The position numbers and the translations under genes were made by a program. Below the pieces are notes generated by a model. That model did no database searches. It saw nothing but the letters and a program-made list of their open reading frames with translations, and had not been told where the DNA came from. Shown piece by piece: positions 1 to 61,952 of a DNA stretch of 61,952 nt. Position 1 is the first letter of the stretch; the number at the start of each line of letters is the position of its first letter. The DNA is from a bacterium (GTDB taxonomy: Bacteria > UBP15 > UBA6099): positions 1 through 61,952 of the forward strand of contig JAKQPS010000093.1 of the NCBI GenBank assembly GCA_029564595.1, given 5' to 3'.

Positions 1-333
1 GATGTCAATTACAGTTTCAACAACCATTTCCTTCTTTAAAGTGCCGCTATCCAATATGTCGACCAAATACACATCGTCAATTTTGTTTAGATGGTTATAT
101 ACTTTCGTTTTGTCCTTAGATATCATCGCGCTGCCTAACAGTTTTCTTGCTTTTTCATATTCAATTGTCTTCAACCCAACATGCAACAGGAATAATACGA
201 TAATATATATTGGCAAATATTTAATATTAATGATGTTGTCGGGGTCAATTGCAATAATAAAGATATACATCATCATAAATAGAATAGCAATATTTTTATT
301 TCTTCTTTTACGCTTGTTTTCTGATGCTTCCAT
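1..333 (-). CDS. Small membrane protein, C-terminus cut by window edge
   Basis: An open frame reads leftward from an ATG at 333 and is still open at base 1, giving at least 111 residues. The first 14 residues are rich in Lys, Arg and Asn. Two hydrophobic segments follow (about residues 15-30 and 38-53), joined by a short polar loop, and then a charged soluble part containing YEKARKLLGSAMISKDKTK. This suggests a two-helix membrane hairpin with a cytoplasmic tail. The upstream GGTGAG is only a weak ribosome site. Base composition is AT-rich compared with ychF next door. I do not recognise the family. Confidence 0.6.
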   Translation of the reverse strand, partial: MEASENKRKRRNKNIAILFMMMYIFIIAIDPDNIINIKYLPIYIIVLFLLHVGLKTIEYEKARKLLGSAMISKDKTKVYNHLNKIDDVYLVDILDSGTLKKEMVVETVIDI

Positions 334-796
334 AATCTCACCGTCTCATAACATTGGGGTTAGTCCGAGCTTATTGACAGATATTTGCTTTCTAGCGGAG
401 GTTGTCATTCTTTTTCTCCCTGACGCTTTTTTCATATCTTAACAGCAGTTAAATCCATGTATAGTCTTGGTTTGACACAGATCGCCATGTTGAATGCGGC
501 CTTTCGCGTTGATTACAACACGCTCAGACGAAGTTTGAGCATGCCACCCGGAATAGATGCTGGTTCTTCAACAGTCTGGCTCGGCTTAATTCTTGTTCTC
601 CTTGACTTGTTTTTTTTGTTGCGATGTTGTCTTTTGCGTTATGTCATCATGGTATATCGAACGGGAGTATTTTGCAATATGAAATGTCGGTATTTTTGGA
701 TGAGGATTTGGAAAAGCGAAGGGTCAAGCGAGGAGGCAGGTCTGTGTTTTTATTTTTGGATGGGGGTGGGAATGGGTGTTTATGGCTAGCAGGGGA

Positions 797-876
797 GGCG
801 GGAATGAATTCCCGGAAGGGCAAAGCGACAATGAATTGTCACACTCCAAAGCGCGCGGAATGCGCGCGCGTTTCAA
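797..876. repeat. Rep-D palindromic repeat, copy 1
   Basis: GAATGAATTCCCGGAAGGGC, then AAAGCGACAATGAATTGTC and a GCGCGCGGAATGCGCGCG hairpin. The same modules occur near 39417 (opposite strand), 46137 and 49615 (opposite strand), with the hairpin arms altered (for example GCGGCGATGAATCGCCGC). The stretch 334-1187 shows no convincing gene; the frames through it translate low-complexity repeat sequence. Confidence 0.7.
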
Positions 877-937
877 TGTAAATGCTTTTTGTTGAATGGG
901 GCGTGGTTTTGGGAGTGGGGGGAATGCGACGACGCAA

Positions 938-960
938 CACCCACAACAGGGTTGTGGGTG
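938..960. repeat. Rep-F hairpin CACCCACAAC/GTTGTGGGTG
   Basis: Perfect 10-bp inverted repeat with a 3-base loop, followed by GGCACCCGGA. A second copy with loop and arm changes lies near 59694-59718 and is followed by the same GGCACCCGGA. Confidence 0.65.
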
Positions 961-982
961 GCACCCGGAAGGGTGGGTTTTC

Positions 983-1041
983 TGAGTGGCGAAAAGCGGG
1001 TACAGGCATCGCTGGGTTGCGCGCTGCCTGTCCTTTTTTCG
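983..1041. repeat. Rep-E repeat, copy 1
   Basis: Begins GAGTGGCGAAAAGCGGGTAC and ends in a pyrimidine-rich CTGTCCTTTTTTC. Related copies lie at about 40210, 46033 and 49670 (reverse). In three of four places it sits beside a Rep-D copy, so D and E behave as parts of one composite element. Confidence 0.65.
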
Positions 1042-1089
1042 GGCAACTCCGGGGGATAATGAATGCTTTTGCGGGTTGGGTAAAATGGG

Positions 1090-1107
1090 TTCCCGCTTTC
1101 GCGGGAA
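1090..1107. repeat. TTCCCGC-TTTC-GCGGGAA hairpin
   Basis: Seven-bp perfect stem followed by TGACGG. This matches the widespread bacterial intergenic repeat type GGTTCCCGC..GCGGGAATGACGG. A decayed relative lies near 39125-39150. Confidence 0.6.
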
Positions 1108-1187
1108 TGACGGCAAGAAAAGAAAAAGGGAATGGCGGCAAAGAAAAGGATTGGAGGCGAGAAGGGTGAAGGGGAAGCGGAGGGAGG

Positions 1188-2282
1188 TTAGACGTTGAAT
1201 CTGAATTGGAGGATGTCGCCGTCGTGAACGATGTAGGTTTTGCCTTCGAGGCGGAAGCGACCGGCGTCTTTGGCGCCTTGAAAGCCGCCGGCGGCTACGA
1301 AGTCGTCGAAAGCGGTGGTTTCTGCGCGGATGAAGCCGCGGGCGATGTCGGAATGGATTTTTTCGGCGGCGGTGACGGCGTTGTCGCCGCGGCGTATGGC
1401 CCAAGCGCGGCATTCGTCGTCGCCGACGGTGAAAAAGACGATGAGGCCGAGGCGGTCCCAAGCGAGGCGAAGGATGCGGTCGCGGGCGGGTTCGGAGATG
1501 CCGAGGCCGGACATGAATTCGGCGCGTTCGGAGTCGTCCAGTCCGGCGATTTCCATTTCGAGTTTTCCGGCTAGGGCGATTACGGGTGGGGCGGGCGCAG
1601 GGAGAGCTGAGCGGACGCGGTCGGCTTCGGCGGCGTCGCCCGCCGAGTCGTCGCCGACGTTGACGGCGGCGATGATGGGTTTGAGAGTGAGGAGGCCGTA
1701 GTTGCGAACGATGGAAAGGCGCTCTTCGTCGGCGCCGTCGACGGCGAACGCGCCGTTTTCTTCGAGGGCGGTTTTGACTTCGAGGAGGAATTCTTTTTCG
1801 CGTTCGAGTTTTTTTCTTTCGTCTTTGGATGATTTTGAGAAAGACTCGTCGATGCGGGAGAGGCGGCGCTCGACGACTTCGAGGTCTGCGAAGGCGAGTT
1901 CGAGCATGAGGGATTCGATGTCGCGGGCTGGGTTGACGGTGTCTTCCGGGTTCGGGACCGATTCGTCGTCGAAGCCGCGCGCAACGAACAGGAGGGCGTC
2001 GCAGGAGCGGAGGGAGGCGATGTGCTTGGCTGGGAAGCCCTTTTCGCCTTGACCTTTGCGGAAGGGGGCGAAGTCCATGACTTTAAGTTCGACGTGAGTT
2101 TTCTTTTTCGGTTTGAATTTATCGGATAGGAAGTCGAGTCTGGGGTCTGGGACTTTGACGACGGCCATGTTGGCCTCGCCGGAGGAGCCGGAGAAAGAGG
2201 CGGTCTGAGCGGCGGCGCCGGTGAGGGCGTTGAAGACGGTGGTTTTGCCGGAATTTTCCCAGCCTACGATTCCCAGAATCAT
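1188..2282 (-). CDS. ychF: YchF-like (Obg-family) GTPase/ATPase
   Basis: YchF proteins are ribosome-associated P-loop NTPases that usually prefer ATP. The 364-residue product has the normal YchF length. The P-loop GWENSGKT is at residues 7-14, followed by the family block VVKVPDPRLD and the alpha-helical/coiled insert. The C-terminal TGS domain has the typical HDGDILQFRFNV end. ATG 2282 is chosen because AAAGGAG lies 7 nt upstream; a 64-residue upstream extension is high-GC open frame only. The family DxAG (G3) motif reads DFAP, so the glycine is missing, and the P-loop differs from the usual GxPNVGKS. This is therefore a divergent member. It is transcribed away from the glycosyltransferase gene across a 270-bp gap. 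Confidence 0.82.
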   Translation of the reverse strand: MILGIVGWENSGKTTVFNALTGAAAQTASFSGSSGEANMAVVKVPDPRLDFLSDKFKPKKKTHVELKVMDFAPFRKGQGEKGFPAKHIASLRSCDALLFVARGFDDESVPNPEDTVNPARDIESLMLELAFADLEVVERRLSRIDESFSKSSKDERKKLEREKEFLLEVKTALEENGAFAVDGADEERLSIVRNYGLLTLKPIIAAVNVGDDSAGDAAEADRVRSALPAPAPPVIALAGKLEMEIAGLDDSERAEFMSGLGISEPARDRILRLAWDRLGLIVFFTVGDDECRAWAIRRGDNAVTAAEKIHSDIARGFIRAETTAFDDFVAAGGFQGAKDAGRFRLEGKTYIVHDGDILQFRFNV

Positions 2283-2554
2283 GATGAGTCTCCTTTGGCG
2301 CGGAGGGACAGCGAGCGCCCGACAACGCACTTTAGCGCCGCGACGCCGTGTTTTCAACCCGAAGGAGACGATATGGGGGGAAACGGGAAGCGAAAAGGGG
2401 GGGCGGGTGAAGGCGTGACGAATGGCGGTTGTTGACATGCTGCGAAACGCGCGGCGATAATTGTTTAGGCGCAAGCTTTCAAAGATAAGCTTTGTTTGAG
2501 ATTTGACCGGGCGGGGAAATGTAAGAGCGAGAAAGAGGGCGCGGGCGGGCGGAC

Positions 2555-3469
2555 ATGAGCGTTTGTATAGTGACAGTAAATTACAATTCCGGGGAGCGCC
2601 TGAGACGCATGGCGGATTCCGCGCTGCCTCAAATGGGGCCTGCCGACTCTCTTGTGGTGGTCGACAACGCGTCTAGGGACGACAGTCTCGAACGGCTGGC
2701 TCCACTGGCGGGGAAAATCACAGCGATAGCTAACATGGACAATCGCGGGTTTGCGCGCGCTGTGAATCAGGGAGCGGCGGCGGCGGTCTCGGATTACATC
2801 CTGTTGCTGAACCCGGACGCGGTCATTGCCGAAGGAGCGTTGCGAGCGCTGGAGACGTTCATGGAGGAGCGGCCGGACGCGGGGGTCGCCGGGGGGAAAG
2901 TGCTTGAGAGCGACGGGGAGCTGCAACTGGCGTGCAGGCGCGGGTTCCCATCGCCGTGGGTCGCCTTCTGCAGGCTTTCCGGCCTTAGCTTCGTGTTTCC
3001 CCGCAGCAAACTGCTCGCCGGATACAACATGACATATCTCGACGAGAACGAAATATCCGAGGTGGACGCGGTGTCAGGCTCGTTCATGATGATCCGCCGC
3101 TCGGCGTTCGACAGCCTCGGCGGGCTCGACGAGGATTATTTTCTGTATGCGGAAGACATAGATTTCTGCTGCCGCGCGAAGGCGGCGGGGATGAAGGTTT
3201 ATTACTATCCGGGAGCGGAGGCGACGCACGAAAAAGGGGTTTGCGCGGCGAGCGCGCCCGGATTCGCCAAACGCGAGTTTTATAGAACCATGTGGACATT
3301 CCACAGCAAGCATTACAAGCGAAAAACGTTCCCGCCGCTGAACTGGCTGATATGGGCGGCGGCAAACGCTCTGGCGCTCGCCGCTCCGGCGCTGGCTAGA
3401 CTCAGCGCGAAAAGCGGAAGGCGGCGCGTGAAGGCGAAACGCATCAAACGCCTGCTCGGAAAGAAATGA
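2555..3469 (+). CDS. Family 2 glycosyltransferase (rhamnosyltransferase-like)
   Basis: Predicted inverting GT-A glycosyltransferase that transfers a sugar from a nucleotide donor, probably to a cell-surface polysaccharide. The start CIVTVNYNSG and the VVVDNASRDDS strand-loop are the nucleotide-binding part of GT2 enzymes. LLNPDA supplies the metal-binding aspartate region. The block GSFMMIRRSAFDSLGGLDE followed by AEDIDFCCRAKAAG is the acceptor/catalytic-base region typical of rhamnosyl/WbbL-like members. A C-terminal hydrophobic helix (about residues 262-280) and a basic tail suggest peripheral membrane attachment. It ends 7 nt before ispG and is probably co-transcribed with it. The acceptor and sugar cannot be read from the sequence. 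Confidence 0.88.
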   Translation: MSVCIVTVNYNSGERLRRMADSALPQMGPADSLVVVDNASRDDSLERLAPLAGKITAIANMDNRGFARAVNQGAAAAVSDYILLLNPDAVIAEGALRALETFMEERPDAGVAGGKVLESDGELQLACRRGFPSPWVAFCRLSGLSFVFPRSKLLAGYNMTYLDENEISEVDAVSGSFMMIRRSAFDSLGGLDEDYFLYAEDIDFCCRAKAAGMKVYYYPGAEATHEKGVCAASAPGFAKREFYRTMWTFHSKHYKRKTFPPLNWLIWAAANALALAAPALARLSAKSGRRRVKAKRIKRLLGKK

Positions 3470-3476
3470 ACCGCGA

Positions 3477-4538
3477 ATGAAAAAAACGCGAAGGATAATG
3501 GTGGGGAACGTCCCGGTGGGCGGGGGAGCGCCTGTTGCCGTTCAGTCAATGACGAAAACTCAGACGGAAGACGTCAGGGCCACGGCGGCGCAGATAAGGC
3601 GCATGGCCGAGGCCGGTTGCGAGATAGCGCGCGTGGCGGTTCCCGGAGTTGGGGAGCTCGGAGCGTTCGCGGTGATTATGGCGGCCTCCCCTATTCCCGT
3701 CGTCGCCGATGTCCACTTCAGCGCGGACATCGCCATAGGAGCGCTTGAAGCGGGCGCGGACTGTGTGAGAGTAAACCCCGGCAACATCGGCGGGCGCGGA
3801 GAATTCAGGCGGGTCGCCGCGGCGGCGCGCAACCTCGGCCGCTCCGTCCGCATCGGCGTCAACTCCGGCTCGCTGTATCCTCCCATCAAGAAAAACTTCC
3901 GCCTCTCCGCTCCGGAAAAGCTCGTTGAATCCGCTCTCATCTTTATGGAATCGGCGGAGAAAGCGAAACTGACGGAGTATAAAGTGTCGCTCAAATCCAG
4001 CGACCCGCTTGAAACAATCGAGGCGAACAGGCTGATGGCGAGCCGCTCGGACGTCCCGTTGCACATCGGGGTGACGGAGGCCGGAGACCGCTTCGCGGGA
4101 GCCGTCAGGTCCGCCGTCGGGATAGGAGTTCTGCTGTCGGAGGGGATCGGGGACACAGTGCGAGTGTCGTTGTCCGCGCCGCCGGAGGCTGAAACGCGCG
4201 CGGCGTGGGAGATACTCCGCTCGCTCGGACTGCGACGCAGGGGAGTCGAGGTCGTTTCATGTCCGGGATGTTCGAGAACGCGCGCGGAAGTGGGAAAGAT
4301 CGCGGCCGAAGTCGCGCGCGCGACATCCCGCGTGACCGCTCCGCTTAAAGCCGCGGTGATGGGTTGCGAAGTGAACGGCCCCGGAGAAAGCGAGGGGGCC
4401 GACGCCGCTATCATACTCGGAAGAGGAAAAACCGCCGCGCTTTATGTTGGAGGCGAATACGCCGCCCGCGTCCCGGCGGCCGACGCCGCGTCCGCCCTCG
4501 CCGCTGAAATAATCAGGTTGTCCGTTTCTGCCGATTGA
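3477..4538 (+). CDS. ispG: 4-hydroxy-3-methylbut-2-enyl diphosphate synthase
   Basis: IspG (GcpE) carries out the penultimate step of the MEP isoprenoid pathway, reducing methylerythritol cyclodiphosphate to HMBPP with a [4Fe-4S] cluster. The 353-residue product is the usual length of the short bacterial form. It has the N-terminal SMTKTQTED motif, the TIM-barrel block VRVNPGNIG, and cluster ligands Cys262 and Cys265 (SCPGCSRT) and Cys297 (GCEVNGPGE) with Glu304. It lies 7 nt after the glycosyltransferase, and its end slightly overlaps a doubtful reverse frame. The MEP route is thus expected for quinone and undecaprenyl synthesis. Confidence 0.96.
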   Translation: MKKTRRIMVGNVPVGGGAPVAVQSMTKTQTEDVRATAAQIRRMAEAGCEIARVAVPGVGELGAFAVIMAASPIPVVADVHFSADIAIGALEAGADCVRVNPGNIGGRGEFRRVAAAARNLGRSVRIGVNSGSLYPPIKKNFRLSAPEKLVESALIFMESAEKAKLTEYKVSLKSSDPLETIEANRLMASRSDVPLHIGVTEAGDRFAGAVRSAVGIGVLLSEGIGDTVRVSLSAPPEAETRAAWEILRSLGLRRRGVEVVSCPGCSRTRAEVGKIAAEVARATSRVTAPLKAAVMGCEVNGPGESEGADAAIILGRGKTAALYVGGEYAARVPAADAASALAAEIIRLSVSAD

Positions 4539-4701
4539 TCATCCTTTTCCACGGCTTGAGCGACCCTAGCACAATTTTCCTTTTTAGCGTGTGGCTTAAT
4601 CGCTTATCGTCTACTATGCTTCTTGGATATTTCGCTATAATGCGCCTGCGACTCCCGCTACAATTCTGGTAAAAGCGCTCTGCTTCATCATAAGCACCCA
4701 T
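4513..4701 (-). pseudogene. Possible gene remnant at edge of R-M island
   Basis: A 62-codon frame from ATG 4701 converges on the end of ispG and overlaps it by 26 nt. It has no ribosome site. The segment GAYDEAERFYQNC followed by a basic stretch faintly recalls the C-terminal half of DDE transposases, but this is a guess. It may mark the left edge of the AT-rich insertion carrying the restriction-modification genes. Confidence 0.2.
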
Positions 4702-4808
4702 GCCACCGTCACAACAAGCTGACAATCCTTCGCTTGTCGCGGTATTAATAAATTTGGATAATCAGAATAGTGAAGATTGAACCGAGTTCACTATGTTTCA
4801 CAGTCGGT

Positions 4809-5342
4809 TTAAATTGGCAACCCAAGCCACGCTAGAGGTAGCTCGTTAAACTTGTAATGACAATTAACGCTGTTGATATAGTCTAAAACATCCTTATATT
4901 CAGGTTTTCTGAACCAGTCGTTAAGCACATATACATATTCGACTTTCAACCCTAAAGGGGAAACAAGTTTAAGGTATTGCTTTCTCTTAAAATCACATGT
5001 CTGCAATTTCTCGTCAACCGATCCGGCTACTTGCTGATATTTAACCTCAATAATAAATAACGTTTCCCGGACAATTACCAACATCGCGTCGTCTGGCAAC
5101 AGTCTTTTTGACAACATGTTTTTCCATTTGATTTCCGACTCTTCTAAAAATCTATAGAAATCATGCTTTTTAAAGCATCTTGCAACAAGTTTTCCCTTGA
5201 AGAAAACGCCTGCCCCCGCTTTGCCGGTTATTTTTGCGATGCTGTAGCCGGGTACGTTTCCAAGCAAAGTTTGAAAATCCACTTTACTCTCAAACTTGAG
5301 CCCGGTCAGGGTTTTCGCGCCGCCCGTCCCGCCTGTTTTCAT
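4809..5342 (-). CDS. Putative type II restriction endonuclease (PD-(D/E)XK)
   Basis: The 177-residue protein has the core signature of PD-(D/E)XK nucleases: Pro83-Asp84-Asp85, a hydrophobic strand, then Glu99-Val-Lys101 (IIEVKYQQ), 14 residues from Asp85 to Glu99. The N-terminal GLKFE supplies a conserved helix glutamate. The following VAGSVDEKLQTC and FKRKQY look like a DNA-contact and helix region of small type II enzymes. Its ATG overlaps the stop of the methyltransferase by 4 nt (ATGA), so the two are translationally coupled in the order methylase then nuclease. Sequence is AT-rich compared with flanking genes, which suggests horizontal transfer. The recognition sequence cannot be deduced from this protein. 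Confidence 0.72.
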   Translation of the reverse strand: MKTGGTGGAKTLTGLKFESKVDFQTLLGNVPGYSIAKITGKAGAGVFFKGKLVARCFKKHDFYRFLEESEIKWKNMLSKRLLPDDAMLVIVRETLFIIEVKYQQVAGSVDEKLQTCDFKRKQYLKLVSPLGLKVEYVYVLNDWFRKPEYKDVLDYINSVNCHYKFNELPLAWLGLPI

Positions 5343-6223
5343 CCCATTACCTCTTCAAAATTCAGAGTGGAATCAACTTCATTCACTGCTTTTTCCAAAC
5401 GCTTGATCGACAAGTCTATATATTCTTTTTCTAATTCACAGCCGATAAACTTCCTCTGCATTTTTACACATGCCACTCCTGTAGTGGAGCTTCCCGCAAA
5501 CGGATCAAACACCCAGTCGCCTTCTTTCGTGCTTGCTAATATTATCCGTTCTAAAAGTTGCGTCGGTTTCTGTGTCGGATGCTTTCCGAATCCTTTCTCG
5601 CTTCCGTTTGGAGCAGCCATAGTCCAAACAGTTTTCATTTGTTTTCCATTATTCATCTCGCGCATTGCGTCGTAATTAAAAACATGCTTCGCCTTTTCAT
5701 TCTTTGCCGCCCAAATAAGCGTTTCCGTAGAATGTGTGAAGTAACGGCATGAAAGATTAGGCGGAGGATTTGGCTTTTCCCAAGCTATCTCATTCAGTAT
5801 CTTCATTCCCAACTGCTGCATCGCAAAACCTACCGAGTGTATTACATGGTGAGTGCCCGAAACCCAAATTGTCCCATTTGGTTTCAACATCCTCTGGCAT
5901 CTCGAAAGCCACTCTTTGTTAAACTCATGATTGATTTCAGGCCCATTAGATTTATCCCATTGCCCTTTGTCAACTTTCACCATCTTGCCCGCATGACATG
6001 TGATTCCGCCATTTGAAAGAAAGTATGGAGGATCCGCAAAAATCATATCTATTGCGCCCTCCGGATACTTTTTGCATGCCCTATCCATGAGTTCGATACA
6101 ATTCGCGTTATACAGCCTCAAGCCCCTCTCATCATTCCTATAAGCACATTTGTTGGGAGAGTATTCTGTCTTCTCCATCACCATCATGAGAAAATCGTTT
6201 TCATTTGGAACCTTATATTTCAT
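5339..6223 (-). CDS. Beta-class DNA adenine-N6 methyltransferase (M.DpnA-like)
   Basis: Transfers methyl from S-adenosylmethionine to adenine N6 and protects DNA from the partner nuclease. The order of motifs is that of the beta class: catalytic DPPY (residues 64-67) comes first, and the AdoMet-binding FDPFAGSSTTG (239-249) comes last. The blocks ADPPYFLSNGGIT, VDKG.WDK, NPPPNLSCRYFTHSTET and GKHPTQKP closely recall M.DpnA/M2.MboI-type enzymes, which act on GATC. That makes GATC a plausible target but does not prove it. GAGG precedes the ATG. Only one methylase is seen, whereas DpnII systems have two. The 140-bp gap to the permease gene contains only promoter-sized AT-rich sequence. Confidence 0.88.
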   Translation of the reverse strand: MKYKVPNENDFLMMVMEKTEYSPNKCAYRNDERGLRLYNANCIELMDRACKKYPEGAIDMIFADPPYFLSNGGITCHAGKMVKVDKGQWDKSNGPEINHEFNKEWLSRCQRMLKPNGTIWVSGTHHVIHSVGFAMQQLGMKILNEIAWEKPNPPPNLSCRYFTHSTETLIWAAKNEKAKHVFNYDAMREMNNGKQMKTVWTMAAPNGSEKGFGKHPTQKPTQLLERIILASTKEGDWVFDPFAGSSTTGVACVKMQRKFIGCELEKEYIDLSIKRLEKAVNEVDSTLNFEEVMG

Positions 6224-6483
6224 AAACCCTCATCGGTAGTTCTTAAAACCGGCTGCCGTATAATAAGCGCCGATTTTCTTCATTCATTCTATAAGAGCAA
6301 TGCTTGCCCTTCAAATTCGCCTAAGACATCTAATTATATACGCGACTCAAAGCCATAAGCAAATTGGCCGACAGCGGGCGCGGCTTGACCCGGAGTTTTC
6401 AGAGGACTAGAATGGAGACGCCGCGGCGGAAGCCGCTACTCGCGCGGTTCCCGGCGCGGGCCGTCCTCAAGGAGGCCGACGCC

Positions 6484-7851
6484 ATGCTAGACCGGATTTT
6501 CAAGCTCAATCAAAACAACACGAGGGCCGGAGTGGAAATTGTCGCGGGACTGACGACTTTTTTCACTATGGCTTACATAATTTTCGTTCAGCCCGCAGTG
6601 CTGAGCGGAGAGTTCCTCGGCCCCGGCAAACCGCCCGGCGTTGAATTCATGGACAAAACCGGGGTGATGCTGGCGACATGCATAGCATCCGCGTTCGCCT
6701 GTTTCTTCATGGCGTTTGTCGCCAACTACCCCATAGCGCTGGCCCCCGGGATGGGCGAAAACTTTTTCTACGGCCTCATTGTGGCGGGTTTCATCTCGGT
6801 CGGAACGGAAGTGAGTTGGCAGGCCGCGCTCGGAGTCATCTTTATTTCCGGAGTCATCTGCACAATCATATCCATGTTGCGGATACGCGAAGCTGTGGTG
6901 AACTCTATTCCGGATTCGCTAAAAAGCGCCATCGCTGTCGGCATCGGCCTGCTGATAGCCACCATCGGGCTTTCGAGCGCGGGGTTCATAGTCAAACATC
7001 CCTCGCCGGGAGCGCTAGTGAAGATGGGGGACATGACGACGCCCGACGCGGCCATAGCGTTGGTCGGGCTGGCGGTCGCGGGGTTGTTCCTCGCGCGCCG
7101 AATGAGCGGCGGGCTTATCGCGGGGATAGCGGCGGCGGCGGCGACCGCCCTCCTGCTCGGGAAAACAAGTTTCTCCGGCGCGTTCAGCGTTCCCGATTTC
7201 GCCGCGTTGGGGAACGTCGCGTTCAAGCTGGACATACTCGGCGCGCTCAAGGTCGGCCTCGGCGCGATCATAGCCGTCTTCGTGATAATGGACTTTTTCG
7301 ACTCGGTGGGCACGTTCGTCGGGGTAGCCAGACAGGCCAACCTGATGGACGAAAAGGGCAACATGCCGAGGATAGGGCGGGCGCTCGTCGCGGACTCCGT
7401 GGCGACTGTCGCGGGCGCGCTCGCCGGAACCTCCACCGTCACCAGCTATGTGGAGAGCGCGGCGGGCATCCAGCACGGCGGCCGCACCGGACTTACCGCC
7501 GCGGTTGTCGGCGTCCTCTTCCTTCTTGCCATGTTCATCGAGCCGCTCATGCGCATGGTCACCGGCTGTTCCGCCATCACCGCGCCAGTCCTCATTCTTG
7601 TGGGCGTCATGATGTGCGGCGGAGCCGTGCGCGTCAACTGGGACGACTACCGCGAGTCTATCCCGTCATTCCTTATCATCGCCGGAATCCCGCTCACGAT
7701 GAGCATCGCCGACGGCATCGCTTTCGGCTTCATCTCATACGCTTTCCTGATGATCGTGTCGGGCGGGTGGCGGAAACTCCATTGGATAGCGTACGCGCTC
7801 GCCGCGCTTTTTATTTTCCACATCGTCGCGCTTTCCGGGCTTGGAGCGTAG
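6484..7851 (+). CDS. NCS2-family purine permease (AzgA type)
   Basis: Predicted inner-membrane proton symporter for adenine, guanine or hypoxanthine. The 455-residue product starts at ATG 6484, preceded by AAGGAGG at 8 nt; the longer upstream frame is not needed. It opens with the family signature RAGVEIVAGLTTFFTMAYII and has about 12-14 hydrophobic segments. The C-terminal half carries the AzgA-type block MDFFDSVGTFVGVARQANL and the substrate-region GTSTVTSYVESAAGI. The usual GMGLNA/FF loop reads GMGENFFYG, a substitution close to the substrate site that could shift specificity. Confidence 0.9.
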   Translation: MLDRIFKLNQNNTRAGVEIVAGLTTFFTMAYIIFVQPAVLSGEFLGPGKPPGVEFMDKTGVMLATCIASAFACFFMAFVANYPIALAPGMGENFFYGLIVAGFISVGTEVSWQAALGVIFISGVICTIISMLRIREAVVNSIPDSLKSAIAVGIGLLIATIGLSSAGFIVKHPSPGALVKMGDMTTPDAAIALVGLAVAGLFLARRMSGGLIAGIAAAAATALLLGKTSFSGAFSVPDFAALGNVAFKLDILGALKVGLGAIIAVFVIMDFFDSVGTFVGVARQANLMDEKGNMPRIGRALVADSVATVAGALAGTSTVTSYVESAAGIQHGGRTGLTAAVVGVLFLLAMFIEPLMRMVTGCSAITAPVLILVGVMMCGGAVRVNWDDYRESIPSFLIIAGIPLTMSIADGIAFGFISYAFLMIVSGGWRKLHWIAYALAALFIFHIVALSGLGA

Positions 7852-7953
7852 AATAGGCGAAACGGCGCGCGCGGCGCGCTACCTCCTCGTTCCTCCGGCG
7901 GACATTTCAGCCGGACCTCGCGGGGGAAATCCTGAAAGAGGCGACCAACAAAG

Positions 7954-8934
7954 ATGGCGGCGAAAAAAAAGAAGGGCAAAAAATCCAACTCCGGCGGTTT
8001 CTTGGCAAAAGCGAAGAAAACAGTCAAGATATGCGCCGCCGCAGCGCTGGCGCTACTGCTGTTCGCGCTCATATTCCCGCTAGTCCATAAAACTGAAAAA
8101 CTTCAGCCGCGCGAAGCCGCGCCATTCGGCGAATTCGTGGCGCTCGACAACGGCCTGACCCTGCGCGTCCAAGAGACTGGCAAAGGGGAGCCTGCCCTGC
8201 TGCTGATACACGGCTTCGCCGCTTGGGGCTACACATGGGAGGGCAACGTCCCGGAACTCTCGAAGAACCGCCGCGTCATCGTCCCAGACCTGCCCGGATT
8301 CGGCTTCAGCGATAAACCTGCCGACGCGGACTACGGTTATCCCTTGTTCGCCTCTTCCATGCTACAGTTGCTGGACAAGAAAGGCGTTCGGCGAGCGACG
8401 CTGATCGGCAACTCAATGGGCGGCGGCGTGGCTGTCCAGTTCGCCGCGGACTACCCCGACCGAGTGGATAAAATTGTCCTCGTCGACAGCGCGGGCGTGA
8501 AAAGCGACCACTTCTGGGGCTTCAAACTCATCTCCACCCCCGGCGTGAACAGTCTCATGTCCAGCCTCAACAACCCGGCCACTGTCAAATTCATCCTCAA
8601 ACGAATGATTTTCCACGACAAATCCGTCGCATCATCTGAAAAAGCCCAGATGTACATGCTGCCGTTCCGGACGGTTGGCCAGATGGACTCCGCCGCCGCA
8701 ACGATTAACAATATCACGGCCTTTACGGACGACGATTTCTCCCGAGTGAAAGCCCCGGTTCTGATAGTCTGGGGCGAGAAAGACCGACTGATAAGCTCCG
8801 CCATAGCTTCCGTTTTCGCGCGCAAGCTGCCCGGCTCAAAACTCGTCATCATCCCCAAATGCGGACACTGCCCTCAGGAAGAACAACCCGAAACTTTCAA
8901 CAACATCGTCAAAGAGTTTCTTGATTTGAAATAA
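7954..8934 (+). CDS. Membrane-anchored alpha/beta hydrolase
   Basis: A 326-residue serine hydrolase. A lysine-rich start (MAAKKKKGKKSN) and one hydrophobic helix at about residues 24-43 anchor it, probably with the catalytic domain outside the inner membrane. The fold is clear: oxyanion-hole LLIHGFAAWGYTWEG, nucleophile elbow GNSMGGG, acid in VWGEKDRLI, and histidine in PKCGHCPQEE. The closest architecture is the haloperoxidase/esterase-like group. The substrate is not evident. It stands alone between the purine permease and the convergent lpxL. Confidence 0.85.
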   Translation: MAAKKKKGKKSNSGGFLAKAKKTVKICAAAALALLLFALIFPLVHKTEKLQPREAAPFGEFVALDNGLTLRVQETGKGEPALLLIHGFAAWGYTWEGNVPELSKNRRVIVPDLPGFGFSDKPADADYGYPLFASSMLQLLDKKGVRRATLIGNSMGGGVAVQFAADYPDRVDKIVLVDSAGVKSDHFWGFKLISTPGVNSLMSSLNNPATVKFILKRMIFHDKSVASSEKAQMYMLPFRTVGQMDSAAATINNITAFTDDDFSRVKAPVLIVWGEKDRLISSAIASVFARKLPGSKLVIIPKCGHCPQEEQPETFNNIVKEFLDLK

Positions 8935-9131
8935 ACTTCAAGAGCGAGTTGCAGTTCGAGATGTAGAGGCGGGCGGACTTTGCGGGGCGTGAGTCGGCAT
9001 TCCATCCTTATGGCAACAGGATAGCGTCGTCGGTGGTCTTCTGTGATTGAGAAACGGGGGAAGCGCGTCGCCGCGAGCGCAGCTTTGGGTGTCGCCCGGG
9101 AAGGTACTTTTCAGAGGTTGCGGATTCGGGG

Positions 9132-10061
9132 TTATGTCGGCTGTTGCTGTGTTTTCCAGCGTTTGTGCTGCCACATCCACTGTTCGGGGCGAAGCCTTAT
9201 GACGCGCTCAATTTCCATTGCGCATGCCTGTGTGACCGCCAAGGCGTCGCGGTCTCTGTCGCCGGTGGGTTGAATCCCGATGGCGGGCCTGAAAACGACG
9301 CGGTGTTTCATATAGTCTTCCCTGACAATGAAGATGGGGATTATCGGAGCGCCGGTTATGGAGCTGAACAGGGCCGGGCCTTTGAAGGTCGAGGCGGGGC
9401 GTCCGAAAAAGTCCACAAAAACGCCTTCCGCAGCGTTCTGGTCGGCTATGAGAGCTACGATTTCGTTGCTGTTCAGCAGGGATATAATCTGCTTGAATAT
9501 CGGCTTGTCCCTCGGAACTGTCTTAATGCCTTTTTTCTCTCTTTGTTTTTGAATCACATCGTTGATGAGGCCGTCGTTCTGGTCGCGCCGCACGACTGTC
9601 AACGAGTAGCCGCGCGCGACGAGCGCCGCGCCCAGAAGCTCCCAGTTTCCGTAATGCCCTGAAAGCGCTATCACGCCTTTGTTCAGCGCAAGAGCTTCTT
9701 TGATATTTTCCTCGCCCTCGAAAGTCACCCGCTTCAGAATTTCCTTTGCGCTCATAGACGGAAAACGGATGAATTCAAAAATGTTCATCGCCATGTGCCG
9801 GTTGCAGCGCAAAGCGATATCTTGGATTTCGTCCGGGGACAGTTCGTCGCCGTAAGCCATTTCGAGGTGGTTGACCACCAGTTTGCGATTGCGGGGAACA
9901 AGCTTGTGGAGCGCTAGGCCGACCGCGTTTGCGAGCGTTTTATGGACTTTAAGCGGAAGGACGCGTATCAGGAGATAGACAAACAGCAACGCTGTCCTCG
10001 CCAGAAACCGAAAGATTTCATATTTTGCGGAAAACTGTTTTTGTTCGTCCGTGTCGCTCAA
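9132..10061 (-). CDS. lpxL: Lipid A biosynthesis acyltransferase (LpxL/HtrB family)
   Basis: Adds a secondary acyl chain to Kdo-lipid A at the inner membrane. The 309-residue length fits. After an N-terminal membrane helix (about 20-36) comes the acyltransferase catalytic HX4E motif, His136-Glu141 in GHYGNWE, then the family block VALIADQNA and VFVDFFGRPA. The frame opens at TTG 10061 with a poor ribosome site, so the exact start is uncertain. Its presence is direct evidence for LPS and hence an outer membrane. FdhE ends 54 bp upstream on the same strand; functional linkage is not expected. Confidence 0.9.
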   Translation of the reverse strand: MSDTDEQKQFSAKYEIFRFLARTALLFVYLLIRVLPLKVHKTLANAVGLALHKLVPRNRKLVVNHLEMAYGDELSPDEIQDIALRCNRHMAMNIFEFIRFPSMSAKEILKRVTFEGEENIKEALALNKGVIALSGHYGNWELLGAALVARGYSLTVVRRDQNDGLINDVIQKQREKKGIKTVPRDKPIFKQIISLLNSNEIVALIADQNAAEGVFVDFFGRPASTFKGPALFSSITGAPIIPIFIVREDYMKHRVVFRPAIGIQPTGDRDRDALAVTQACAMEIERVIRLRPEQWMWQHKRWKTQQQPT

Positions 10062-10115
10062 TCCAATTGTTCTTTCTTATGCCGGAACCTGCCGCCGCCG
10101 TGGTTGCGGGCGGGG

Positions 10116-10991
10116 TCAGTTCGAGTTGTCGAGGCCGCGCCAGCCGGGAGCCGGGGAGTAGCCTTCGCGCTGGGCGAGTATTTCAAGATGCGCGGCGGCG
10201 ATGGCTTCAAGGGCAATGTCCAGCTCGAACTTCTTTTTGCGCGTGTCGAGCATCCTGTGGTACTGTTTGCATTTCTCGCATGTGGCCGCCGTGTAGCAGT
10301 CCTCCACGCCGGGGCCTTCGGCCATAATGTATCCGAGCGTCCGAGGCTCTTCGTTGCCGCACAGGTGGCATCTGGTGCGTTTGTACAGCCACGAGGTCTC
10401 GCACGCGGAGCAGACGAGATGCCTGTGGCCTTCCTCGCGGACGAGCGCGGACATTGCGGCGATTCCTCCGCACACCGGGCATACGGCTTCGTAAACGCCG
10501 TCCTCGTTGTCGAGCAGCGCGCGCGCTCCCGCGACGTAGGCGTCCACGAACGGCCTCATCGCAAGAAACGAGATGAACGCAAGCTGCGGCGTCACTTCCT
10601 CCGTCGGTTCGGCGGAAACTCCGGCTCCGGCGGAGATGAACACGCGGAACGCGTTTCTGATGACGCCCGCGATGTCCTCGTCGGCAGTTTCAGCCGCGCG
10701 CTCTACGTCCTCTTCCGCTTCGACGTTTTCGATGAACGTCTTGCAGAGGGAGCGGAAGAGAGGCGCGGCGGCGTTCCAGTCAAGCTCGGTCTCTCCGAGC
10801 GCGATGAAAGGATAAGGGCCTTTAGCCGCAGCCGCAGGGGGAGCGAACGGCTCGCCGAAATCCGACGCGTCGCAGCTATCGTACGCGTCGAGTATTTTCG
10901 AGTAGAAATCCAGCGGCTCCCGGAGGTCTTCGCGGGCCACCTTCAACTGAGCAATTCTCGTTTTGAGGTCGGAAATTTTCTCTTTGTTCAT
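10116..10991 (-). CDS. fdhE: Formate dehydrogenase accessory protein FdhE
   Basis: FdhE binds iron through rubredoxin-like Cys pairs and is needed for maturation of exported molybdo/tungsto-formate dehydrogenases. The 291-residue protein has the expected four C-terminal Cys pairs: CPVCGG, CSAC, CHLCGNEE and CEKC. The stretch GYSPAPGWRGL at the end is also family-typical. No formate dehydrogenase structural gene lies in this window. The presence of fdhE predicts a respiratory formate dehydrogenase elsewhere in the genome. Confidence 0.88.
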   Translation of the reverse strand: MNKEKISDLKTRIAQLKVAREDLREPLDFYSKILDAYDSCDASDFGEPFAPPAAAAKGPYPFIALGETELDWNAAAPLFRSLCKTFIENVEAEEDVERAAETADEDIAGVIRNAFRVFISAGAGVSAEPTEEVTPQLAFISFLAMRPFVDAYVAGARALLDNEDGVYEAVCPVCGGIAAMSALVREEGHRHLVCSACETSWLYKRTRCHLCGNEEPRTLGYIMAEGPGVEDCYTAATCEKCKQYHRMLDTRKKKFELDIALEAIAAAHLEILAQREGYSPAPGWRGLDNSN

Positions 10992-11104
10992 ATCGTCATC
11001 CTTGTTTAGTAGTAGTCAGCAACGCTTTGCGGGCCGCCCCGCGCCGGGACATTATAACGGACACATGGAGAATGCCGCAAGGAATGGAGATAGAGACGAG
11101 CGGG

Positions 11105-11884
11105 CTACCATCCGCCGGAGGCTCCGCCGCCGCCGCTCATGCCGCCCCCGAAACCGCCGAAGCCGCCCCCGAAACCGCCCCTGCCGCCGCTCGACCAGCC
11201 GCCGCCCCTGCCTGCTCCGGACAACAGCAGCATTAAGAAAAGGCTCGGATTGGTGATGAACAAGATGAGAAGAAAAACGCCCACCACGCCCATAAAGATC
11301 ATCTGTAGGAGACTGAACTTCTGAGGCAGCCCGCTGCCCGGCCCGCTCGCGGGAGCCGCGTTCAGGTCGAACTCTTCAGGGGCAATGCCGTATTCTTCCA
11401 GAACGATGGCGGCGAGCGCCTCGACACCGGCGCTTATTCCGCCTGAATAGTCTCCCTGCTTGAACGGCGGCGCGATTATCTCGTCGATAATGAATTTCGA
11501 TTCGGCGTCCGTCACCGCGCCTTCCAGCCCGTAGCCGACTTCGATTCTGATTTTTCTCTCGCTCATTGCGACGACAAGCAGGACCCCGTTGTCTTCGCCC
11601 TTTTGCCCGACGCCCCACCGCTCGAACATCTTGACCGCGTATTCCTCGATATAGGAATCGCCTATGGTGTCAACCACGGCGACCGCAATCTGAGCGGAAG
11701 TCCTTTGGTCGAGCGCGGCGAGCATGTTGTCGAGGCGGGAGCGAGCGGCGGGGTCCATCACGCCCGCGAAATCGTTGACATAGCCGGACGGCCTGTCCTG
11801 CGCGAACGCGGAGGCGCATAGAACCGTCAGCGCTATCGCCAGAACCGCCGTCGCGGCGGCTCGTTGCATTCTCGCGGCCTTCAT
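11105..11884 (-). CDS. TPM-domain membrane protein with Gly-rich tail (YgcG-like)
   Basis: An exported 259-residue protein. A signal peptide at residues 1-28 ends in ASAFAQ. It is followed by a TPM domain (about 30-160) with VNDFAGVMD near the start and IEVGYGLEGAVTDAES in the middle. A transmembrane helix lies at about 195-222. The tail is almost wholly Gly/Ser with scattered Trp and Phe (GGFGGGFGGFGGG). The family is common in bacteria; proposed roles are in membrane-protein quality control or phosphatase activity, but the function is unsettled. Its ATG overlaps the upstream gene stop by 4 nt, so the two are co-translated. Confidence 0.85.
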   Translation of the reverse strand: MKAARMQRAAATAVLAIALTVLCASAFAQDRPSGYVNDFAGVMDPAARSRLDNMLAALDQRTSAQIAVAVVDTIGDSYIEEYAVKMFERWGVGQKGEDNGVLLVVAMSERKIRIEVGYGLEGAVTDAESKFIIDEIIAPPFKQGDYSGGISAGVEALAAIVLEEYGIAPEEFDLNAAPASGPGSGLPQKFSLLQMIFMGVVGVFLLILFITNPSLFLMLLLSGAGRGGGWSSGGRGGFGGGFGGFGGGMSGGGGASGGW

Positions 11885-12651
11885 CCGCCCACTTCCATTT
11901 TATCGACGAATTCCGTCAGAGAGTCCAACTCAGTCAGGTAAGACTGAAACACGGTCTCAAGTTTTCCTGCGGGAGCCTTTGTTTTTGATTTTTTCATGGC
12001 CGCAAGTTCGCGGAAGGCGGAGAGCTTGAATCCGGCGAGGCTCTCGACGCCAGCGATGACCGAGTCCGGGTCCCCCGCGCCCGCAGCCGGAGAGCCTGCC
12101 AACCGCAGAATGTTTCTGAATATTGTGGCGAACGTGGAGAGGGTGCTTTCAAGAAACGGCTGGAACTTTGCGGGTTTCGAACCGATTTCCAGAGAAGCCT
12201 GAATAAGTCGAAGCCTTTTGCCGCGCAGATTTTCCTCGATCTGCAAGCGCAGGTTTTCGAGCGAGATGGGGATTTTTCCCGCGGGATTCTCGCCGTAGAA
12301 CGCGACGCTCCTCTCTTTCCATTCGAGGAATTCCATAGGGAAGACGTCCGCCGAGCCGGAGATGAAAGCGCGGTCGGTCACGACCGGTCTGGCGCGGAGT
12401 TTCTTCATCCAGCGGTCGAACACCGGGCGGAGCGCGTTGAGCAGCGCGACATCCACTATGTCGAAAACCATGAAGATGTTCACGTCTGATTTGCCGGGCA
12501 CGTATGAAGGCCCGGCGGCGCTGCCGAAGAGGACGGCGGCGTCAAGGGTCTTTCCCGCCGAGCGCGCGGCCTCGATAGTCTGCTCCGCAAGCGGTCCGAG
12601 CATGGCCGCAAGTTCTTTTCTTATTCCGTCAGTTTTGACAAGGGCGGTCAT
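11881..12651 (-). CDS. Nucleotidyltransferase-fold protein
   Basis: A 256-residue protein whose N-terminal third resembles the minimal nucleotidyltransferase fold: LFGSAAGPSYVPGKSDVN matches the GS-x(9-13)-D-x-(D/N) pattern. The second metal-ligand position is Asn instead of Asp, so catalysis is doubtful. The remainder is mostly alpha-helical with Lys/Ala-rich stretches and resembles the helical half of kanamycin-nucleotidyltransferase-like proteins. GGAGG at 6 nt fixes the ATG. It overlaps the TPM gene by 4 nt, and this pairing suggests a shared function I cannot name. Confidence 0.6.
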   Translation of the reverse strand: MTALVKTDGIRKELAAMLGPLAEQTIEAARSAGKTLDAAVLFGSAAGPSYVPGKSDVNIFMVFDIVDVALLNALRPVFDRWMKKLRARPVVTDRAFISGSADVFPMEFLEWKERSVAFYGENPAGKIPISLENLRLQIEENLRGKRLRLIQASLEIGSKPAKFQPFLESTLSTFATIFRNILRLAGSPAAGAGDPDSVIAGVESLAGFKLSAFRELAAMKKSKTKAPAGKLETVFQSYLTELDSLTEFVDKMEVGG

Positions 12652-12717
12652 CAGCCACCTCCGTTACGCTTCAAGAGAGACATTATAGCACAAAACCGGG
12701 GCCTCCGGAGCGGACGG

Positions 12718-14157
12718 TCAGAAGGCTAGCTTTCCGGGTTGCGGTTCGGCAAACATGTGCCGATCGACGAAAACGCGCATTTTAGGCTCCGTCTCCGCCG
12801 GGTCGTCCACCGGGAACGAGCAAGCGGTGTCCACGCAGGCGAAAAGAGTCGGCTTCGGGCGCGCGGAATAAGGGAGCCGCTCCAGAATCGCGGCGTCAAG
12901 CTCCGGGTCCACCGTCATGACGAGCTTGAGAGGCTCGAAGAATTTTAGAGCGGACGAGCGCATCGCGGCGGTGGCGGGGTCTTTCTTCGAGCCTACCACC
13001 ACCATCATCAAAGGCTTGTGCTCCATCCTGAATAGAGTCTCCCTGCCGAGCGCCGAAAAAAGTTCGGTGGAAGACATTGCTTTCATAGTTGCGACCAACG
13101 CGTCGGCGCGCGTCTTGTAGTCTTCATTGTCCGTCAGCAAATATAAGTCTGAGAGGACGGAAACGACAACGAGATTCGAGAACGAATCTGAGGAACACGC
13201 GGTCGCGCCGCCGCCGCTTGAGGCCGCGCCTTCGTACAGAGAGAACTCTGGCGCGTCCGCGCGCCTGAAGTTTTTATGGATAAGCGCGGCGACCGCCTCG
13301 GCCTTGTCGAGGAACCTCGTCTCGCCCGTGGTTTGATAGGCCTCGATGAGAGCGCGGGCGAGCAGCGCGTTGTCTGCAAGTCTCGATTCGGAGAAATCCG
13401 ACTTTTCGCCTTGGGGCGGTATTACCCGCGCGGCCCCGAAGTCGTCGCTCCAAGCGTCGCTGAGGATTTTTTCCACGGCGGCGAGGGCGGCGGTCTCAAC
13501 CGCCGGGCGGGACAGAACATCGGACGCGCGGAGCAGCGCGGCGGCTGCGGCGGCGTTATCCGCGACGCGCATCGTTTTGTCCCGCGCGGGCATCCCGATT
13601 TTTCTTCGGGCGGAGTCCGGGAGCTTGTAGAACTCTTCGCCCGACATCTCGCCATCCGGCCCCATCAGGCCGGATTCCTGCGCGGCGTAGAACCCGCCTT
13701 GCGGGTCGGCAAGAAAAGCGACGGCATAGTCCGCCGCCGCCGCGGCCGCCGCCCGCTCCGGGCTTCCTGTCGCCGCCGAAGCGTCCGCCAGAACCTTGGC
13801 GGCAAGCGCGCTTTCAATCAGTATCTTTCTTTTCGATGCGCCTGTGGCGTCCGCAAAATCGAACACGCCGCCCCACTCTGCGTCCGCCCTGCTTTCAATA
13901 AGTCCCATCAATTCATTAACCGACCTCAGAACATCGTCTTTTTTTTCTTTGCGGTATACGAGCGTTTCGAAAGAAAGCTCGCTGAAGACCTCCGGAACAG
14001 CGACCCCGCAAGCGTCCGCGACTGATGCGGCCGGCGCGTTCGGCAACGGCTTTTCAGGAGGCGGAAAATCAGCGCCGCGTCCCCGGCATCCTGTGAAAAG
14101 CAGGGAAGTGACCGCTAGCATAATGGCGAAAGCAAAGTTTGCGGATGGCAATTTCAT
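12718..14157 (-). CDS. Lipoprotein resembling C-terminal part of YyaL/SPATA20
   Basis: The 479-residue protein begins with a lipoprotein signal (hydrophobic core, then FTGC, Cys about residue 22), so it is probably membrane-anchored on the periplasmic side. The body is alpha-helical with repeating Ala-rich hairpins, like the (alpha/alpha) barrel of YyaL/SPATA20 (thioredoxin-domain DUF255 proteins). It includes GGFYAAQESG, the helix pair ADNALLARALIEAY, and an end segment with CVDTACSFPVDDPAE that matches the family C-terminus. The N-terminal thioredoxin domain of that family is absent here, but the gene just upstream encodes one separately. ATG 14157 has GGAG at 5 nt; the 53-residue upstream extension is spurious. 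It is last in the ccdA cassette. Confidence 0.72.
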   Translation of the reverse strand: MKLPSANFAFAIMLAVTSLLFTGCRGRGADFPPPEKPLPNAPAASVADACGVAVPEVFSELSFETLVYRKEKKDDVLRSVNELMGLIESRADAEWGGVFDFADATGASKRKILIESALAAKVLADASAATGSPERAAAAAAADYAVAFLADPQGGFYAAQESGLMGPDGEMSGEEFYKLPDSARRKIGMPARDKTMRVADNAAAAAALLRASDVLSRPAVETAALAAVEKILSDAWSDDFGAARVIPPQGEKSDFSESRLADNALLARALIEAYQTTGETRFLDKAEAVAALIHKNFRRADAPEFSLYEGAASSGGGATACSSDSFSNLVVVSVLSDLYLLTDNEDYKTRADALVATMKAMSSTELFSALGRETLFRMEHKPLMMVVVGSKKDPATAAMRSSALKFFEPLKLVMTVDPELDAAILERLPYSARPKPTLFACVDTACSFPVDDPAETEPKMRVFVDRHMFAEPQPGKLAF

Positions 14158-14176
14158 AACGTCTCCTTGCGGGCGA

Positions 14177-14725
14177 TCAGTCAGACGCCGGAGGCATTCC
14201 CTGCGGAGGCATCTGAGGCATGCCATCGGGCGGCATGTCGCCGGACGGCATCCCGTGAGGCGGCATCTGGGGCATTCCCTGAGGCGATTTGCCGCGCTGG
14301 AACAGGACGCCCTCAAACGAGTTGCGAAGAGCCGCCGCGTTTATCATGCCCGTCTGAGAATCGAAAGGCTCTCCGTCCGCATTGACCCAGAACAGGGCGG
14401 GCAGCGCGGTCACATCGAAGAACTCGACGAGCGCCTCCGACCGAGGGTCGTTGGCGTCGATATGCGCGAACTGTATCCTGTCTCCGAACTCGGCTTCGAG
14501 CTTTTCCAAGTCGGGTTTGATTATCGCGCAAATTTTACAGTCTTCAGAATAGAAGTTCAGAAACACCGGCCTGCCGTCAAGCTCAGGCAATTCAAACTGG
14601 TCGGGAGCAGCGGGAGCGTGCGCAGTGTCAGCGGTGTTTTTGCCTGCGAACATCGGGGCGGCCACCAGAAGCGCGGCGATGAAGAAGAACACAGCGAAGG
14701 CGGCTGTTTTTTTTCCTGCGGTCAC
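14177..14725 (-). CDS. Exported thioredoxin-fold protein with Met-Pro-rich tail
   Basis: A 182-residue protein with an N-terminal signal or anchor helix (about 8-27). A thioredoxin fold follows, with redox pair Cys63-Cys66 in YSEDCKIC and the cis-proline region TALPALFW. Thioredoxin folds of this kind, when exported, receive electrons from CcdA/DsbD. The last 34 residues (149-182) are an unusual tail of repeated G-M-P, M-P-P and D-M-P-P units with seven Met and one His. The start is GTG at 14725 with AGAGGTG just upstream, 4 nt after the stop of the TlpA-like gene. It lies 19 bp before the YyaL-like lipoprotein gene. Confidence 0.85.
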   Translation of the reverse strand: MTAGKKTAAFAVFFFIAALLVAAPMFAGKNTADTAHAPAAPDQFELPELDGRPVFLNFYSEDCKICAIIKPDLEKLEAEFGDRIQFAHIDANDPRSEALVEFFDVTALPALFWVNADGEPFDSQTGMINAAALRNSFEGVLFQRGKSPQGMPQMPPHGMPSGDMPPDGMPQMPPQGMPPASD

Positions 14726-14729
14726 GGGG

Positions 14730-15248
14730 TCACCTCTTATAGTGGTTTTTCAGTATGTTCTGAATCACGGCGTCCGGCGGAGGCGCGGGGTCGTAATAAA
14801 TCACGTTTCCATCCGCGTCTGCGAGTATATTCAGGGGAAGACCGTAGAGTTTGGCTATCTTGTGGGCGGTGGAGCCGTCGGGGTCGTGAAGGATAGGATA
14901 TTCCACCCCGTTATTGCTGAGGAACTTGTCGCGCGCGCCCGGCGGGTCTCCGACGTTCACCCCGAAAACCGCCAGCCCCTCGTCCTCGTATTCAGAGTAA
15001 ATCCGGTTGATTTCAGGAACCTCGGTGGCGCAGACGGAACACCAGCTCGCGAAGAAAGTGACCAGCATCGGAGCGCCCGCTGAGAATTCCGACAGAGATA
15101 CCTTGTTTCCTTCAAGGTCGAGAAAAACGGCGGAGGTGTCCAGCTTGGAAACGCCTTGGCTGTCGAACTTGGCCGGACAGCCGCCGCATAGACAGACGGC
15201 CAGAGCGAGCGCGCCGACGGCCTTCAACTCCCTTGCTCGCAATTTCAT
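14730..15248 (-). CDS. TlpA/ResA-like thiol-disulfide lipoprotein
   Basis: A 172-residue periplasmic thioredoxin of the TlpA/ResA/DsbE class. The lipoprotein signal ends in CLCGGC. The redox-active site is FFASWCSVCATEVPEI, with the Glu-Val-Pro after the second Cys that is typical of this class. Further on are the central insertion VGDPPGARDKFLSNNG and the cis-proline LYGLPLN. Such proteins reduce apocytochrome c or other disulfides outside the cytoplasm, using electrons passed through CcdA. It is 43 bp downstream of ccdA and 4 bp upstream of the second thioredoxin gene. Confidence 0.9.
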   Translation of the reverse strand: MKLRARELKAVGALALAVCLCGGCPAKFDSQGVSKLDTSAVFLDLEGNKVSLSEFSAGAPMLVTFFASWCSVCATEVPEINRIYSEYEDEGLAVFGVNVGDPPGARDKFLSNNGVEYPILHDPDGSTAHKIAKLYGLPLNILADADGNVIYYDPAPPPDAVIQNILKNHYKR

Positions 15249-15291
15249 ATATTTCCCCCGGAGAATATTATGTCCGCGCCCGAGCGCGGCC

Positions 15292-16005
15292 CTAAAAAAG
15301 CATGACAGCCGCTTTATATCCGAACCAGATTCCGGCGGCGATAAGAGCGACGCCGAAGAGCCATTTGACGGCGAGCATCCAGCGGCCCGACTTGGGAAGC
15401 GCGGCGAGCGCTCCGGCGCTCGCCCCTACAACCGCCAGCAGCAGGCCCATCCCCAGCGCGAACACGAACAGCAGAGACGCCCCGTACGCGACGTTGCCGG
15501 TCGTGGCTACCAGAGTAAGAATCGCCATCACGACTGGGGCCGTGCATGGCGTTGAAACAAGGCTGGACACCACGCCCACCATAAACGCCCCGGCGTATCC
15601 CCCCGCGCCCCCGCCCGCTGAAAGCTTCGCCATAAATCCCGGCATGGGCAGCGAAAACACGTCCAGCATGCTCAATCCGAGCAGGACGAAAAAGACCGCT
15701 ATGAAAAGATTAAGATACGGGTTGCCCGCCCAGCTTCCGAAGATAACGCCGGACAAGGCCGCCGCCGCGCCCAGCGCCGAATACATCAGGGCGAGGCCGA
15801 GAATGTAGCACGCGGAAAGCCCGACGCTGCGCCGGAACGACCCGCGCGCGCCTCTGCCGCCCAGATACGCCGCCGTTATGGGTATCATGGGATACACGCA
15901 CGGCGTCAGGCTTGTCAGCAGGCCCGCCGCGAACGCCGCCGCGAACGCGAGCAACGGCGCGTCCGTCACGTGCCGGAAAAAACCATCCGCAAAACTTTCC
16001 AACAT
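15292..16005 (-). CDS. ccdA: CcdA-type transmembrane electron carrier
   Basis: A 237-residue inner-membrane protein of the CcdA/DsbD-beta family, which moves reducing equivalents from cytoplasmic thioredoxin to periplasmic thiol proteins. It has six hydrophobic helices. The two intramembrane redox cysteines lie in the expected contexts LTSLTPCVYPM (helix 1) and SSLVSTPCTAPVV (helix 4). It heads a four-gene cassette reading leftward: ccdA, TlpA-like, thioredoxin, YyaL-like lipoprotein. No cytochrome c gene is in the window, so the client need not be a cytochrome. Confidence 0.9.
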   Translation of the reverse strand: MLESFADGFFRHVTDAPLLAFAAAFAAGLLTSLTPCVYPMIPITAAYLGGRGARGSFRRSVGLSACYILGLALMYSALGAAAALSGVIFGSWAGNPYLNLFIAVFFVLLGLSMLDVFSLPMPGFMAKLSAGGGAGGYAGAFMVGVVSSLVSTPCTAPVVMAILTLVATTGNVAYGASLLFVFALGMGLLLAVVGASAGALAALPKSGRWMLAVKWLFGVALIAAGIWFGYKAAVMLF

Positions 16006-16314
16006 CCCTTGAGTGTCCCCGCCCGCGCGCGGCTCTGTGTCCGCTGCAATATGTTTTGTAGTATATAGTCCATAACAATTGTGTTCAATACGATATGACA
16101 GACCGCGCGCGCCGGCGAGAAACGCGGATTATGCCTGCGTCGCAATTGACTTCCGGGGTCGCGATGATATAATTAAAAGAAACCGGGAGATTTGAACACA
16201 GAAAAATCCGGTCGGACACAGTCCCCGCAGAGGGGACTTTTCATTTGCGCGGAAACTTTTTCCGTCATCCGAAAACAACTGGCTGAAACCGGAGATTCCG
16301 GACGGGGAGGACGC
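16006..16314. other. Divergent intergenic region ccdA / transaldolase
   Basis: A 309-bp gap between leftward ccdA and rightward tal. It contains AT-rich stretches (around 16045-16080 and 16160-16190) suitable for two promoters. The rightward frame open through it lacks a ribosome site until ATG 16315. No repeat or RNA gene was seen. Confidence 0.4.
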
Positions 16315-16971
16315 ATGAAATTTTTCTTGGACACGGCAAACATTGAACAGATAAAGGAAATAAACGACCTCGGACAACTCGACGGGGTGACGACGAACCC
16401 GACGCTGATCGCAAGGGAAAAAGCGGGGTTCAGGCAGAGGATAGAAGAGATATGCGCGGTGGTGAAAGGCCCTGTAAGCGCGGAAGTGGTGGCGCTGGAC
16501 TACGAGGGCATGATGAAAGAGGCGCGCGAAGTGGCGTCTTGGGCGGAGAACGTGGTGGTGAAGATACCGATGACGCCCGCCGGGATGAAAGCCACTAAAG
16601 CGCTGGCGCAGGAAGGCATAAGCGTGAACGCCACGCTGATATTCTCGCTTCCGCAGGCGCTCATCGCCGCCAAAGCCGGGGCGGCTTTCATCAGCCCGTT
16701 CATCGGCAGGATCGACGACATCGGGCAGGACGGCATGGAACTCGTCGCCGACTGCGTCAGCATGGTGGACAACTTCATGTTCGACAGCGAGATAATCGCG
16801 GCCAGCATCCGGGGCCTGCCGCATGTCATCGAGTCAATCCGATGCCGCGCGCATATCGCCACCGTGCCCTACTCGACGCTGATGTCGCTGTTCAAGCACC
16901 CGCTGACGGACAAAGGGATAGATTCTTTCATGAAAGACTGGAACTCGGCGAACCTCGGAAAGATAATCTGA
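16315..16971 (+). CDS. tal: Transaldolase / fructose-6-phosphate aldolase family
   Basis: The 218-residue length is that of the small transaldolase/FSA (TalC) subfamily, a decameric class I aldolase of the pentose phosphate pathway. It starts MKFFLDTANIEQIKEIN, carries GVTTNPTLIAREK, and has the Schiff-base lysine Lys83 in VVVKIPMT. GGAGG precedes the ATG by 4 nt, so the 41-residue upstream extension is rejected. The sequence does not separate transaldolase from F6P aldolase activity. The HAD phosphatase gene follows 43 bp later. Confidence 0.92.
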   Translation: MKFFLDTANIEQIKEINDLGQLDGVTTNPTLIAREKAGFRQRIEEICAVVKGPVSAEVVALDYEGMMKEAREVASWAENVVVKIPMTPAGMKATKALAQEGISVNATLIFSLPQALIAAKAGAAFISPFIGRIDDIGQDGMELVADCVSMVDNFMFDSEIIAASIRGLPHVIESIRCRAHIATVPYSTLMSLFKHPLTDKGIDSFMKDWNSANLGKII

Positions 16972-17014
16972 AGGAACCGGGACAAGGGGCGCGCATCGGA
17001 CGCGCCAAGATTAT

Positions 17015-17860
17015 ATGGTTAAACTGTTGATATTCGACCTCGACGGCGTCCTGTACACGGGCGACGAACCCGTCCCCTTCGCCGTCGAGTCCGTCAACGC
17101 GCTCCGCAGACGAGGCTTCACGGTAAGGTTCCTCACTAACAACTCATCCCGAACGCGGGCTTTCTACGCGGACAAGCTTCAAGACATGGGTTTTCAGGCG
17201 TCGGAGGACGAGATGATGTCGTCCGCGTCCGCCGCCCGCCGGCTGCTGCTCGAACGCTCGCCGGGGGGCGCGCGCGTGTTCGTCATCGGCGAGGAAGGCC
17301 TCTACGAGGAGCTTGGCCCGGAATTCCGCGTCGTCGGCCCGGGCGAACTTGAAACCGCCGACTATGTCGTCGTCGGCTTCGACAGGGAATTCAACTACGA
17401 GAAACTCGCCAACGGTCTTGAAGCTCTGCTGGCGGGAGCGGAATTCATCGCGACGAATCTGGACGCGACGTACCCGATGCCGGGAGGAAAACTGCTGCCC
17501 GGAGGCGGGAGCATAGTCGCGGCGCTGGCGGCCGCAGCCGGGCGGGAGCCTGTCGTGACAGGCAAGCCGAACCCGGCGGGCATACGCGCGCTGATGGCCG
17601 ACGCCGGAGCCGCCCCGGAAGAAACTTTGCTTATCGGCGACAGACCTTCGACGGACATGGCGACCGCCCGAAACGCGGGGACGCTTTCGTGCCTTGTCCT
17701 GACAGGCGTCGCCTCCCCGGCGCAGGCTCTGGCCCTGCCGGATGTTTTGAAACCTGACTTCATCATCAACGACTTGAGAGAGCTTGCGTCGCTCGACTGC
17801 CTGAAAGACGGCGGAGCGGCGCTTTTGCGGGAAAACCATGAGGCGGGAAAAGAAAGCTGA
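17015..17860 (+). CDS. HAD-IIA phosphatase (NagD/phosphoglycolate type)
   Basis: A 281-residue haloacid-dehalogenase hydrolase of subclass IIA. Motif I FDLDGVLYTGD holds nucleophile Asp9 and acid Asp11. Motif II is LTNNSSRTR, the lysine is in VTGKPNPAG, and motif IV is LLIGDRPSTDM. Relatives dephosphorylate ribonucleotides, p-nitrophenyl phosphate, or the metabolic by-products 2-phosphoglycolate and glycerol-phosphates. A role beside transaldolase and upstream of CTP synthase would fit metabolite repair, but this is inference. No clear ribosome site precedes the ATG. Confidence 0.88.
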   Translation: MVKLLIFDLDGVLYTGDEPVPFAVESVNALRRRGFTVRFLTNNSSRTRAFYADKLQDMGFQASEDEMMSSASAARRLLLERSPGGARVFVIGEEGLYEELGPEFRVVGPGELETADYVVVGFDREFNYEKLANGLEALLAGAEFIATNLDATYPMPGGKLLPGGGSIVAALAAAAGREPVVTGKPNPAGIRALMADAGAAPEETLLIGDRPSTDMATARNAGTLSCLVLTGVASPAQALALPDVLKPDFIINDLRELASLDCLKDGGAALLRENHEAGKES

Positions 17861-18028
17861 GCTTTCATTCCACAGGCATCCGGCGTCAGTCGCGGCCGGA
17901 CTGTCCCGCCACCCCCTCCGCAAAAATAACCCTTCGAAAAAAACAACCGCAGCCGGCCCGGCCCTGAGCCTGCGCGCGGACAACCGCTTTTCATTCCATC
18001 CAAATCCCACAGAAAGAGGCGAACAGCT

Positions 18029-19642
18029 ATGACACGCTACATCTTCATCACAGGAGGAAACGTATCCTCCCTCGGAAAAGGCATCACATCATCTTCAATC
18101 GGAAGGCTGCTCAAAAGCCGCGACATCAAAGTGAGCGTCATTAAGATCGATCCCTACCTGAACGTCGACGCGGGCACGATGAACCCGTACCAGCACGGCG
18201 AGGTGTACGTCACCGACGACGGGGCTGAAACCGACCTCGACCTCGGCCACTACGAAAGGTTCATCGACATCGACCTCGCTAAGCACAACAACGTGACCAC
18301 GGGCCAGATATACGACGCCGTCATACGGAAAGAACGGGCAGGAGAATTTCTAGGCGGCTGCGTGCAGGTCATCCCCCACATCACCAATGAGATAAAGAAC
18401 CGGATAAAGATTGCGGCGCGGGAGTCGCGATGCGAAATCCTCATCGTCGAGATAGGCGGCACGGTGGGAGACATCGAAAGCCAGCCCTACCTCGAAGCCA
18501 TCAGGCAGTTCCGCAACGAAGCCGGTCGCGACAACTGCATCAACGTCCACCTCACTCTAGTGCCCTACCTCGGAGCCGCCGGAGAACTCAAGACCAAGCT
18601 GACCCAGCACACTGTCAAGGAGCTTCGCGCCGTCGGCATCCAGCCCGACCTCATCGTGTGCCGCACTAAACAGCCTATCAAAGACGACGTCAAGGCGAAG
18701 ATATCGCTGTTCTGCGACGTGCCGAAAGAATGCGTCATCCCGGCTCCCGACACGCCGGAAATTTACGATATTCCGATGACGTTCGAGAGCGCGGGCGTGG
18801 CCGATTTGATAATCAGCAGGCTGGGACTGGTGGCCCCCGCTCCCGACCTCTCCGAATGGACTTCCATGCTCAAACGCCTCAAAAACCCCGTCGGCGAAGT
18901 CCGCATCGGCGTCATCGGCAAATACATCGAGGTGCGCGACTCCTACATGAGCATCCTCGAAGCTATCAAGCACGGAGGAATCGCCGCGGGCGCCACAGTC
19001 AACTCCCAACTCATCGACGCTTCGGAGCTTGAAAAGGGACGCGGCAAACGCGCGCTCGAAAAACTCGACGGCATACTCGTCCCCGGCGGTTTCGGCTACA
19101 GAGGCATTGAGGGAAAAATCCGCGCCATCACTTACGCGCGCGAAAACAATATCCCGTTCCTCGGCATCTGCCTCGGCATGCAGAGCGCCGTCATCGAGTT
19201 CGCCCGCAACGTCTGCGGCTTGAAAAAAGCCAACAGCTCGGAGTTCGACCCCGAAACGCCGCACCCGGTGATCGACCTCATGCTCGACCAGAAAAACGTC
19301 GCCGACAAGGGCGGAACAATGCGGTTGGGAGTCTATCCCTGCCACCTCGAACCTAAGACCGCCGCGGCCGCCGCGTACAAGAAAAAAACCGTCGACGAGC
19401 GCCACCGCCACAGGTACGAGTTCAACAACAAATACCGAAAACAAATGCAGGCCAAAGGGATGTCTTTCTCCGGCCTGTCGCCGGACGGCAACTTGGTGGA
19501 GATAATCGAACTGCCCGCCCTGCGCTACTTCGTGGCCGCGCAGTTCCATCCCGAATTCAAATCGCGGCCCACTCGCCCGCATCCGCTTTTCGCCTCCTTC
19601 GTCAAAAGCGCTCTCGAACACAGCCAGTCTAAACAAGGCTGA
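18029..19642 (+). CDS. pyrG: CTP synthase
   Basis: Catalyses UTP + glutamine + ATP to CTP. The 537-residue length is standard. The N-terminal synthetase domain starts YIFITGGNVSSLGKGI and includes GTVGDIESQPYLEAIRQF. The C-terminal class I glutamine amidotransferase domain carries the nucleophile Cys in GICLGMQ and the His/Glu pair in FHPEFKSRP. AAAGAGG lies upstream of ATG 18029. The coding region is followed at once by a purine-rich run and the Rep-G terminator hairpins. Confidence 0.98.
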   Translation: MTRYIFITGGNVSSLGKGITSSSIGRLLKSRDIKVSVIKIDPYLNVDAGTMNPYQHGEVYVTDDGAETDLDLGHYERFIDIDLAKHNNVTTGQIYDAVIRKERAGEFLGGCVQVIPHITNEIKNRIKIAARESRCEILIVEIGGTVGDIESQPYLEAIRQFRNEAGRDNCINVHLTLVPYLGAAGELKTKLTQHTVKELRAVGIQPDLIVCRTKQPIKDDVKAKISLFCDVPKECVIPAPDTPEIYDIPMTFESAGVADLIISRLGLVAPAPDLSEWTSMLKRLKNPVGEVRIGVIGKYIEVRDSYMSILEAIKHGGIAAGATVNSQLIDASELEKGRGKRALEKLDGILVPGGFGYRGIEGKIRAITYARENNIPFLGICLGMQSAVIEFARNVCGLKKANSSEFDPETPHPVIDLMLDQKNVADKGGTMRLGVYPCHLEPKTAAAAAYKKKTVDERHRHRYEFNNKYRKQMQAKGMSFSGLSPDGNLVEIIELPALRYFVAAQFHPEFKSRPTRPHPLFASFVKSALEHSQSKQG

Positions 19643-19711
19643 AAAAGGGGAAAAAGGGGAAAGGGGAAAGAAAGAAAATAGAAAAAAAGGAAAAGAAAAA
19701 AGAAAAAAGCC

Positions 19712-19740
19712 AAAGAGATACTTTTGAAAAGTTTCTCTTT
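19712..19740. terminator. Hairpin after pyrG (Rep-G, first module)
   Basis: AAAGAGATACTTTT, GA loop, AAAGTTTCTCTTT: a 13-bp stem with one mismatch. It is the first half of the Rep-G pair also found after fapA (28967) and after the enoyl-CoA hydratase gene (45753). Confidence 0.6.
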
Positions 19741-19766
19741 GAATCTCTTCAAAACGTTTCAATGGT

Positions 19767-19805
19767 CGTCGGGAGAGAATCGCTGACGCGCTTCTTCTCC
19801 CGACG
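19767..19805. repeat. Rep-G second hairpin, copy 1
   Basis: CGTCGGGAGA and TTCTCCCGACG pair around a loop containing CGCTGACGCG. The equivalent hairpins at 29011 and 45809 have different arm sequences but are also well paired. Confidence 0.6.
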
Positions 19806-19916
19806 CCCTATGTAAAATCGTAATCGTAGGGGCGGGGCTTGCCCCCGCCCTTTTAACATTTCGGGCGACCCAGCGGGTCGCTCCTGCGTCTTCGCAATCG
19901 CAACCGCCAAAACAAA

Positions 19917-19995
19917 ATTGAAGAGTTTGGGAAAGGGGTTTGGGGAACAACCCTTTTCAAAGGGTTTTCCCCAACCGCCGCAGGCGGCCGCGCCG
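19917..19995. repeat. Rep-A palindromic repeat, copy 1
   Basis: Core hairpin at 19940-19974 (TTGGGGAACAACCCTTTT / AAAGGGTTTTCCCCAA), preceded by GGGAAAGGGG and followed by a CCGCCGCAGGCGG mini-hairpin. About eight copies lie in the window. Confidence 0.75.
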
Positions 19996-20025
19996 CCTTT
20001 ATTTTTTCTTTTCCTCTCTTTTCAC

Positions 20026-20128
20026 ATGATACGCGCCGAAGGCGGAGGCGAAGCCCCGCCTTCGGCGCTGGCATGAAAGATTTTGAAAGGGATTTTAAGG
20101 AAAAACTTTTTTAAAAGTTTTCCCTTAA
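20026..20128. repeat. Rep-B palindromic repeat, copy 1
   Basis: Two modules. The first is a hairpin at 20033-20068 with a perfect 13-bp stem starting GCGCCGAAGGCGG. After a linker containing ATTTTGAAAGGGATTT comes a second hairpin at 20095-20128 (TTAAGGAAAAACTTTT/AAAAGTTTTCCCTTAA). Other copies are at 28835, 29107 and 58319. In the gap 19643-20254 nothing else is seen. Confidence 0.75.
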
Positions 20129-20254
20129 CGCTTCCCTTGATAACTTCCCCTGCCATCATTCCCCCGCGCGATTTTGACCCGTGGGCGGGCATGTGATAAA
20201 ATTTCGCGCGGGCGGCGCTCGCCGTCCCGTCACAACAATACGGAGGCCGAAAAG

Positions 20255-21760
20255 ATGCCCAAACCCTATATACTCGCCATAGACCAAGGGACGACCGGAA
20301 CAACCGCGATGGTGTTCGGCCCGGACGGCCGCGCGCTCGCCAAAGTCAACCGGGAGTTCACGCAATATTTCCCGAAGCCCGGATGGGTAGAGCACGACCC
20401 GATGGAAATCTGGACAAGCGCGGTAAAAACCATAGGCGAAGCGATAAAGAAATCCGGCGTCAAGCCCTCCCTCATACAAGCCATCGGCATAACCAACCAG
20501 AGAGAGACCACCGTGATGTGGGACAGGCGGGACGGCAAACCCATCCACAACGCCATCGTCTGGCAGTGTCGCCGAACGGCAAATATCTGCGACGGACTCA
20601 AAAAGGACGGAATGGAAAAAACCATCAGGAAAAAAACCGGCCTCGTGGTGGACGCGTATTTTTCCGGCACGAAAGTCAAATGGCTGCTGGACAATGTGAA
20701 AGGCGCGCGCGCCGCAGCCTCAAAAGGCTTCCTCAAGTTCGGCACGATAGACTCATGGCTGATCGACAGGCTCACCGCCGGCGGCTCGCACGTCATCGAG
20801 ATATCCAACGCCTCCCGCACCATGCTATACAACATCAGAAAACTCGAATGGGACGCCGACATCCTGAAAGCTCTCGACATCCCCGTCTCAATTCTGCCCG
20901 AAGTGGTCGAGTCCAGCGGAATCATCGGCCGCACGAAAAACGTCCCCGGACTCCCCGACGGCATCCCCATTTCCGGCGTCGCCGGAGACCAGCAGGCCGC
21001 CCTGTTCGGCCAGACATGTTTCGCCCCCGGAACCTCGAAATGCACATACGGGACCGGTTCGTTCCTGCTAATGAACACAGGAGAGAAACCCGTCGAGTCC
21101 CGCTCCGGCCTAGTGACCACCATCGGCTGGAAGACAGGCGGCAAAACGACGTACGCGCTCGAAGGCAGCGCCTTCATCTGCGGGGCCGCCATCCAGTGGC
21201 TGCGCGACGGATTAAAGATAATCAAGACCGCCGCCGAGAGCGAAAAACTCGCCGCCTCCGTGTCCGACAACGGAGGAGTGTATTTCGTGCCGGCGCTCGT
21301 CGGGCTTGGAGCGCCGCACTGGGACATGTACGCGCGCGGAGCCGTCCTCGGACTCACCCGCGGAGCCACGTCCGCCCACCTCGCCCGCGCCGCTCTCGAA
21401 GCAATGTGCTACCAGACGCGCGATATCGTTGACGCAATGGCAAAAGACTCGGGCATACCCCTCAAGTCGCTATTTGTCGACGGAGGCGCCGTCGCTAACA
21501 ACCTGCTCATGCAGTTTCAGGCGGACATCCTCCGCGCCCCCGTGGACAGGCCGAAGATGATAGAGACCACCGCCCTCGGCTGCGCTTTCCTCGCCGGACT
21601 CGGCGTCGGAATATGGAAAAACCTCAAGGAACTCGAAAAAGCCCGCGAGACCGACCGACTGTTCAAGCCCGCAATGAAACAGGCCGAACGCGAAAGGCTT
21701 TACTCCGGCTGGCGCCGCGCCGTCGAACGCGCCTCCCGCTGGGAACAACCGGACTGCTAG
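20255..21760 (+). CDS. glpK: Glycerol kinase
   Basis: Phosphorylates glycerol to sn-glycerol 3-phosphate. The 501-residue length is typical of FGGY-family GlpK. The ATP-binding start is AIDQGTTGTTAMVF, followed by substrate-site GITNQRETT, GVAGDQQAALFGQ and GLGAPHWDMYARG. The C-terminal ATP motif is VDGGAVANNLLMQ. GGAGG lies 8 nt before ATG 20255; an in-frame upstream extension is repeat-derived. No glpF or glpD is adjacent. It is flanked by repeats, so it is probably monocistronic. Confidence 0.97.
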   Translation: MPKPYILAIDQGTTGTTAMVFGPDGRALAKVNREFTQYFPKPGWVEHDPMEIWTSAVKTIGEAIKKSGVKPSLIQAIGITNQRETTVMWDRRDGKPIHNAIVWQCRRTANICDGLKKDGMEKTIRKKTGLVVDAYFSGTKVKWLLDNVKGARAAASKGFLKFGTIDSWLIDRLTAGGSHVIEISNASRTMLYNIRKLEWDADILKALDIPVSILPEVVESSGIIGRTKNVPGLPDGIPISGVAGDQQAALFGQTCFAPGTSKCTYGTGSFLLMNTGEKPVESRSGLVTTIGWKTGGKTTYALEGSAFICGAAIQWLRDGLKIIKTAAESEKLAASVSDNGGVYFVPALVGLGAPHWDMYARGAVLGLTRGATSAHLARAALEAMCYQTRDIVDAMAKDSGIPLKSLFVDGGAVANNLLMQFQADILRAPVDRPKMIETTALGCAFLAGLGVGIWKNLKELEKARETDRLFKPAMKQAERERLYSGWRRAVERASRWEQPDC

Positions 21761-21873
21761 AGAGCAGAAGATTGTTGTAGTGTCGTAATAATCGCCGGGT
21801 GGAAAGCTTTTGCCGAAAACAATCAAAAGGAAGATTTTGTTTTCATATATTCAGAGTAGCATCTGCGCGCTTT

Positions 21874-22104
21874 TTACAACAGATCTATGAATTCTGCAAC
21901 TGTCATGCCGGAATGCTTGATTATTGAAGACAGCGTCCCGCGATCTAGGCTCTTTCCGCTGTGTGACGGAATGATAATCGGATTCGGATGCCCGGCTTTC
22001 TCAAGTTTGATATGGCTGCCTTTGCGGCTTTTTTCCGTCCATCCATCTTTGAGAAAAACCTTTATTGCTTATTTGCTTGTGATTATCGGGAGCGCAGGCG
22101 TCAT
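21874..22104 (-). pseudogene. hicA: hicA toxin gene with in-frame stop at codon 12
   Basis: The frame opens with ATG 22104, overlapping the hicB stop (TGATG). It reads MTPALPIITSK, then TAA at 22071-22069, then continues in the same frame as AIKVFLKDGWTEKSRKGSHI to a natural end at 21874. Total length would be 76 residues, the usual HicA size. The part after the stop has HicA hallmarks, including the catalytic histidine in KGSH and the PSHSGKSL segment. HicA is an mRNA-cleaving dsRBD-fold toxin. The position of the stop is where many HicA proteins have Gln or Glu, one base from TAA. No alternative ATG follows, so the toxin is probably inactive. A sequencing error is possible. Confidence 0.75.
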
Positions 22105-22316
22105 CAGACCGCTATCTCGTATAGTTCTGTTTTTGAATCAGCCGCTTTCTTTATTTCTTCCGGTTTCATGTCTTCGATATACAGACCTATCGCTTCCTTT
22201 ATGTTGGCGATGGCTTTTCGAACGCTGTCGCCCTGCGATACGCAACCCGGCAGGGAAGGAACTTCGGCGACATATCCGAAATCTTCTCCTTTTCTGATAA
22301 CAGCTTTGAATTTCAT
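22104..22316 (-). CDS. hicB: HicB-family antitoxin
   Basis: The 70-residue protein is a short HicB: a partial RNase-H-like fold with VIRKGEDFGYVAEVPSLPGC, then SQGDSVRKAIANIKEAI and LYIEDMKPEEI. HicB binds and neutralises HicA and usually represses its own promoter. GGAG precedes the ATG by 6 nt. Here the antitoxin precedes the toxin, the reverse of the E. coli hicAB order but common elsewhere. It appears intact although its toxin partner carries a stop codon. Confidence 0.88.
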   Translation of the reverse strand: MKFKAVIRKGEDFGYVAEVPSLPGCVSQGDSVRKAIANIKEAIGLYIEDMKPEEIKKAADSKTELYEIAV

Positions 22317-22434
22317 ATCGCGCTCCGTTTTCTATTATTATACCGCCGTTCAAATGCTTTTTTTCATAAGTTTGCAGTGAAACTATTTTAACATAGGATT
22401 ATCTTCGCTCCATTGCAATCGCAAAAGCAAGATT

Positions 22435-22474
22435 GAAGAGATTAGGAAAGGGGTTTGGGGAACAACCCTTTTTA
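22435..22474. repeat. Rep-A truncated copy, joined to Rep-C
   Basis: GGAAAGGGGTTTGGGGAACA is followed by ACCC, and then the repeat stops and Rep-C begins within a few bases. The second arm of the Rep-A hairpin is lost, which suggests that Rep-C inserted into, or replaced, half of Rep-A. Confidence 0.6.
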
Positions 22475-22475
22475 G

Positions 22476-22707
22476 CAACCCGAATCCATCATCAGGATTC
22501 GGGAGCGATTGTTTAGCGCGGATAAAACGCGGAACTCAAGGCGCGTTTTTTGAATTAGGGGCGGGGTTGCCCCGCCCCTAATTGTCGTAGTTATTGGGCG
22601 CGGAAACCGCGCCCCTACTGAACAAAAAAATGCGGCGGCAACGAAGCGGTTCGCCGCTATGAAAATCGTCACGGCTCGTCGGCTCCATCGACGAATCCGG
22701 GTTCAAA
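22476..22707. repeat. Rep-C composite repeat, copy 1
   Basis: Outer hairpins CCCGAATCC/GGATTCGGG (left) and a GGCTCGTCG/CGACGAATCC type (right) bracket a core with GCGATTGTTTAG. Two inner GC hairpins, GGGGCGGGGTTGCCCCGCCCC and GGGCGCGGAAACCGCGCCC, are nested in the middle. Other copies are at 28571, 33653 and 35379 (inverted). Confidence 0.75.
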
Positions 22708-22754
22708 AGTTTCTCTTTGGCCGCCGGGGCGCTTTTAAGGGAAAGCTGTTATTG

Positions 22755-25394
22755 TCAGTTTAGAGGCTCATTGATTTTCGAGTCTTCGAGCATTTGTCGC
22801 AAGCGGGCGTCGAGCGCGGATAGCCTGCCGCCGGAAATCGCCCTCATTTCTTTCAGAGCCGCCTCGGCCTGTTCGCGCTGTCCCAGAATGATGAGGCCGC
22901 CGATGAGAGAGGCCCACGCGGTTTCGTCCGCAGGGTCGGCCTCCACAGCCCTTTTCTCCGTTTTCAGGCGAATGATGAACGCCTGTTCGCCAAGTTCTTT
23001 GCTCACAGAGAGGTTCATGCGTTTCGCGGTCTCGCGCGCCTGCGGCAGCCTGTCGGAGTCGAGTTGAATCAGTATGAGATTCGTCCACGCGTTCATGAGG
23101 TCGGGGTCGGCGGCCACCGCGGCGTCGTAGTATTTCTCGGCGGACTCGATGTTTCCGGCGCGGTGGGCGGCGACGCCGGCGTTGTAGAGCGCGGGCGCGT
23201 TGTGAGGATTTCGGTCGAGCGCGGATTCGAGGATTCTCGCGGCCTCCGCCACCCTGCCCGTCTCGAGCAAAAACGAGCTGAAGTTCAGAGCGGTGAACGC
23301 CGATCGCGGGTCTATCTCGAGCGCGGCGCGGAACATCTTTTCGGCCTCGTCTATCTTGCGCGTCCGCGACTTGAGGTTTGCGTAGTTGTTGAGAATCACT
23401 ATCGAATCGGGCCGTTTTTTCAGCAGGCGGGAGTATATCTCGTCGGCTTGGGCAAGTTCGCCGTTGAGGCGGGCAATGTTCGCGAGGCCCAATTCGGCCT
23501 CGACGAAACCGGGGCGTTTATCCAGCGCGCGCTGGTAGTAAACCGAAGCTGACTGGAGTTCCCCGCCTGCCGCCATTAGGCCGCCGATGCGCGCGATGGT
23601 CTCCGCGCACGAGCCGCACATGGCGACCGCCTGATGATACTTTTCGAGGGCCTCGTTTCTGAATCCCCACTGCTCCAGCGCGGCGGCGGCGAGCGTCCTT
23701 ATCCTCGCCGATTCCGGAAAGTCGTCCGCCGCTTCCTGAACCAAGTTGAATCCCGCGCCTGTGGAGCCTTGCGCGAACTTGCATTCGGCGGCGCGCAATT
23801 TCAGAAGCGGCCCTGCCGCCCGCGTGTCGTAGTCTTTCCCGGCGGTCGTTTCAGGCGTGAATCCGCTCGCGGCGGGGTCCCACCCGTCCGCGTCGCAGCC
23901 CGAAACGTCAGAAATGAAGAAGAACGGGCCGCGCTGTTTCATCGGAAACGCCGCTCCGTCCATAAGCCTTCTTGCGTCGAAAGCCTGAGGCCGTCGGAGC
24001 CTGTCGTCGCCCGCGATTTGATCGACCGCCGCATCCGCGCCCCCAGCCGGCCCCTCAAGCCGTCCGGCGAAATAACCTCCCGAAGCGTCTATCGTCTCTA
24101 TGTCAGCCCGCAGGTTCCGCGAGCGCGACACATACGCCTCGGGCAGCGCGAACTGCGGGCCTTGCGTGAAATGCGCCGCGTCCCTCGGAAGCCTTTTTAT
24201 GAAATCGAGCGCAAGCGATTCCGTACTCGTCTCTTTTTTCATGTCCACCGAGCGGAAGTTGGCCGACAGAGGCGACGCGATGGTTGCGAGAAGGACGAAC
24301 GCCGCGACCGGCGCAAGCGCCCTCGCCCGCGTCGCCGATATCCTCCTGACTATCCCGTCCGCCCCGACCGCCGCAAAAAGCGCGAAAACGGCGAACGCGC
24401 CTATGTGCTGCGCCCTCAGTTCCCCAGCCGTCGATTCGTCTCCGCTGAAAGAGAAAAAGAAGACCGCGCCCGCCGTCAGAGCGGCAGCCGCCCACGCGAG
24501 AGCCGCCGCGCGGCGGGGCCTTTCCGACACCGCCAGCGCGAATCCTATCAGCCCCAGAAGGATATGCGCGGATATGAACTCAAACTGAAAACCGTGAGCG
24601 AAATCGGCCAGACGTCCGGCGAATTCGGTCGCGTCGAAAGCCAGCCTGTTCGCGGGGTCGATCAGGCGCGCGCCCCGCATGTATTCCAGAAAAAGTTCCG
24701 GCGTCCGCGGGTTGCCCCAATTTACAAATGGAGAAGAAGCCGCGCGCAGCGCGATGAACGCCGGCATCGCCGCGACGGAAGCGACCGCGAACGCGGAGAC
24801 AGCGAGCGCGGACAGCCTGCGCGGCAGCCTCCCGACCGACAGCGCGGCTACCGCGACTATCGGCATCAGCGCCACGGCTAAAAGCCACCCGTTCAACGCG
24901 GCAAGCGCGGCCGCCAATGCCGCCGCCGCAACCGCTCTGACCCCTTTTGCGCCGACCCCGGAAATCGCGGCTAGAAACAACGCCACAAGCAGAAAATCCA
25001 GCGTGTGACGGTCCGCGATCAACGACCGCGACCACAATGTCGGGGCCAACGCGCAGGCGGCGGCTCCGAAAGCTGACGCGAACCGGGATGCCCCGAAACC
25101 GCGCGCCGCAAAAAACAGCGCCGCGACTCCACCGCCGCCTAACACTGCCGACATTACATTCAACTTGAACGCTGGGTCCCCGAACGGCAAAATCTGGAAC
25201 AGCGTCCCCAACTGCGCGTACAGAGGAAACCCCGGCGGATGCGCCGCCCCGGCCCCCGCCGCCGCAAGCGCGAACGCCCCGGAATTGCCGAACGTCACTG
25301 TCGGCGCCATCGTCGCCAGATAAAGCGCGAAACAGGACACAAACAGGAGCGCCGCGAGCGCCGCGTCCTTCTTCGCGCCGTTTATTCTAAGCAT
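22755..25394 (-). CDS. DUF2723 polytopic membrane protein with C-terminal TPRs
   Basis: The 879-residue protein begins with a DUF2723/TMEM260-type block: MAPTVTFGNSGAFALAAAG, then HPPGFPLYAQLG. About 10-12 membrane helices follow to around residue 410, an architecture of GT-C glycosyltransferases (protein O-mannosyltransferase relatives). A periplasmic linker follows. From about residue 540 to 860 there are tandem TPR-like repeats, for example EKYHQAVAMCGSCAETIARI and FRAALEIDPRSAFTALNFS. The reading is a glycosyltransferase or glycan-handling membrane protein with a protein-protein scaffold. It follows the GGDEF-like gene by 3 bp, so the two form an operon. Confidence 0.82.
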   Translation of the reverse strand: MLRINGAKKDAALAALLFVSCFALYLATMAPTVTFGNSGAFALAAAGAGAAHPPGFPLYAQLGTLFQILPFGDPAFKLNVMSAVLGGGGVAALFFAARGFGASRFASAFGAAACALAPTLWSRSLIADRHTLDFLLVALFLAAISGVGAKGVRAVAAAALAAALAALNGWLLAVALMPIVAVAALSVGRLPRRLSALAVSAFAVASVAAMPAFIALRAASSPFVNWGNPRTPELFLEYMRGARLIDPANRLAFDATEFAGRLADFAHGFQFEFISAHILLGLIGFALAVSERPRRAAALAWAAAALTAGAVFFFSFSGDESTAGELRAQHIGAFAVFALFAAVGADGIVRRISATRARALAPVAAFVLLATIASPLSANFRSVDMKKETSTESLALDFIKRLPRDAAHFTQGPQFALPEAYVSRSRNLRADIETIDASGGYFAGRLEGPAGGADAAVDQIAGDDRLRRPQAFDARRLMDGAAFPMKQRGPFFFISDVSGCDADGWDPAASGFTPETTAGKDYDTRAAGPLLKLRAAECKFAQGSTGAGFNLVQEAADDFPESARIRTLAAAALEQWGFRNEALEKYHQAVAMCGSCAETIARIGGLMAAGGELQSASVYYQRALDKRPGFVEAELGLANIARLNGELAQADEIYSRLLKKRPDSIVILNNYANLKSRTRKIDEAEKMFRAALEIDPRSAFTALNFSSFLLETGRVAEAARILESALDRNPHNAPALYNAGVAAHRAGNIESAEKYYDAAVAADPDLMNAWTNLILIQLDSDRLPQARETAKRMNLSVSKELGEQAFIIRLKTEKRAVEADPADETAWASLIGGLIILGQREQAEAALKEMRAISGGRLSALDARLRQMLEDSKINEPLN

Positions 25395-25397
25395 CCC

Positions 25398-26462
25398 TCA
25401 GGAGACCGGTCCTTTCTTGAACAGCGAAGACGCCAGAGTTATCATTCCCGATCCTTTCTGGCGCGACCTGCGCAACGACGCGGACGCGAGGCTCAGCAGC
25501 CCGCCCGCCTCCCGCGCGTCGTACGGGTAGCACGATATGCCGAAACTATAGCTGAACTGGAACCGGTTGTCCGGCCCGAAACTTGTTTTCTCAAGGTTCT
25601 TCCGCATCCTCATTATTGGCACGAGCGAGTTCTTCGCGTCCGCCTCGGTGAGCAACATCATGAACTGCGTGTCGCTGTACCTGCACAGCAGGTCGGTGTT
25701 TCTGAACGCGTCCTTAAGTCTAGCTGCGAGCCGGGCGAGCGCTTTGCGGGTCTCCTGCTCCCCGTACACCTTCGAAAAATCCGGCATGTCCTCTATCTCC
25801 ATCAACGCAAGCGAGAACACCTGATTTTTCCGTTGCGCCCGCGCGACTTCCTCCTCCAGCCTCGCCCGGAAATACCTGAAATTCTTCAGCCCCGTCACTG
25901 TGTCCGTTATGGTGTGCGACTGGAGCTTCTCTTCCAGTTCCCTGATCTTCTTTTCAAGCTCCGAGGCCGCCTTCTCCTGATCGAGGTACATCATTTTGTA
26001 CTTCTCTTCCTGTGACACCCGGAACCTCTGCACCGACACCGCCCAGACCGCCATCACTATCGCCGCCCACATGAACGCCTGATACAACGTCCCTTGCTGA
26101 GCGAAGCTCGCAAACGCGACGATGCCCGCCGCGAGGGCCACAGACACCGCAAGCGACAGGTCTGGGGCAAACCTGTACACCGCCGACACCGCAAGCAGCG
26201 GGATGAAATAGACCGCCCATGAATTCAGCCCGCCGAGGAACCACACGCACGCGCCGACCGCCGCCGCGTCTATGATGAAAAACAGCCACGCCCCGGCGGC
26301 CCACCTCTCCGGAATAAACAAAGACAGCGCCACCGCAGCCATCGTCGCGGCCAGCGCCAAAATCGACGTCTCAAACCTCGCCGCTGGGTTGCCCAGCGCC
26401 CCGATAAACGCCAGATACACCAGAACCATGCCGAAACACGCCCGGACTAGCCCGACCGTCAT
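25398..26462 (-). CDS. Membrane protein with degenerate GGDEF domain
   Basis: The 354-residue form from ATG 26462 has about six membrane helices (residues 5-145) and a coiled-coil linker (155-183). A diguanylate-cyclase fold starts at TDTVTGLKNFRYF. The catalytic GGDEF loop is replaced by SDTQF (263-267), so cyclase activity is unlikely. Arg254-x-x-Asp257, the position of the c-di-GMP inhibitory I-site, is kept. This points to a possible c-di-GMP sensor rather than a synthase. A longer form from TTG 26555 would begin inside a TTGACA promoter box and lacks a ribosome site, so it is disfavoured. Stop to next start is 3 bp. Confidence 0.8.
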   Translation of the reverse strand: MTVGLVRACFGMVLVYLAFIGALGNPAARFETSILALAATMAAVALSLFIPERWAAGAWLFFIIDAAAVGACVWFLGGLNSWAVYFIPLLAVSAVYRFAPDLSLAVSVALAAGIVAFASFAQQGTLYQAFMWAAIVMAVWAVSVQRFRVSQEEKYKMMYLDQEKAASELEKKIRELEEKLQSHTITDTVTGLKNFRYFRARLEEEVARAQRKNQVFSLALMEIEDMPDFSKVYGEQETRKALARLAARLKDAFRNTDLLCRYSDTQFMMLLTEADAKNSLVPIMRMRKNLEKTSFGPDNRFQFSYSFGISCYPYDAREAGGLLSLASASLRRSRQKGSGMITLASSLFKKGPVS

Positions 26463-26526
26463 TTCTCTTTTGTTTAGGCGCTCTTCCAATATATCGTCCC
26501 GTTGACATGCGTATAGGGATTGTTCT

Positions 26527-26555
26527 AATATTAAACGGCGTGCGGATGGTGTCAA
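26527..26555 (-). promoter_or_regulatory. Putative sigma70-type promoter for GGDEF-DUF2723 operon
   Basis: On the minus strand a perfect TTGACA lies at 26555-26550, followed after 16-17 nt by TAATAT/AATATT. Transcription from here would leave a leader of about 55-60 nt before ATG 26462. Confidence 0.5.
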
Positions 26556-26610
26556 GCTTTTTAAGCTCTCGACCGGCGCTTTCCCATAGTCTTCACAGGA
26601 GTTCTATTAT

Positions 26611-28464
26611 ATGGCAAACGGCGACAATCAAGGCCTTTTCAAGCTAAGCTACGAAGCTCAGGGCGTTAAAATCGCCTTCTCGCCAGACAGCTTCAACGAC
26701 ACCGCGGCCGCTTTCACCGCCGCAAAAGAGACCCTCCTCGACAAACGCGTCGATCAGGTCGACTTCGGCGCGATCGAAAACGCCCTCAACAGCAAAAACA
26801 CCGAGCCTTTCGTCGTCGCCCCCCCACAGCCCGAAGCCGTCAACGGCACAGTTACTGCCAAACTGAATGAATTGAAAGACAAAGTCCTCATAAAAATCGA
26901 CCCCCCCATGGGCAGAGGCAAAAAAGCCGAGATCAAAGACGTCATGGAAGCCGTCAAAACCGCCGGCGCCGCAACCTTCTTCCTCGACCTAGAAAAAATC
27001 GAGAACATTATTTCTTCCATAAGATTCAGAGATTTCATAGAAGTCGGCGAGATGCGCCACGGCAGGTTCGACATCAACATCTCCAAAGACTCCACCCAAG
27101 CCCTCATCAAACTCCAGCCTCCCTTCGGCGGCAACCCCATCGATAAAAGCGACATTCTTTCCTACCTCAAAAGAAACGAAATCACCACCGGCATCATGAT
27201 GGACGCCATAGACAAAATCATCAAAGAGGGCCTCTACAATCAGGACCTCGTCATCGCCAAAGGCCAGCGGCCCGAAGACGGACAGGACGGCGAGATAGAA
27301 TACTTCTTCGACATCAACGCCGGAAAACCGAAACCAAAAGTCGACGAGGAAGGCGAAGTCGATTTCAAAGAACTCAACCTGTTCCACAAATGCAAAGCGG
27401 GCGACCCCCTCGCAAGGAAAAAACCCGCCACCCCCGGAAGACCGGGAATCACTATCTACGGCGCGCCCATCGCTCAGCGCGCCGGACGCGACATCCCCAC
27501 CCCCATCGGCCTCAACACCAAACCCGCCCCCTCCGATCCCAACCTCATCCTCGCCGCCGTTGACGGCCAGCCCAAACTCACAAGCAACAAAGTGAACGTC
27601 ATCCCCGTCGTCGAGATTCCCGGCGACGTCGACTACTCAACAGGCAACATCGACTTCACCGGCTCGGTGCATGTTCGCGGCAGCGTCCTGTCCGGATTCA
27701 CCATCCGCGCCATGGGCGATATCCAGATCGGCGGCAGCGTCGAAATCTGCACCATCGAGTGCGGCGGCAACATGATCGTCAAACAGGGAATCCTCGGACA
27801 AGACAAAGCCCTCATCGTCTGCCGCGGCAACCTCACCGCCAAGTTCATCGACAAAGCCACCATCTACGCCGACGGCGACGTCTATGTCGACGAATCCATC
27901 ATGTACTCCAAAATCAGCAGCTCCGGAAAAGTCGTCCTCTCCGGAAAAAAAGGCTTCATCATGGGCGGCGTCACCCGCGCCGCAAAAAGCGTCTCCTGCA
28001 ACCAAGTCGGCACTCCCACCCAGACCCCCACCTTCATCGAAGTCGGCGGCAGCCCCACCCTCCGCGAAGAACTCGACAAAATGCAGAACGAAATTAAAGA
28101 CGCCGAAAAACAAGTCGAGATGCAGAGCAAATCCCTCGAAAGCTCCGAAAAACGCAAACATTGCTCCCCCGAACAGATAACAGACGAACAGCAGCAGCGC
28201 ATCCTCCTCATGTCCCGCGACCGCTTCGCCCTCCTCGCAAAACTCCGCGCCTTCAAGGAAAAAAAGGAAGACCTCGAAGAAAAACTCGTCAGACTAAAAA
28301 GCGCCGGACTCAAAGTCCACGTCAGAAAAAAAGTCATGCCCGGCGTCAAAATCACCATCAAAAACGCCTCGTGGCTCTCCGCAGACTCCCTCGACTTCGC
28401 CACCTTCAGAGAATACGACGGCGAAATCGAGTTCGGCCCCTACGAAGCCGAAGCGGACAAATAA
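26611..28464 (+). CDS. FapA-family (DUF342) protein
   Basis: The 617-residue protein has an N-terminal FapA region with KIDPPMGRGKKAEIKDVM. A central beta-helix of short strands, GDVDYSTGNIDFTGSVHVRG through GDIQIGGSVE to GDVYVDES (about 340-460), is the core of FapA/polymer-forming proteins. A long coiled coil (about 495-575) and a short beta-rich end follow. FapA members act in cell-envelope or polar localisation; the name comes from a flagellar-placement role that is not general. No flagellar gene is present in this window. AGGAG at 9 nt fixes the start. It is divergent from the GGDEF operon. Confidence 0.85.
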   Translation: MANGDNQGLFKLSYEAQGVKIAFSPDSFNDTAAAFTAAKETLLDKRVDQVDFGAIENALNSKNTEPFVVAPPQPEAVNGTVTAKLNELKDKVLIKIDPPMGRGKKAEIKDVMEAVKTAGAATFFLDLEKIENIISSIRFRDFIEVGEMRHGRFDINISKDSTQALIKLQPPFGGNPIDKSDILSYLKRNEITTGIMMDAIDKIIKEGLYNQDLVIAKGQRPEDGQDGEIEYFFDINAGKPKPKVDEEGEVDFKELNLFHKCKAGDPLARKKPATPGRPGITIYGAPIAQRAGRDIPTPIGLNTKPAPSDPNLILAAVDGQPKLTSNKVNVIPVVEIPGDVDYSTGNIDFTGSVHVRGSVLSGFTIRAMGDIQIGGSVEICTIECGGNMIVKQGILGQDKALIVCRGNLTAKFIDKATIYADGDVYVDESIMYSKISSSGKVVLSGKKGFIMGGVTRAAKSVSCNQVGTPTQTPTFIEVGGSPTLREELDKMQNEIKDAEKQVEMQSKSLESSEKRKHCSPEQITDEQQQRILLMSRDRFALLAKLRAFKEKKEDLEEKLVRLKSAGLKVHVRKKVMPGVKITIKNASWLSADSLDFATFREYDGEIEFGPYEAEADK

Positions 28465-28570
28465 CCCGTCTGTTAACTAAACCGTTTTTTCTCTGCAATC
28501 TTTCCTTTTCTTTTGCCACCTCTCTTGCCTGATTGTGTCTATTTTCAGTTGATTCTACCCGGAAGAATTT

Positions 28571-28800
28571 GAACCCGAATCCGCCATTAGGATTCGGACG
28601 CGATTGTTCAGAGCGGATGAAACGCGAGACGCAAGGCGCGTTTTTGCAGCAGGGGCGGGGTTGCCCCGCCCCAAATTATCGTAGTTATTGGGCGCGGAAA
28701 CCGCGCCCCTACTGAACAAAAAATGTGGCGTCAACGAAGCTGTTCGCCGCTATGAAAATCGCCCCCGGTTCGCTGGCTATATCGGCGAATCCGGGATGAA
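28571..28800. repeat. Rep-C composite repeat, copy 2
   Basis: Same order as copy 1, including both nested GC hairpins. The right-end hairpin is altered: GTTCGCTGGCTATATCGGCG instead of the GTCGGCTC..CGACGA type. The gap 28465-29253 holds only repeats. Confidence 0.72.
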
Positions 28801-28834
28801 CAAGCTTCCTTTGATAATCCTTTCCCAATTCTTT

Positions 28835-28943
28835 TCACATGAGCGCGGCGGAGCGCAGGCGCGAACGCGCCTGCTTCGCCGCGCGCATCGAAATATTTTG
28901 AAAGGGATTTTAAGGGAAAACTTTTTCAAAAGTTTTCCCTTAA
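28835..28943. repeat. Rep-B palindromic repeat, copy 2
   Basis: First hairpin at 28843-28884 uses GCGCGGCG/CGCCGCGC and an inner CAGGCGCG/CGCGCCTG, very different in sequence from the other copies. The second hairpin, 28910-28943, is the perfect TTAAGGGAAAACTTTT/AAAAGTTTTCCCTTAA stem. Confidence 0.75.
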
Positions 28944-28966
28944 CAGCATTAAAGCGCCCCGGCGGT

Positions 28967-29048
28967 TCAAGGAAACTTTGAAAAGTTTCCTTGAAAATCC
29001 ATTTCCTTGCGCGTCGGGAAGGGACGTTACCGCGTCCCTTCCCGACGC
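28967..29048. repeat. Rep-G double hairpin, copy 2
   Basis: Hairpin 28967-28994 (TCAAGGAAACTTT/AAAGTTTCCTTGA), then 29011-29048 with a perfect stem GCGTCGGGAAGGGACG and its complement. Confidence 0.65.
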
Positions 29049-29106
29049 TCCTTTGAAATCATTTATAAATAAGATTCCGCTGAAAACCCCTTTTCCAATA
29101 TCTTTT

Positions 29107-29212
29107 CACATGATACGCGCCAAAGGCAGAAGCGAAGCTCTGCCTTTGGCGCTAACATGAAATATTTTGAAAGGGATTTTAAGGGAAAACTTTTTCAAAA
29201 GTTTTCCCTTAA
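29107..29212. repeat. Rep-B palindromic repeat, copy 3
   Basis: First hairpin 29117-29152 has a perfect 14-bp stem GCGCCAAAGGCAGA. Compared with copy 1, two G:C pairs have become A:T on both arms. The second hairpin at 29179-29212 is identical to that of copy 2. Lying downstream of the leftward HTH gene, it may act as its terminator. Confidence 0.75.
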
Positions 29213-29253
29213 CTCCCCTCTTCTCCTCCCTTTTCCCCCACCTCTAAAACGCC

Positions 29254-30288
29254 TTAAATATCGCCTTTTTTCTTTCGGCCCTTGAAGAAAAACTTGCCGC
29301 CCTTTTCAGTTTCGGCGGACTCGATTGCGGGCGGCGCGGGCGAGGCGGACTTCTTAGGCTCCGCCTTGCCGTAAATGTCCCCCACAGTCTTCTTTCGGAG
29401 ATCGTCTTTCAGCTTTTCTGCCTCGCGTTTCGCGCGCACGTACAACTCCCTGAACCTCGCTGCCTCCTCGTCCCTTTTCCTCAACTCCTCGTCCCTTTTT
29501 CGCAACTCATCCTTGAGGCCGCCGATGGTCGATGCCGGAGGCGCGATTGCGGCCGGTTCCAGAATCGGAGCCGCCGGGGGCGCCACCACTGCCGGCTCCG
29601 CCGCCGGCGCGGGATTTATCTCTATATCCGGACGCCTCGGCTCCGGCGCCCGCAACGTCGGCTTCGCCGCCCCGCCCTGCCCCGACATCTTTTCGAGCCG
29701 GGACGCGACCTCTCCCGGTATGTAATATATCGCACCCTGCGTCCTCTCCAGCATATCCAGCGCCTTCGCCATCCCGTCCTGTCCCTCTTTCAGCATTCTC
29801 AGCGCCGACTCGTTGAAACTATATGTCATCTTTCGCGTCTGTTTGATATCGTCGGCGGCAGGCGCCAGCTTCTCCACTATTTCCCTTATCCTTATCAATT
29901 CATTCGCCAGCGTCGTCACGATGAACTCCTGCCTCTGCGCCTGCTCGGACAACTTGGCCACCGCCCTATCCATCTTCTCGATGAAGATGTTCGCCTCTTC
30001 CTCGCTCACCGCCGCCCTCTTCACAAGCTCATCCGGATTCATAGGAAAAATGTCCGCCAGCTCGCTCTCGGTGTCCTCCCAAGAAAGATGCCGGTCCACC
30101 CTCCGCTCCCGGATGGCCTTGAACACCTCCTCGGCCTCCGCCCTGTACCTCTTCTCGCGCCCCGACCCCACATACGGTATGAACTGCGGATACGCGTCCC
30201 TGTACTTCCTGAGCGTGCTCTCCGGAAGATTCAACCTCTGCGCTATGTCTTTAAGTGTGAATAAATCCATTCCGCCGGACATCTCCAT
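29254..30288 (-). CDS. MerR-type HTH protein with coiled coil
   Basis: The N-terminus has a winged-helix/MerR-like DNA-binding domain: LFTLKDIAQRLNLPESTLRK (about residues 7-26), then PYVGSGREKRYRAEAEEVF. After about residue 80 come helical segments with coiled-coil heptads (100-190), a Pro/Ala-rich linker (around 210-265), a charged heptad run with repeated RKRDEE units, and a basic end. No ligand-binding domain is visible. The layout resembles proteins linking DNA to a filament or polar structure as much as classical regulators. ATG 30288 has GGAG a few bases upstream. It shares a strand with the glycosidase gene 200 bp upstream. Confidence 0.65.
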   Translation of the reverse strand: MEMSGGMDLFTLKDIAQRLNLPESTLRKYRDAYPQFIPYVGSGREKRYRAEAEEVFKAIRERRVDRHLSWEDTESELADIFPMNPDELVKRAAVSEEEANIFIEKMDRAVAKLSEQAQRQEFIVTTLANELIRIREIVEKLAPAADDIKQTRKMTYSFNESALRMLKEGQDGMAKALDMLERTQGAIYYIPGEVASRLEKMSGQGGAAKPTLRAPEPRRPDIEINPAPAAEPAVVAPPAAPILEPAAIAPPASTIGGLKDELRKRDEELRKRDEEAARFRELYVRAKREAEKLKDDLRKKTVGDIYGKAEPKKSASPAPPAIESAETEKGGKFFFKGRKKKGDI

Positions 30289-30489
30289 TACTCTCCGTTC
30301 GCGCGCCCCGGCCCGCATCTTTCCAGCCTGCCAGACCTCGCGCGCCTATATTCCGAATGTCATTTATTATAACCGAACAATAATCCCCGTTTCATCTCCA
30401 ACCCATATTTCCCGCCCTGCCTTCGTTTCTTCTTTCTTCTTATCTTCGCGCCTTTGCGGTTAAAAGCGCCCGCCGCACGCTTTCGCTAT

Positions 30490-32781
30490 TCAGCAACACA
30501 CCAGCGACGTCCTCCCCAACCCCCCTGCTTCCCACCTCTTCCACACCGCTATCGCGATATGATTCGACCCTTTCGGATTCAATATCCCCCACGGCAGATA
30601 AAACCTCTTTTGCGGCCCCTTCTCATGCCAGTAACGCCCCATCAGATACCCGTTCACATAGATATTCGCCTTGCTGAACGCCTCCAGAATCTCCAAAGAC
30701 ACAGGCGCAGGTTCCGCCTCGTCAATATTCAAGTTAAATGTCGTTTCATACAACGCAACGCCTTCATTTTCGGGTTCCCAAAAATGCGGCAACGCTATCT
30801 TCTCTTTCGGTTTACAACAACTGAAAGACTTCTTAGGCAGAACCGGGCAAAGCCCCTCCTCCCCCTCAAGCAGCCCTCCTCGATACCTCCACGCCACCTT
30901 TGCCCCTATACACTTGAGCGACACTATTCCTCGCGGGTTGCGCGCGTCGTTCTCGAAATCCTTGTTGTGGCCCAGACTCTCCACCACTATCACGATGACA
31001 TTCTTTCCGCCCTGTTGATATTCGTGATGTATCGGTATATCGAACGTCTCCGGCACATCGTTGCCCACCCCGGAAGTGTTCCTGAAATTGTCCCTCGTCG
31101 CGGCCAGCTTGCCGTTCACATATACCGTGAAACAATGCCTCGCGTCTATCACTATCTTCGACAACCGCCCCTTGTACGTCCCTCTGAACCAGCAGTATCC
31201 ATAATGAATCCCCAGCGCGTCCATGTCCAGCCTCTTGCGCCCGTCCAACTGCTGCCACCCCGAATCGTCATACGCCAGATCAAGCTGCGGCGACGCCCCC
31301 GTCACCGTCCACTTCTCCAGCGCCGGCAGTTCCAACCTCGCCGGTTCCCGAACCGGAATCGTCCCAACATCGAACGGCTCCACCCTTTTCACCACTCTCC
31401 CCGCATGATCCGTCACGATAATCTTCATCTCCGCCCGCCCAAGCTTGAAATAATCATCGCAACCCGACACCTTCACGCGCGCCTCCGGGCCTCCTGTATT
31501 GCGAATGAATATATATTTATATTTTTTGGATTTCCGAACCTTGCAGAAAATCCTCGCCGGCCGATGCTCTACTCCTTCCACAGTCTCCGTTTCGAGGAAA
31601 TCCTCGCCCAGCGCGGTCACTTCATCTATCAGCCATTTCACGACATGCCACCGCTCCGTTGCCTGCCCGCATTCCGATATCGGAGCCGCCATGTCGTGCG
31701 ACGTATAAACATCCGGGCTGCCCAGATATCCCCATGTGACCCCACCCGCGAATAGAAAATAGTTAATCAACGTCGCCCGCTGGGCCAGAACCGACTTCGT
31801 GGCCAAATCCAACTGGTCCGTCCCAAGCAACGCCCTTACGCTGTCGTATCCCGGACCGCCCCACGAATCGAACCAGCTCGACTGAAATTCGGCGGCGAAG
31901 ATAGGCTCGTCCCTCTTAAACGCCTCATGCCCCTCCTCGACAATATCCGTCTTCGCGAATATATGCCTCTTGTCCCTCCAATCGGAATAAAAATCGTTTA
32001 TCGGATAGTCGTCTATAGCCATCATATCGACATCCGTCTGCCTCTCTCCGCAACTCAGTATGTCATTGTGAAAAATTGGAACCTTTATGCCCATTTCCCT
32101 CGACCACTCGCACAGCTTCGCGATATACGGATTCGACTCCGAGTTTTCCGACGTCTGGCGCGACAGTTTGGGCAAAATCTTGTAATTCAAGAAATTGAAC
32201 GCGTCCGAATTCGCCAGCTTGAACAACAACGAAGAATCGTATTTCCTTATCTGCGTCACAATTGTCGACATCGGCCCCTTCAGATGCGGCAGCAGGTTGA
32301 ACTCGTTCTCAGCCTGAAAAAGTATAAGGTTCTTCCTGCGCGCTATCCTCGGCGTTATCCTTTCCCACCATTCCCTGACATATTGCATGTAGATTTCGTC
32401 ATAAACCACTTTCCCGTCCGCCCGGCAGCGCAGAACAGGAGCCGGCTTTGCCAGCAACCACGCGGGCAACCCCCCGGCGTCTATCTCAGAACATATATAC
32501 GGCCCCGGCCGCGCGATCAGGTATAACCCCGCTTCCTCGACCTCGTCCATCAGCCTTTCAACATCCCTGTTCCCCGTGAAATCGTACTTTCCCTCCTTTT
32601 CGCTGTGATAGTTCCACGGAAAGTACACATCCACCGCGTTCAGCCCCGCATCCTTCATCAGCTTGAGAATCTTCTTCCACTGCCCCGTCTCCGGCAACCT
32701 GTAATAATGAAGCGCTCCGCTCCAGATGAAAACCCTCTTACCGTCTATCTTTAAACTGTATCTGTCTTTGGTTACCTTCAT
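30490..32781 (-). CDS. Glycoside hydrolase family 35 (beta-galactosidase)
   Basis: The 763-residue enzyme has the GH35 TIM-barrel start: FIWSGALHYYRLP, NAVDVYFPWNYHS, and LIARPGPYICSEIDAGGLPA. The acid/base is Glu160 in AENEFN and the likely nucleophile is Glu298 in AAEFQSSWFDSWGG. C-terminal beta-sandwich domains contain WFRGTYKGRL, IDARHCFTVYVNGK and IYVNGYLMGRYW. No signal peptide is seen, so it is probably cytoplasmic. ATG 32781 has GGAGG 8 nt upstream; the ATG 15 nt earlier has none. GH35 enzymes release beta-galactose from oligosaccharides. No sugar transporter is adjacent. Confidence 0.92.
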   Translation of the reverse strand: MKVTKDRYSLKIDGKRVFIWSGALHYYRLPETGQWKKILKLMKDAGLNAVDVYFPWNYHSEKEGKYDFTGNRDVERLMDEVEEAGLYLIARPGPYICSEIDAGGLPAWLLAKPAPVLRCRADGKVVYDEIYMQYVREWWERITPRIARRKNLILFQAENEFNLLPHLKGPMSTIVTQIRKYDSSLLFKLANSDAFNFLNYKILPKLSRQTSENSESNPYIAKLCEWSREMGIKVPIFHNDILSCGERQTDVDMMAIDDYPINDFYSDWRDKRHIFAKTDIVEEGHEAFKRDEPIFAAEFQSSWFDSWGGPGYDSVRALLGTDQLDLATKSVLAQRATLINYFLFAGGVTWGYLGSPDVYTSHDMAAPISECGQATERWHVVKWLIDEVTALGEDFLETETVEGVEHRPARIFCKVRKSKKYKYIFIRNTGGPEARVKVSGCDDYFKLGRAEMKIIVTDHAGRVVKRVEPFDVGTIPVREPARLELPALEKWTVTGASPQLDLAYDDSGWQQLDGRKRLDMDALGIHYGYCWFRGTYKGRLSKIVIDARHCFTVYVNGKLAATRDNFRNTSGVGNDVPETFDIPIHHEYQQGGKNVIVIVVESLGHNKDFENDARNPRGIVSLKCIGAKVAWRYRGGLLEGEEGLCPVLPKKSFSCCKPKEKIALPHFWEPENEGVALYETTFNLNIDEAEPAPVSLEILEAFSKANIYVNGYLMGRYWHEKGPQKRFYLPWGILNPKGSNHIAIAVWKRWEAGGLGRTSLVCC

Positions 32782-33100
32782 CGCGCCGTCCTCCATGCCG
32801 CAAAAATTATGTTTTCAAAATATTGTGTTTTTCAGTACCACAAAATAATACTATATCCATCCGCGCTTGTCTTTGCGTTGTGAATTTTATTTTTTGTGTT
32901 TTTCAAACAATTAAAAACACGCCTTCGCGTTTCTTGTTTGACCGCTCGTTTGCGATAATCAAAATGCGTCGCATTTCATAGTTTTTACAGTTTTTGTGTG
33001 CTTAAGACCCTTTTGCCGCATATACGGCCCACTGCGGTTCCATGCTTCAAAAATTGGGATTGTACAGGTTTTTTGTACAGAACTTTAACACGCGGTTTTT
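32782..33100. other. AT-rich gap, no gene
   Basis: Contains several TGTGTTTTT runs (near 32824, 32900 and 32990) and a TGTGAATTT, weakly similar to DnaA boxes. No convincing coding frame. Part of a 1.6-kb non-coding stretch between the glycosidase and the outer-membrane protein. Confidence 0.4.
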
Positions 33101-33560
33101 TGTAAATAAACATGCCTTTTTGTGGAAATGTTGAAAAGTTGTGTATAAACCGGCGCTGTTGAGACGCATTTTCAACATTTTTTCGTTTTTATCAGCAATA
33201 AAATCATTTTCACGGTGGTTTGTGCGTCATTATGCCCACAAGTTTTCAACATCCCCGGGATTATTTTTTTTCAGGGTCAAAGCGCTCCGTGTTTTACTTC
33301 GCCGATTTTGCGAAACAAGATGCTCTACCCCCTTTTTCGGTTCTGAGAAAAACACAAACACACCACCGATCCCTGCTGGCTTTCCATGTTCTTCATTGTG
33401 CTTTTTTGTGGAAACCGAATATGCCTAACTACACAAAACTCGCCTTCATTTACTATATCCATTTAAACAACTTATTATTTGGGATTACCTATAAATTATT
33501 GCTGTTTTCGCTCTTGCACAAAAGAAAATATTTCCTGATTACACGAATACTCAGCCAGTG
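33101..33560. other. Candidate replication origin segment (DnaA-box cluster)
   Basis: Within 460 bp lie TGTGTATAA at 33140-33148 (exact to TTWTNCACA on the minus strand), TGTGGAAAT at 33121 and TGTGGAAAC at 33407 (8 of 9 each). There are also three TGTTGAAAA/TTTTCAACA boxes (33129, 33170, 33242). An AT-rich run with TTATTATTT and TATAAATTATTG follows at 33465-33510 and could be an unwinding element. It is 2.3 kb upstream of dnaA. The short open frames here lack ribosome sites. The 237-bp dnaA-dnaN gap is a rival or second origin part. Confidence 0.4.
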
Positions 33561-33652
33561 AAAACGCACGATTTGGAGAGGGCGATTCTTCGCCACTCCG
33601 TAAACAGGCTATTTATCGCCTCTGTTTGAAGCGACTGAAGTCGCTTCTATAG

Positions 33653-33840
33653 CAACCCGATTCCGTCATTAGGATTCGGGAGCGATTGTTTAGAGCGGAT
33701 GAAATGCTAGGCGCAAGGCGCATTTTTGCAGTGAATAGAACTTATGGTTCATGAACAAAACAATGTGGCGGCAACGAAGCAGTTCGCCGCTATGAAAATC
33801 GCCCCGGTTCGTCGGCTCTATCGACGAATCCGGGATTAAA
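33653..33840. repeat. Rep-C composite repeat, copy 3
   Basis: Both outer hairpins and the core are present. The two nested GC hairpins of copies 1 and 2 are replaced by a short AT-rich palindromic segment (AACTTATGGTTCATGAAC). It is followed by an AAGCGGCGATGAATCGCCGC-type hairpin. From 33841 to 34405 I see no gene and no named element. Confidence 0.72.
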
Positions 33841-34405
33841 GCGGCGATGAATCGCCGCGCTCTAAATTTCGACTTCGTGCGCTAAATACTCCTTAAAACA
33901 AATATGCTGGCTGGACTTACAACGTTTCTTTAGTAATCAGGAAACATTCTGCTCACCTATTTTGTGTGACACCAGTGCGTCTTAATTTGTTTTGTATGAT
34001 GCATTATGATGCTTACTGGATTTGTATGCTATAATTTTGATGCTTCAAATGCTTTGTGCCTTTGGCTCTCTGCTATAAGTTGAAATTCTAGTTTCATCAG
34101 GTATTTAACGTCTTTATGAATTAAAGACGAATTCGAAATCCTGTGAGACTGGAGCCTCACAAAAAAGCGCAAGAGAACCTGCTGTAACAAAAACAAAGCG
34201 CTTTTCCGCTAACTCACGGAAAAACTCGCAGAGTCGGATTCCTGACGCTTCATTTTCAATTCTTTATCAACTGTGGTATTTTGAAGGCGTAAATCAGTTT
34301 GTGTTTTTGCGTGAACTTCATGTCCAATACTAGGCGCGAACGCGCAAGCGCGCAAATATTCATGATTTGCATTGTCAATAAAGGTTTTTTTGGCGCGCGC
34401 CTGTT

Positions 34406-35248
34406 TTATTTGTTCTGCACGCTGTACGTCAGGTAATAAGAGCGGTCTTTGGGCGCATTTGAGCCTGTGGCAGTCTGCATAACAGTGAATCCGATAGACG
34501 AGAGACGGCCTGTTTGCCGGGTAAGTCCGGCCCCGATTTTCACTTTGTCCTTGTTGAGATAGGAAAATGAACTAACCTGTGTCGGCGCTGTTCCAAGAGC
34601 CGTATGAGAGGTAGAATAACCATCCGTGCAGGAAATGCGGGTGACAAGCGCCCGGGCCAGCCACACGTCCGCAAACACCCGGCCGATCTCTAGGTCCACT
34701 TCCACTTCGTCCGGCGTAGAGCCTGTCCGAACCCTGTATATCGCGTCCGCCGAATAATAGAAATTTCTTTCCCTGTAATATTCGCCGAAGGAAGCTCCCG
34801 CCTCTACGTCGAAAGAGCCGTCCCCGGGCGAATTGAGATACTGTTCGTCATAGCTTCCGGGTATTCGGACGCCCGCCATGAGCGCTATGGCCGAATGCTT
34901 GTTGTGTATCTGTTTTTTGTATCTCACGTTCAGGTCGGAAATCCCTCTAATCCTGTGTTGCGTCACTCCGGGGATGGGATCCCGGGAAGATGTTATGGAG
35001 TATCCGGCAAGCACGCTGATATCCGATTTGTTTCCTAGCCCGGCGTTGTAATAGGCAAGGAACTCGAGCCTGCGCGCATGGTCGTCAAGGTCTTTCTCGT
35101 TGCCTTCGGCATTTAGAAAGGTGTTGAAATGCGTGTAAGCGGTGGTGAGAGCGAACTGAGAGCGGCCTTTTTCCTGAACCCACGGGCCAGCGGCGGCTGC
35201 TGAGCTGATAGCCGCTACGAAAATGAGCGCGGAGATGACTTTTTTCAT
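34406..35248 (-). CDS. Predicted outer-membrane beta-barrel protein
   Basis: The 280-residue protein has a signal peptide (about 1-19, ending SSAAAA). Alternating-hydrophobicity strands run through the whole length, such as FALTTAYTHFNTF, IALMAGVRIPG, FYYSADAIYRVRTG and VKIGAGLTRQTG, and the chain ends SYYLTYSVQNK, as expected of an outer-membrane barrel. The DGSFDVEAGASFG segment resembles the MetA-pathway phenol-degradation/transporter barrel group. GGAGG sits just upstream of the ATG. It is single and divergent from dnaA across a repeat-filled gap. The ligand is unknown. Confidence 0.75.
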   Translation of the reverse strand: MKKVISALIFVAAISSAAAAGPWVQEKGRSQFALTTAYTHFNTFLNAEGNEKDLDDHARRLEFLAYYNAGLGNKSDISVLAGYSITSSRDPIPGVTQHRIRGISDLNVRYKKQIHNKHSAIALMAGVRIPGSYDEQYLNSPGDGSFDVEAGASFGEYYRERNFYYSADAIYRVRTGSTPDEVEVDLEIGRVFADVWLARALVTRISCTDGYSTSHTALGTAPTQVSSFSYLNKDKVKIGAGLTRQTGRLSSIGFTVMQTATGSNAPKDRSYYLTYSVQNK

Positions 35249-35378
35249 GGCGCCTCCATTAGAACCCTAATCGCGGCGGGCGTTTTTTGCCGCAACCGCT
35301 GATGAAAAATAATACACAAAAAAAATATTCCGGGCAATAAGGCGGAGATAAAGCGCGGACCGACCGAATACTTTTTTC

Positions 35379-35565
35379 AACCCGAATTCGTCGATAGAAC
35401 CGACGAACCGGGGCGATTTTCATAGCGGCAAACTGCTTCGTTGCCGCCATATTTTTTTGTTCATGAACCCTATTTTCTATTCACTGCAAAAATGCGCCTT
35501 GCGCCTCGCATTTCATCCGCTCTGAACAATCGCTCCCGAATCCTAACGACGGATTCGGGTTCAAG
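35379..35565. repeat. Rep-C composite repeat, copy 4 (inverted)
   Basis: Reverse orientation compared with the other three, and of the short type found at 33653 (no nested GC hairpins). Copies 3 and 4 therefore form a large inverted pair flanking the outer-membrane protein gene (33653-35565). Confidence 0.72.
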
Positions 35566-35716
35566 CGCCTTCGGCGTCGCTCGCGGCGGAGATGAAAAAA
35601 GCTTCATAAAAACTCTTTATTTGCCAGCGTTTCCGCCTCGCTCATCCTTCGCAAACAACGAATGCCGCTATGATATGACAACATTAAACCGGCCCTCGGA
35701 TTATGTTCGAAACTCA

Positions 35717-35745
35717 TTGCTAAATGCGCGGCGATTTGTTATTAT
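35717..35745 (+). promoter_or_regulatory. Putative dnaA promoter
   Basis: TTGCTA (35717-35722), 17-bp spacer, TATTAT (35740-35745): matches of 4/6 and 5/6 to the sigma70 consensus. It lies 110 bp upstream of the dnaA ATG and outside the Rep-C copy. Confidence 0.5.
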
Positions 35746-35855
35746 ATCGTTCACCCTCGAAGGTTGTCACAAAGACATGAATCAGACAAGAAACAGGGCG
35801 CGCGACGGGGACACAGCGAGGGAAATGCTTTTGAGCGAGAGTCGGGTGTTGTAAA

Positions 35856-37211
35856 ATGTCTCTGGACGATATCTGGAAAAAAACCGTCGATGCCCTCGAG
35901 TCGAAGCTTAACCACTCGGTTTACATGCTTCTCATAAAGCGGATCGTCCCTGTGTCTCTCGATGAAAACATCCTGTATCTGAAGATCCCCGGAACAATGA
36001 ATATTAGCTATTTTGCGGAGCACAAGGGAACGATTGACGATACGGTTTCCGAAATACTAGGCATGGAAACGGATGTTGTGGCGATACAGGACGAAACGCC
36101 GGAAAGCGCGGCAGAAAAGGCCTCGCGAAAGCCGTCGGCCATGATTGAGAAGCAGTCCGACGCGCAACGCCCGCCCCGCCTAGGCGCCGCGCCACACCTC
36201 AATCCCAAATATACTTTTGAAAATTTTGTCAGAGGCTCGACCAACCAGATTGCATACGAAGCCGCCCGCGCCGCCGCCGAAGCTCCGGGCAACGTCTATA
36301 ATCCTCTTTTCTTCTACGGCGGAGTCGGCATCGGAAAAACCCACCTTATGCAGGCTATCGGTCACTACATCGCCTCCACACACCCAAATCTTATTATTTC
36401 TTATAAAACGACAAACTGGTTTATTCACGAATATACCACCGCAATCCGCGAAAACCGAATGCATGATTTCCGAAATCACTACCACAGAATTGATGTTCTT
36501 CTGCTTGACGACATTCAATTCATTGAAGGAAAAGAATCAACTCAGGAAGAATTTCACCAGATATTCAATGATTTTTATGAACGAAAGAAGCAAGTCGTTT
36601 TGACATGCGATCGGCCGCCGAAAGAATTACCGAGAATTGCCGACAGACTGATTAGCCGCTTGAGTTGGGGCCTTGTCTGCGATATCCAACAACCCGATTT
36701 TGAAACCCGCGTTTCGATTATCAGAAACAAGCTTGATATCGAAGGCAATTATCTTCCTGAAGACATCATTAATTATATCGCCGAATATATCAGGACCGAT
36801 ATAAGGATGCTCGAAGGCGCGCTGAACAGGCTTTTCGCTTATTCCAAAGTGTCTGGCAAGGAAATAAGCCTCGAAAGCGCGGAAAAAATCATCAAGGATA
36901 TCTCTCCAGATAGTAAAAAAGAGGCTGTTTCGGTGCAAAAGATTGTGAAGATAGTGGCAAACCACTACAACCTTGACGCGGCGGCTGTTCTCGGAAAAAG
37001 CAGAAAGAAAGAACTTGCTCTAGCCCGCTCTGTCGCTATGTATCTTGCTTATGATATAACAAAGCTTCCCCAGAGTTCCATTGGAAACGAGTTCTCCGGG
37101 CGAGACCATTCGACCGTCATTTATTCATTGGAAAAAATCAGGTCGGAGATGGAATCCGACCCGGAGTTCAAGAAAACCATACAATATTTAAAGGACAGAA
37201 TAACCGGTTGA
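35856..37211 (+). CDS. dnaA: Chromosomal replication initiator DnaA
   Basis: The AAA+ initiator that binds and unwinds oriC. The 451-residue length is standard. Domain I starts DDIWKKTVDALESKL. Domain III has PKYTFENFVRGSTN, Walker A GGVGIGKTH, Walker B VLLLDDIQF and sensor/arginine motifs including ADRLISRLSWG. Domain IV ends with the DNA-binding helix-turn-helix and the signature GRDHSTVIY, in which the usual FGGRDHS reads FSGRDHS. The ribosome site before ATG 35856 is weak. dnaN follows 237 bp later. Confidence 0.98.
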   Translation: MSLDDIWKKTVDALESKLNHSVYMLLIKRIVPVSLDENILYLKIPGTMNISYFAEHKGTIDDTVSEILGMETDVVAIQDETPESAAEKASRKPSAMIEKQSDAQRPPRLGAAPHLNPKYTFENFVRGSTNQIAYEAARAAAEAPGNVYNPLFFYGGVGIGKTHLMQAIGHYIASTHPNLIISYKTTNWFIHEYTTAIRENRMHDFRNHYHRIDVLLLDDIQFIEGKESTQEEFHQIFNDFYERKKQVVLTCDRPPKELPRIADRLISRLSWGLVCDIQQPDFETRVSIIRNKLDIEGNYLPEDIINYIAEYIRTDIRMLEGALNRLFAYSKVSGKEISLESAEKIIKDISPDSKKEAVSVQKIVKIVANHYNLDAAAVLGKSRKKELALARSVAMYLAYDITKLPQSSIGNEFSGRDHSTVIYSLEKIRSEMESDPEFKKTIQYLKDRITG

Positions 37212-37305
37212 AAAGCCGTCAGTTGATGTTGAAATGAAAAGCGCCCTCACGCAACCTTGCGCAACACTTGGCGAAATACACCACATTAATGCACTTTTCA
37301 TAAAA

Positions 37306-37366
37306 TTATCAACACCTATTTTCAAAAGAATGCTCTTATATTAGAATATATTTTTAGTTTTACACA
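37306..37366. promoter_or_regulatory. DnaA-box-like sites in dnaA-dnaN gap
   Basis: TTATCAACA at 37306-37314 (8 of 9) and TTTTACACA at 37358-37366 (exact to TTWTNCACA), separated by AT-rich sequence (ATATTAGAATATATTTTTAG). They may be part of the origin or sites of DnaA control of dnaN. Confidence 0.45.
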
Positions 37367-37448
37367 ATTGCACTGCAATATTAATAATAATAAGTTAAAA
37401 TATTTAAAAGAACTGACAAAGGAAAAAGCGGGTAAAGGAGTTAACAAG

Positions 37449-38552
37449 ATGAAATTCTTCTGTTCGAGGGACAAGCTGATAAAGAACTTGCAGATAGCGC
37501 AGAGGGCTGTCGACGCTAAGAGCCAAGCCGCCGTCTTGAGAAATGTTCTCATGGACGCGTCTGGCGGGAAACTGAACCTTGTCGGGTACGACCACCGAAT
37601 GGGGATCAGGACAAGCATCGACTGCCAGATCGACACTGAGGGCAGCATAACAGTACCCTGCGCGCTCCTGATTGACATTTTAGGTGTCATGCAGGAGGAA
37701 CAGGTCTACTTCACCCTTGAAGACAGCTCAATGAAGGTGGAATGCGGAAGGTCGAAGTACAACCTTTCGTGCATTTCCGCCGACGACTTCCCTCCTTTCC
37801 CGAAGATCGAAGGAAAAGACACATTCGAGATGGAAGCGGGCGTTCTAGAGACGGGGATACGCCAGACGATATTTGCCACCAACCCGGACGACCACAGGGC
37901 TTTCATGGGCGGCGTCCTTCTCAACCTTGAAAAGAATGAAATAAAGTTCGTGTCCACAGACGGGCACAGACTGGCAATGAGAAAGTTCGACGTCCCCGGC
38001 GGCTCCCTGCCGACGCAGAAAGTGATAATTCCGACAAGAACGCTCAACGAGCTTCTCCGGATTCTGCCGGACGCGGGCGAGGAAAAAGTAAAAGTCACCG
38101 TCGACGTGAAATCAATATCCTTCACGCTGGACGGCGTGTTCGTCACCTCCCGGCTGGTCGAGGCGGAATATCCCAAGTTCGAAAAAGTCATCCCCACCCG
38201 CGCGGAAGGCCAGTGCAGAATCAACAGGACTCGCATGATGGGCTCCGTAAGAGGCGCTTCCATCATGGCCAGATCGAAGGAAAATAGGGACCTCATCGAG
38301 ATAAACGTCACCGACGACAGCATAAAATTCACTTCCAGCACGCAGGACGTGGGCAGCGCGAGCGAAGAACTCGAAGTCGTCAAGAAGGGCAAAGACATCC
38401 GCGTCGCTTTCAACTCGAAATACATACTTGATTTCCTCGGCGCGGTGGAAGAGGACGAAGTGGTGTTCGACTACACCGAAGAGCTTGATCCCGGCCTTTT
38501 CCACACCGATATGCCCGGCTATACATACGTCCTGATGCCGATCAAGGTTTAA
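37449..38552 (+). CDS. dnaN: DNA polymerase III beta subunit (sliding clamp)
   Basis: Ring-shaped processivity clamp of the replicative polymerase. The 367-residue length fits three tandem clamp domains. Start MKFFCSRDKLIKNLQIAQRA; the middle contains ATNPDDHRAFMGGVLLNL and STDGHRLAMRKF; the end PGYTYVLMPIKV is the conserved binding-pocket C-terminus. AAAGGAG lies 8 nt before ATG 37449. Its stop shares one base with the next ATG (TAATG), so dciA is translationally coupled. Confidence 0.97.
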   Translation: MKFFCSRDKLIKNLQIAQRAVDAKSQAAVLRNVLMDASGGKLNLVGYDHRMGIRTSIDCQIDTEGSITVPCALLIDILGVMQEEQVYFTLEDSSMKVECGRSKYNLSCISADDFPPFPKIEGKDTFEMEAGVLETGIRQTIFATNPDDHRAFMGGVLLNLEKNEIKFVSTDGHRLAMRKFDVPGGSLPTQKVIIPTRTLNELLRILPDAGEEKVKVTVDVKSISFTLDGVFVTSRLVEAEYPKFEKVIPTRAEGQCRINRTRMMGSVRGASIMARSKENRDLIEINVTDDSIKFTSSTQDVGSASEELEVVKKGKDIRVAFNSKYILDFLGAVEEDEVVFDYTEELDPGLFHTDMPGYTYVLMPIKV

Positions 38553-38899
38553 TGGCGGCTGAAAAACGCCCACAACTCAAGAAGTTCGGGTCTGTTCTGG
38601 ACTACATAAAAAAAGTCTACGGAATAGACGAGAAAATTGAGTTGCACGAAGCCGTCAAAGACTGGCAGAGCATAGCCGGCGCGGACTTGGCGAAACATTC
38701 CAAGCCGCTCTTCTTCCAGAATCGAATCCTCTACATCGGAATCGAAGGCTCCGCATGGGCGCAGGAAATCTCATTCCGCAAACGAATGATTATCGACGGG
38801 GTGAACAACCGCCTCGGCCGCCCCCATGTCAAAGATATCCGCACCCAATTGCTGGACGATAAAAACAACCGCCCGCCAGACCGGAAAACCAAAGGATAG
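38552..38899 (+). CDS. dciA: DciA-like (DUF721) helicase-loading protein
   Basis: The 115-residue protein has a DUF721 core: LHEAVKDWQSIAGADLAKHS, then PLFFQNRILYIGIEGSAWAQE and LSF-like EISFRKRMIIDGVN. DciA helps load the DnaB helicase in bacteria without DnaC/DnaI. Its place directly after dnaN, where recF and gyrB are often found, supports a replication role. The tail is short, charged and probably disordered. Confidence 0.82.
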   Translation: MAAEKRPQLKKFGSVLDYIKKVYGIDEKIELHEAVKDWQSIAGADLAKHSKPLFFQNRILYIGIEGSAWAQEISFRKRMIIDGVNNRLGRPHVKDIRTQLLDDKNNRPPDRKTKG

Positions 38900-38987
38900 T
38901 TAATTTCTAAAAACCAAAATAACAACAGAAGCGGTTTTCGCCTCCGGCAGTAGGAAAAAACCATTTAAACCCGAAAAAAAACAAAGA

Positions 38988-39093
38988 TTGGGGAAAACCC
39001 TTTGAAAAGGGTTGTTCCCCAAACCCCATTCCCAAACTTTTCACGCTGGCGCCAAAGTCGTGGCTGCGCCTCCGCCTTTGGCGCTCATAATGG
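38988..39093. repeat. Rep-A repeat, copy 3, with attached GCGCC hairpin
   Basis: Core hairpin at 38988-39022, then CCCATTCCCAAAC. From about 39050 a GGCGCCAAAG..CTTTGGCGC stem follows. That second stem is the same module as the first hairpin of Rep-B, so families A and B share a part. Beyond it, up to 39576, only small palindromes are seen (CGGGCGATTCGTGAATCGCCC near 39200, GGGCAATTCATGAATTGCCC near 39356) and an inverted Rep-D copy at about 39417-39466. Confidence 0.7.
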
Positions 39094-39576
39094 TAAAGGA
39101 CGGGAAAAAAGGGGGGGGTAAAACAGGTTCCTGCTTCGGGAATGACGGCGCAAAAGAAATCAGAAATGACAAAATAAAACAAAATGGAAAATCTTGTCGC
39201 CGGGCGATTCGTGAATCGCCCCTACCGTGAATCGCCCCCTGCCCACGCATTGTCCCGCCCCCGTTTTTCAATCCCTACTCTTGCAAAGCATTGCCATGTC
39301 GCAACACAAAGCCGTCGCAACAATGGCCGGGGACGACATCACATTAGAATTGTAGGGGCAATTCATGAATTGCCCGCATTCCCCCCCGCCTCGCATACCT
39401 CGCCCTCTGTTCCCCAACCGCGGCGATTCATCGCCGCTTTGCCTTTCTGGGAATTCATTCACGGCCCGCCCCGCGCAGGACAAACAATGGATACAAGACA
39501 CACCCGCCTACCCATCTCAACCCAAAGAGCAACAGGCGATTGACATTAAGACTGCCCGATATGATATAGTGGAGCC

Positions 39577-39645
39577 ATGCCGAGAATAACAAGCATTCTG
39601 AAAGCGTTAATAGGCGACCGTTTCAAGTTGTTTGACATTGCCTGA
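39577..39645 (+). CDS. Possible 22-residue leader peptide
   Basis: ATG 39577 is preceded by GTGGAG and encodes MPRITSILKALIGDRFKLF plus three residues before TGA. It ends 18 bp before the membrane-protein gene. TTGACA at 39540 is a possible -35 box. It may be only a chance frame. Confidence 0.25.
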   Translation: MPRITSILKALIGDRFKLFDIA

Positions 39646-39663
39646 GCAGCAGGAGACAAGCGG

Positions 39664-40092
39664 ATGATTTTAAGAAACGCCTTATGTTTTTTATTTGTAG
39701 TAATTGTCGCTTTCTTCATTTCGTTTTTAGTCTACTATCTCGCGCTAATCATGCTGCTTGCGCTCAGATTGTATTGCGACATTGATTTATTTCATCTTAA
39801 TATTATTACTTATTCATCGTATATTTCATTAATCGTTGCGGGTTATATTATTGGGAAGATGTTTTGCATAAGCCCCCTTCTTATTCTATTGTGTTATTAT
39901 ATAGCAACAAGATTGATATTTGTTTTGCTTTACAATCTAAAAATTGACAACATGCCAATATACTACGTATTGGCAGAATATCATTGGAGGAGATGGGGAA
40001 CGGTCAACGGGTTGGATTTGCTTTTTCTTATGCTTGGCTACATATTGTTTGTGCTAGGCAAGAGGTCTGTTGTGAAGCGAGATCGGATATGA
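39664..40092 (+). CDS. Small four-helix membrane protein, unknown
   Basis: A 142-residue, very hydrophobic protein. Four helices are evident at about residues 5-35, 48-65, 70-92 and 115-132, with the soluble loop YYVLAEYHWRRWGTVNGLD before the last and a basic C-terminus. AGGAG lies 8 nt upstream of the ATG, which supports translation. The gene is AT-rich against GC-rich neighbours and is bordered on both sides by repeat blocks, which suggests acquisition. I do not recognise the family. Confidence 0.65.
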   Translation: MILRNALCFLFVVIVAFFISFLVYYLALIMLLALRLYCDIDLFHLNIITYSSYISLIVAGYIIGKMFCISPLLILLCYYIATRLIFVLLYNLKIDNMPIYYVLAEYHWRRWGTVNGLDLLFLMLGYILFVLGKRSVVKRDRI

Positions 40093-40209
40093 GAATGAAA
40101 AGGGATAAACAAAGATCGGTCATCTATATACCCGAAGAAACTTGCCACAAAAACGAGTTTCTGAGAATAGATTAAATTCAGGCAGAGTAAAATTTGACGC
40201 TTAATTCCC

Positions 40210-40337
40210 GGAGCGGCGAAAAGCGGGCACAGGCAGCCGCAGAAGACGCGTTGCCAGTCCCCGTTTTTGGCGCTAGAGTGAAAAGTTTGGGAAAAGGGGA
40301 TTGGGGAAAGAACCCTTTTCAAAGGGTTTTTCCCCAA
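40210..40337. repeat. Rep-E copy 2 followed by Rep-A copy 4
   Basis: GAGCGGCGAAAAGCGGGCAC starts the Rep-E part. The Rep-A hairpin (40301-40337) has arms GGGGAAAGAACCCTTT/AAAGGGTTTTTCCCC, slightly lengthened compared with other copies. The stretch 40093-40406 otherwise has no gene. Confidence 0.68.
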
Positions 40338-40406
40338 ACGCTAGAGGCGAAAACTCATCCCCGACTCTTTCATCTTTAAATCGTTTTCCCGATAATTCGC
40401 GTTCAA

Positions 40407-41135
40407 TCACATTTTCGAGTAGAGGAAGTCGGGCATGTGGCGAAGAGCGATGCCGACGGCGCGCCATTTTGGAGGGATGTAGGCGATGGATTTGCCGCGA
40501 GCGACGGCGTCAACGATGTGTGTGGCGGCGATTCTGGAGGAGCACAGCCAGAACATGCCTTTCTGGCCTTCTGTCAGAGGAGTGTCCACGAACCCGGGGC
40601 GGATGTCGGTGACGAAGATGGGGAGTTTTCTTTTGCGGGCGTTGAGGCGGAGCGATTCGAGGTAGACGCTGGCGAACGCCTTGGTTGCGGGGTAAGCGGG
40701 GTTGCCCGGCTCGCCCCGGAGCGCGATCACGGAGGACACGCCGGCGAGTTTTCCATAGCCCTGTTTAAGAAAATGCTTATAAGCAACGTTGCACATGGCG
40801 GCGAACCCCGTCACGTTGATGTCGATGGTTTCTTTCTCAGGCTCCCAGTCCAAATCCCTGTTGGGGCGGCCCGTGCCCGCGTTGATAACCGCGATGTCCA
40901 TGCCGCCCATCTCGGCGATGAGGGCCTCGAACTCGGCCATCGCCCGCTCCGGGACGGATGCGTCGAACGTCCGCGTGTGGCATTCCCCGGACATGCAAGA
41001 CCTGACGGTTTCGAGGTTGGAGCTGTTGCGCGCGGTGATGCCGACGACGCAGCCGCGACGGCTGAACTCGTCCGCGACGGCCGCGCCGATGCCTTGGCTG
41101 GCTCCTATTATCACGACTTTCTTTTTCTCGCTCAT
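40407..41135 (-). CDS. Short-chain dehydrogenase/reductase
   Basis: A 242-residue classical SDR. The nucleotide-binding motif is GASQGIG (residues 11-17), the NAG motif is VINAGTG, the catalytic Ser lies in AGVSSVIALRG, and the Tyr-Lys pair in AYPATKAF. PGFVDTPLTEG follows. The TARNSSN segment after beta-2 favours NADP(H). The substrate is unknown. It lies 33 bp after the zinc-ribbon protein gene on the same strand. Confidence 0.88.
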   Translation of the reverse strand: MSEKKKVVIIGASQGIGAAVADEFSRRGCVVGITARNSSNLETVRSCMSGECHTRTFDASVPERAMAEFEALIAEMGGMDIAVINAGTGRPNRDLDWEPEKETIDINVTGFAAMCNVAYKHFLKQGYGKLAGVSSVIALRGEPGNPAYPATKAFASVYLESLRLNARKRKLPIFVTDIRPGFVDTPLTEGQKGMFWLCSSRIAATHIVDAVARGKSIAYIPPKWRAVGIALRHMPDFLYSKM

Positions 41136-41168
41136 ATCCGGGCGGTCTCCTTGTGGCGCGGCGGCGGT

Positions 41169-41534
41169 TCAGCCGGGCTGGCGTTTTGCCACTTCTTCCA
41201 GAAATCGTATCGCAAACAGCATAGCGCCCAGAAGGGCGGCGACGGCAAGAACGGCGCATCCCATCATGAAGAACCGCATCTTCCCGCCCAGTTCCGGGTC
41301 GGTCAGGATGGAGTGGCTCTTTTTGGTCGACACTCGTTTCTTGAGGGCGTCGAACTGGGCCTCGAAGTCCTTAAGGGCGCGCTCGGACGCCGGAGACGGA
41401 GGTTTCAGGTCGGCGTCCGCCGGTATTGTGGCGCGGGGGGCATCGCCGCTCGTTGCGGCTCCGCATCCCGGACAAAACCTGAATCCGGGAGACAATTCAG
41501 CTCCGCATTGTGAACAATATCCCGGGCCGGTCAT
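41169..41534 (-). CDS. Zinc-ribbon protein with one membrane helix
   Basis: A 121-residue protein. A double CxxC zinc ribbon (CSQCGAELSPGFRFCPGCG, residues 7-25) is followed by a Pro/Ala-rich linker and a short charged helix (about 50-72). One membrane helix (85-110) lies near the end. This layout, a cytoplasmic ribbon tethered to the membrane, is common among uncharacterised bacterial proteins. It is probably in an operon with the SDR downstream. Confidence 0.75.
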   Translation of the reverse strand: MTGPGYCSQCGAELSPGFRFCPGCGAATSGDAPRATIPADADLKPPSPASERALKDFEAQFDALKKRVSTKKSHSILTDPELGGKMRFFMMGCAVLAVAALLGAMLFAIRFLEEVAKRQPG

Positions 41535-41650
41535 TCCGCGGCGTCCTCTCTCATGGCTTAGGCTCGATTATACCGCCGGAGAGCGCGAGTGTAAAACAGG
41601 AAGGTTGAAGCAGGTTAAAGACGAAAGAATAAGAGAGAAGTTTTTCGCCT

Positions 41651-41720
41651 TCGGCGATTGGGGAAAAACCCTTTGAAAAGGGTTCTTTCCCCAAACCCCT
41701 TTTCCTAAACTTTTCAATTT
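41651..41720. repeat. Rep-A repeat, copy 5
   Basis: Hairpin 41658-41694, preceded by CGCCTTCGGCG and followed by ACCCCTTTTCCTAAACTTTT. Orientation is opposite to the copy at 40301. Confidence 0.7.
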
Positions 41721-41815
41721 ATGTCGTCCTTGAGCGCAACGCAGAGGCGGTCGCGCGCTTGCCCGCCCGCCGCGCGCTGTGTACAATTCTCTCAAGAATT
41801 ACCGGAGGATATGTC

Positions 41816-42862
41816 ATGGACTGTCGAACGAGCTTAAAAACAGGCGCGGACATCACGTCCGCGATGAGGGCGCACCGGGTGGCGGACGCGATATCGGCGG
41901 GGGTGGAGCTTGGGGTGTTCGACGCGCTTGCCGCCGGCGGCATGTCCGCCGCGCAGACGGCCCGAAAGATAAAATGCTCCGCGCGCGGCTGCGAGATTCT
42001 CATGAACGCGCTCGCGGCGGTCGGGCTGTTGCGCAAAAAGGCGGACGCGTTCAGCCTGACTCCTCTTGCCAAAAAGCATCTTATGTCCGGCTCGCCGGCA
42101 ACAATGGCGAGGATGATATCCCACTCGACGAACACGCGGCGGACATGGATCGACCTGCAGGAAGCGGTGAAGACGGGCAGGCCGATTCCCAAGACGCCGG
42201 AGCGGATGAAGAAATCGCGCGAGCGGCAGCAGGACGATTTCATACTGGCGATGCGGGACATGTCGCGCGGCCCGGCGGTCGATCTGGCGGCGGCGCTCGA
42301 CCTCTCCCGCGTCGAAAACGTCCTCGATGTCGGCGGCGGGCCCGGCTCTTTCCTCTTCGCCATGATCCGGCGCAAACCCTCCATCCGGGGCGTCATATTC
42401 GACCTGCCGCAGACCATCTCCATCGCCGACCGCCTCATCACACAGGAAGGCTTCTCCGACTCCGTCGGCACGATGTCCGGCGACTACAATGTCGACGACT
42501 TCGGCGACGGCCTGTTCGACCTCGTCCTGATGTCCAGCATAATCCACATAAACTCGCCCGCGCAGAACAGGAAGCTGATTAAGAAGGGGTTCCGCGCGCT
42601 GCGCCCCGGCGGCTCGCTCGTCGTTCGCGACTTCATGCTGGACGACACGAAAACGGCCCCTGTGGACTCCGCGCTTTTTTCGGTGAACATGCTGGTCAAC
42701 ACTGAGGGCGGGGCCTCGTATTCGACGTCGGAGATACGCTCTTGGTTCGCGGGCGCGGGCTTCGAGCGCGTCAGATATTTCGAGCTGCCACAGCGCGCGG
42801 ACATCTGCGTCGGCTTCCGCCCGGCGGCGAAGAAGTCGGCAAACCCGAAGAAAAAACGATAG
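41816..42862 (+). CDS. SAM-dependent O-methyltransferase family protein
   Basis: The 348-residue protein has an N-terminal winged-helix dimerisation domain (HRVADAISAGVELGVFDAL, then LMNALAAVGLLRK). A class I methyltransferase domain follows, with VLDVGGGPGSFLFAM for SAM binding and VIFDLPQTI as the adenine-side acid. This architecture is that of hydroxyneurosporene/acetylserotonin-type O-methyltransferases. GGAGG at 7 nt selects ATG 41816. It starts a three-gene run with the LUD protein and phosphofructokinase (gaps 55 and 35 bp). Confidence 0.85.
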   Translation: MDCRTSLKTGADITSAMRAHRVADAISAGVELGVFDALAAGGMSAAQTARKIKCSARGCEILMNALAAVGLLRKKADAFSLTPLAKKHLMSGSPATMARMISHSTNTRRTWIDLQEAVKTGRPIPKTPERMKKSRERQQDDFILAMRDMSRGPAVDLAAALDLSRVENVLDVGGGPGSFLFAMIRRKPSIRGVIFDLPQTISIADRLITQEGFSDSVGTMSGDYNVDDFGDGLFDLVLMSSIIHINSPAQNRKLIKKGFRALRPGGSLVVRDFMLDDTKTAPVDSALFSVNMLVNTEGGASYSTSEIRSWFAGAGFERVRYFELPQRADICVGFRPAAKKSANPKKKR

Positions 42863-42917
42863 CGGCGAAGGGCCGTCCCGAACCGGACGACGGCCCCCTC
42901 CCGCCGAAGGAGCGGTT

Positions 42918-43568
42918 ATGAAGGAAAAAATTCTGGCGGACTTCCACCGCAAGCGCGCCGGGCGCGTCATCGAAAATATGAAACGCAGGAACATAGACGG
43001 CGCGTACTTCCCGGACAGGCGCGGGGCGATCTCGCACATCTGCGGGCTGATCCCCGCCGGGGCCACCGTCGGGCTGGGCGGCTCCGTCACCATCGTCGAG
43101 TCCGGGCTGGTCGACGCCCTTCGCGGGCTGGACGCCAAGTTGCTGGACCGCTACAAAGACGGCGTCTCCCCCGAAGAGGTCTTCGAGATGCGCCGCCGCG
43201 GCATGACCGCCGACGTCTTCATAGCGAGCTGCAACGCCATTTCATACGACGGCAGGCTCGTCAATCAGGACGGCCTCGGCAACCGTGTGGGCGGCATTAT
43301 CTTCGGCCCGGAAAAAGTCATCCTGATGGCGGGCATGAATAAGCTCGTTCCCACCGTCGAGGACGGCGCGCGCCGCATCAAGGAATACGTCGCTCCGCTG
43401 AACAGCGTGCGTTTCGGCGCGGACACGCCGTGCGCGCGAACCGGGTTCTGCGACGACGCGGCGTGTTTTCCGCCGTCGAGAATCTGCAACCAGTTGACGG
43501 TCATCGAGGCGAGCGCGGCCCCCGGCCGCATCACTGTCGTTCTCGTAGGCGAGGAACTCGGATTCTGA
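42918..43568 (+). CDS. LUD-domain protein (LutC/YkgG-like)
   Basis: The 216-residue protein matches the LUD (DUF162) domain: NMKRRNIDGAYFPDR, then GATVGLGGSVTIVESGLVDAL, and a core with SCNAISYDGRLVNQDGLGNR and FGPEKVILMAGMNKLV. LUD proteins act in lactate utilisation, usually with LutA and LutB iron-sulfur partners, which are absent here. A Cys-bearing segment (TPCARTGFCDDAACF) near residue 170-185 is typical of the standalone subgroup. AAGGAG precedes the ATG by 5 nt. A metabolic role is likely, the substrate uncertain. Confidence 0.85.
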   Translation: MKEKILADFHRKRAGRVIENMKRRNIDGAYFPDRRGAISHICGLIPAGATVGLGGSVTIVESGLVDALRGLDAKLLDRYKDGVSPEEVFEMRRRGMTADVFIASCNAISYDGRLVNQDGLGNRVGGIIFGPEKVILMAGMNKLVPTVEDGARRIKEYVAPLNSVRFGADTPCARTGFCDDAACFPPSRICNQLTVIEASAAPGRITVVLVGEELGF

Positions 43569-43603
43569 CTGTCCGCCCATCCCTCTCATAGGAGGCTTGC
43601 TTA

Positions 43604-44704
43604 ATGGCAACCACCAAGAAAATCAAAACGATAGGCGTCCTCACCGGCGGCGGAGACTGCCCCGGCCTAAACGCGGTCATCCGCGCCGTCGTGAAAACAG
43701 CCTACACTCATTACGGCATGGAAGTCCTCGGCATCCGGGACGGCTTCGAGGGCCTCATCCACGGCAAACAACACATCATGAAACTCACTCCGGACGCCGT
43801 GCGCGGCATACTCCCGCGCGGCGGAACCATCCTCGGCACCACCAACAGGGGAAACCCCTTCGCGTTCGTCCCCGCAGGCTCCAAAGCCAAACCGAAAAAC
43901 ATGTCCCGCGCCGCCATCGCGAACTTCAAGGACCTCGGCCTCGACGCCCTAGTCGTTATCGGCGGCGACGGCTCTCTAGGCATCGGCCTCGACTTCTTCA
44001 AACTCGGACTCCCCGTCGTCGGCATCCCGAAAACCATAGACAACGACCTGTCCGCCACCGACTACACATTCGGGTTCAACACCGCTGTGAACACCGCCAC
44101 CGAGGCCATAGACAAGCTGCACACCACCGCCGAAAGCCACCACCGCATCATGTTCCTCGAAGTGATGGGGCGCAACGCGGGCTGGATCGCGATGGAGTCC
44201 GGCATATCCGGCGGCGCGGATATCATCCTGATACCCGAAATCCCGTACGACATCAAGACGGTCTGCCGCAGAGTGGAAGCCCGCAGCCGGCACGGAAGGA
44301 TGTTCAGCATCGCCGTGGTGGCCGAAGGAGCCAAACCGCTCGGCGGCAAAGAAGTGTACGCGGACGAAACCGCGCGGCGGCTCGGCGGCATCAGCCACTC
44401 CATCGCCCGCGACGTCGCGAAACTCACCGGACACGAAACCCGCGTCACCGTGCTCGGACACGTTCAGCGAGGCGGCTCCCCGTCCGCGTTCGACCGCCTG
44501 CTGGGAACCCGCTTCGGCGCGGCCGCCGTCAAACTCGTCGCCGACCGGCAATTCGGGCGCATGGTCTGCCTGCGCGGCATGAACATCGAGTCCGTCACCC
44601 TCGAACAGGCCACGGGCGTTCTCAAAACCGTCCCGCCGGACGGCGAACTCGTCCGCGCCGCCCGCGACGTCGGCATCACTCTCGGCGACCCCGCCCGCGA
44701 CTGA
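43604..44704 (+). CDS. pfkA: 6-phosphofructokinase
   Basis: Commits fructose 6-phosphate to glycolysis. The 366-residue protein has GVLTGGGDCPGLNAVIR, VIGGDGSLGIG, PKTIDNDL with the catalytic Asp, VMGRNAGWIA, and GHVQRGGSPSAFDR. The glycine in GGDG favours ATP as donor, while the lysine in PKTIDND is the residue seen in PPi-dependent and group III enzymes. It therefore belongs to the mixed group, whose donor must be tested. GGAGG 8 nt upstream supports ATG 43604. Confidence 0.95.
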   Translation: MATTKKIKTIGVLTGGGDCPGLNAVIRAVVKTAYTHYGMEVLGIRDGFEGLIHGKQHIMKLTPDAVRGILPRGGTILGTTNRGNPFAFVPAGSKAKPKNMSRAAIANFKDLGLDALVVIGGDGSLGIGLDFFKLGLPVVGIPKTIDNDLSATDYTFGFNTAVNTATEAIDKLHTTAESHHRIMFLEVMGRNAGWIAMESGISGGADIILIPEIPYDIKTVCRRVEARSRHGRMFSIAVVAEGAKPLGGKEVYADETARRLGGISHSIARDVAKLTGHETRVTVLGHVQRGGSPSAFDRLLGTRFGAAAVKLVADRQFGRMVCLRGMNIESVTLEQATGVLKTVPPDGELVRAARDVGITLGDPARD

Positions 44705-44776
44705 GTCCAGCGCGCGCGACCGGGAGCGGAACGCCTTTGCGTTTTGCCTAACGGCGAATATTAAACATTGAAAGGA

Positions 44777-44813
44777 GCCGGTTTTGAGAGGAACGAAGTT
44801 CATCAAAACCGGC
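44777..44813. repeat. GCCGGTTTTGA/TCAAAACCGGC inverted repeat (Rep-H)
   Basis: An 11-bp perfect stem with a 15-base loop. A longer relative lies at 56584-56620 and a degenerate one near 58198. Followed by CGCGCCGGGAGTTTTTTTCGG, so it may terminate pfkA transcription. No gene is seen in 44705-44980. Confidence 0.6.
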
Positions 44814-44980
44814 GCGCCGGGAGTTTTTTTCGGAAGGGGCGCGGGGAAACCTGTTTTTTGCAAAAAAATGGTTTCACCGCAAACACATGGAAAATTCTTA
44901 AAACATAATCATAATCAGCAAGCATAAGCGACGCGCGCGTTTTGCCAGCGGCGAAACTAAATTGAAAGAGGATTTGCGAA

Positions 44981-45727
44981 ATGACTTTTCAGCACATTAA
45001 GATAGAGACGCGGGACGCAGTGGCCGTCGTCGTAATAGACAGGCACGAGAGACGCAACGCCCTCGCCGAGCAGACCATAACCGAACTCGGAATCGCGTTC
45101 GACCAGTTCGCCGCGGACCCCGCTGTGTCCGCCGTTGTCATCACCGGCGCGGGAGACAAAGCGTTCTGTATGGGGGCCGACCTCGAAGAAGGGTTCGACG
45201 CAGCCGGAGACGTCAAAAGCATCGTGCTTGCCGGACAGGCCGTGTTCCAGAAAATCGAGCGGTTCCCCAAGCCGGTGGTCGCGGCGGTTAACGGATACGC
45301 GCTCGGCGGCGGGTTCGAGCTGATGCTCGCGTGCGACATGTCAGTCGTCGCGGACAACGCCCCTCTCGGACAACCCGAATGCGGTCGCGGAGTCATCCCC
45401 GGCTGGGGCGGCACACAGAAAATCCCCCGCATCTGCGGCAAAAACGCCGCCCTAGAACTCTTGCTGCTCGGACACCGCATCCGGCCCGAAAAAGCCCTTG
45501 AACTCGGCCTTATCAACCGCGTCGCCCCTAAAGAAAAAGTCCTCGACGAAGCCGTCGCGCTCGCCGCCCGGCTCGGACGCCAGCCCGCCCACGCCGTCGC
45601 CCTCATCAAAGATGCCGTCTCTCGCGGACTAGAAACCTCCCTCCAAAACGGCCTTGCCATCGAAGCCGATAACTTCGCCCAAGCCTACGCTCATATAAGC
45701 GCGGCAGCAAAAGACGTCAAAGGCTGA
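44981..45727 (+). CDS. Enoyl-CoA hydratase/isomerase family
   Basis: A 248-residue crotonase-fold enzyme. It has the oxyanion-hole segments KAFCMGADLEEG and NGYALGGGFELMLACD, the latter with the first catalytic Glu, and the second Glu in LGQPECGRGVIPGWGGTQ. Both catalytic acids present means hydratase activity is credible. AGAGG precedes the ATG. It is followed 25 bp later by a strong Rep-G hairpin. No acyl-CoA dehydrogenase or thiolase lies nearby, so the pathway is unclear. Confidence 0.92.
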   Translation: MTFQHIKIETRDAVAVVVIDRHERRNALAEQTITELGIAFDQFAADPAVSAVVITGAGDKAFCMGADLEEGFDAAGDVKSIVLAGQAVFQKIERFPKPVVAAVNGYALGGGFELMLACDMSVVADNAPLGQPECGRGVIPGWGGTQKIPRICGKNAALELLLLGHRIRPEKALELGLINRVAPKEKVLDEAVALAARLGRQPAHAVALIKDAVSRGLETSLQNGLAIEADNFAQAYAHISAAAKDVKG

Positions 45728-45752
45728 TTTATAAAATGAGCCTCCGGCGGCC

Positions 45753-45847
45753 AAAGAGAACCTTTTGAAAAAGGTTCTCTTTGGAATCTCTCTAAAACTT
45801 TTCGATGCGCGGCGGATGATGTCGCTGCGCGACTTCTCATCCGCCGC
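45753..45847. terminator. Rep-G double hairpin after enoyl-CoA hydratase gene
   Basis: AAAGAGAACCTTTT, GA, AAAAGGTTCTCTTT at 45753-45782 is a perfect 14-bp stem. A second stem, GCGGCGGATGA/TCATCCGCCGC, is at 45809-45847. Third copy of the pair. Confidence 0.65.
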
Positions 45848-46032
45848 TCATGGGATAATAGTTTGTGAACAAGATTGTTTGAAGAAGCGCGGTCTGAACG
45901 AGAGTTATGCAAATGTAAAGTTGAACTTTGGATTTGCATAAAACGGGGCGCGCGAAAAGAAGCGGGAAGAAAATCACGGCAAAAAGCAAAGCGGCGATTC
46001 ATGTCTGTACGGAGACATGGGCAACAAGTGTG

Positions 46033-46345
46033 AGGAGTGGCGAAAAGAGGGTACAGGCAGCCGCGAAAGCCGCGTTGCCAGTCCCCTTTTTTCACAATTG
46101 GCGGCGGGAATCGGTGGTTGCGCTCTGTGCGGGGGACGGGAATAAATTCCCTGAAAGGCAAAGCGGCGATGAATCGCCGCAGTCCAAAGCGCGCGAAATA
46201 CGGCGCGCGGCATCAGAGTGAAAAGTTTGGGAAAGGGGTTTGGGGAACAACCCTTTTCAAAGGGTTTTCCCCAATCGCCAAGGGCGAAATGCGTTACCTC
46301 TGCTTTTCGTCTTTAACGGGTTTTCCCCAATCGCCAAGGGTTAAA
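46033..46345. repeat. Repeat block: Rep-E, Rep-D, Rep-A
   Basis: Rep-E copy 3 (46033-46100), Rep-D copy 3 with GCGGCGATGAATCGCCGC (46137-46212) and Rep-A copy 6 (hairpin 46240-46274). A fragment of the Rep-A arm is repeated at 46318-46345 (GGGTTTTCCCCAATCGCCAA). The gap 45728-46436 contains no gene. Confidence 0.7.
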
Positions 46346-46436
46346 TGCTCTATCCCCAGCTTTTCGTTTTAACTCTTTGCCCCAATCGTTTTTTCATCAT
46401 TTCGCTAATTTCTTGACATGCGGGGCGGGTGGTGAT

Positions 46437-47339
46437 ATGTTGCGCGGTGAAATGAATAGTTATGTTAGAGCAGAGAGGTTGGACGCGGCGCCGCCGATCG
46501 GCCCGGAGTACACTCGCGCGGAGCGGGCGTTCAGGGTATGGATGTTGATCAGCGCGTGGATGTACGCGTTGGCGGGACTGTTCTTTTTGGTTCTCGGCAG
46601 TGGAATAGCGCCGGCGGTCAATGCGTTATCCGCCAAGGTTTTTCCCGCCCTGCCCCTCTACCCGCTTCCGGCGGACGGGCCGGAAGGCAAATTCTGGCTC
46701 GCGCTCAGTCTTTCCATGATGGCGATGATAACTTGGATATGCCGCGCGGCATACCTCGACTTGCGCCGCAACGCCTTTCTTGTTCCGGTGTTGCTGCTGT
46801 CGAAGTTCTGTTCGTCCGCGTTCTATTTGGCGTTTTTCATAGGGAGCGGGCAGCTTGCGCACTTTGTGGGGTTCATGACGGACGGGCCGTTGTTTTTGTT
46901 TACGGCGGCGATGTGGTTTTTCGCGGCGCCCGGCCCGAGGCTGATCTCCCGCGATGAGGAGGACACTCTGGCGGCGATAGGCGACGCGTTGTTTCCTCCC
47001 GGCGGCGCGTTCGAGGCGGGCTTTTCCGATTTCAGGGAGGAATGTCTGGCGGACGCGCGCAAGATGTTCGCGGCGCAGGACCCGGTGTCGCGATTGGGTT
47101 GCCGCGTGATGATCCGGGCGCTCGACCTGTCTCCGATGTATATCCTGTTCAGGCCGGTCACGCTGCGCAGGCTGCCGAGGGAGCGGCGGATTGTGACGCT
47201 GCAGAAGGTGGAAAGCCACTGGCTGCCCGAAGTGCGGCTGCTGTTGTTCGCGGTGAAAATCCTTGCCGCCCTGCCCTTCTTCAACAGGGAAAGCGCGGCG
47301 CGCGCGGTCGGCTTCATCCGCGAGGAGGGTTGCGAATGA
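46437..47339 (+). CDS. Membrane protein with GMC-partner (gluconate DH 3-like) domain
   Basis: About 300 residues. Four hydrophobic helices lie in the first 170 (for example around LISAWMYALAGLFFLVLG and FWLALSLSMMAMITWICR). A soluble helical C-terminal part starts EEDTLAAIGDALFPPGG and contains LRRLPRERRIVTLQKVESHW and a closing helix. That part resembles the N-terminal region found fused to many GMC oxidoreductases and the small subunit of gluconate 2-dehydrogenase. The GMC gene follows with a 4-nt overlap. Start choice (46437 or 46452) is uncertain as both have weak ribosome sites. Confidence 0.65.
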   Translation: MLRGEMNSYVRAERLDAAPPIGPEYTRAERAFRVWMLISAWMYALAGLFFLVLGSGIAPAVNALSAKVFPALPLYPLPADGPEGKFWLALSLSMMAMITWICRAAYLDLRRNAFLVPVLLLSKFCSSAFYLAFFIGSGQLAHFVGFMTDGPLFLFTAAMWFFAAPGPRLISRDEEDTLAAIGDALFPPGGAFEAGFSDFREECLADARKMFAAQDPVSRLGCRVMIRALDLSPMYILFRPVTLRRLPRERRIVTLQKVESHWLPEVRLLLFAVKILAALPFFNRESAARAVGFIREEGCE

Positions 47340-48781
47340 CGGTCAGGCTGAGGGACAGCGGCGCGATAGTGGTCGGCACGGGCGCGGGCGGCGCGGTCGC
47401 GGCGGCGTCTCTGGCGCGCGCGGGCGTCGATGTGCTGATGCTCGAAGAGGGCCGCTTGTTCAGGCCGTCCGACCTCGGCGGCTTTGTGGACGCTATCTCG
47501 GATATGTATCTGAGCGGGGCCACCACAGTCGCGCTCGGCAGGCCCCCGGTGTCCATCACCGTCGGCCGCGCTGTCGGCGGAACCACCGCAATCAACTCTT
47601 CCACGTGTTTCAGGCCGCCGCGTGAAAAAGTGGCCGCGTGGGGCGGCCCGGATTACGAGGAGTTCGTTCCCCTGTTCGAAGAGATCGAGCGAAGGATAAA
47701 CGCAAAGCCGGCGGACGTCGAGTTGCTGGGCGGCAACTGGCGCGTGCTCAAACGCGGCTGCGACGCGCTCGGCGTCGGAATCAGGCCGCTAGTCCACAAT
47801 ATCCGCGACTGCAAGATGCGCGGGCGCTGCGCGTTCGGTTGCCCCGAAGGAGCCAAACAGAGCATGGACGTCACATTCGTGCCGGACGCCGTCGACGCCG
47901 GGGCGACTCTGTTGACCGGACACAGCGTCAAACGGATCATCGTCGAAAACGGGCGCGCAGTCGGCGTCGCGGGAGTCGGCCCTGACGGCCCGTTCGAGGC
48001 GCGCGCCCGCTCCGTCGTCGTCGCTATGGGCGCGTTGCGCACTCCCGCCTTCCTGCTCAAACAAAAACTCGCCAATTCTTCCCGCCGCGTCGGAAAGGGT
48101 CTTCGCATCCATCCCGCCGGCCGCGTCGTCGCCGAAATGAACGAAATCGTCGACGGCCACATCGGAATCTCTCAGGGCGCTTTCATCGATAAATGGGCCT
48201 CGCGCGGCGTCACCCTCGAAGGCATCTTCCTCAACCCCGGCGTCATGACAACTTCGCTCCCCGGCGTCGGACACGAACTCAAAGACCTCGCCGCCGCCTA
48301 CCGCCGCCTCTCCGCCTTCGGCGCTATGGTGTCCGACACTTCCTCCGGACGCGTCATCCCCGGCCACTTCGGATACCCCTTCAACGCTTTTTACCAACTC
48401 AACCTGCGCGACGCGCATAACCTCCGCTTCGCTGTCGCCCGCATAGCGGAAATCTACCTCGCCGCCGGAGCCAAACGCATCTTCACCGGATTCCACCCCG
48501 TCCCCGTCGTGAACAGCCCGGAATCATTGCGCAAACTCGAATCCGTCCGGCTCAAAGCCTCCGACCTCGAAGTAATGGCTTTCCACCCCCTCGGAACCTG
48601 CGCTATGGGCGCGGACCCGCGACGCTCCGTCGTCAACTTCGACCTCGAATCTCACGACGTAAAGGGCCTTTACGTCATGGACGCATCCGCCATCCCAGAC
48701 TCCCTCGGCGTCAATCCACAGATAACCATCATGGCAATCGCAATGCGCGCCGCCCGCATCCTCGCCTCAAAACTTAAATAA
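47336..48781 (+). CDS. GMC-family FAD oxidoreductase
   Basis: The 481-residue flavoprotein starts with a Rossmann motif VVGTGAGGAVAAASLARAG and the GMC segment GRAVGGTTAINSSTCFR. A Cys-rich CKMRGRCAFGCPEGAKQSM (about 160-178) is typical of long-chain alcohol oxidase/cholesterol-oxidase-like members. The C-terminal active site has FHPLGTCAMG and VNPQITIMAIAMRAA. It oxidises an alcohol or sterol-like substrate and is predicted to dock to the membrane through the upstream protein, whose stop overlaps its ATG (ATGA). GAGGAGG is upstream. Confidence 0.88.
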   Translation: MTVRLRDSGAIVVGTGAGGAVAAASLARAGVDVLMLEEGRLFRPSDLGGFVDAISDMYLSGATTVALGRPPVSITVGRAVGGTTAINSSTCFRPPREKVAAWGGPDYEEFVPLFEEIERRINAKPADVELLGGNWRVLKRGCDALGVGIRPLVHNIRDCKMRGRCAFGCPEGAKQSMDVTFVPDAVDAGATLLTGHSVKRIIVENGRAVGVAGVGPDGPFEARARSVVVAMGALRTPAFLLKQKLANSSRRVGKGLRIHPAGRVVAEMNEIVDGHIGISQGAFIDKWASRGVTLEGIFLNPGVMTTSLPGVGHELKDLAAAYRRLSAFGAMVSDTSSGRVIPGHFGYPFNAFYQLNLRDAHNLRFAVARIAEIYLAAGAKRIFTGFHPVPVVNSPESLRKLESVRLKASDLEVMAFHPLGTCAMGADPRRSVVNFDLESHDVKGLYVMDASAIPDSLGVNPQITIMAIAMRAARILASKLK

Positions 48782-49041
48782 ACTCACCCCCCTGCCCCGC
48801 CTTCTCTCGCGCATGCCTCGGCCCTTCGGCATCACGCTAATTCGCCATTTGGGAGGGAATCCAGCTTCGGAAATTCTTCTCAGCACGAATAATATTTTGA
48901 CTATTCAAATGAATTACAAATGTTGTCACAACCGACCGACTGTGAGCGCTACCGGATTTGGCGCGGAGGAACATTCTTTTGCAAAATGCTCTCGACCGAA
49001 AATCCGCAAAAAAACTTGCTATCAGTCAGCATATTAAAAAT

Positions 49042-49233
49042 TCAGACTGATATTATGGCTATTCTGTTTTTGACGAGGTTGATTTCTTTGATGACTCCTA
49101 TGATTTCCTTCCTGTCTCCGAAAAGATCATCAATCAAAATCCTGTCGCCTTCTATCTGAACTTTAGTGACAGATTCCATTATCTTCTCTTCAGACATGTC
49201 GGACAATACCTTAAAGGCTGTTGCTTCGCACAT
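49042..49233 (-). CDS. CooT-like small nickel-binding protein
   Basis: A 63-residue all-beta protein starting with the family-defining MCEA, whose Cys2 binds Ni(II) in Rhodospirillum rubrum CooT. The repeat of beta strands (ESVTKVQIEGDRILIDDLFG, then IIGVIKEINLVKNRIAI) and overall length match the CooT/DUF2097 group. Such proteins accompany nickel insertion into CO dehydrogenase or are found alone. No carbon-monoxide dehydrogenase is in the window. AGGAGGTTA lies upstream, supporting translation. Confidence 0.72.
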   Translation of the reverse strand: MCEATAFKVLSDMSEEKIMESVTKVQIEGDRILIDDLFGDRKEIIGVIKEINLVKNRIAIISV

Positions 49234-50196
49234 GATTAACCTCCTTCAAGATACATCTATTATAACCTATTCCTAAAATATTTCGATATACACAAACATG
49301 TTTTATCATGTAAAAACGCGATTTAGAATCCTTTCGCCGTATGAAATCGCAATCTCTCCAAAACTAACAATAAAAACATTGTAGAACAACACGACGCGCT
49401 TTGTGATTTACTCTGATATGCTATGATGCGCTATGACATATTCATTTTCAATCTTTTTATCCAGTGTGCGATCAAGTTAAAACGTGCTATATAATCGATA
49501 AACTGGTATATAGTGGAGATGGTGAAAAGATATAAATATCTGGATAGCGCTCATAAACTCGCTCTTGCCTATGCCGAAAGATCAGCAAAAACAATGCGTT
49601 AATTTGTACTGCGACGCCGCTCTGCCTTTGCTGGGAATTCATTTCCGGCTCCCACACAGGGAAGGAATGCCGATTCCTGCTGCCAATTGCGAAAAAAGGG
49701 GACTGGCAGCGCGCATCTTTGCGATGCCTGTCCCCTCTTTTCGCTACTCCGCACGATTGATACCCATGCTATGTCCGCACATTCATTGTTGCTTTGTTTT
49801 GCGTGGAACTAATATCCCGGCATGTTGGCATCGCTCGCGCTTGAAGCTGCAAATGTAAAGACCGGGGACATGGGTAACAGGTGTTCGGAAATATATGTAA
49901 GACTATAGCTGAGTGTGTATCTTACAAATTTATGCAGAGAATAATGTAATTCATCAGATGTGACAAAAAAGAGAGGCACACAATAACATTATAAAAAGCA
50001 AAGAAAACGACGTTCTAACAAACACGCATCAATGTGTTTTGTAACACACAGTTTTTAATACAAATATGTTCAATCTGTAATATTCAGTATTGTTGCGAAA
50101 CATTCCGTTACCTTGCGCAGCATTAAATTGTCAATTATTCATTATTTGCTTTTATTTAGATAATATTTGCGTGTTTTGAGATTGTTATGCCGTAAT
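49234..50196. other. AT-rich intergenic region beside parB
   Basis: No convincing gene. A Rep-D/E block in reverse orientation lies at about 49615-49765. On both sides the sequence is AT-rich, with weak DnaA-box-like 9-mers (ATATACACA near 49290, TGTGACAAA near 49957). It could carry part of the origin, but the evidence is weaker than for 33.1-33.6 kb. Confidence 0.35.
49615..49765. repeat. Rep-D/E composite repeat, copy 4 (reverse)
   Basis: CTCTGCCTTTGCTGGGAATT begins the inverted Rep-D part. Further on are GGGGACTGGCAGCGCGC, then GCCTGTCCCCTCTTTTCGC, the reverse of Rep-E. Small open frames here are repeat-derived. Confidence 0.65.
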
Positions 50197-50979
50197 TTAG
50201 TCAACGTCGAGAATTTCGGCAATACGGTTCAGATCTTCTTCGTCATAAAATTCTATCTCGATTTTTCCTATATTTCCTGTGCGAGTCAAGTGTACTTTTG
50301 TTCCCAGTATTTCCTGTAACCTCTCAATCAGCCGTATCTCATATTCAGCTTGTCGCCCGTTTCTTCCATTTTCTGAATTTTCACAAGACTTTGAAATAAG
50401 CTTTGAAAGCTCTTCGGCCTCCCGGACCGTCAAGCTTCTGCTGATAATTCGATTTAATGCCATTTCTCGTTTTTCAGGATCTTTGATCTGAAGAATCGCC
50501 CGCGCGTGTCCTTCAGTGATTTCCTTCTTGTTAATGGATTCGAGTATGTTTTCAGGAAGATCAAGAAGTCTGATTGTGTTCGCCACCGCAGATCTCGACA
50601 TGCCCATGACTTGAGATATCTGGCTCTGCGTGAAGCAGAAGTCTTCGAGGAGTCTTTTAAAGCCGAGCGCTTTTTCGACAGGCGACATGTCTTCGCGGTG
50701 TAAATTTTCGATAAGCGCTATTTCGAGCATTTCAGCGTCTTTGCTGTTTCGGATAATCGCAGGAGCTTCTTTCAATCCGGCCTTCTGCGCGGCGCGGAAT
50801 CTACGCTCGCCCGCAATCAGTTGATACCGACCGTTTTCGCTCTCCCTTAAAATCAAAGGCTCAAGTATCCCATGCTTCTCAATCGAACAACGCAGAGACT
50901 CTATAGCCTCAGCGTCGAAGTAAGTTCTCGGCTGGAACGGATTCGGGTCAATCAGGGCTATGTCGATATATTTGAGCAT
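50197..50979 (-). CDS. parB: ParB/Spo0J partition protein, second copy
   Basis: A 260-residue ParB. It has an N-terminal CTPase domain with NPFQPRTYFD and GERRFRAAQKAGL, ENLHREDMSPVEKA (the C-motif), a DNA-binding HTH including ISQVMGMSRSAVANTIRLL and EGHARAIL, and a C-terminal dimerisation segment. ParB spreads from parS and guides origin segregation. Start at ATG 50979, or at TTG 50991 which would overlap the stop of the first parB by 4 nt. It differs a great deal from its neighbour, so the duplication is old or the genes were acquired separately. Confidence 0.9.
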   Translation of the reverse strand: MLKYIDIALIDPNPFQPRTYFDAEAIESLRCSIEKHGILEPLILRESENGRYQLIAGERRFRAAQKAGLKEAPAIIRNSKDAEMLEIALIENLHREDMSPVEKALGFKRLLEDFCFTQSQISQVMGMSRSAVANTIRLLDLPENILESINKKEITEGHARAILQIKDPEKREMALNRIISRSLTVREAEELSKLISKSCENSENGRNGRQAEYEIRLIERLQEILGTKVHLTRTGNIGKIEIEFYDEEDLNRIAEILDVD

Positions 50980-50987
50980 GATTTTAA

Positions 50988-51815
50988 TCAATCTACGCTG
51001 TCCACTTCTTTGGACACCAAGCTATTCTCCATAGTATCGCCGCGCGGGATCCTCACGACTATCTCAAGATAGTCCTCAGTCTCTCTTTCTATAATGTCCG
51101 CTTTGCCTCCGGCGGACTTTATATCCTTCAACGCCTTCTTAACCGCATTAAAGTACAGACGGGCGTCTTTGAAGTTTTTAACAGGCCTTTGCTTGCGAGG
51201 CTTAGATATCTTTTCTCCGCTCAATATTCCCTGAACCAATTTTTCAGCCTGACGAACAGACATTGAGTCTCTTAGTATCATGACGGTCACTTCTTTTATC
51301 AAGTCAACATTAGGAAGCGAAAGAAGCGCGCGGCCGTGGCCCGCGCTGAGCTTGCCCTCAAATAAAAGATTGCGCGCTTCTTCGGGCAACTCAAGAAGAC
51401 GGATAGTATTTGTGACATAGGGCCTGCTCTTGCCTATTTTCTCAGCTATCTCATCCTGCGTCATTCCGAATTTCTTTTTGAGTATTGCAAACGCGATGCC
51501 CTCCTCTATGCAGTTCAAATCTTTCCGTTGCATATTTTCAATGAGGCTGACTTCGGCGACATCCACCCCGTCGATGTTCATAATGATGGCCGGAACTTCG
51601 CTCAATCCCGCTTCTTTGCAAGCGCGCATCCTTCTTTCTCCGGATATCAACTGGAAACCGTCGTTGATTCTTCTAACGATTACCGGCTGAATAACGCCAT
51701 GATTTTTTATTGATTCACTCAACTCCTTGATTCCGTCATTATCGAAATCCTTACGAGGCTGAAAAGGATTGGTGATAACTTTTTCTATTTCAACTAACTG
51801 GATTTCTCTTTCCAT
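50988..51815 (-). CDS. parB: ParB/Spo0J partition protein, first copy
   Basis: A 275-residue ParB with NPFQPRKDFDNDGIKEL, SGERRMRACKEAGL, ENMQRKDLNCIEEG and an HTH with IAEKIGKSRPYVTNTIRLL followed by AGHGRALLSL. The C-terminal region ends in a typical dimerisation block. GGAGG at 5 nt supports ATG 51815 over TTG 51836. No parA lies before it, although rsmG-parA-parB is the usual order; instead 326 bp with the parS site separate it from rsmG. It is probably co-transcribed with the second parB. Confidence 0.93.
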   Translation of the reverse strand: MEREIQLVEIEKVITNPFQPRKDFDNDGIKELSESIKNHGVIQPVIVRRINDGFQLISGERRMRACKEAGLSEVPAIIMNIDGVDVAEVSLIENMQRKDLNCIEEGIAFAILKKKFGMTQDEIAEKIGKSRPYVTNTIRLLELPEEARNLLFEGKLSAGHGRALLSLPNVDLIKEVTVMILRDSMSVRQAEKLVQGILSGEKISKPRKQRPVKNFKDARLYFNAVKKALKDIKSAGGKADIIERETEDYLEIVVRIPRGDTMENSLVSKEVDSVD

Positions 51816-52032
51816 TTTTTCCTCCAAATGCTTCAAGAGTAGCGATGCAAGTATATCAAAGCATGAAAAAAAAGTCTATATCGAAAAAATAAAGCTGCTG
51901 AAAGACACCAACGCACAGTTATATTAAGGATTTTCTTCCAACATATTTTGAAGCGCTGTGAGGAAACCGATAAATCACGATAAAATTATAAAGTATAATG
52001 AATTGATAACAAGCATATTTTTCTGGGATTAT

Positions 52033-52125
52033 ATGAGTAGTCTAGGTAATGATGAAAACCGAACTGCAAATTCTTCTAAAGAAAATGTTTCACGTGAAAC
52101 AATTATAAAACTTTTAGATAAATAA
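52033..52125 (+). CDS. Possible 30-residue ORF spanning parS
   Basis: ATG 52033 to TAA 52125 reads MSSLGNDENRTANSSKENVS then RETIIKLLDK. The parS site encodes the central NVSRET. The ribosome site is weak (GGGAT). It may be chance, or a remnant of a parA-like or regulatory gene start. Confidence 0.2.
   Translation: MSSLGNDENRTANSSKENVSRETIIKLLDK
52086..52101. promoter_or_regulatory. parS centromere site (perfect)
   Basis: TGTTTCACGTGAAACA, an exact 16-bp palindrome identical to the classic bacterial parS. It is placed in the gap between the parB and rsmG genes. ParB binds here and loads condensin/SMC near the origin. Confidence 0.93.
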
Positions 52126-52141
52126 GCAGGATTTCACTATT

Positions 52142-52882
52142 TCAACTAATAGGACGTTTAGCAGGCATGCCGGGTTTGCGGGGATATTTATCCGGAGTGC
52201 CCTCTACTTTTTCTAAAATAAGGAGACATCTTTCTGGATCGTCGTCATTTATTCTATATTTAATGATGTCAGATACCTTTCCTCCGCACGATTCTATAGC
52301 TTTTTTCCCCTCTGAAAGTTCATGTTCGATATCTGCATTCTTATAAAAAACTGCTTTTCCACCTATTTTAACAAATGGGAGGGCCAGTTCGGCAAGAGTG
52401 GCGACTGAGGCAACTGCCCTAGCGGCAGCTAAATCAGCTTGCTCCCTATAGTTTTTATCTCTCGCAACGGCTTCTGCTCTATCGTTAATTATATATACGT
52501 CGGAAAGAGATAGTTTTTCTACGACATCTGACTGAAAATGGGTTTTCTTGCCAATGGATTCAATAGATATCAGTTTTATATCGGTGACAGCAATCTTTAA
52601 TGGCAGCCCCGGAAAGCCAGCTCCTGACCCGATATCGACAATTCTAGGGTTTTCAGGCAGAATTTTTGTTTTCAGTATGAAAAGAGAGTCTAAAACATGT
52701 CTAAACACGAAATTATGAAGTGAAATATCGGACACAAGATTGATTTTTTCGTTCCATGTTTTAAGTAGTAGATAGAATTCATAAAAGGCATGCGCTGATT
52801 TGCTGATTTCAGGGGATTCGTCAAAAAAAGAGATGAAAGAAGCTTCGATGAAGTCTCTTTCCTGAATATTTTCATCAATCAT
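52142..52882 (-). CDS. rsmG: 16S rRNA (guanine-N7) methyltransferase RsmG
   Basis: Methylates G527 of 16S rRNA. The 246-residue length fits. The SAM site is IVDIGSGAGFPGLPLKIA, after RHVLDSLFIL. DLAAARAVASVATL is the catalytic-region helix, and the basic end KYPRKPGMPAKRPI is the family signature. AT-rich coding sequence, like mnmG and parB. It is part of the mnmE-mnmG-rsmG-parB order conserved near bacterial origins. Confidence 0.95.
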   Translation of the reverse strand: MIDENIQERDFIEASFISFFDESPEISKSAHAFYEFYLLLKTWNEKINLVSDISLHNFVFRHVLDSLFILKTKILPENPRIVDIGSGAGFPGLPLKIAVTDIKLISIESIGKKTHFQSDVVEKLSLSDVYIINDRAEAVARDKNYREQADLAAARAVASVATLAELALPFVKIGGKAVFYKNADIEHELSEGKKAIESCGGKVSDIIKYRINDDDPERCLLILEKVEGTPDKYPRKPGMPAKRPIS

Positions 52883-53003
52883 ATCAATGATTCCCCAGAA
52901 GTTTATCGATGCTGATGCTTAGTTTAACGTCCTGTGGAGAATTATATCAGAAAACGGTTTGAGGAAGTCAATATGAAAAAGATAATATCGAGGTTGAAGG
53001 AAG

Positions 53004-54881
53004 TCAGGATTTTTCGGAGCGGCGGATGTGGTATGCGAGCACCATGATATCCGCAGGCGTAACGCCGGAGATTCTTGAGGCTTGGCCGACGGTCATCGGA
53101 ATGGCTTTAGCAAGCTTCATCCGGGCCTCAGTCGAAATCCCGTTTACCGAATTATAATCAAACTGTTCGGGGATACGCATTTTATCGAATTTATTGAACT
53201 CCTCAATTTGACGCGCTTGTTTGGAGATGTAGCCCTCGTATTTAACTTCGATCTCAACGCGCCGTTTTATATCGTCGTCAGCGGGAAGAGAAAAGCCATC
53301 ATTCATGCCGGGCAAATCGACCAATTTGACTTGAGGAGACTTCAGGGCATGGAGGAGTGTCTTGCCGGAGAATTTTGAATAAAGGTTGATATTGGGGTCA
53401 TCGGTCTCAAGGGTATCGAAGTGTTTCACGTGGAACTTTTTCAATTTCTCAATTTCTTCATCGATAGTTTTTCTATCATTTTGAATCTTTTCGTATTGTT
53501 CGTCTGAGATGAGGCCGTATTTATGCCCGTAGCGGGCCAGCCTCGTGTCCGAATTATCAAATCTTATGGTCAAACGGTACTCTGACCGGGACGTGAACAT
53601 TCTGTACGGCTCTTCCGTTCCTTTAGTAATAAGGTCGTCTATGAGAATGCCGATATAGCCTTCATCCCTGCCTATAATGAGAGGATCGAGTCCGAGAATG
53701 GACGCGGCGGCATTTATACCGGACACGATGCCCTGAGCGGCGGCTTCTTCATACCCGCTGGTGCCGTTTATCTGGCCTGCGAGATATAATCCGGCCACCT
53801 TTTTCGTCTCAAGCGTCGGCTTCAGTTGTATCGGGTCAACGTAGTCATATTCGATTGCATAGCCGGGCCTCATGATATCAACCTGTTCGAGGCCGGGAAT
53901 CGTTCGTAAATACTTTAACTGAACATCGATGGGAAGACTGGTGGAAATGCCCTGCGCGTATATCTCGTTAGTATCTAAACCTTCAGGTTCTAGAAAGACT
54001 TGATGTTGGTTGCGGTCGGGGAATTTGTTAACCTTATCTTCGATGGAAGGGCAGTATCTTGCGCCCGTTCCTTTAATTTGGCCGGAGAACAGGGGGGCGC
54101 GGTGGAAGTTGCTCCGGATGATGTCGTGGGTCTCTGAAGTAGTGTGAGTTGCCCAACATGAAACCTGATTAGGCCTGACGGCTCGTGGTGAAAAGTGTGA
54201 AAACGCAAGAGGTTCAAAAGATGGTTTTTGCTCCCTGCACCTGCTAAAATCGATTTGTCGGGCATTCAAGCGTGGGACGGTTCCGGTCTTGAGACGGCCC
54301 AGTTCGAGGCCAGCATTAAGAAGAGATTGGGATAGTCCGACAGCAGCAAACTCGCCGAGCCGGCCTGCGGGGAAGGTTTTTTCGCCGATGTGAATGAGGC
54401 CGTTGAGAAAGGTTCCTGTGGTAATAATGACAGATTTTGAGTAGAAGCATTCACCTGTTTCGATTTGAACTCCAGAGGCATGATTTTTATGCGTAAGGAG
54501 TTTTTCAGCCATGCCTTGGCGTAAAAATATGTGGTTTTGTAATTCAAGAACGCGTTTCATTCTGGACAAATAATGTTTTTTATCTGCCTGCGCTCTGAGG
54601 GCTTGAACGGCAGGCCCTTTGCTGGTATTGAGCCATCGAATATGAATATGAGTCTCGTCAATATTTCTAGCCATTTCGCCGCCGAGAGCGTCGATCTCGC
54701 GGACGATGTGGCCTTTGCCGGGACCGCCGATGCTAGGGTTGCAGGGCATGAGGGCTATGGTGTCGAGGTTGATGGAAAGCAGAAGGGTGTCTAGGTTAAG
54801 TCTAGCGGCAGCGAGGGCGGCTTCGACGCCTGCATGGCCGGCTCCGACAACGATAACGTCAAAATTATTGTCTTTATTCAT
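53004..54881 (-). CDS. mnmG: tRNA uridine-5-carboxymethylaminomethyl synthase subunit MnmG
   Basis: FAD/NADH component of the MnmEG complex, which makes (c)mnm5 on the wobble uridine. The 625 residues carry the FAD motif [18 protein letters not shown], then [19 protein letters not shown], the central [17 protein letters not shown] and [19 protein letters not shown]. The ATG overlaps the mnmE stop by 4 nt. Part of the frame (KKFHVKHFD) is the translation of a parS-like site. No oddities in catalytic Cys/FAD motifs. Confidence 0.97.
53422..53437. promoter_or_regulatory. Second parS-like site inside mnmG
   Basis: TGTTTCACGTGGAACT matches parS at 14 of 16 positions; both mismatches are in the right arm. 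It lies about 1.3 kb from the perfect site, as in genomes with several clustered parS sites. Confidence 0.6.
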
Positions 54882-56302
54882 TTTCCCACGCAGAAGTTGG
54901 CGAACACTGACGCCAGAATGTCATTAGTGGCATTTTCGCCAGTAATGAGGCCTAATTGGTCGATAGCGGCCCTCAAATCGACACAGAGGATGTCATCCGG
55001 GGCGGAATCGACGTTCGATATGCAGTCTTCGAGAGAAGAAATGCTTTGTAATAAAGAGATTTTGTTTCTTTCGTTGATAATCGGCGCGTCTGCGGAGAAA
55101 GAAAAGAGTTCCTCTGAATGAGCGAGCAAAGCCTCATAGACGGCTGGAATGCCGTCTCCTGTTTTAGCTGAGGCGGAGATAATCCTGTCTTTCGGAAATG
55201 CAGAATAGATAGAGTCGGTGTCAAGAGACTGTGCAAGGTCGGATTTATTGATAACTGCGATAGAGAAGGGGGCAATAGAAGCGATGGAGATAGTTTCGGA
55301 GTCATTAACGTCAAAATCAGAGGAGCCGTCAAAGACGGCGATAATAGCGTCAGCCCGTTGAGATACTTGTATAGTCTTTTTGATACCTATTGATTCTATA
55401 ATATCCTTTGTTTTTGTTATGCCTGCGGTATCACAGATAAGAAAATCGAGGCCGTGCGTTGAGATAAGATCGCTGACGACGTCCCTAGTTGTGCCCGGAA
55501 TATCGCTTACAATCGCGCGGTCGCGGTCGAGCATGTGGTTGAGGAGGCTGGATTTTCCGACGTTCGGTTTGCCTATTAATACGACATTAAAGGGTTCATT
55601 AGATATGTGAGCGGACGCCGAGGAGTCCATGATGTTGCGTAATTCGGAAACAGAATCGCGCAAAACGGACAGAAGCGCGGTTCTGTCGGGGTTATCAATG
55701 TTGTCTTCGGGATATTCTAGAACGACTTCGATGGAGGCAAGGGTGTCAACGAGACGGGATCGAAGGGTTTTGATTTTTTTGCCAAAGGAGCCGGAGAGCT
55801 GGTTGACGGCAGAGAGGAGGAAAGGGCGGTTGCGGGAAGAGATGATGTCGTTGACGGATTCGGCTTGAGTGAGGTCGAGTTTTCCGTTGAGGAAGGCACG
55901 GCAGGTGAATTCGCCGTTGAGGGCGGGGCGAGCGCCGGCGGAGATGGAGGCGGAGAGGATTTCGCGGGTGACGAGGGAGCCTCCGTGACAGTAGATTTCC
56001 ATCGTGTCGTCGCCGGTGTATGAATTGGGCGCGGGGAAGAAGGCGACGAGGGCTTGGTCGATGATGGAGCCGGACGCGGGGTCTGAGATGAAGCCGAGGG
56101 AGAGTGAGCGTGGCGGGGGAGGGAAGGGGGCGGAGGGCGACGAGGGTGAAAAAAGCTTGGCGACAACTGACACGGCGTCCGGGCCAGAAACCCTGACGAT
56201 GCCGACGGCTCCTGAGCCTCGCGGGGTGGCGACGGCGGCGATGGTGTCGTCGGGGTCGCCGAAGCGTTTGTCGAAGATGTTTGAGTTGACGGCGTCAAGC
56301 AT
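54878..56302 (-). CDS. mnmE: tRNA modification GTPase MnmE
   Basis: GTPase partner of MnmG. The 474-residue protein has the N-terminal folate-binding domain ([20 protein letters not shown], later [13 protein letters not shown] and [19 protein letters not shown]) and a G domain with [19 protein letters not shown] and NKSD. The C-terminal end is the invariant CVGK. A GTG 9 nt further upstream could also start it; no clear ribosome site decides. First gene of the run to parB. Confidence 0.96.
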
Positions 56303-56583
56303 TGTTTTCACGTTGGCGCGAGGCGGGAATGGTCGGAGCGCGCATGGGCGCGGGCGGCTCGCGCCGCAGGGTTAATTATATAGACAGGAAAATGCGTTTA
56401 CAATGCGGGGGAGGCGGGAAAGACGGCGGCGGGGCGGTTGAATAGAGAGCAGGGGGCGGTTTTTAATTTTGCGGAGCAGCTATTTTAAGCGGTTTTCAGA
56501 TCGGAAAGACAGAAGAAAGAAAAACAGGTTTCTCTGCGCGCGCCCCTGCGCGCCTCCCGCGCCCTATCGAAAACGCTTGGCGC

Positions 56584-56620
56584 GCCGGTTTTGTTGAAAT
56601 CCATTCAACGCAAAACCGGC
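56584..56620. repeat. Rep-H inverted repeat, copy 2
   Basis: GCCGGTTTTGTTGAA and TTCAACGCAAAACCGGC pair with one bulge. Lies in the 380-bp gap between mnmE and the FecR gene, which has no other element. Confidence 0.55.
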
Positions 56621-56682
56621 TTATGCTTATTTGTGGGCGACACAGGTGGCGAGATTGCATTATGTTTTACTATAATATACGC

Positions 56683-58104
56683 ATGAAGCCGAACAATGGA
56701 ATGAGAAAGTCCTCGCGCAGAGGTTCAGATTGCGCGAAGAGCCGTTTTGAATCTGTTGCGGCAATCATCGTCATTGCAGCGGGGCTGGCGTTGTGCGGAG
56801 CGCGAGCGGCATCAAGCGAGGATAGCGGCATAGTGGCGACGGTCACTGTTGTGGCGGGTTCCGGGGCGCAGATTCAGAGTCCGGACGCGGCGGAGTGGGA
56901 GCCGGCCAAGGAAGAGATGGAGTTGGCGAGAGGCTCTTTGGTGAAAACCGACAAGTCGTCGCGAGTTGAAATCCAGTTGCGCGACAACAGCATACTGAGG
57001 ATAGACTCGCTTACCCGGATGAGGATAGACGAGATGCAGGCGAACAACATAGAGGCGGCGCTCGACGCCGGCAAGCTGTGGTGTCGGATAAAGAAGCTTG
57101 AGCCGGGCGCGGCGTTTTCCGTGAAGACGCCGGATGTCGCCGCGGGAGTCCGAGGCACGACGTTCTGGGTGGAGGCCGAGGAAGGCGCGGAGCATGAAAT
57201 CGGGGTCGAGGACGGCGAGGTAGAGGCGATCGCCCGCGACAGGAGAATCAGGTTAAAAAACAAAATGAGAATCGCCGCGCGCGAAGGCAGGCTCGGCGAG
57301 GCCCGGGAGTTCGACCCTGAAAAAAGAGCGAGGTGGGAGAAGTTCACCACCGACATAGTGAAGAACAGATTTGAGCGGATGCGCGACGAGGCTCAGAAAC
57401 ACAGGGACGACGCCGAAGAGGCCCTAGCGTCCGGCAAGCGGTTGACAAACGACATCATCGCTCTCGGAAAAGAGAGCCGCGAATTCAATCGCGACATAGA
57501 GGCCGCGCTCTCGAAAGCGAAGAGGATAGAAAAAGCGGCGGAGAACATCCGCGAGGAGGCCGCGAGGGAGGGCAGGGGCGGCGACCCGAAATCGAAGGGG
57601 AAACGGCTTCGGGTACTAAAGGCGCAGGCGCAGAAGGCGCTCGCGGAAGCGGAGAGTGCCTCAGAGGAGTTGGGCGGGGCGGGAAAGACCGCGAAAGAAC
57701 AGTTCGAAAAGGCCGCCGACATAGTCAAAAACTCCGACGCTCTTTCAGACATGATTGAGAACCTGAGAAAGCGGCAGGAAGAGATGAAGAAGCTGAGCGA
57801 CAAGTCGCGCATGCGGCGCGAGTTCGATCCGGACTGGCCGGCTTTCAAGAGGATTCACGACGCCGCGCAGGACAGGTTCGCCGAAATGAGGGAGAGAACG
57901 GAGAAGGGCGGACGTCTTCTGTCTCACATGGAAGACTCCACGACAAAGAAAACACGAAAACTGCAAGAGATAGTCTCGGAACTGCGCGAACATATTAAAG
58001 AGAATCGCTCCCGCATCGAGGAGGCGATCGAAAGCCTCGACACATCAAAGAAACAACTGAAGTTTGCGCTCGACAGGATAAACGCCGAACTGGGCGAGCG
58101 TTGA
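56683..58104 (+). CDS. Exported FecR-domain protein with long coiled coil
   Basis: About 473 residues. A basic start and hydrophobic segment (VAAIIVIAAGLALCGARA) form a signal peptide. A FecR domain follows, with RGSLVKTDKSSRVEIQLRDN and SVKTPDVAAGVRGTTFWVE. From about residue 210 to the end the chain is almost entirely charged helix (Glu/Lys/Arg-rich), a predicted periplasmic coiled coil. FecR domains in this setting are not tied to iron sensing. Start choice among ATG 56662, 56683 and 56701 is uncertain, as none has a good ribosome site. It is single and ends before a Rep-B hairpin. Confidence 0.75.
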   Translation: MKPNNGMRKSSRRGSDCAKSRFESVAAIIVIAAGLALCGARAASSEDSGIVATVTVVAGSGAQIQSPDAAEWEPAKEEMELARGSLVKTDKSSRVEIQLRDNSILRIDSLTRMRIDEMQANNIEAALDAGKLWCRIKKLEPGAAFSVKTPDVAAGVRGTTFWVEAEEGAEHEIGVEDGEVEAIARDRRIRLKNKMRIAAREGRLGEAREFDPEKRARWEKFTTDIVKNRFERMRDEAQKHRDDAEEALASGKRLTNDIIALGKESREFNRDIEAALSKAKRIEKAAENIREEAAREGRGGDPKSKGKRLRVLKAQAQKALAEAESASEELGGAGKTAKEQFEKAADIVKNSDALSDMIENLRKRQEEMKKLSDKSRMRREFDPDWPAFKRIHDAAQDRFAEMRERTEKGGRLLSHMEDSTTKKTRKLQEIVSELREHIKENRSRIEEAIESLDTSKKQLKFALDRINAELGER

Positions 58105-58318
58105 TTAGGCGCTTTTTGAGCTTTTGCGGGGAAGCCGTTTTTTTCTGAAACAGGTTTCCCAGCGCTCCCCCCGCTCCCCTTGCCGAAAAACTTCCGGCCG
58201 CCGGTTTCGCTGAACTTCGTTCAATCCGAAGAAACGATAGAAGATATTTTCGAATCTAGTGAACGGGAAAACCCTTTTTCAATAAATGTTTTTACCGAAC
58301 CCATTTCCAAGGCTTTTC

Positions 58319-58420
58319 ACTGATATGCGCCGATGGAGCAGGCGAAGCCGCAACATCGGCGCTTGCATGATACGTTTTGAAAGGGTTTAAGGGAAAACTT
58401 TTTCAAAAGTTTTCCCTTAA
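58319..58420. repeat. Rep-B palindromic repeat, copy 4
   Basis: First hairpin 58327-58362 (GCGCCGATG/CATCGGCGC, 9 bp). Second hairpin 58387-58420, the perfect TTAAGGGAAAACTTTT stem. It separates two convergent genes, so it can terminate both strands. Confidence 0.75.
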
Positions 58421-58430
58421 CGGATTCAGG

Positions 58431-59054
58431 CTAAATCCATCTCAGGAAGATGGCGAACACGATGAACATCGCGGCGTTTAGGGCGAACATGCCGCCGATG
58501 AAGCGGCGTTGCGTGGCGGGCTGCCAGTCGTGGCAGAACATGGAAACGACGAAGAACGGGATGTAAACGGTCACGAAAACGGGGAACGCGCCCCACCACG
58601 GATAAATCCATACGAAGCAGGGCGTTTTCGCCAAGAAGATTTCGAACACGGAGAAGAAGGCCGCGTTGAAGATGGCGAAGAACAGGCGGTTGTTGACGCC
58701 GAGAACTTTTGCTTTCGGGTCTGGCGGGAGCAGTTTCGAGAGGGCGAGTCCGGCGATGGAGAACATGAGGCTAAGTTCGACGCCGACGCCGACGAGGATA
58801 AGGAAGGAAGTGCCGGCGGGGGCGGTCCATAGGGCGTGGCCGGAGAAATGTTGAACCAGAGCGTTGCCGATTTCAAAGAACCAGTGGACCATGTAAAGGG
58901 ACAGCCCGGCGGCGACGCCTTTCCAGTTCTTCTTCGAGATTTCGTTGGTGTACACATAAACCACGAGAGCGAGCAGGGTGATGGTGTGCCACTGGAACGT
59001 GTCGGCGCTTCTGAGGATATCGAGCGCGGCTTTGGTTGCTTCCGGGTTGTTCAT
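58431..59054 (-). CDS. Six-helix membrane protein, unknown
   Basis: A 207-residue protein with about six hydrophobic helices (near residues 20-38, 45-62, 80-105, 125-142, 150-170 and 185-205). Conserved-looking polar points include LYMVHWFFEIGNALVQHFSGHALW and FVWIYPWWGAFPVFVT. GGAGG at 6 nt fixes the ATG. No domain name is recognised. It stands alone between two repeat blocks. Confidence 0.7.
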   Translation of the reverse strand: MNNPEATKAALDILRSADTFQWHTITLLALVVYVYTNEISKKNWKGVAAGLSLYMVHWFFEIGNALVQHFSGHALWTAPAGTSFLILVGVGVELSLMFSIAGLALSKLLPPDPKAKVLGVNNRLFFAIFNAAFFSVFEIFLAKTPCFVWIYPWWGAFPVFVTVYIPFFVVSMFCHDWQPATQRRFIGGMFALNAAMFIVFAIFLRWI

Positions 59055-59180
59055 GGTTTCCCTCCGGCAAAAAGAGTCAATTGATTATAGCGCCGGGGGC
59101 TGCGGTCGCGGAAGAGTCGCGGCGAAGCGGTTGGGGAAAGAAAGAAGAAGGAAAAGCGAAGAAGCAGAAAAAAGAGGGGG

Positions 59181-59530
59181 AATGTTTTGCCGCCTGCGGC
59201 GGTTGGGGAAAACCCTTTGAAAAGGGTTGTTCCCCAAACCCCTTTCCTAAATTTTTCCTGCTAGCGCCAATGTCGGGGCTGCGCCTCCGCCTTTGGCGCG
59301 TGTTATGGAAAAATATAGAAGAAAAAAAGGAGAAAGAAAAAAGCAGGGGAAGTGATGTAGCCGCCTGCGGCGGTTGGGGAAAGGAGAAAGCTGAAGGAAT
59401 AGCGAAAAAGGAAAAAAGAGAAGAACATATCGTTTTGCCGCCTGCGGCGGTTGGGGAAAACCCTTTGAAAAGGGTTGTTCCCCAAGCCCCTTTCCTAAAT
59501 CTTTCATGCCTCCGCCTTTGGCGCGTGTTC
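59181..59530. repeat. Rep-A cluster: two full copies and a fragment
   Basis: Full hairpins at 59203-59237 and 59451-59485, each preceded by CCGCCTGCGGCGG. A fragment (CCGCCTGCGGCGGTTGGGGA) lies at about 59360-59380. GCGCC hairpin modules follow both full copies (59272-59300; 59505-59525 is one arm only). Tandem growth of the element is visible. Confidence 0.75.
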
Positions 59531-59568
59531 ATTGAGCAAGATAGGGAAATAATGCGCGGGTAATGGAA

Positions 59569-59600
59569 TGAACCACAAAGGCACGGAGGCACGAAGATGG
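59569..59600. repeat. ACCACAAAGGCACGGAGGCAC repeat
   Basis: Matches the common environmental-genome repeat type ACCACAGAGGCACAGAGGCAC. One copy in the window. Confidence 0.45.
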
Positions 59601-59727
59601 AAAGTCATACAGAAGCGGGGTAGAAGCGGACTTGGTTGCCGAAGCTGTCGTAATGGCCTCGGCCCGACTGGCTATTCTGTGATAGGATATCGCACCCACA
59701 AACGAGTTTGTGGGTGGCACCCGGATT

Positions 59728-59802
59728 TTCAGTCTCTGTTCTCATTGCGTTCATCATGTTTCTAATCCGTCAATCCTCTCCGCCAAATCTGTCAATAGTC
59801 TC
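59728..59802. repeat. 75-bp direct repeat, copy 1
   Basis: Begins TTCAGTCTCTGTTC and ends TGTCAATAGTCTC. It differs from copy 2 (60314-60388) at four positions. The two copies flank the small membrane-protein gene. Confidence 0.8.
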
Positions 59803-59849
59803 TTTTTTATCCAATATCCGTTAGAAGTTTCTATCAATCGTTGTAACAA

Positions 59850-60206
59850 CTATTCCTTTAGAGCTGCGGCAAATAGAATGTATAATATAACAAGAAAGAT
59901 TGACAAAGCGCTAATAATAAACACTTTTAATGCGATTCTCGATAAATGCTTGTATGTAAAAAATACAAGTCTGTATTTCGCAGGAAGCATAATATTATTA
60001 TGCCTATGCAAATTAGAAATAAAACCATCAAACTTTGGAAGATAAAACAATGAATCGAAAGAGCTTGTGAAAAAAGACTTATATAAATCGTTGTCAAAAA
60101 CCTTTATTATGATTAATGATAAATAGCGAAAGGATAGTAATAAAAGCGTGAAGACGAAGCATATTTTAAATATGATTTCTATTAATAAAAATGCCGTCAT
60201 AATCAA
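59850..60206 (-). CDS. Small two-helix membrane protein, unknown
   Basis: The 118-residue frame has hydrophobic helices at about residues 4-33 and 92-112. A polar middle contains FFTSSFDSLFYLPKFDGF and KYRLVFFTYKHLSRIALK. It is strongly AT-rich compared with its neighbours and sits between 75-bp direct repeats, next to an IS element. It has the marks of an acquired or orphan gene. No family is recognised, and no strong ribosome site was noted. Confidence 0.5.
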   Translation of the reverse strand: MIMTAFLLIEIIFKICFVFTLLLLSFRYLSLIIIKVFDNDLYKSFFTSSFDSLFYLPKFDGFISNLHRHNNIMLPAKYRLVFFTYKHLSRIALKVFIISALSIFLVILYILFAAALKE

Positions 60207-60313
60207 AATCCTAACGAGCCGATTGGTATTGAGCCGATTTGATTTGCGGCTTTTATAAAACCCAGCTTGTGATTTTCCGACACGCAGAAGCTAGATTTAA
60301 GTTGGCACAGGTA

Positions 60314-60388
60314 TTCAGTCTCTGTTCGCAATGCGTTCATCATGTTTCTAATCCGTCAGCCCTCTCCGCCAAATCTGTCAATAGTCTC
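60314..60388. repeat. 75-bp direct repeat, copy 2 (interrupted by IS)
   Basis: Similarity to copy 1 ends exactly at ATAGTCTC, after which the IS begins. This defines the left end of the element. Confidence 0.8.
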
Positions 60389-61952
60389 CAGGCTGTTGAA
60401 AAAGAAGGGTTTGAAAGACGGCTAGAGAAGTCAAGGTTGCTGAATGTCATTGTATCGCAGAAAACGAAGGTTTTTTAATCCAAAATGGTTCGTAAATCGT
60501 CGAAACGAGGCTGTTCGCGGCTTTTTCTAGCGCCTCTCCGGGTTTCGGTGCGTTTTTCTCCAGATGTTTGACAAGCCTTTTTATGTTTTGAGCGGCTGCG
60601 GTGAGAAGAACCTGCTCGGTCACGTATTTAAGCCGCCTGAATTTCATGCGCCGCAGGCACATTAGTTCTTTCGCTTCTCCGAACAGTTCTTCAATCTTTT
60701 TGCGGCAGCGTTGCGACCACCGGTATCCCTTTTTTTTCATTTCCTCTTTTGCTCTGTCAACATACGCCTGACACGAATGACGGCTTACCGATCGCGATCT
60801 GTCGCGGGTGCATTCGGATTTCACCGGGCAGACGCCGCAATCCTTCGTGCTTGCCCGCCAGATTATTTGTTTATGGTTCTTTCCGTGATGTTTAAGGATT
60901 TTTCCCTGAGGGCAGACGAACCGGTTGTTGTCTTCGTCCCATGTGAATTTATCTATCGAGTAGATGCCGGCGTCGTGCTCGCTTCTTGTGTCCCACATCG
61001 GAGCGTGCGGGATGACGCCGGCGGAGTACGCGTCCGCTACGAATTGACCCGTTGCGTATCCCTTGTCGACGCCGATGGTTCGAGGGTTGAGTTTGAATTT
61101 CCATTTCAGCCGGTCAAGTCCCGCCAACGCTCCGGCCATCTCTGCGGCGCGCCCGCACTCGCCGGACGCGAACGCGTCCAATATCACTCTGCTGCGGTTG
61201 TCCATGATGTATCCGACTTGGTAGCGCAATTTAGTTTCGCTATGCTCTCTTTTTTTTGAGATGCGGGCGTCGGGGTCGGTTGCGCTGCGGTGCGTGTCGT
61301 TGGCGATTTTTTCGCCCTTCCTTGCGAACTCGACGCCCCTGTGTCCGTCGGGATCATCGTCATCGCCGCCGCCCGGCGGCGTTTCGTCGTCCATCTTTTT
61401 CAGATACTCGCCCGGCGTCATCTGAACGACGATCGGGGACATGCTGTTCAGAGACGCGTCGGCGTCCACCAGCGTGCCGTCGGCGGTCACGTGCCTGCCG
61501 GTCACCAACCCCGCCGCGACGCATCGCCGCGTCACTTCGTCGAATATGTCTTCCCACAGTCCGCTGTCGGCGAACCGTCCGTGCCGGTTCTTGCTGAACG
61601 TCGAGTGATCGGGCGTGTCGCTATTCATACCCAACCCGCAGAACCACCTGTAGCCGATGTGCATGCTCACTTCCTCGCACAGCCGCCGCTCCGACGAAAT
61701 CCCGAACAGATATCCCACAAGCAGCATCCGCGCCATCACTTCTGGGTCGACCGAAGGGCGCCCCGTGTGGCTGTAGAGGTGTCTGACGCGTTCTCTTACG
61801 AACGAGAAATCCACATGCTTGTCTATCAATTTCAGGATGTGACCGTCGGGAATCATGCGGTGCATCACAAAGCAGTGCACAGCCTCCGTGTCGCATTCCT
61901 TTCTTCCCATCATCGCCGCATCTCCGCTGGTTTTCCATTATGCTATCACAAA
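60389..61952 (-). mobile_element. IS1182-like insertion sequence, right end outside window
   Basis: The element begins with CAGGCTGTTGAAAAAG at the point where the 75-bp repeat is interrupted. It contains one transposase gene on the minus strand, and its other end is not included. The inverted repeat therefore cannot be checked here. Confidence 0.7.
60447..61913 (-). CDS. IS1182-family DDE transposase
   Basis: The 488-residue transposase has the N-terminal block DKHVDFSFVRERVRHLYSHT then GRPSVDPEVMARMLLVGYLF and SERRLCEEVSMHIGYRWFCG, and the DDE region with HVTADGTLVDA and IGVDKGYATG. A Cys-rich insert (CGVCPVKSECTRD) and ending RKKIEELFGEAKE match IS1182-type enzymes. GGAG lies 8 nt upstream of ATG 61913. 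The frame is intact, so the element could be active. Confidence 0.92.
   Translation of the reverse strand: MMGRKECDTEAVHCFVMHRMIPDGHILKLIDKHVDFSFVRERVRHLYSHTGRPSVDPEVMARMLLVGYLFGISSERRLCEEVSMHIGYRWFCGLGMNSDTPDHSTFSKNRHGRFADSGLWEDIFDEVTRRCVAAGLVTGRHVTADGTLVDADASLNSMSPIVVQMTPGEYLKKMDDETPPGGGDDDDPDGHRGVEFARKGEKIANDTHRSATDPDARISKKREHSETKLRYQVGYIMDNRSRVILDAFASGECGRAAEMAGALAGLDRLKWKFKLNPRTIGVDKGYATGQFVADAYSAGVIPHAPMWDTRSEHDAGIYSIDKFTWDEDNNRFVCPQGKILKHHGKNHKQIIWRASTKDCGVCPVKSECTRDRSRSVSRHSCQAYVDRAKEEMKKKGYRWSQRCRKKIEELFGEAKELMCLRRMKFRRLKYVTEQVLLTAAAQNIKRLVKHLEKNAPKPGEALEKAANSLVSTIYEPFWIKKPSFSAIQ

Follow-up and report, generated by a model that had tools for sequence, protein, structure and literature searches.

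A modular inverted-end repeat of UBP15 bacteria with covarying hairpin stems and loops typical of DNA mini-hairpins

Covariation between the two arms of a hairpin is usually taken as proof of RNA function. The window analysed here, a contig of 61,952 nucleotides, is part of the 4.4 Mb genome of an uncultured UBP15 bacterium (G000; completeness 97%) and carries four copies of a palindromic repeat, Rep-B, in which one hairpin changes its sequence from copy to copy. The locus thus raises the question of whether the changing hairpin is kept folded, whether DNA or RNA is what folds, and which process keeps its arms matched. The original prediction held that the copies share a fixed second hairpin and linker, that each variable first hairpin matches its own partner arm, and that such a pattern would follow from selection on DNA or RNA folding or from a mechanism that copies hairpins.

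The repeat and its distribution

All four copies lie where they had been placed (Table 1), and the two paired G:C to A:T changes noted between the first and the third are present, at pairs 5-30 and 11-24 (0-based) of the first hairpin (hp1). Own-arm pairing of hp1 holds in general but is only partial in the copy at 58319, where nine outer base pairs are followed by mismatches. Likewise, the second hairpin (hp2) and the linker are near-invariant rather than fixed, as the first copy has two differences in hp2 and the fourth a shorter linker. The hp1 stem of the copy at 28835 is unrelated to the others and was classed as type II. Chance is excluded, because each copy outfolds its dinucleotide shuffles (folding z -6.4 to -10.9) and the same pattern is found in 78 type-I and 30 type-II copies from four species. 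Folded as RNA, the 256-nt stretch at 28960-29215 reaches -120.6 kcal/mol (z -14.4).

Table 1. Repeat features of the window (positions in nucleotides of the contig).
Feature	Position	Strand	Remarks
hp1, first focal Rep-B copy	28843..28886	+	type II stem GCGCGGCGGAGCGCAGGCGC-GAAC-GCGCCTGCTTCGCCGCGCGC
Linker core between hp1 and hp2, first focal copy	28896..28906	+	near-invariant, TTTTGAAAGGG
hp2B, first focal copy	28910..28943	+	perfect palindrome TTAAGGGAAAACTTTTTCAAAAGTTTTCCCTTAA
hp2D	28966..28995	-	outer palindrome, inverted left end of composite
hp1D	29011..29048	-	left end of composite
hp1, second focal Rep-B copy	29117..29152	+	type I stem GCGCCAAAGGCAG(A)AGC-GAA-GCTCTGCCTTTGGCGC
Linker core, second focal copy	29165..29175	+	TTTTGAAAGGG
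hp2B, second focal copy	29179..29212	+	right outer palindrome
Focal composite unit	28966-29212		247 bp
Composite at CTP synthase 3' end	19710..20128	+	
CTP synthase composite, hp2C	19710-19741		
CTP synthase composite, hp1C	19765-19805		
CTP synthase composite, GTAG-tagged hairpin	19826-19850		
CTP synthase composite, inserted Rep-A	19940-19974, 19975-19987		hp2, hp3
CTP synthase composite, Rep-B end	20033-20068, 20095-20128		hp1B, hp2B
Fourth Rep-B copy	58327..58420	+	hp1 58327-58362 (partly paired), linker 58375-58385, hp2B 58387-58420
C-type hp2 variant	45751..45784	-	one paired change, AGAACC..GGTTCT vs usual AGAAAC..GTTTCT

Rep-B forms the right end of a larger BIME/MITE-like repeat that is modular and non-coding and has inverted ends. 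Each end, read outward, consists of an inner hairpin hp1, a linker and an outer hairpin hp2, so that the composite runs hp2 (of C or D type), linker, hp1, spacer, hp1B, linker, hp2B. In hp1 the stem sequence is free while pairing is kept under a c(GNA)g or c(GNNA)g cap, and type I has in addition a bulged A; hp2 is a perfect palindrome, and the linker between the two is conserved. The composites measure 250-420 bp and fall into discrete length classes of 247-265 (the main class), 343-365 and 406-419 bp, the larger ones containing inserted GTAG-tagged hairpins or Rep-A.

Each of four congeneric UBP15 MAGs has about 30-45 near-identical copies (about 45 in G000, 29-35 in each congener). A 44-mer probe allowing up to three mismatches found the family in all four congeners (G000-G003) but not in any of the 37 other genomes probed, and an exact Rep-B 40-mer occurs in only three MAGs among 84,980 species genomes, one named UBP15 (UBA6099) and the others ADurb.Bin236 and USCA_metabat.19. 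A covariance model matched 88-97 sites per congener (end types lumped) and 41 in a sister genus (G004), with no match in G005 and G006; its sensitivity may be reduced because it was built on an alternative linker/hp2 structure proposed by RNAalifold. As far as tested, the repeat is restricted to one family of this candidate phylum. It accounts for most long perfect palindromes in a 452 kb sample. The window gave no match to Rfam 15 at the gathering score, and viral contigs and plasmids gave no match. The viral scan, which also covered a possible likeness to intergenic hairpins of Desulfovibrio, found nothing.

Covariation of the first hairpin

The covariation of hp1 is real. When right arms were swapped among the 33 type-I copies of G000, none of 5000 swaps reached the observed 485 Watson-Crick cells out of 528 (430 +- 6.6 expected). 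Among the 60 distinct hp1 sequences of the four species, the paired fraction of cells is 93.4%, and both sides have changed in 74 cells, compared with 24.0 +- 3.7 in letter shuffles and 2-24 with slid partners. Shared ancestry alone is insufficient to account for this, because the association between paired columns (0.54) exceeds that between unpaired columns of the same two arms (0.195) and that with the flanks (about 0.08).

We also tested the pairs against a tree, in the manner of R-scape. Restricted to the proposed pairs, this two-set test gave E<0.05 at four of the eight testable pairs, and double changes on the same branch numbered 15 (14 of them Watson-Crick) against 2-4 for slid partners. 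The stricter test, run over every pair of columns, brings just one of them, 7-28, close to significance (E of 0.05 or 0.01, depending on the tree); an earlier run with fewer columns, now superseded, gave no significant pair. Tree-aware support is therefore moderate, not overwhelming. Altogether, the unpaired and random stem changes that would have spoken against the original prediction are not seen genome-wide, and its reading as folding or hairpin copying is supported by these controls and by the exchange of modules described below. Pairing is seldom perfect: seven of 61 distinct hp1 are fully Watson-Crick, and most single hairpins have one to four non-Watson-Crick cells. The alternative pairing of linker and hp2 was discarded, and no structural switch is claimed, because single-sequence minimum energies are far lower (mean -49, against -31 for the alternative) and singly folded copies form hp2.

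Loop class and the folded strand

DNA hairpin loops include a GNAB class, RNA tetraloops follow the GNRA rule, and C(GNA)G triloops are also found in RNA. Against this background the loops of hp1 are markedly constrained. Of the 78 type-I copies, 76 have GC-GNA-GC as their apical 7-mer, each of the four bases occurring at N, and substitutions fall 1/10/1 across the three loop positions (p=0.0005). Type II loops are GNAB, or less often GNNA, in 29 of 30 copies. At the C and D ends, 17 of the 23 simple tetraloops closed by C-G are GNNA, and none of these is GNRA because the third base is C or T in 17/17; the commonest C-end hp1 has no simple GNNA-capped apex. A small outer hairpin, hp3, carries a GNA loop in 45 of 49 cases, compared with about 2% of unrelated background triloop hairpins per strand. 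The rule is valid on one strand only, the strand that reads hp1, linker, hp2.

In the sister genus, hp1 keeps the bulged A and the apical GC-GNA-GC on a wholly different stem, for example GCAATTCCG(A)GC-GAA-GC-CGGAATTGC. Among the few well-parsed loops of this genus, two are GCG and two others parse without a GNA cap.

Type I, hp3 and most simple C/D-end tetraloops conform to the loop rule of DNA mini-hairpins, GNA or GNNA on at least two G-C pairs; such mini-hairpins are extraordinarily stable, and GCGAAGC melts at 78 C (PMC4686876). Since the loops obey the rules for very stable single-stranded DNA and not those for RNA, a folded DNA strand, rather than an RNA, is probably what is kept. The strong separation between the two comes only from the GNNA tetraloops that are not GNRA, because the triloops are shared with RNA. 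Here, loop class can separate a folded DNA strand from a folded RNA, and this provides an easy check applicable to many orphan repeats in bacteria.

Origin and maintenance of the composites

Module exchange is visible at orthologous sites. The 3' end of the CTP synthase gene holds a composite in all four species, with differing hp1 and inner modules, and the G003 copy at this site is a Rep-A/Rep-B recombinant. At another orthologous site the left end is of C type in one species and of D type in another, and a third site holds a composite in G001 and is nearly empty in G002, with half-palindromes remaining. Synteny breaks at repeats. Beyond the CTP synthase composite, the product of the G000 gene starts like glycerol kinase, and two congeners have a different gene there, whose flank in G000 adjoins another composite (L031); this is the pattern that a reciprocal exchange would leave. 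Sites are often common to several species, which speaks against the reading favoured below, in a sample biased by the choice of loci through the repeat itself. The copying mechanism acting on hairpins is thus partly seen, as module exchange between copies at orthologous sites. A Rep-A/Rep-B junction in G003, CCGCCGCAGGCGG/AGGCGAAGCCCC (L173 ~1263-1369), places a recombination point within hairpins.

On balance we lean towards the reading that hp1 is preserved as a folded DNA strand, recognised by its shape, and that the unit carrying it is an old, BIME/MITE-like one which recombination now reshuffles. The hairpin would fold as a single strand exposed during replication or cruciform extrusion and would be recognised through its GNA-type cap and bulge, while linker and hp2 would be recognised by sequence; this recognition may have served past spreading by a putative enzyme. 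Most of the present variation would then come from gene conversion and ectopic recombination between copies, with replication template switching inside the hairpins as a probable aid. A bolder version, which we regard as unlikely, is that a UBP15 system reads the hairpins by DNA shape and not by sequence, and that a putative single-strand enzyme moves or recombines the units via their ends. If so, any GNA- or GNNA-capped stem would be accepted in the hp1 slot, and stems could be replaced freely while the fold is kept.

The matched arms might instead be a mutational by-product of replication template switching and quasipalindrome correction, with no selected function. We are doubtful of this explanation, yet several observations fit it: template switching is known to create and maintain hairpin stems (PMC8794818), the double changes sit on single branches, two alternative G.A mismatches (hp1 8-27 or 9-26) are common and each is corrected in a few copies, and one copy (L035) has an inverted hp2 loop. 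It does not account for a loop in which N varies freely while its flanking G and A stay constant, for the persistence of the bulged A, or for entire stems having been replaced slot by slot between genera. The roughly 100 natural stems offer material for distinguishing selection from template switching as the cause of the matched arms. A role in RNA, whereby stems selected for RNA pairing would terminate transcription in both directions or stabilise mRNA 3' ends where genes converge, appears decidedly improbable. By simple ORF calling in the 452 kb sample, copies are indeed enriched in convergent gaps (33/76 placed copies vs 41/173 gaps, p=0.0025), hp2 often lies 9-41 bp from a stop codon, and terminators of Bacillus cereus evolve by compensatory change (PMC5381666). 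However, 57% of placed copies are outside convergent gaps, the tetraloops are GNYA and not GNRA, and no GC stem followed by a T run occurs in 28400-29330, the region scanned. Moreover, G.U is the main intermediate in terminators (PMC5381666), while G.T intermediates, tried here as an RNA strand test, show no clear excess over A.C (33 vs 21).

Mobilisation as REP/BIME elements by a RAYT (Y1 transposase) seems to us very improbable. It would suit short extragenic palindromes in inverted pairs, and REPINs commonly show compensatory changes (PMC3116915); Y1_Tnp genes are present in G001, G002, G004, G005 and G006. Yet G000 and G003 have none, despite as many Rep-B copies, and at four of the five Y1 loci examined (G001:C1, G002:C30, G002:C38, G004:C611) the stretch read holds no Rep-B match. 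The fifth (G001:C283) sits between palindromes of its own that differ from those of Rep-B and has a single Rep-B only on one side, at a distance of about 600 nt; none of the five is bracketed by B, C or D ends. A search for Y2 transposases found no mobilizer, but its positive control gave no match either, so that it is uninformative; repeats abutting the composites as target-site duplications were no commoner than in shuffles; and for the integron integrase model TIGR02249 no match in five genomes exceeded the cut-off, those below it being generic tyrosine recombinases. The composites thus have no known mobilizer, which counts against spreading by an enzyme.

Rep-B composites are a new variant of REP/BIME/MITE-type elements. 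Like REPs, BIMEs and REPINs, they are dispersed extragenic imperfect palindromes in inverted pairs, with modular mosaics and compensatory stem changes (PMC3116915, PMC2817692, PMC3733652). They differ in their longer ends with two hairpins each, in the GNA/GNNA loops and in the absence of a Y1 transposase from G000; the REP tag GTAG (or CGTC) is not at the foot of hp1, where the feet read ..GATAC and TAGCATG... The CGTC-tagged REPs are likewise a palindromic family without a dedicated transposase (PMC3733652), but they have 8-9 bp stems and a CCA tail, against stems of 9-17 bp arranged as hp1-linker-hp2. As in MITEs, the units are small, non-coding and of discrete size with related inverted ends (C/D and B; main class 247-265 bp); unlike in MITEs, the composite has no target-site duplication and no parental transposase was found. 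Integron attC sites, too, are sequence-variable folded DNA strands with extrahelical bases. They differ from Rep-B, where no cassette arrays were seen and no integron integrase scored above cut-off.

Several other repeats were observed. The Y1_Tnp gene at G001:C283 (L222 1209-1914) lies between inverted palindromes, CACGCACAAACTTGC and GCAAGTTTGTGCGTG, forming a RAYT-like unit distinct from Rep-B. In the window, GTAG-tagged or similar GC-rich REP-like hairpins occur at 22553-22583 as well as in the CTP synthase composite (19826-19850), despite no Y1 transposase having been found in G000. At 33654-35561, a 280-aa ORF (34406-35248, minus strand) with no Pfam or NCBIfam match is flanked by another dispersed repeat, present as two copies of 187 nt (93%) in inverted orientation and also at 22477-22708 and 28569-28800; ORF and flanking copies are possibly a mobile element. 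A 75-nt direct repeat, 95% identical, is located at 59728-59802 and 60314-60388, and a further palindrome family, TCGTTGCCAAGG..CCTTGGCAACGA, occurs at L050 13795-13821, L054 2593-2619 and L222 2074-2100.
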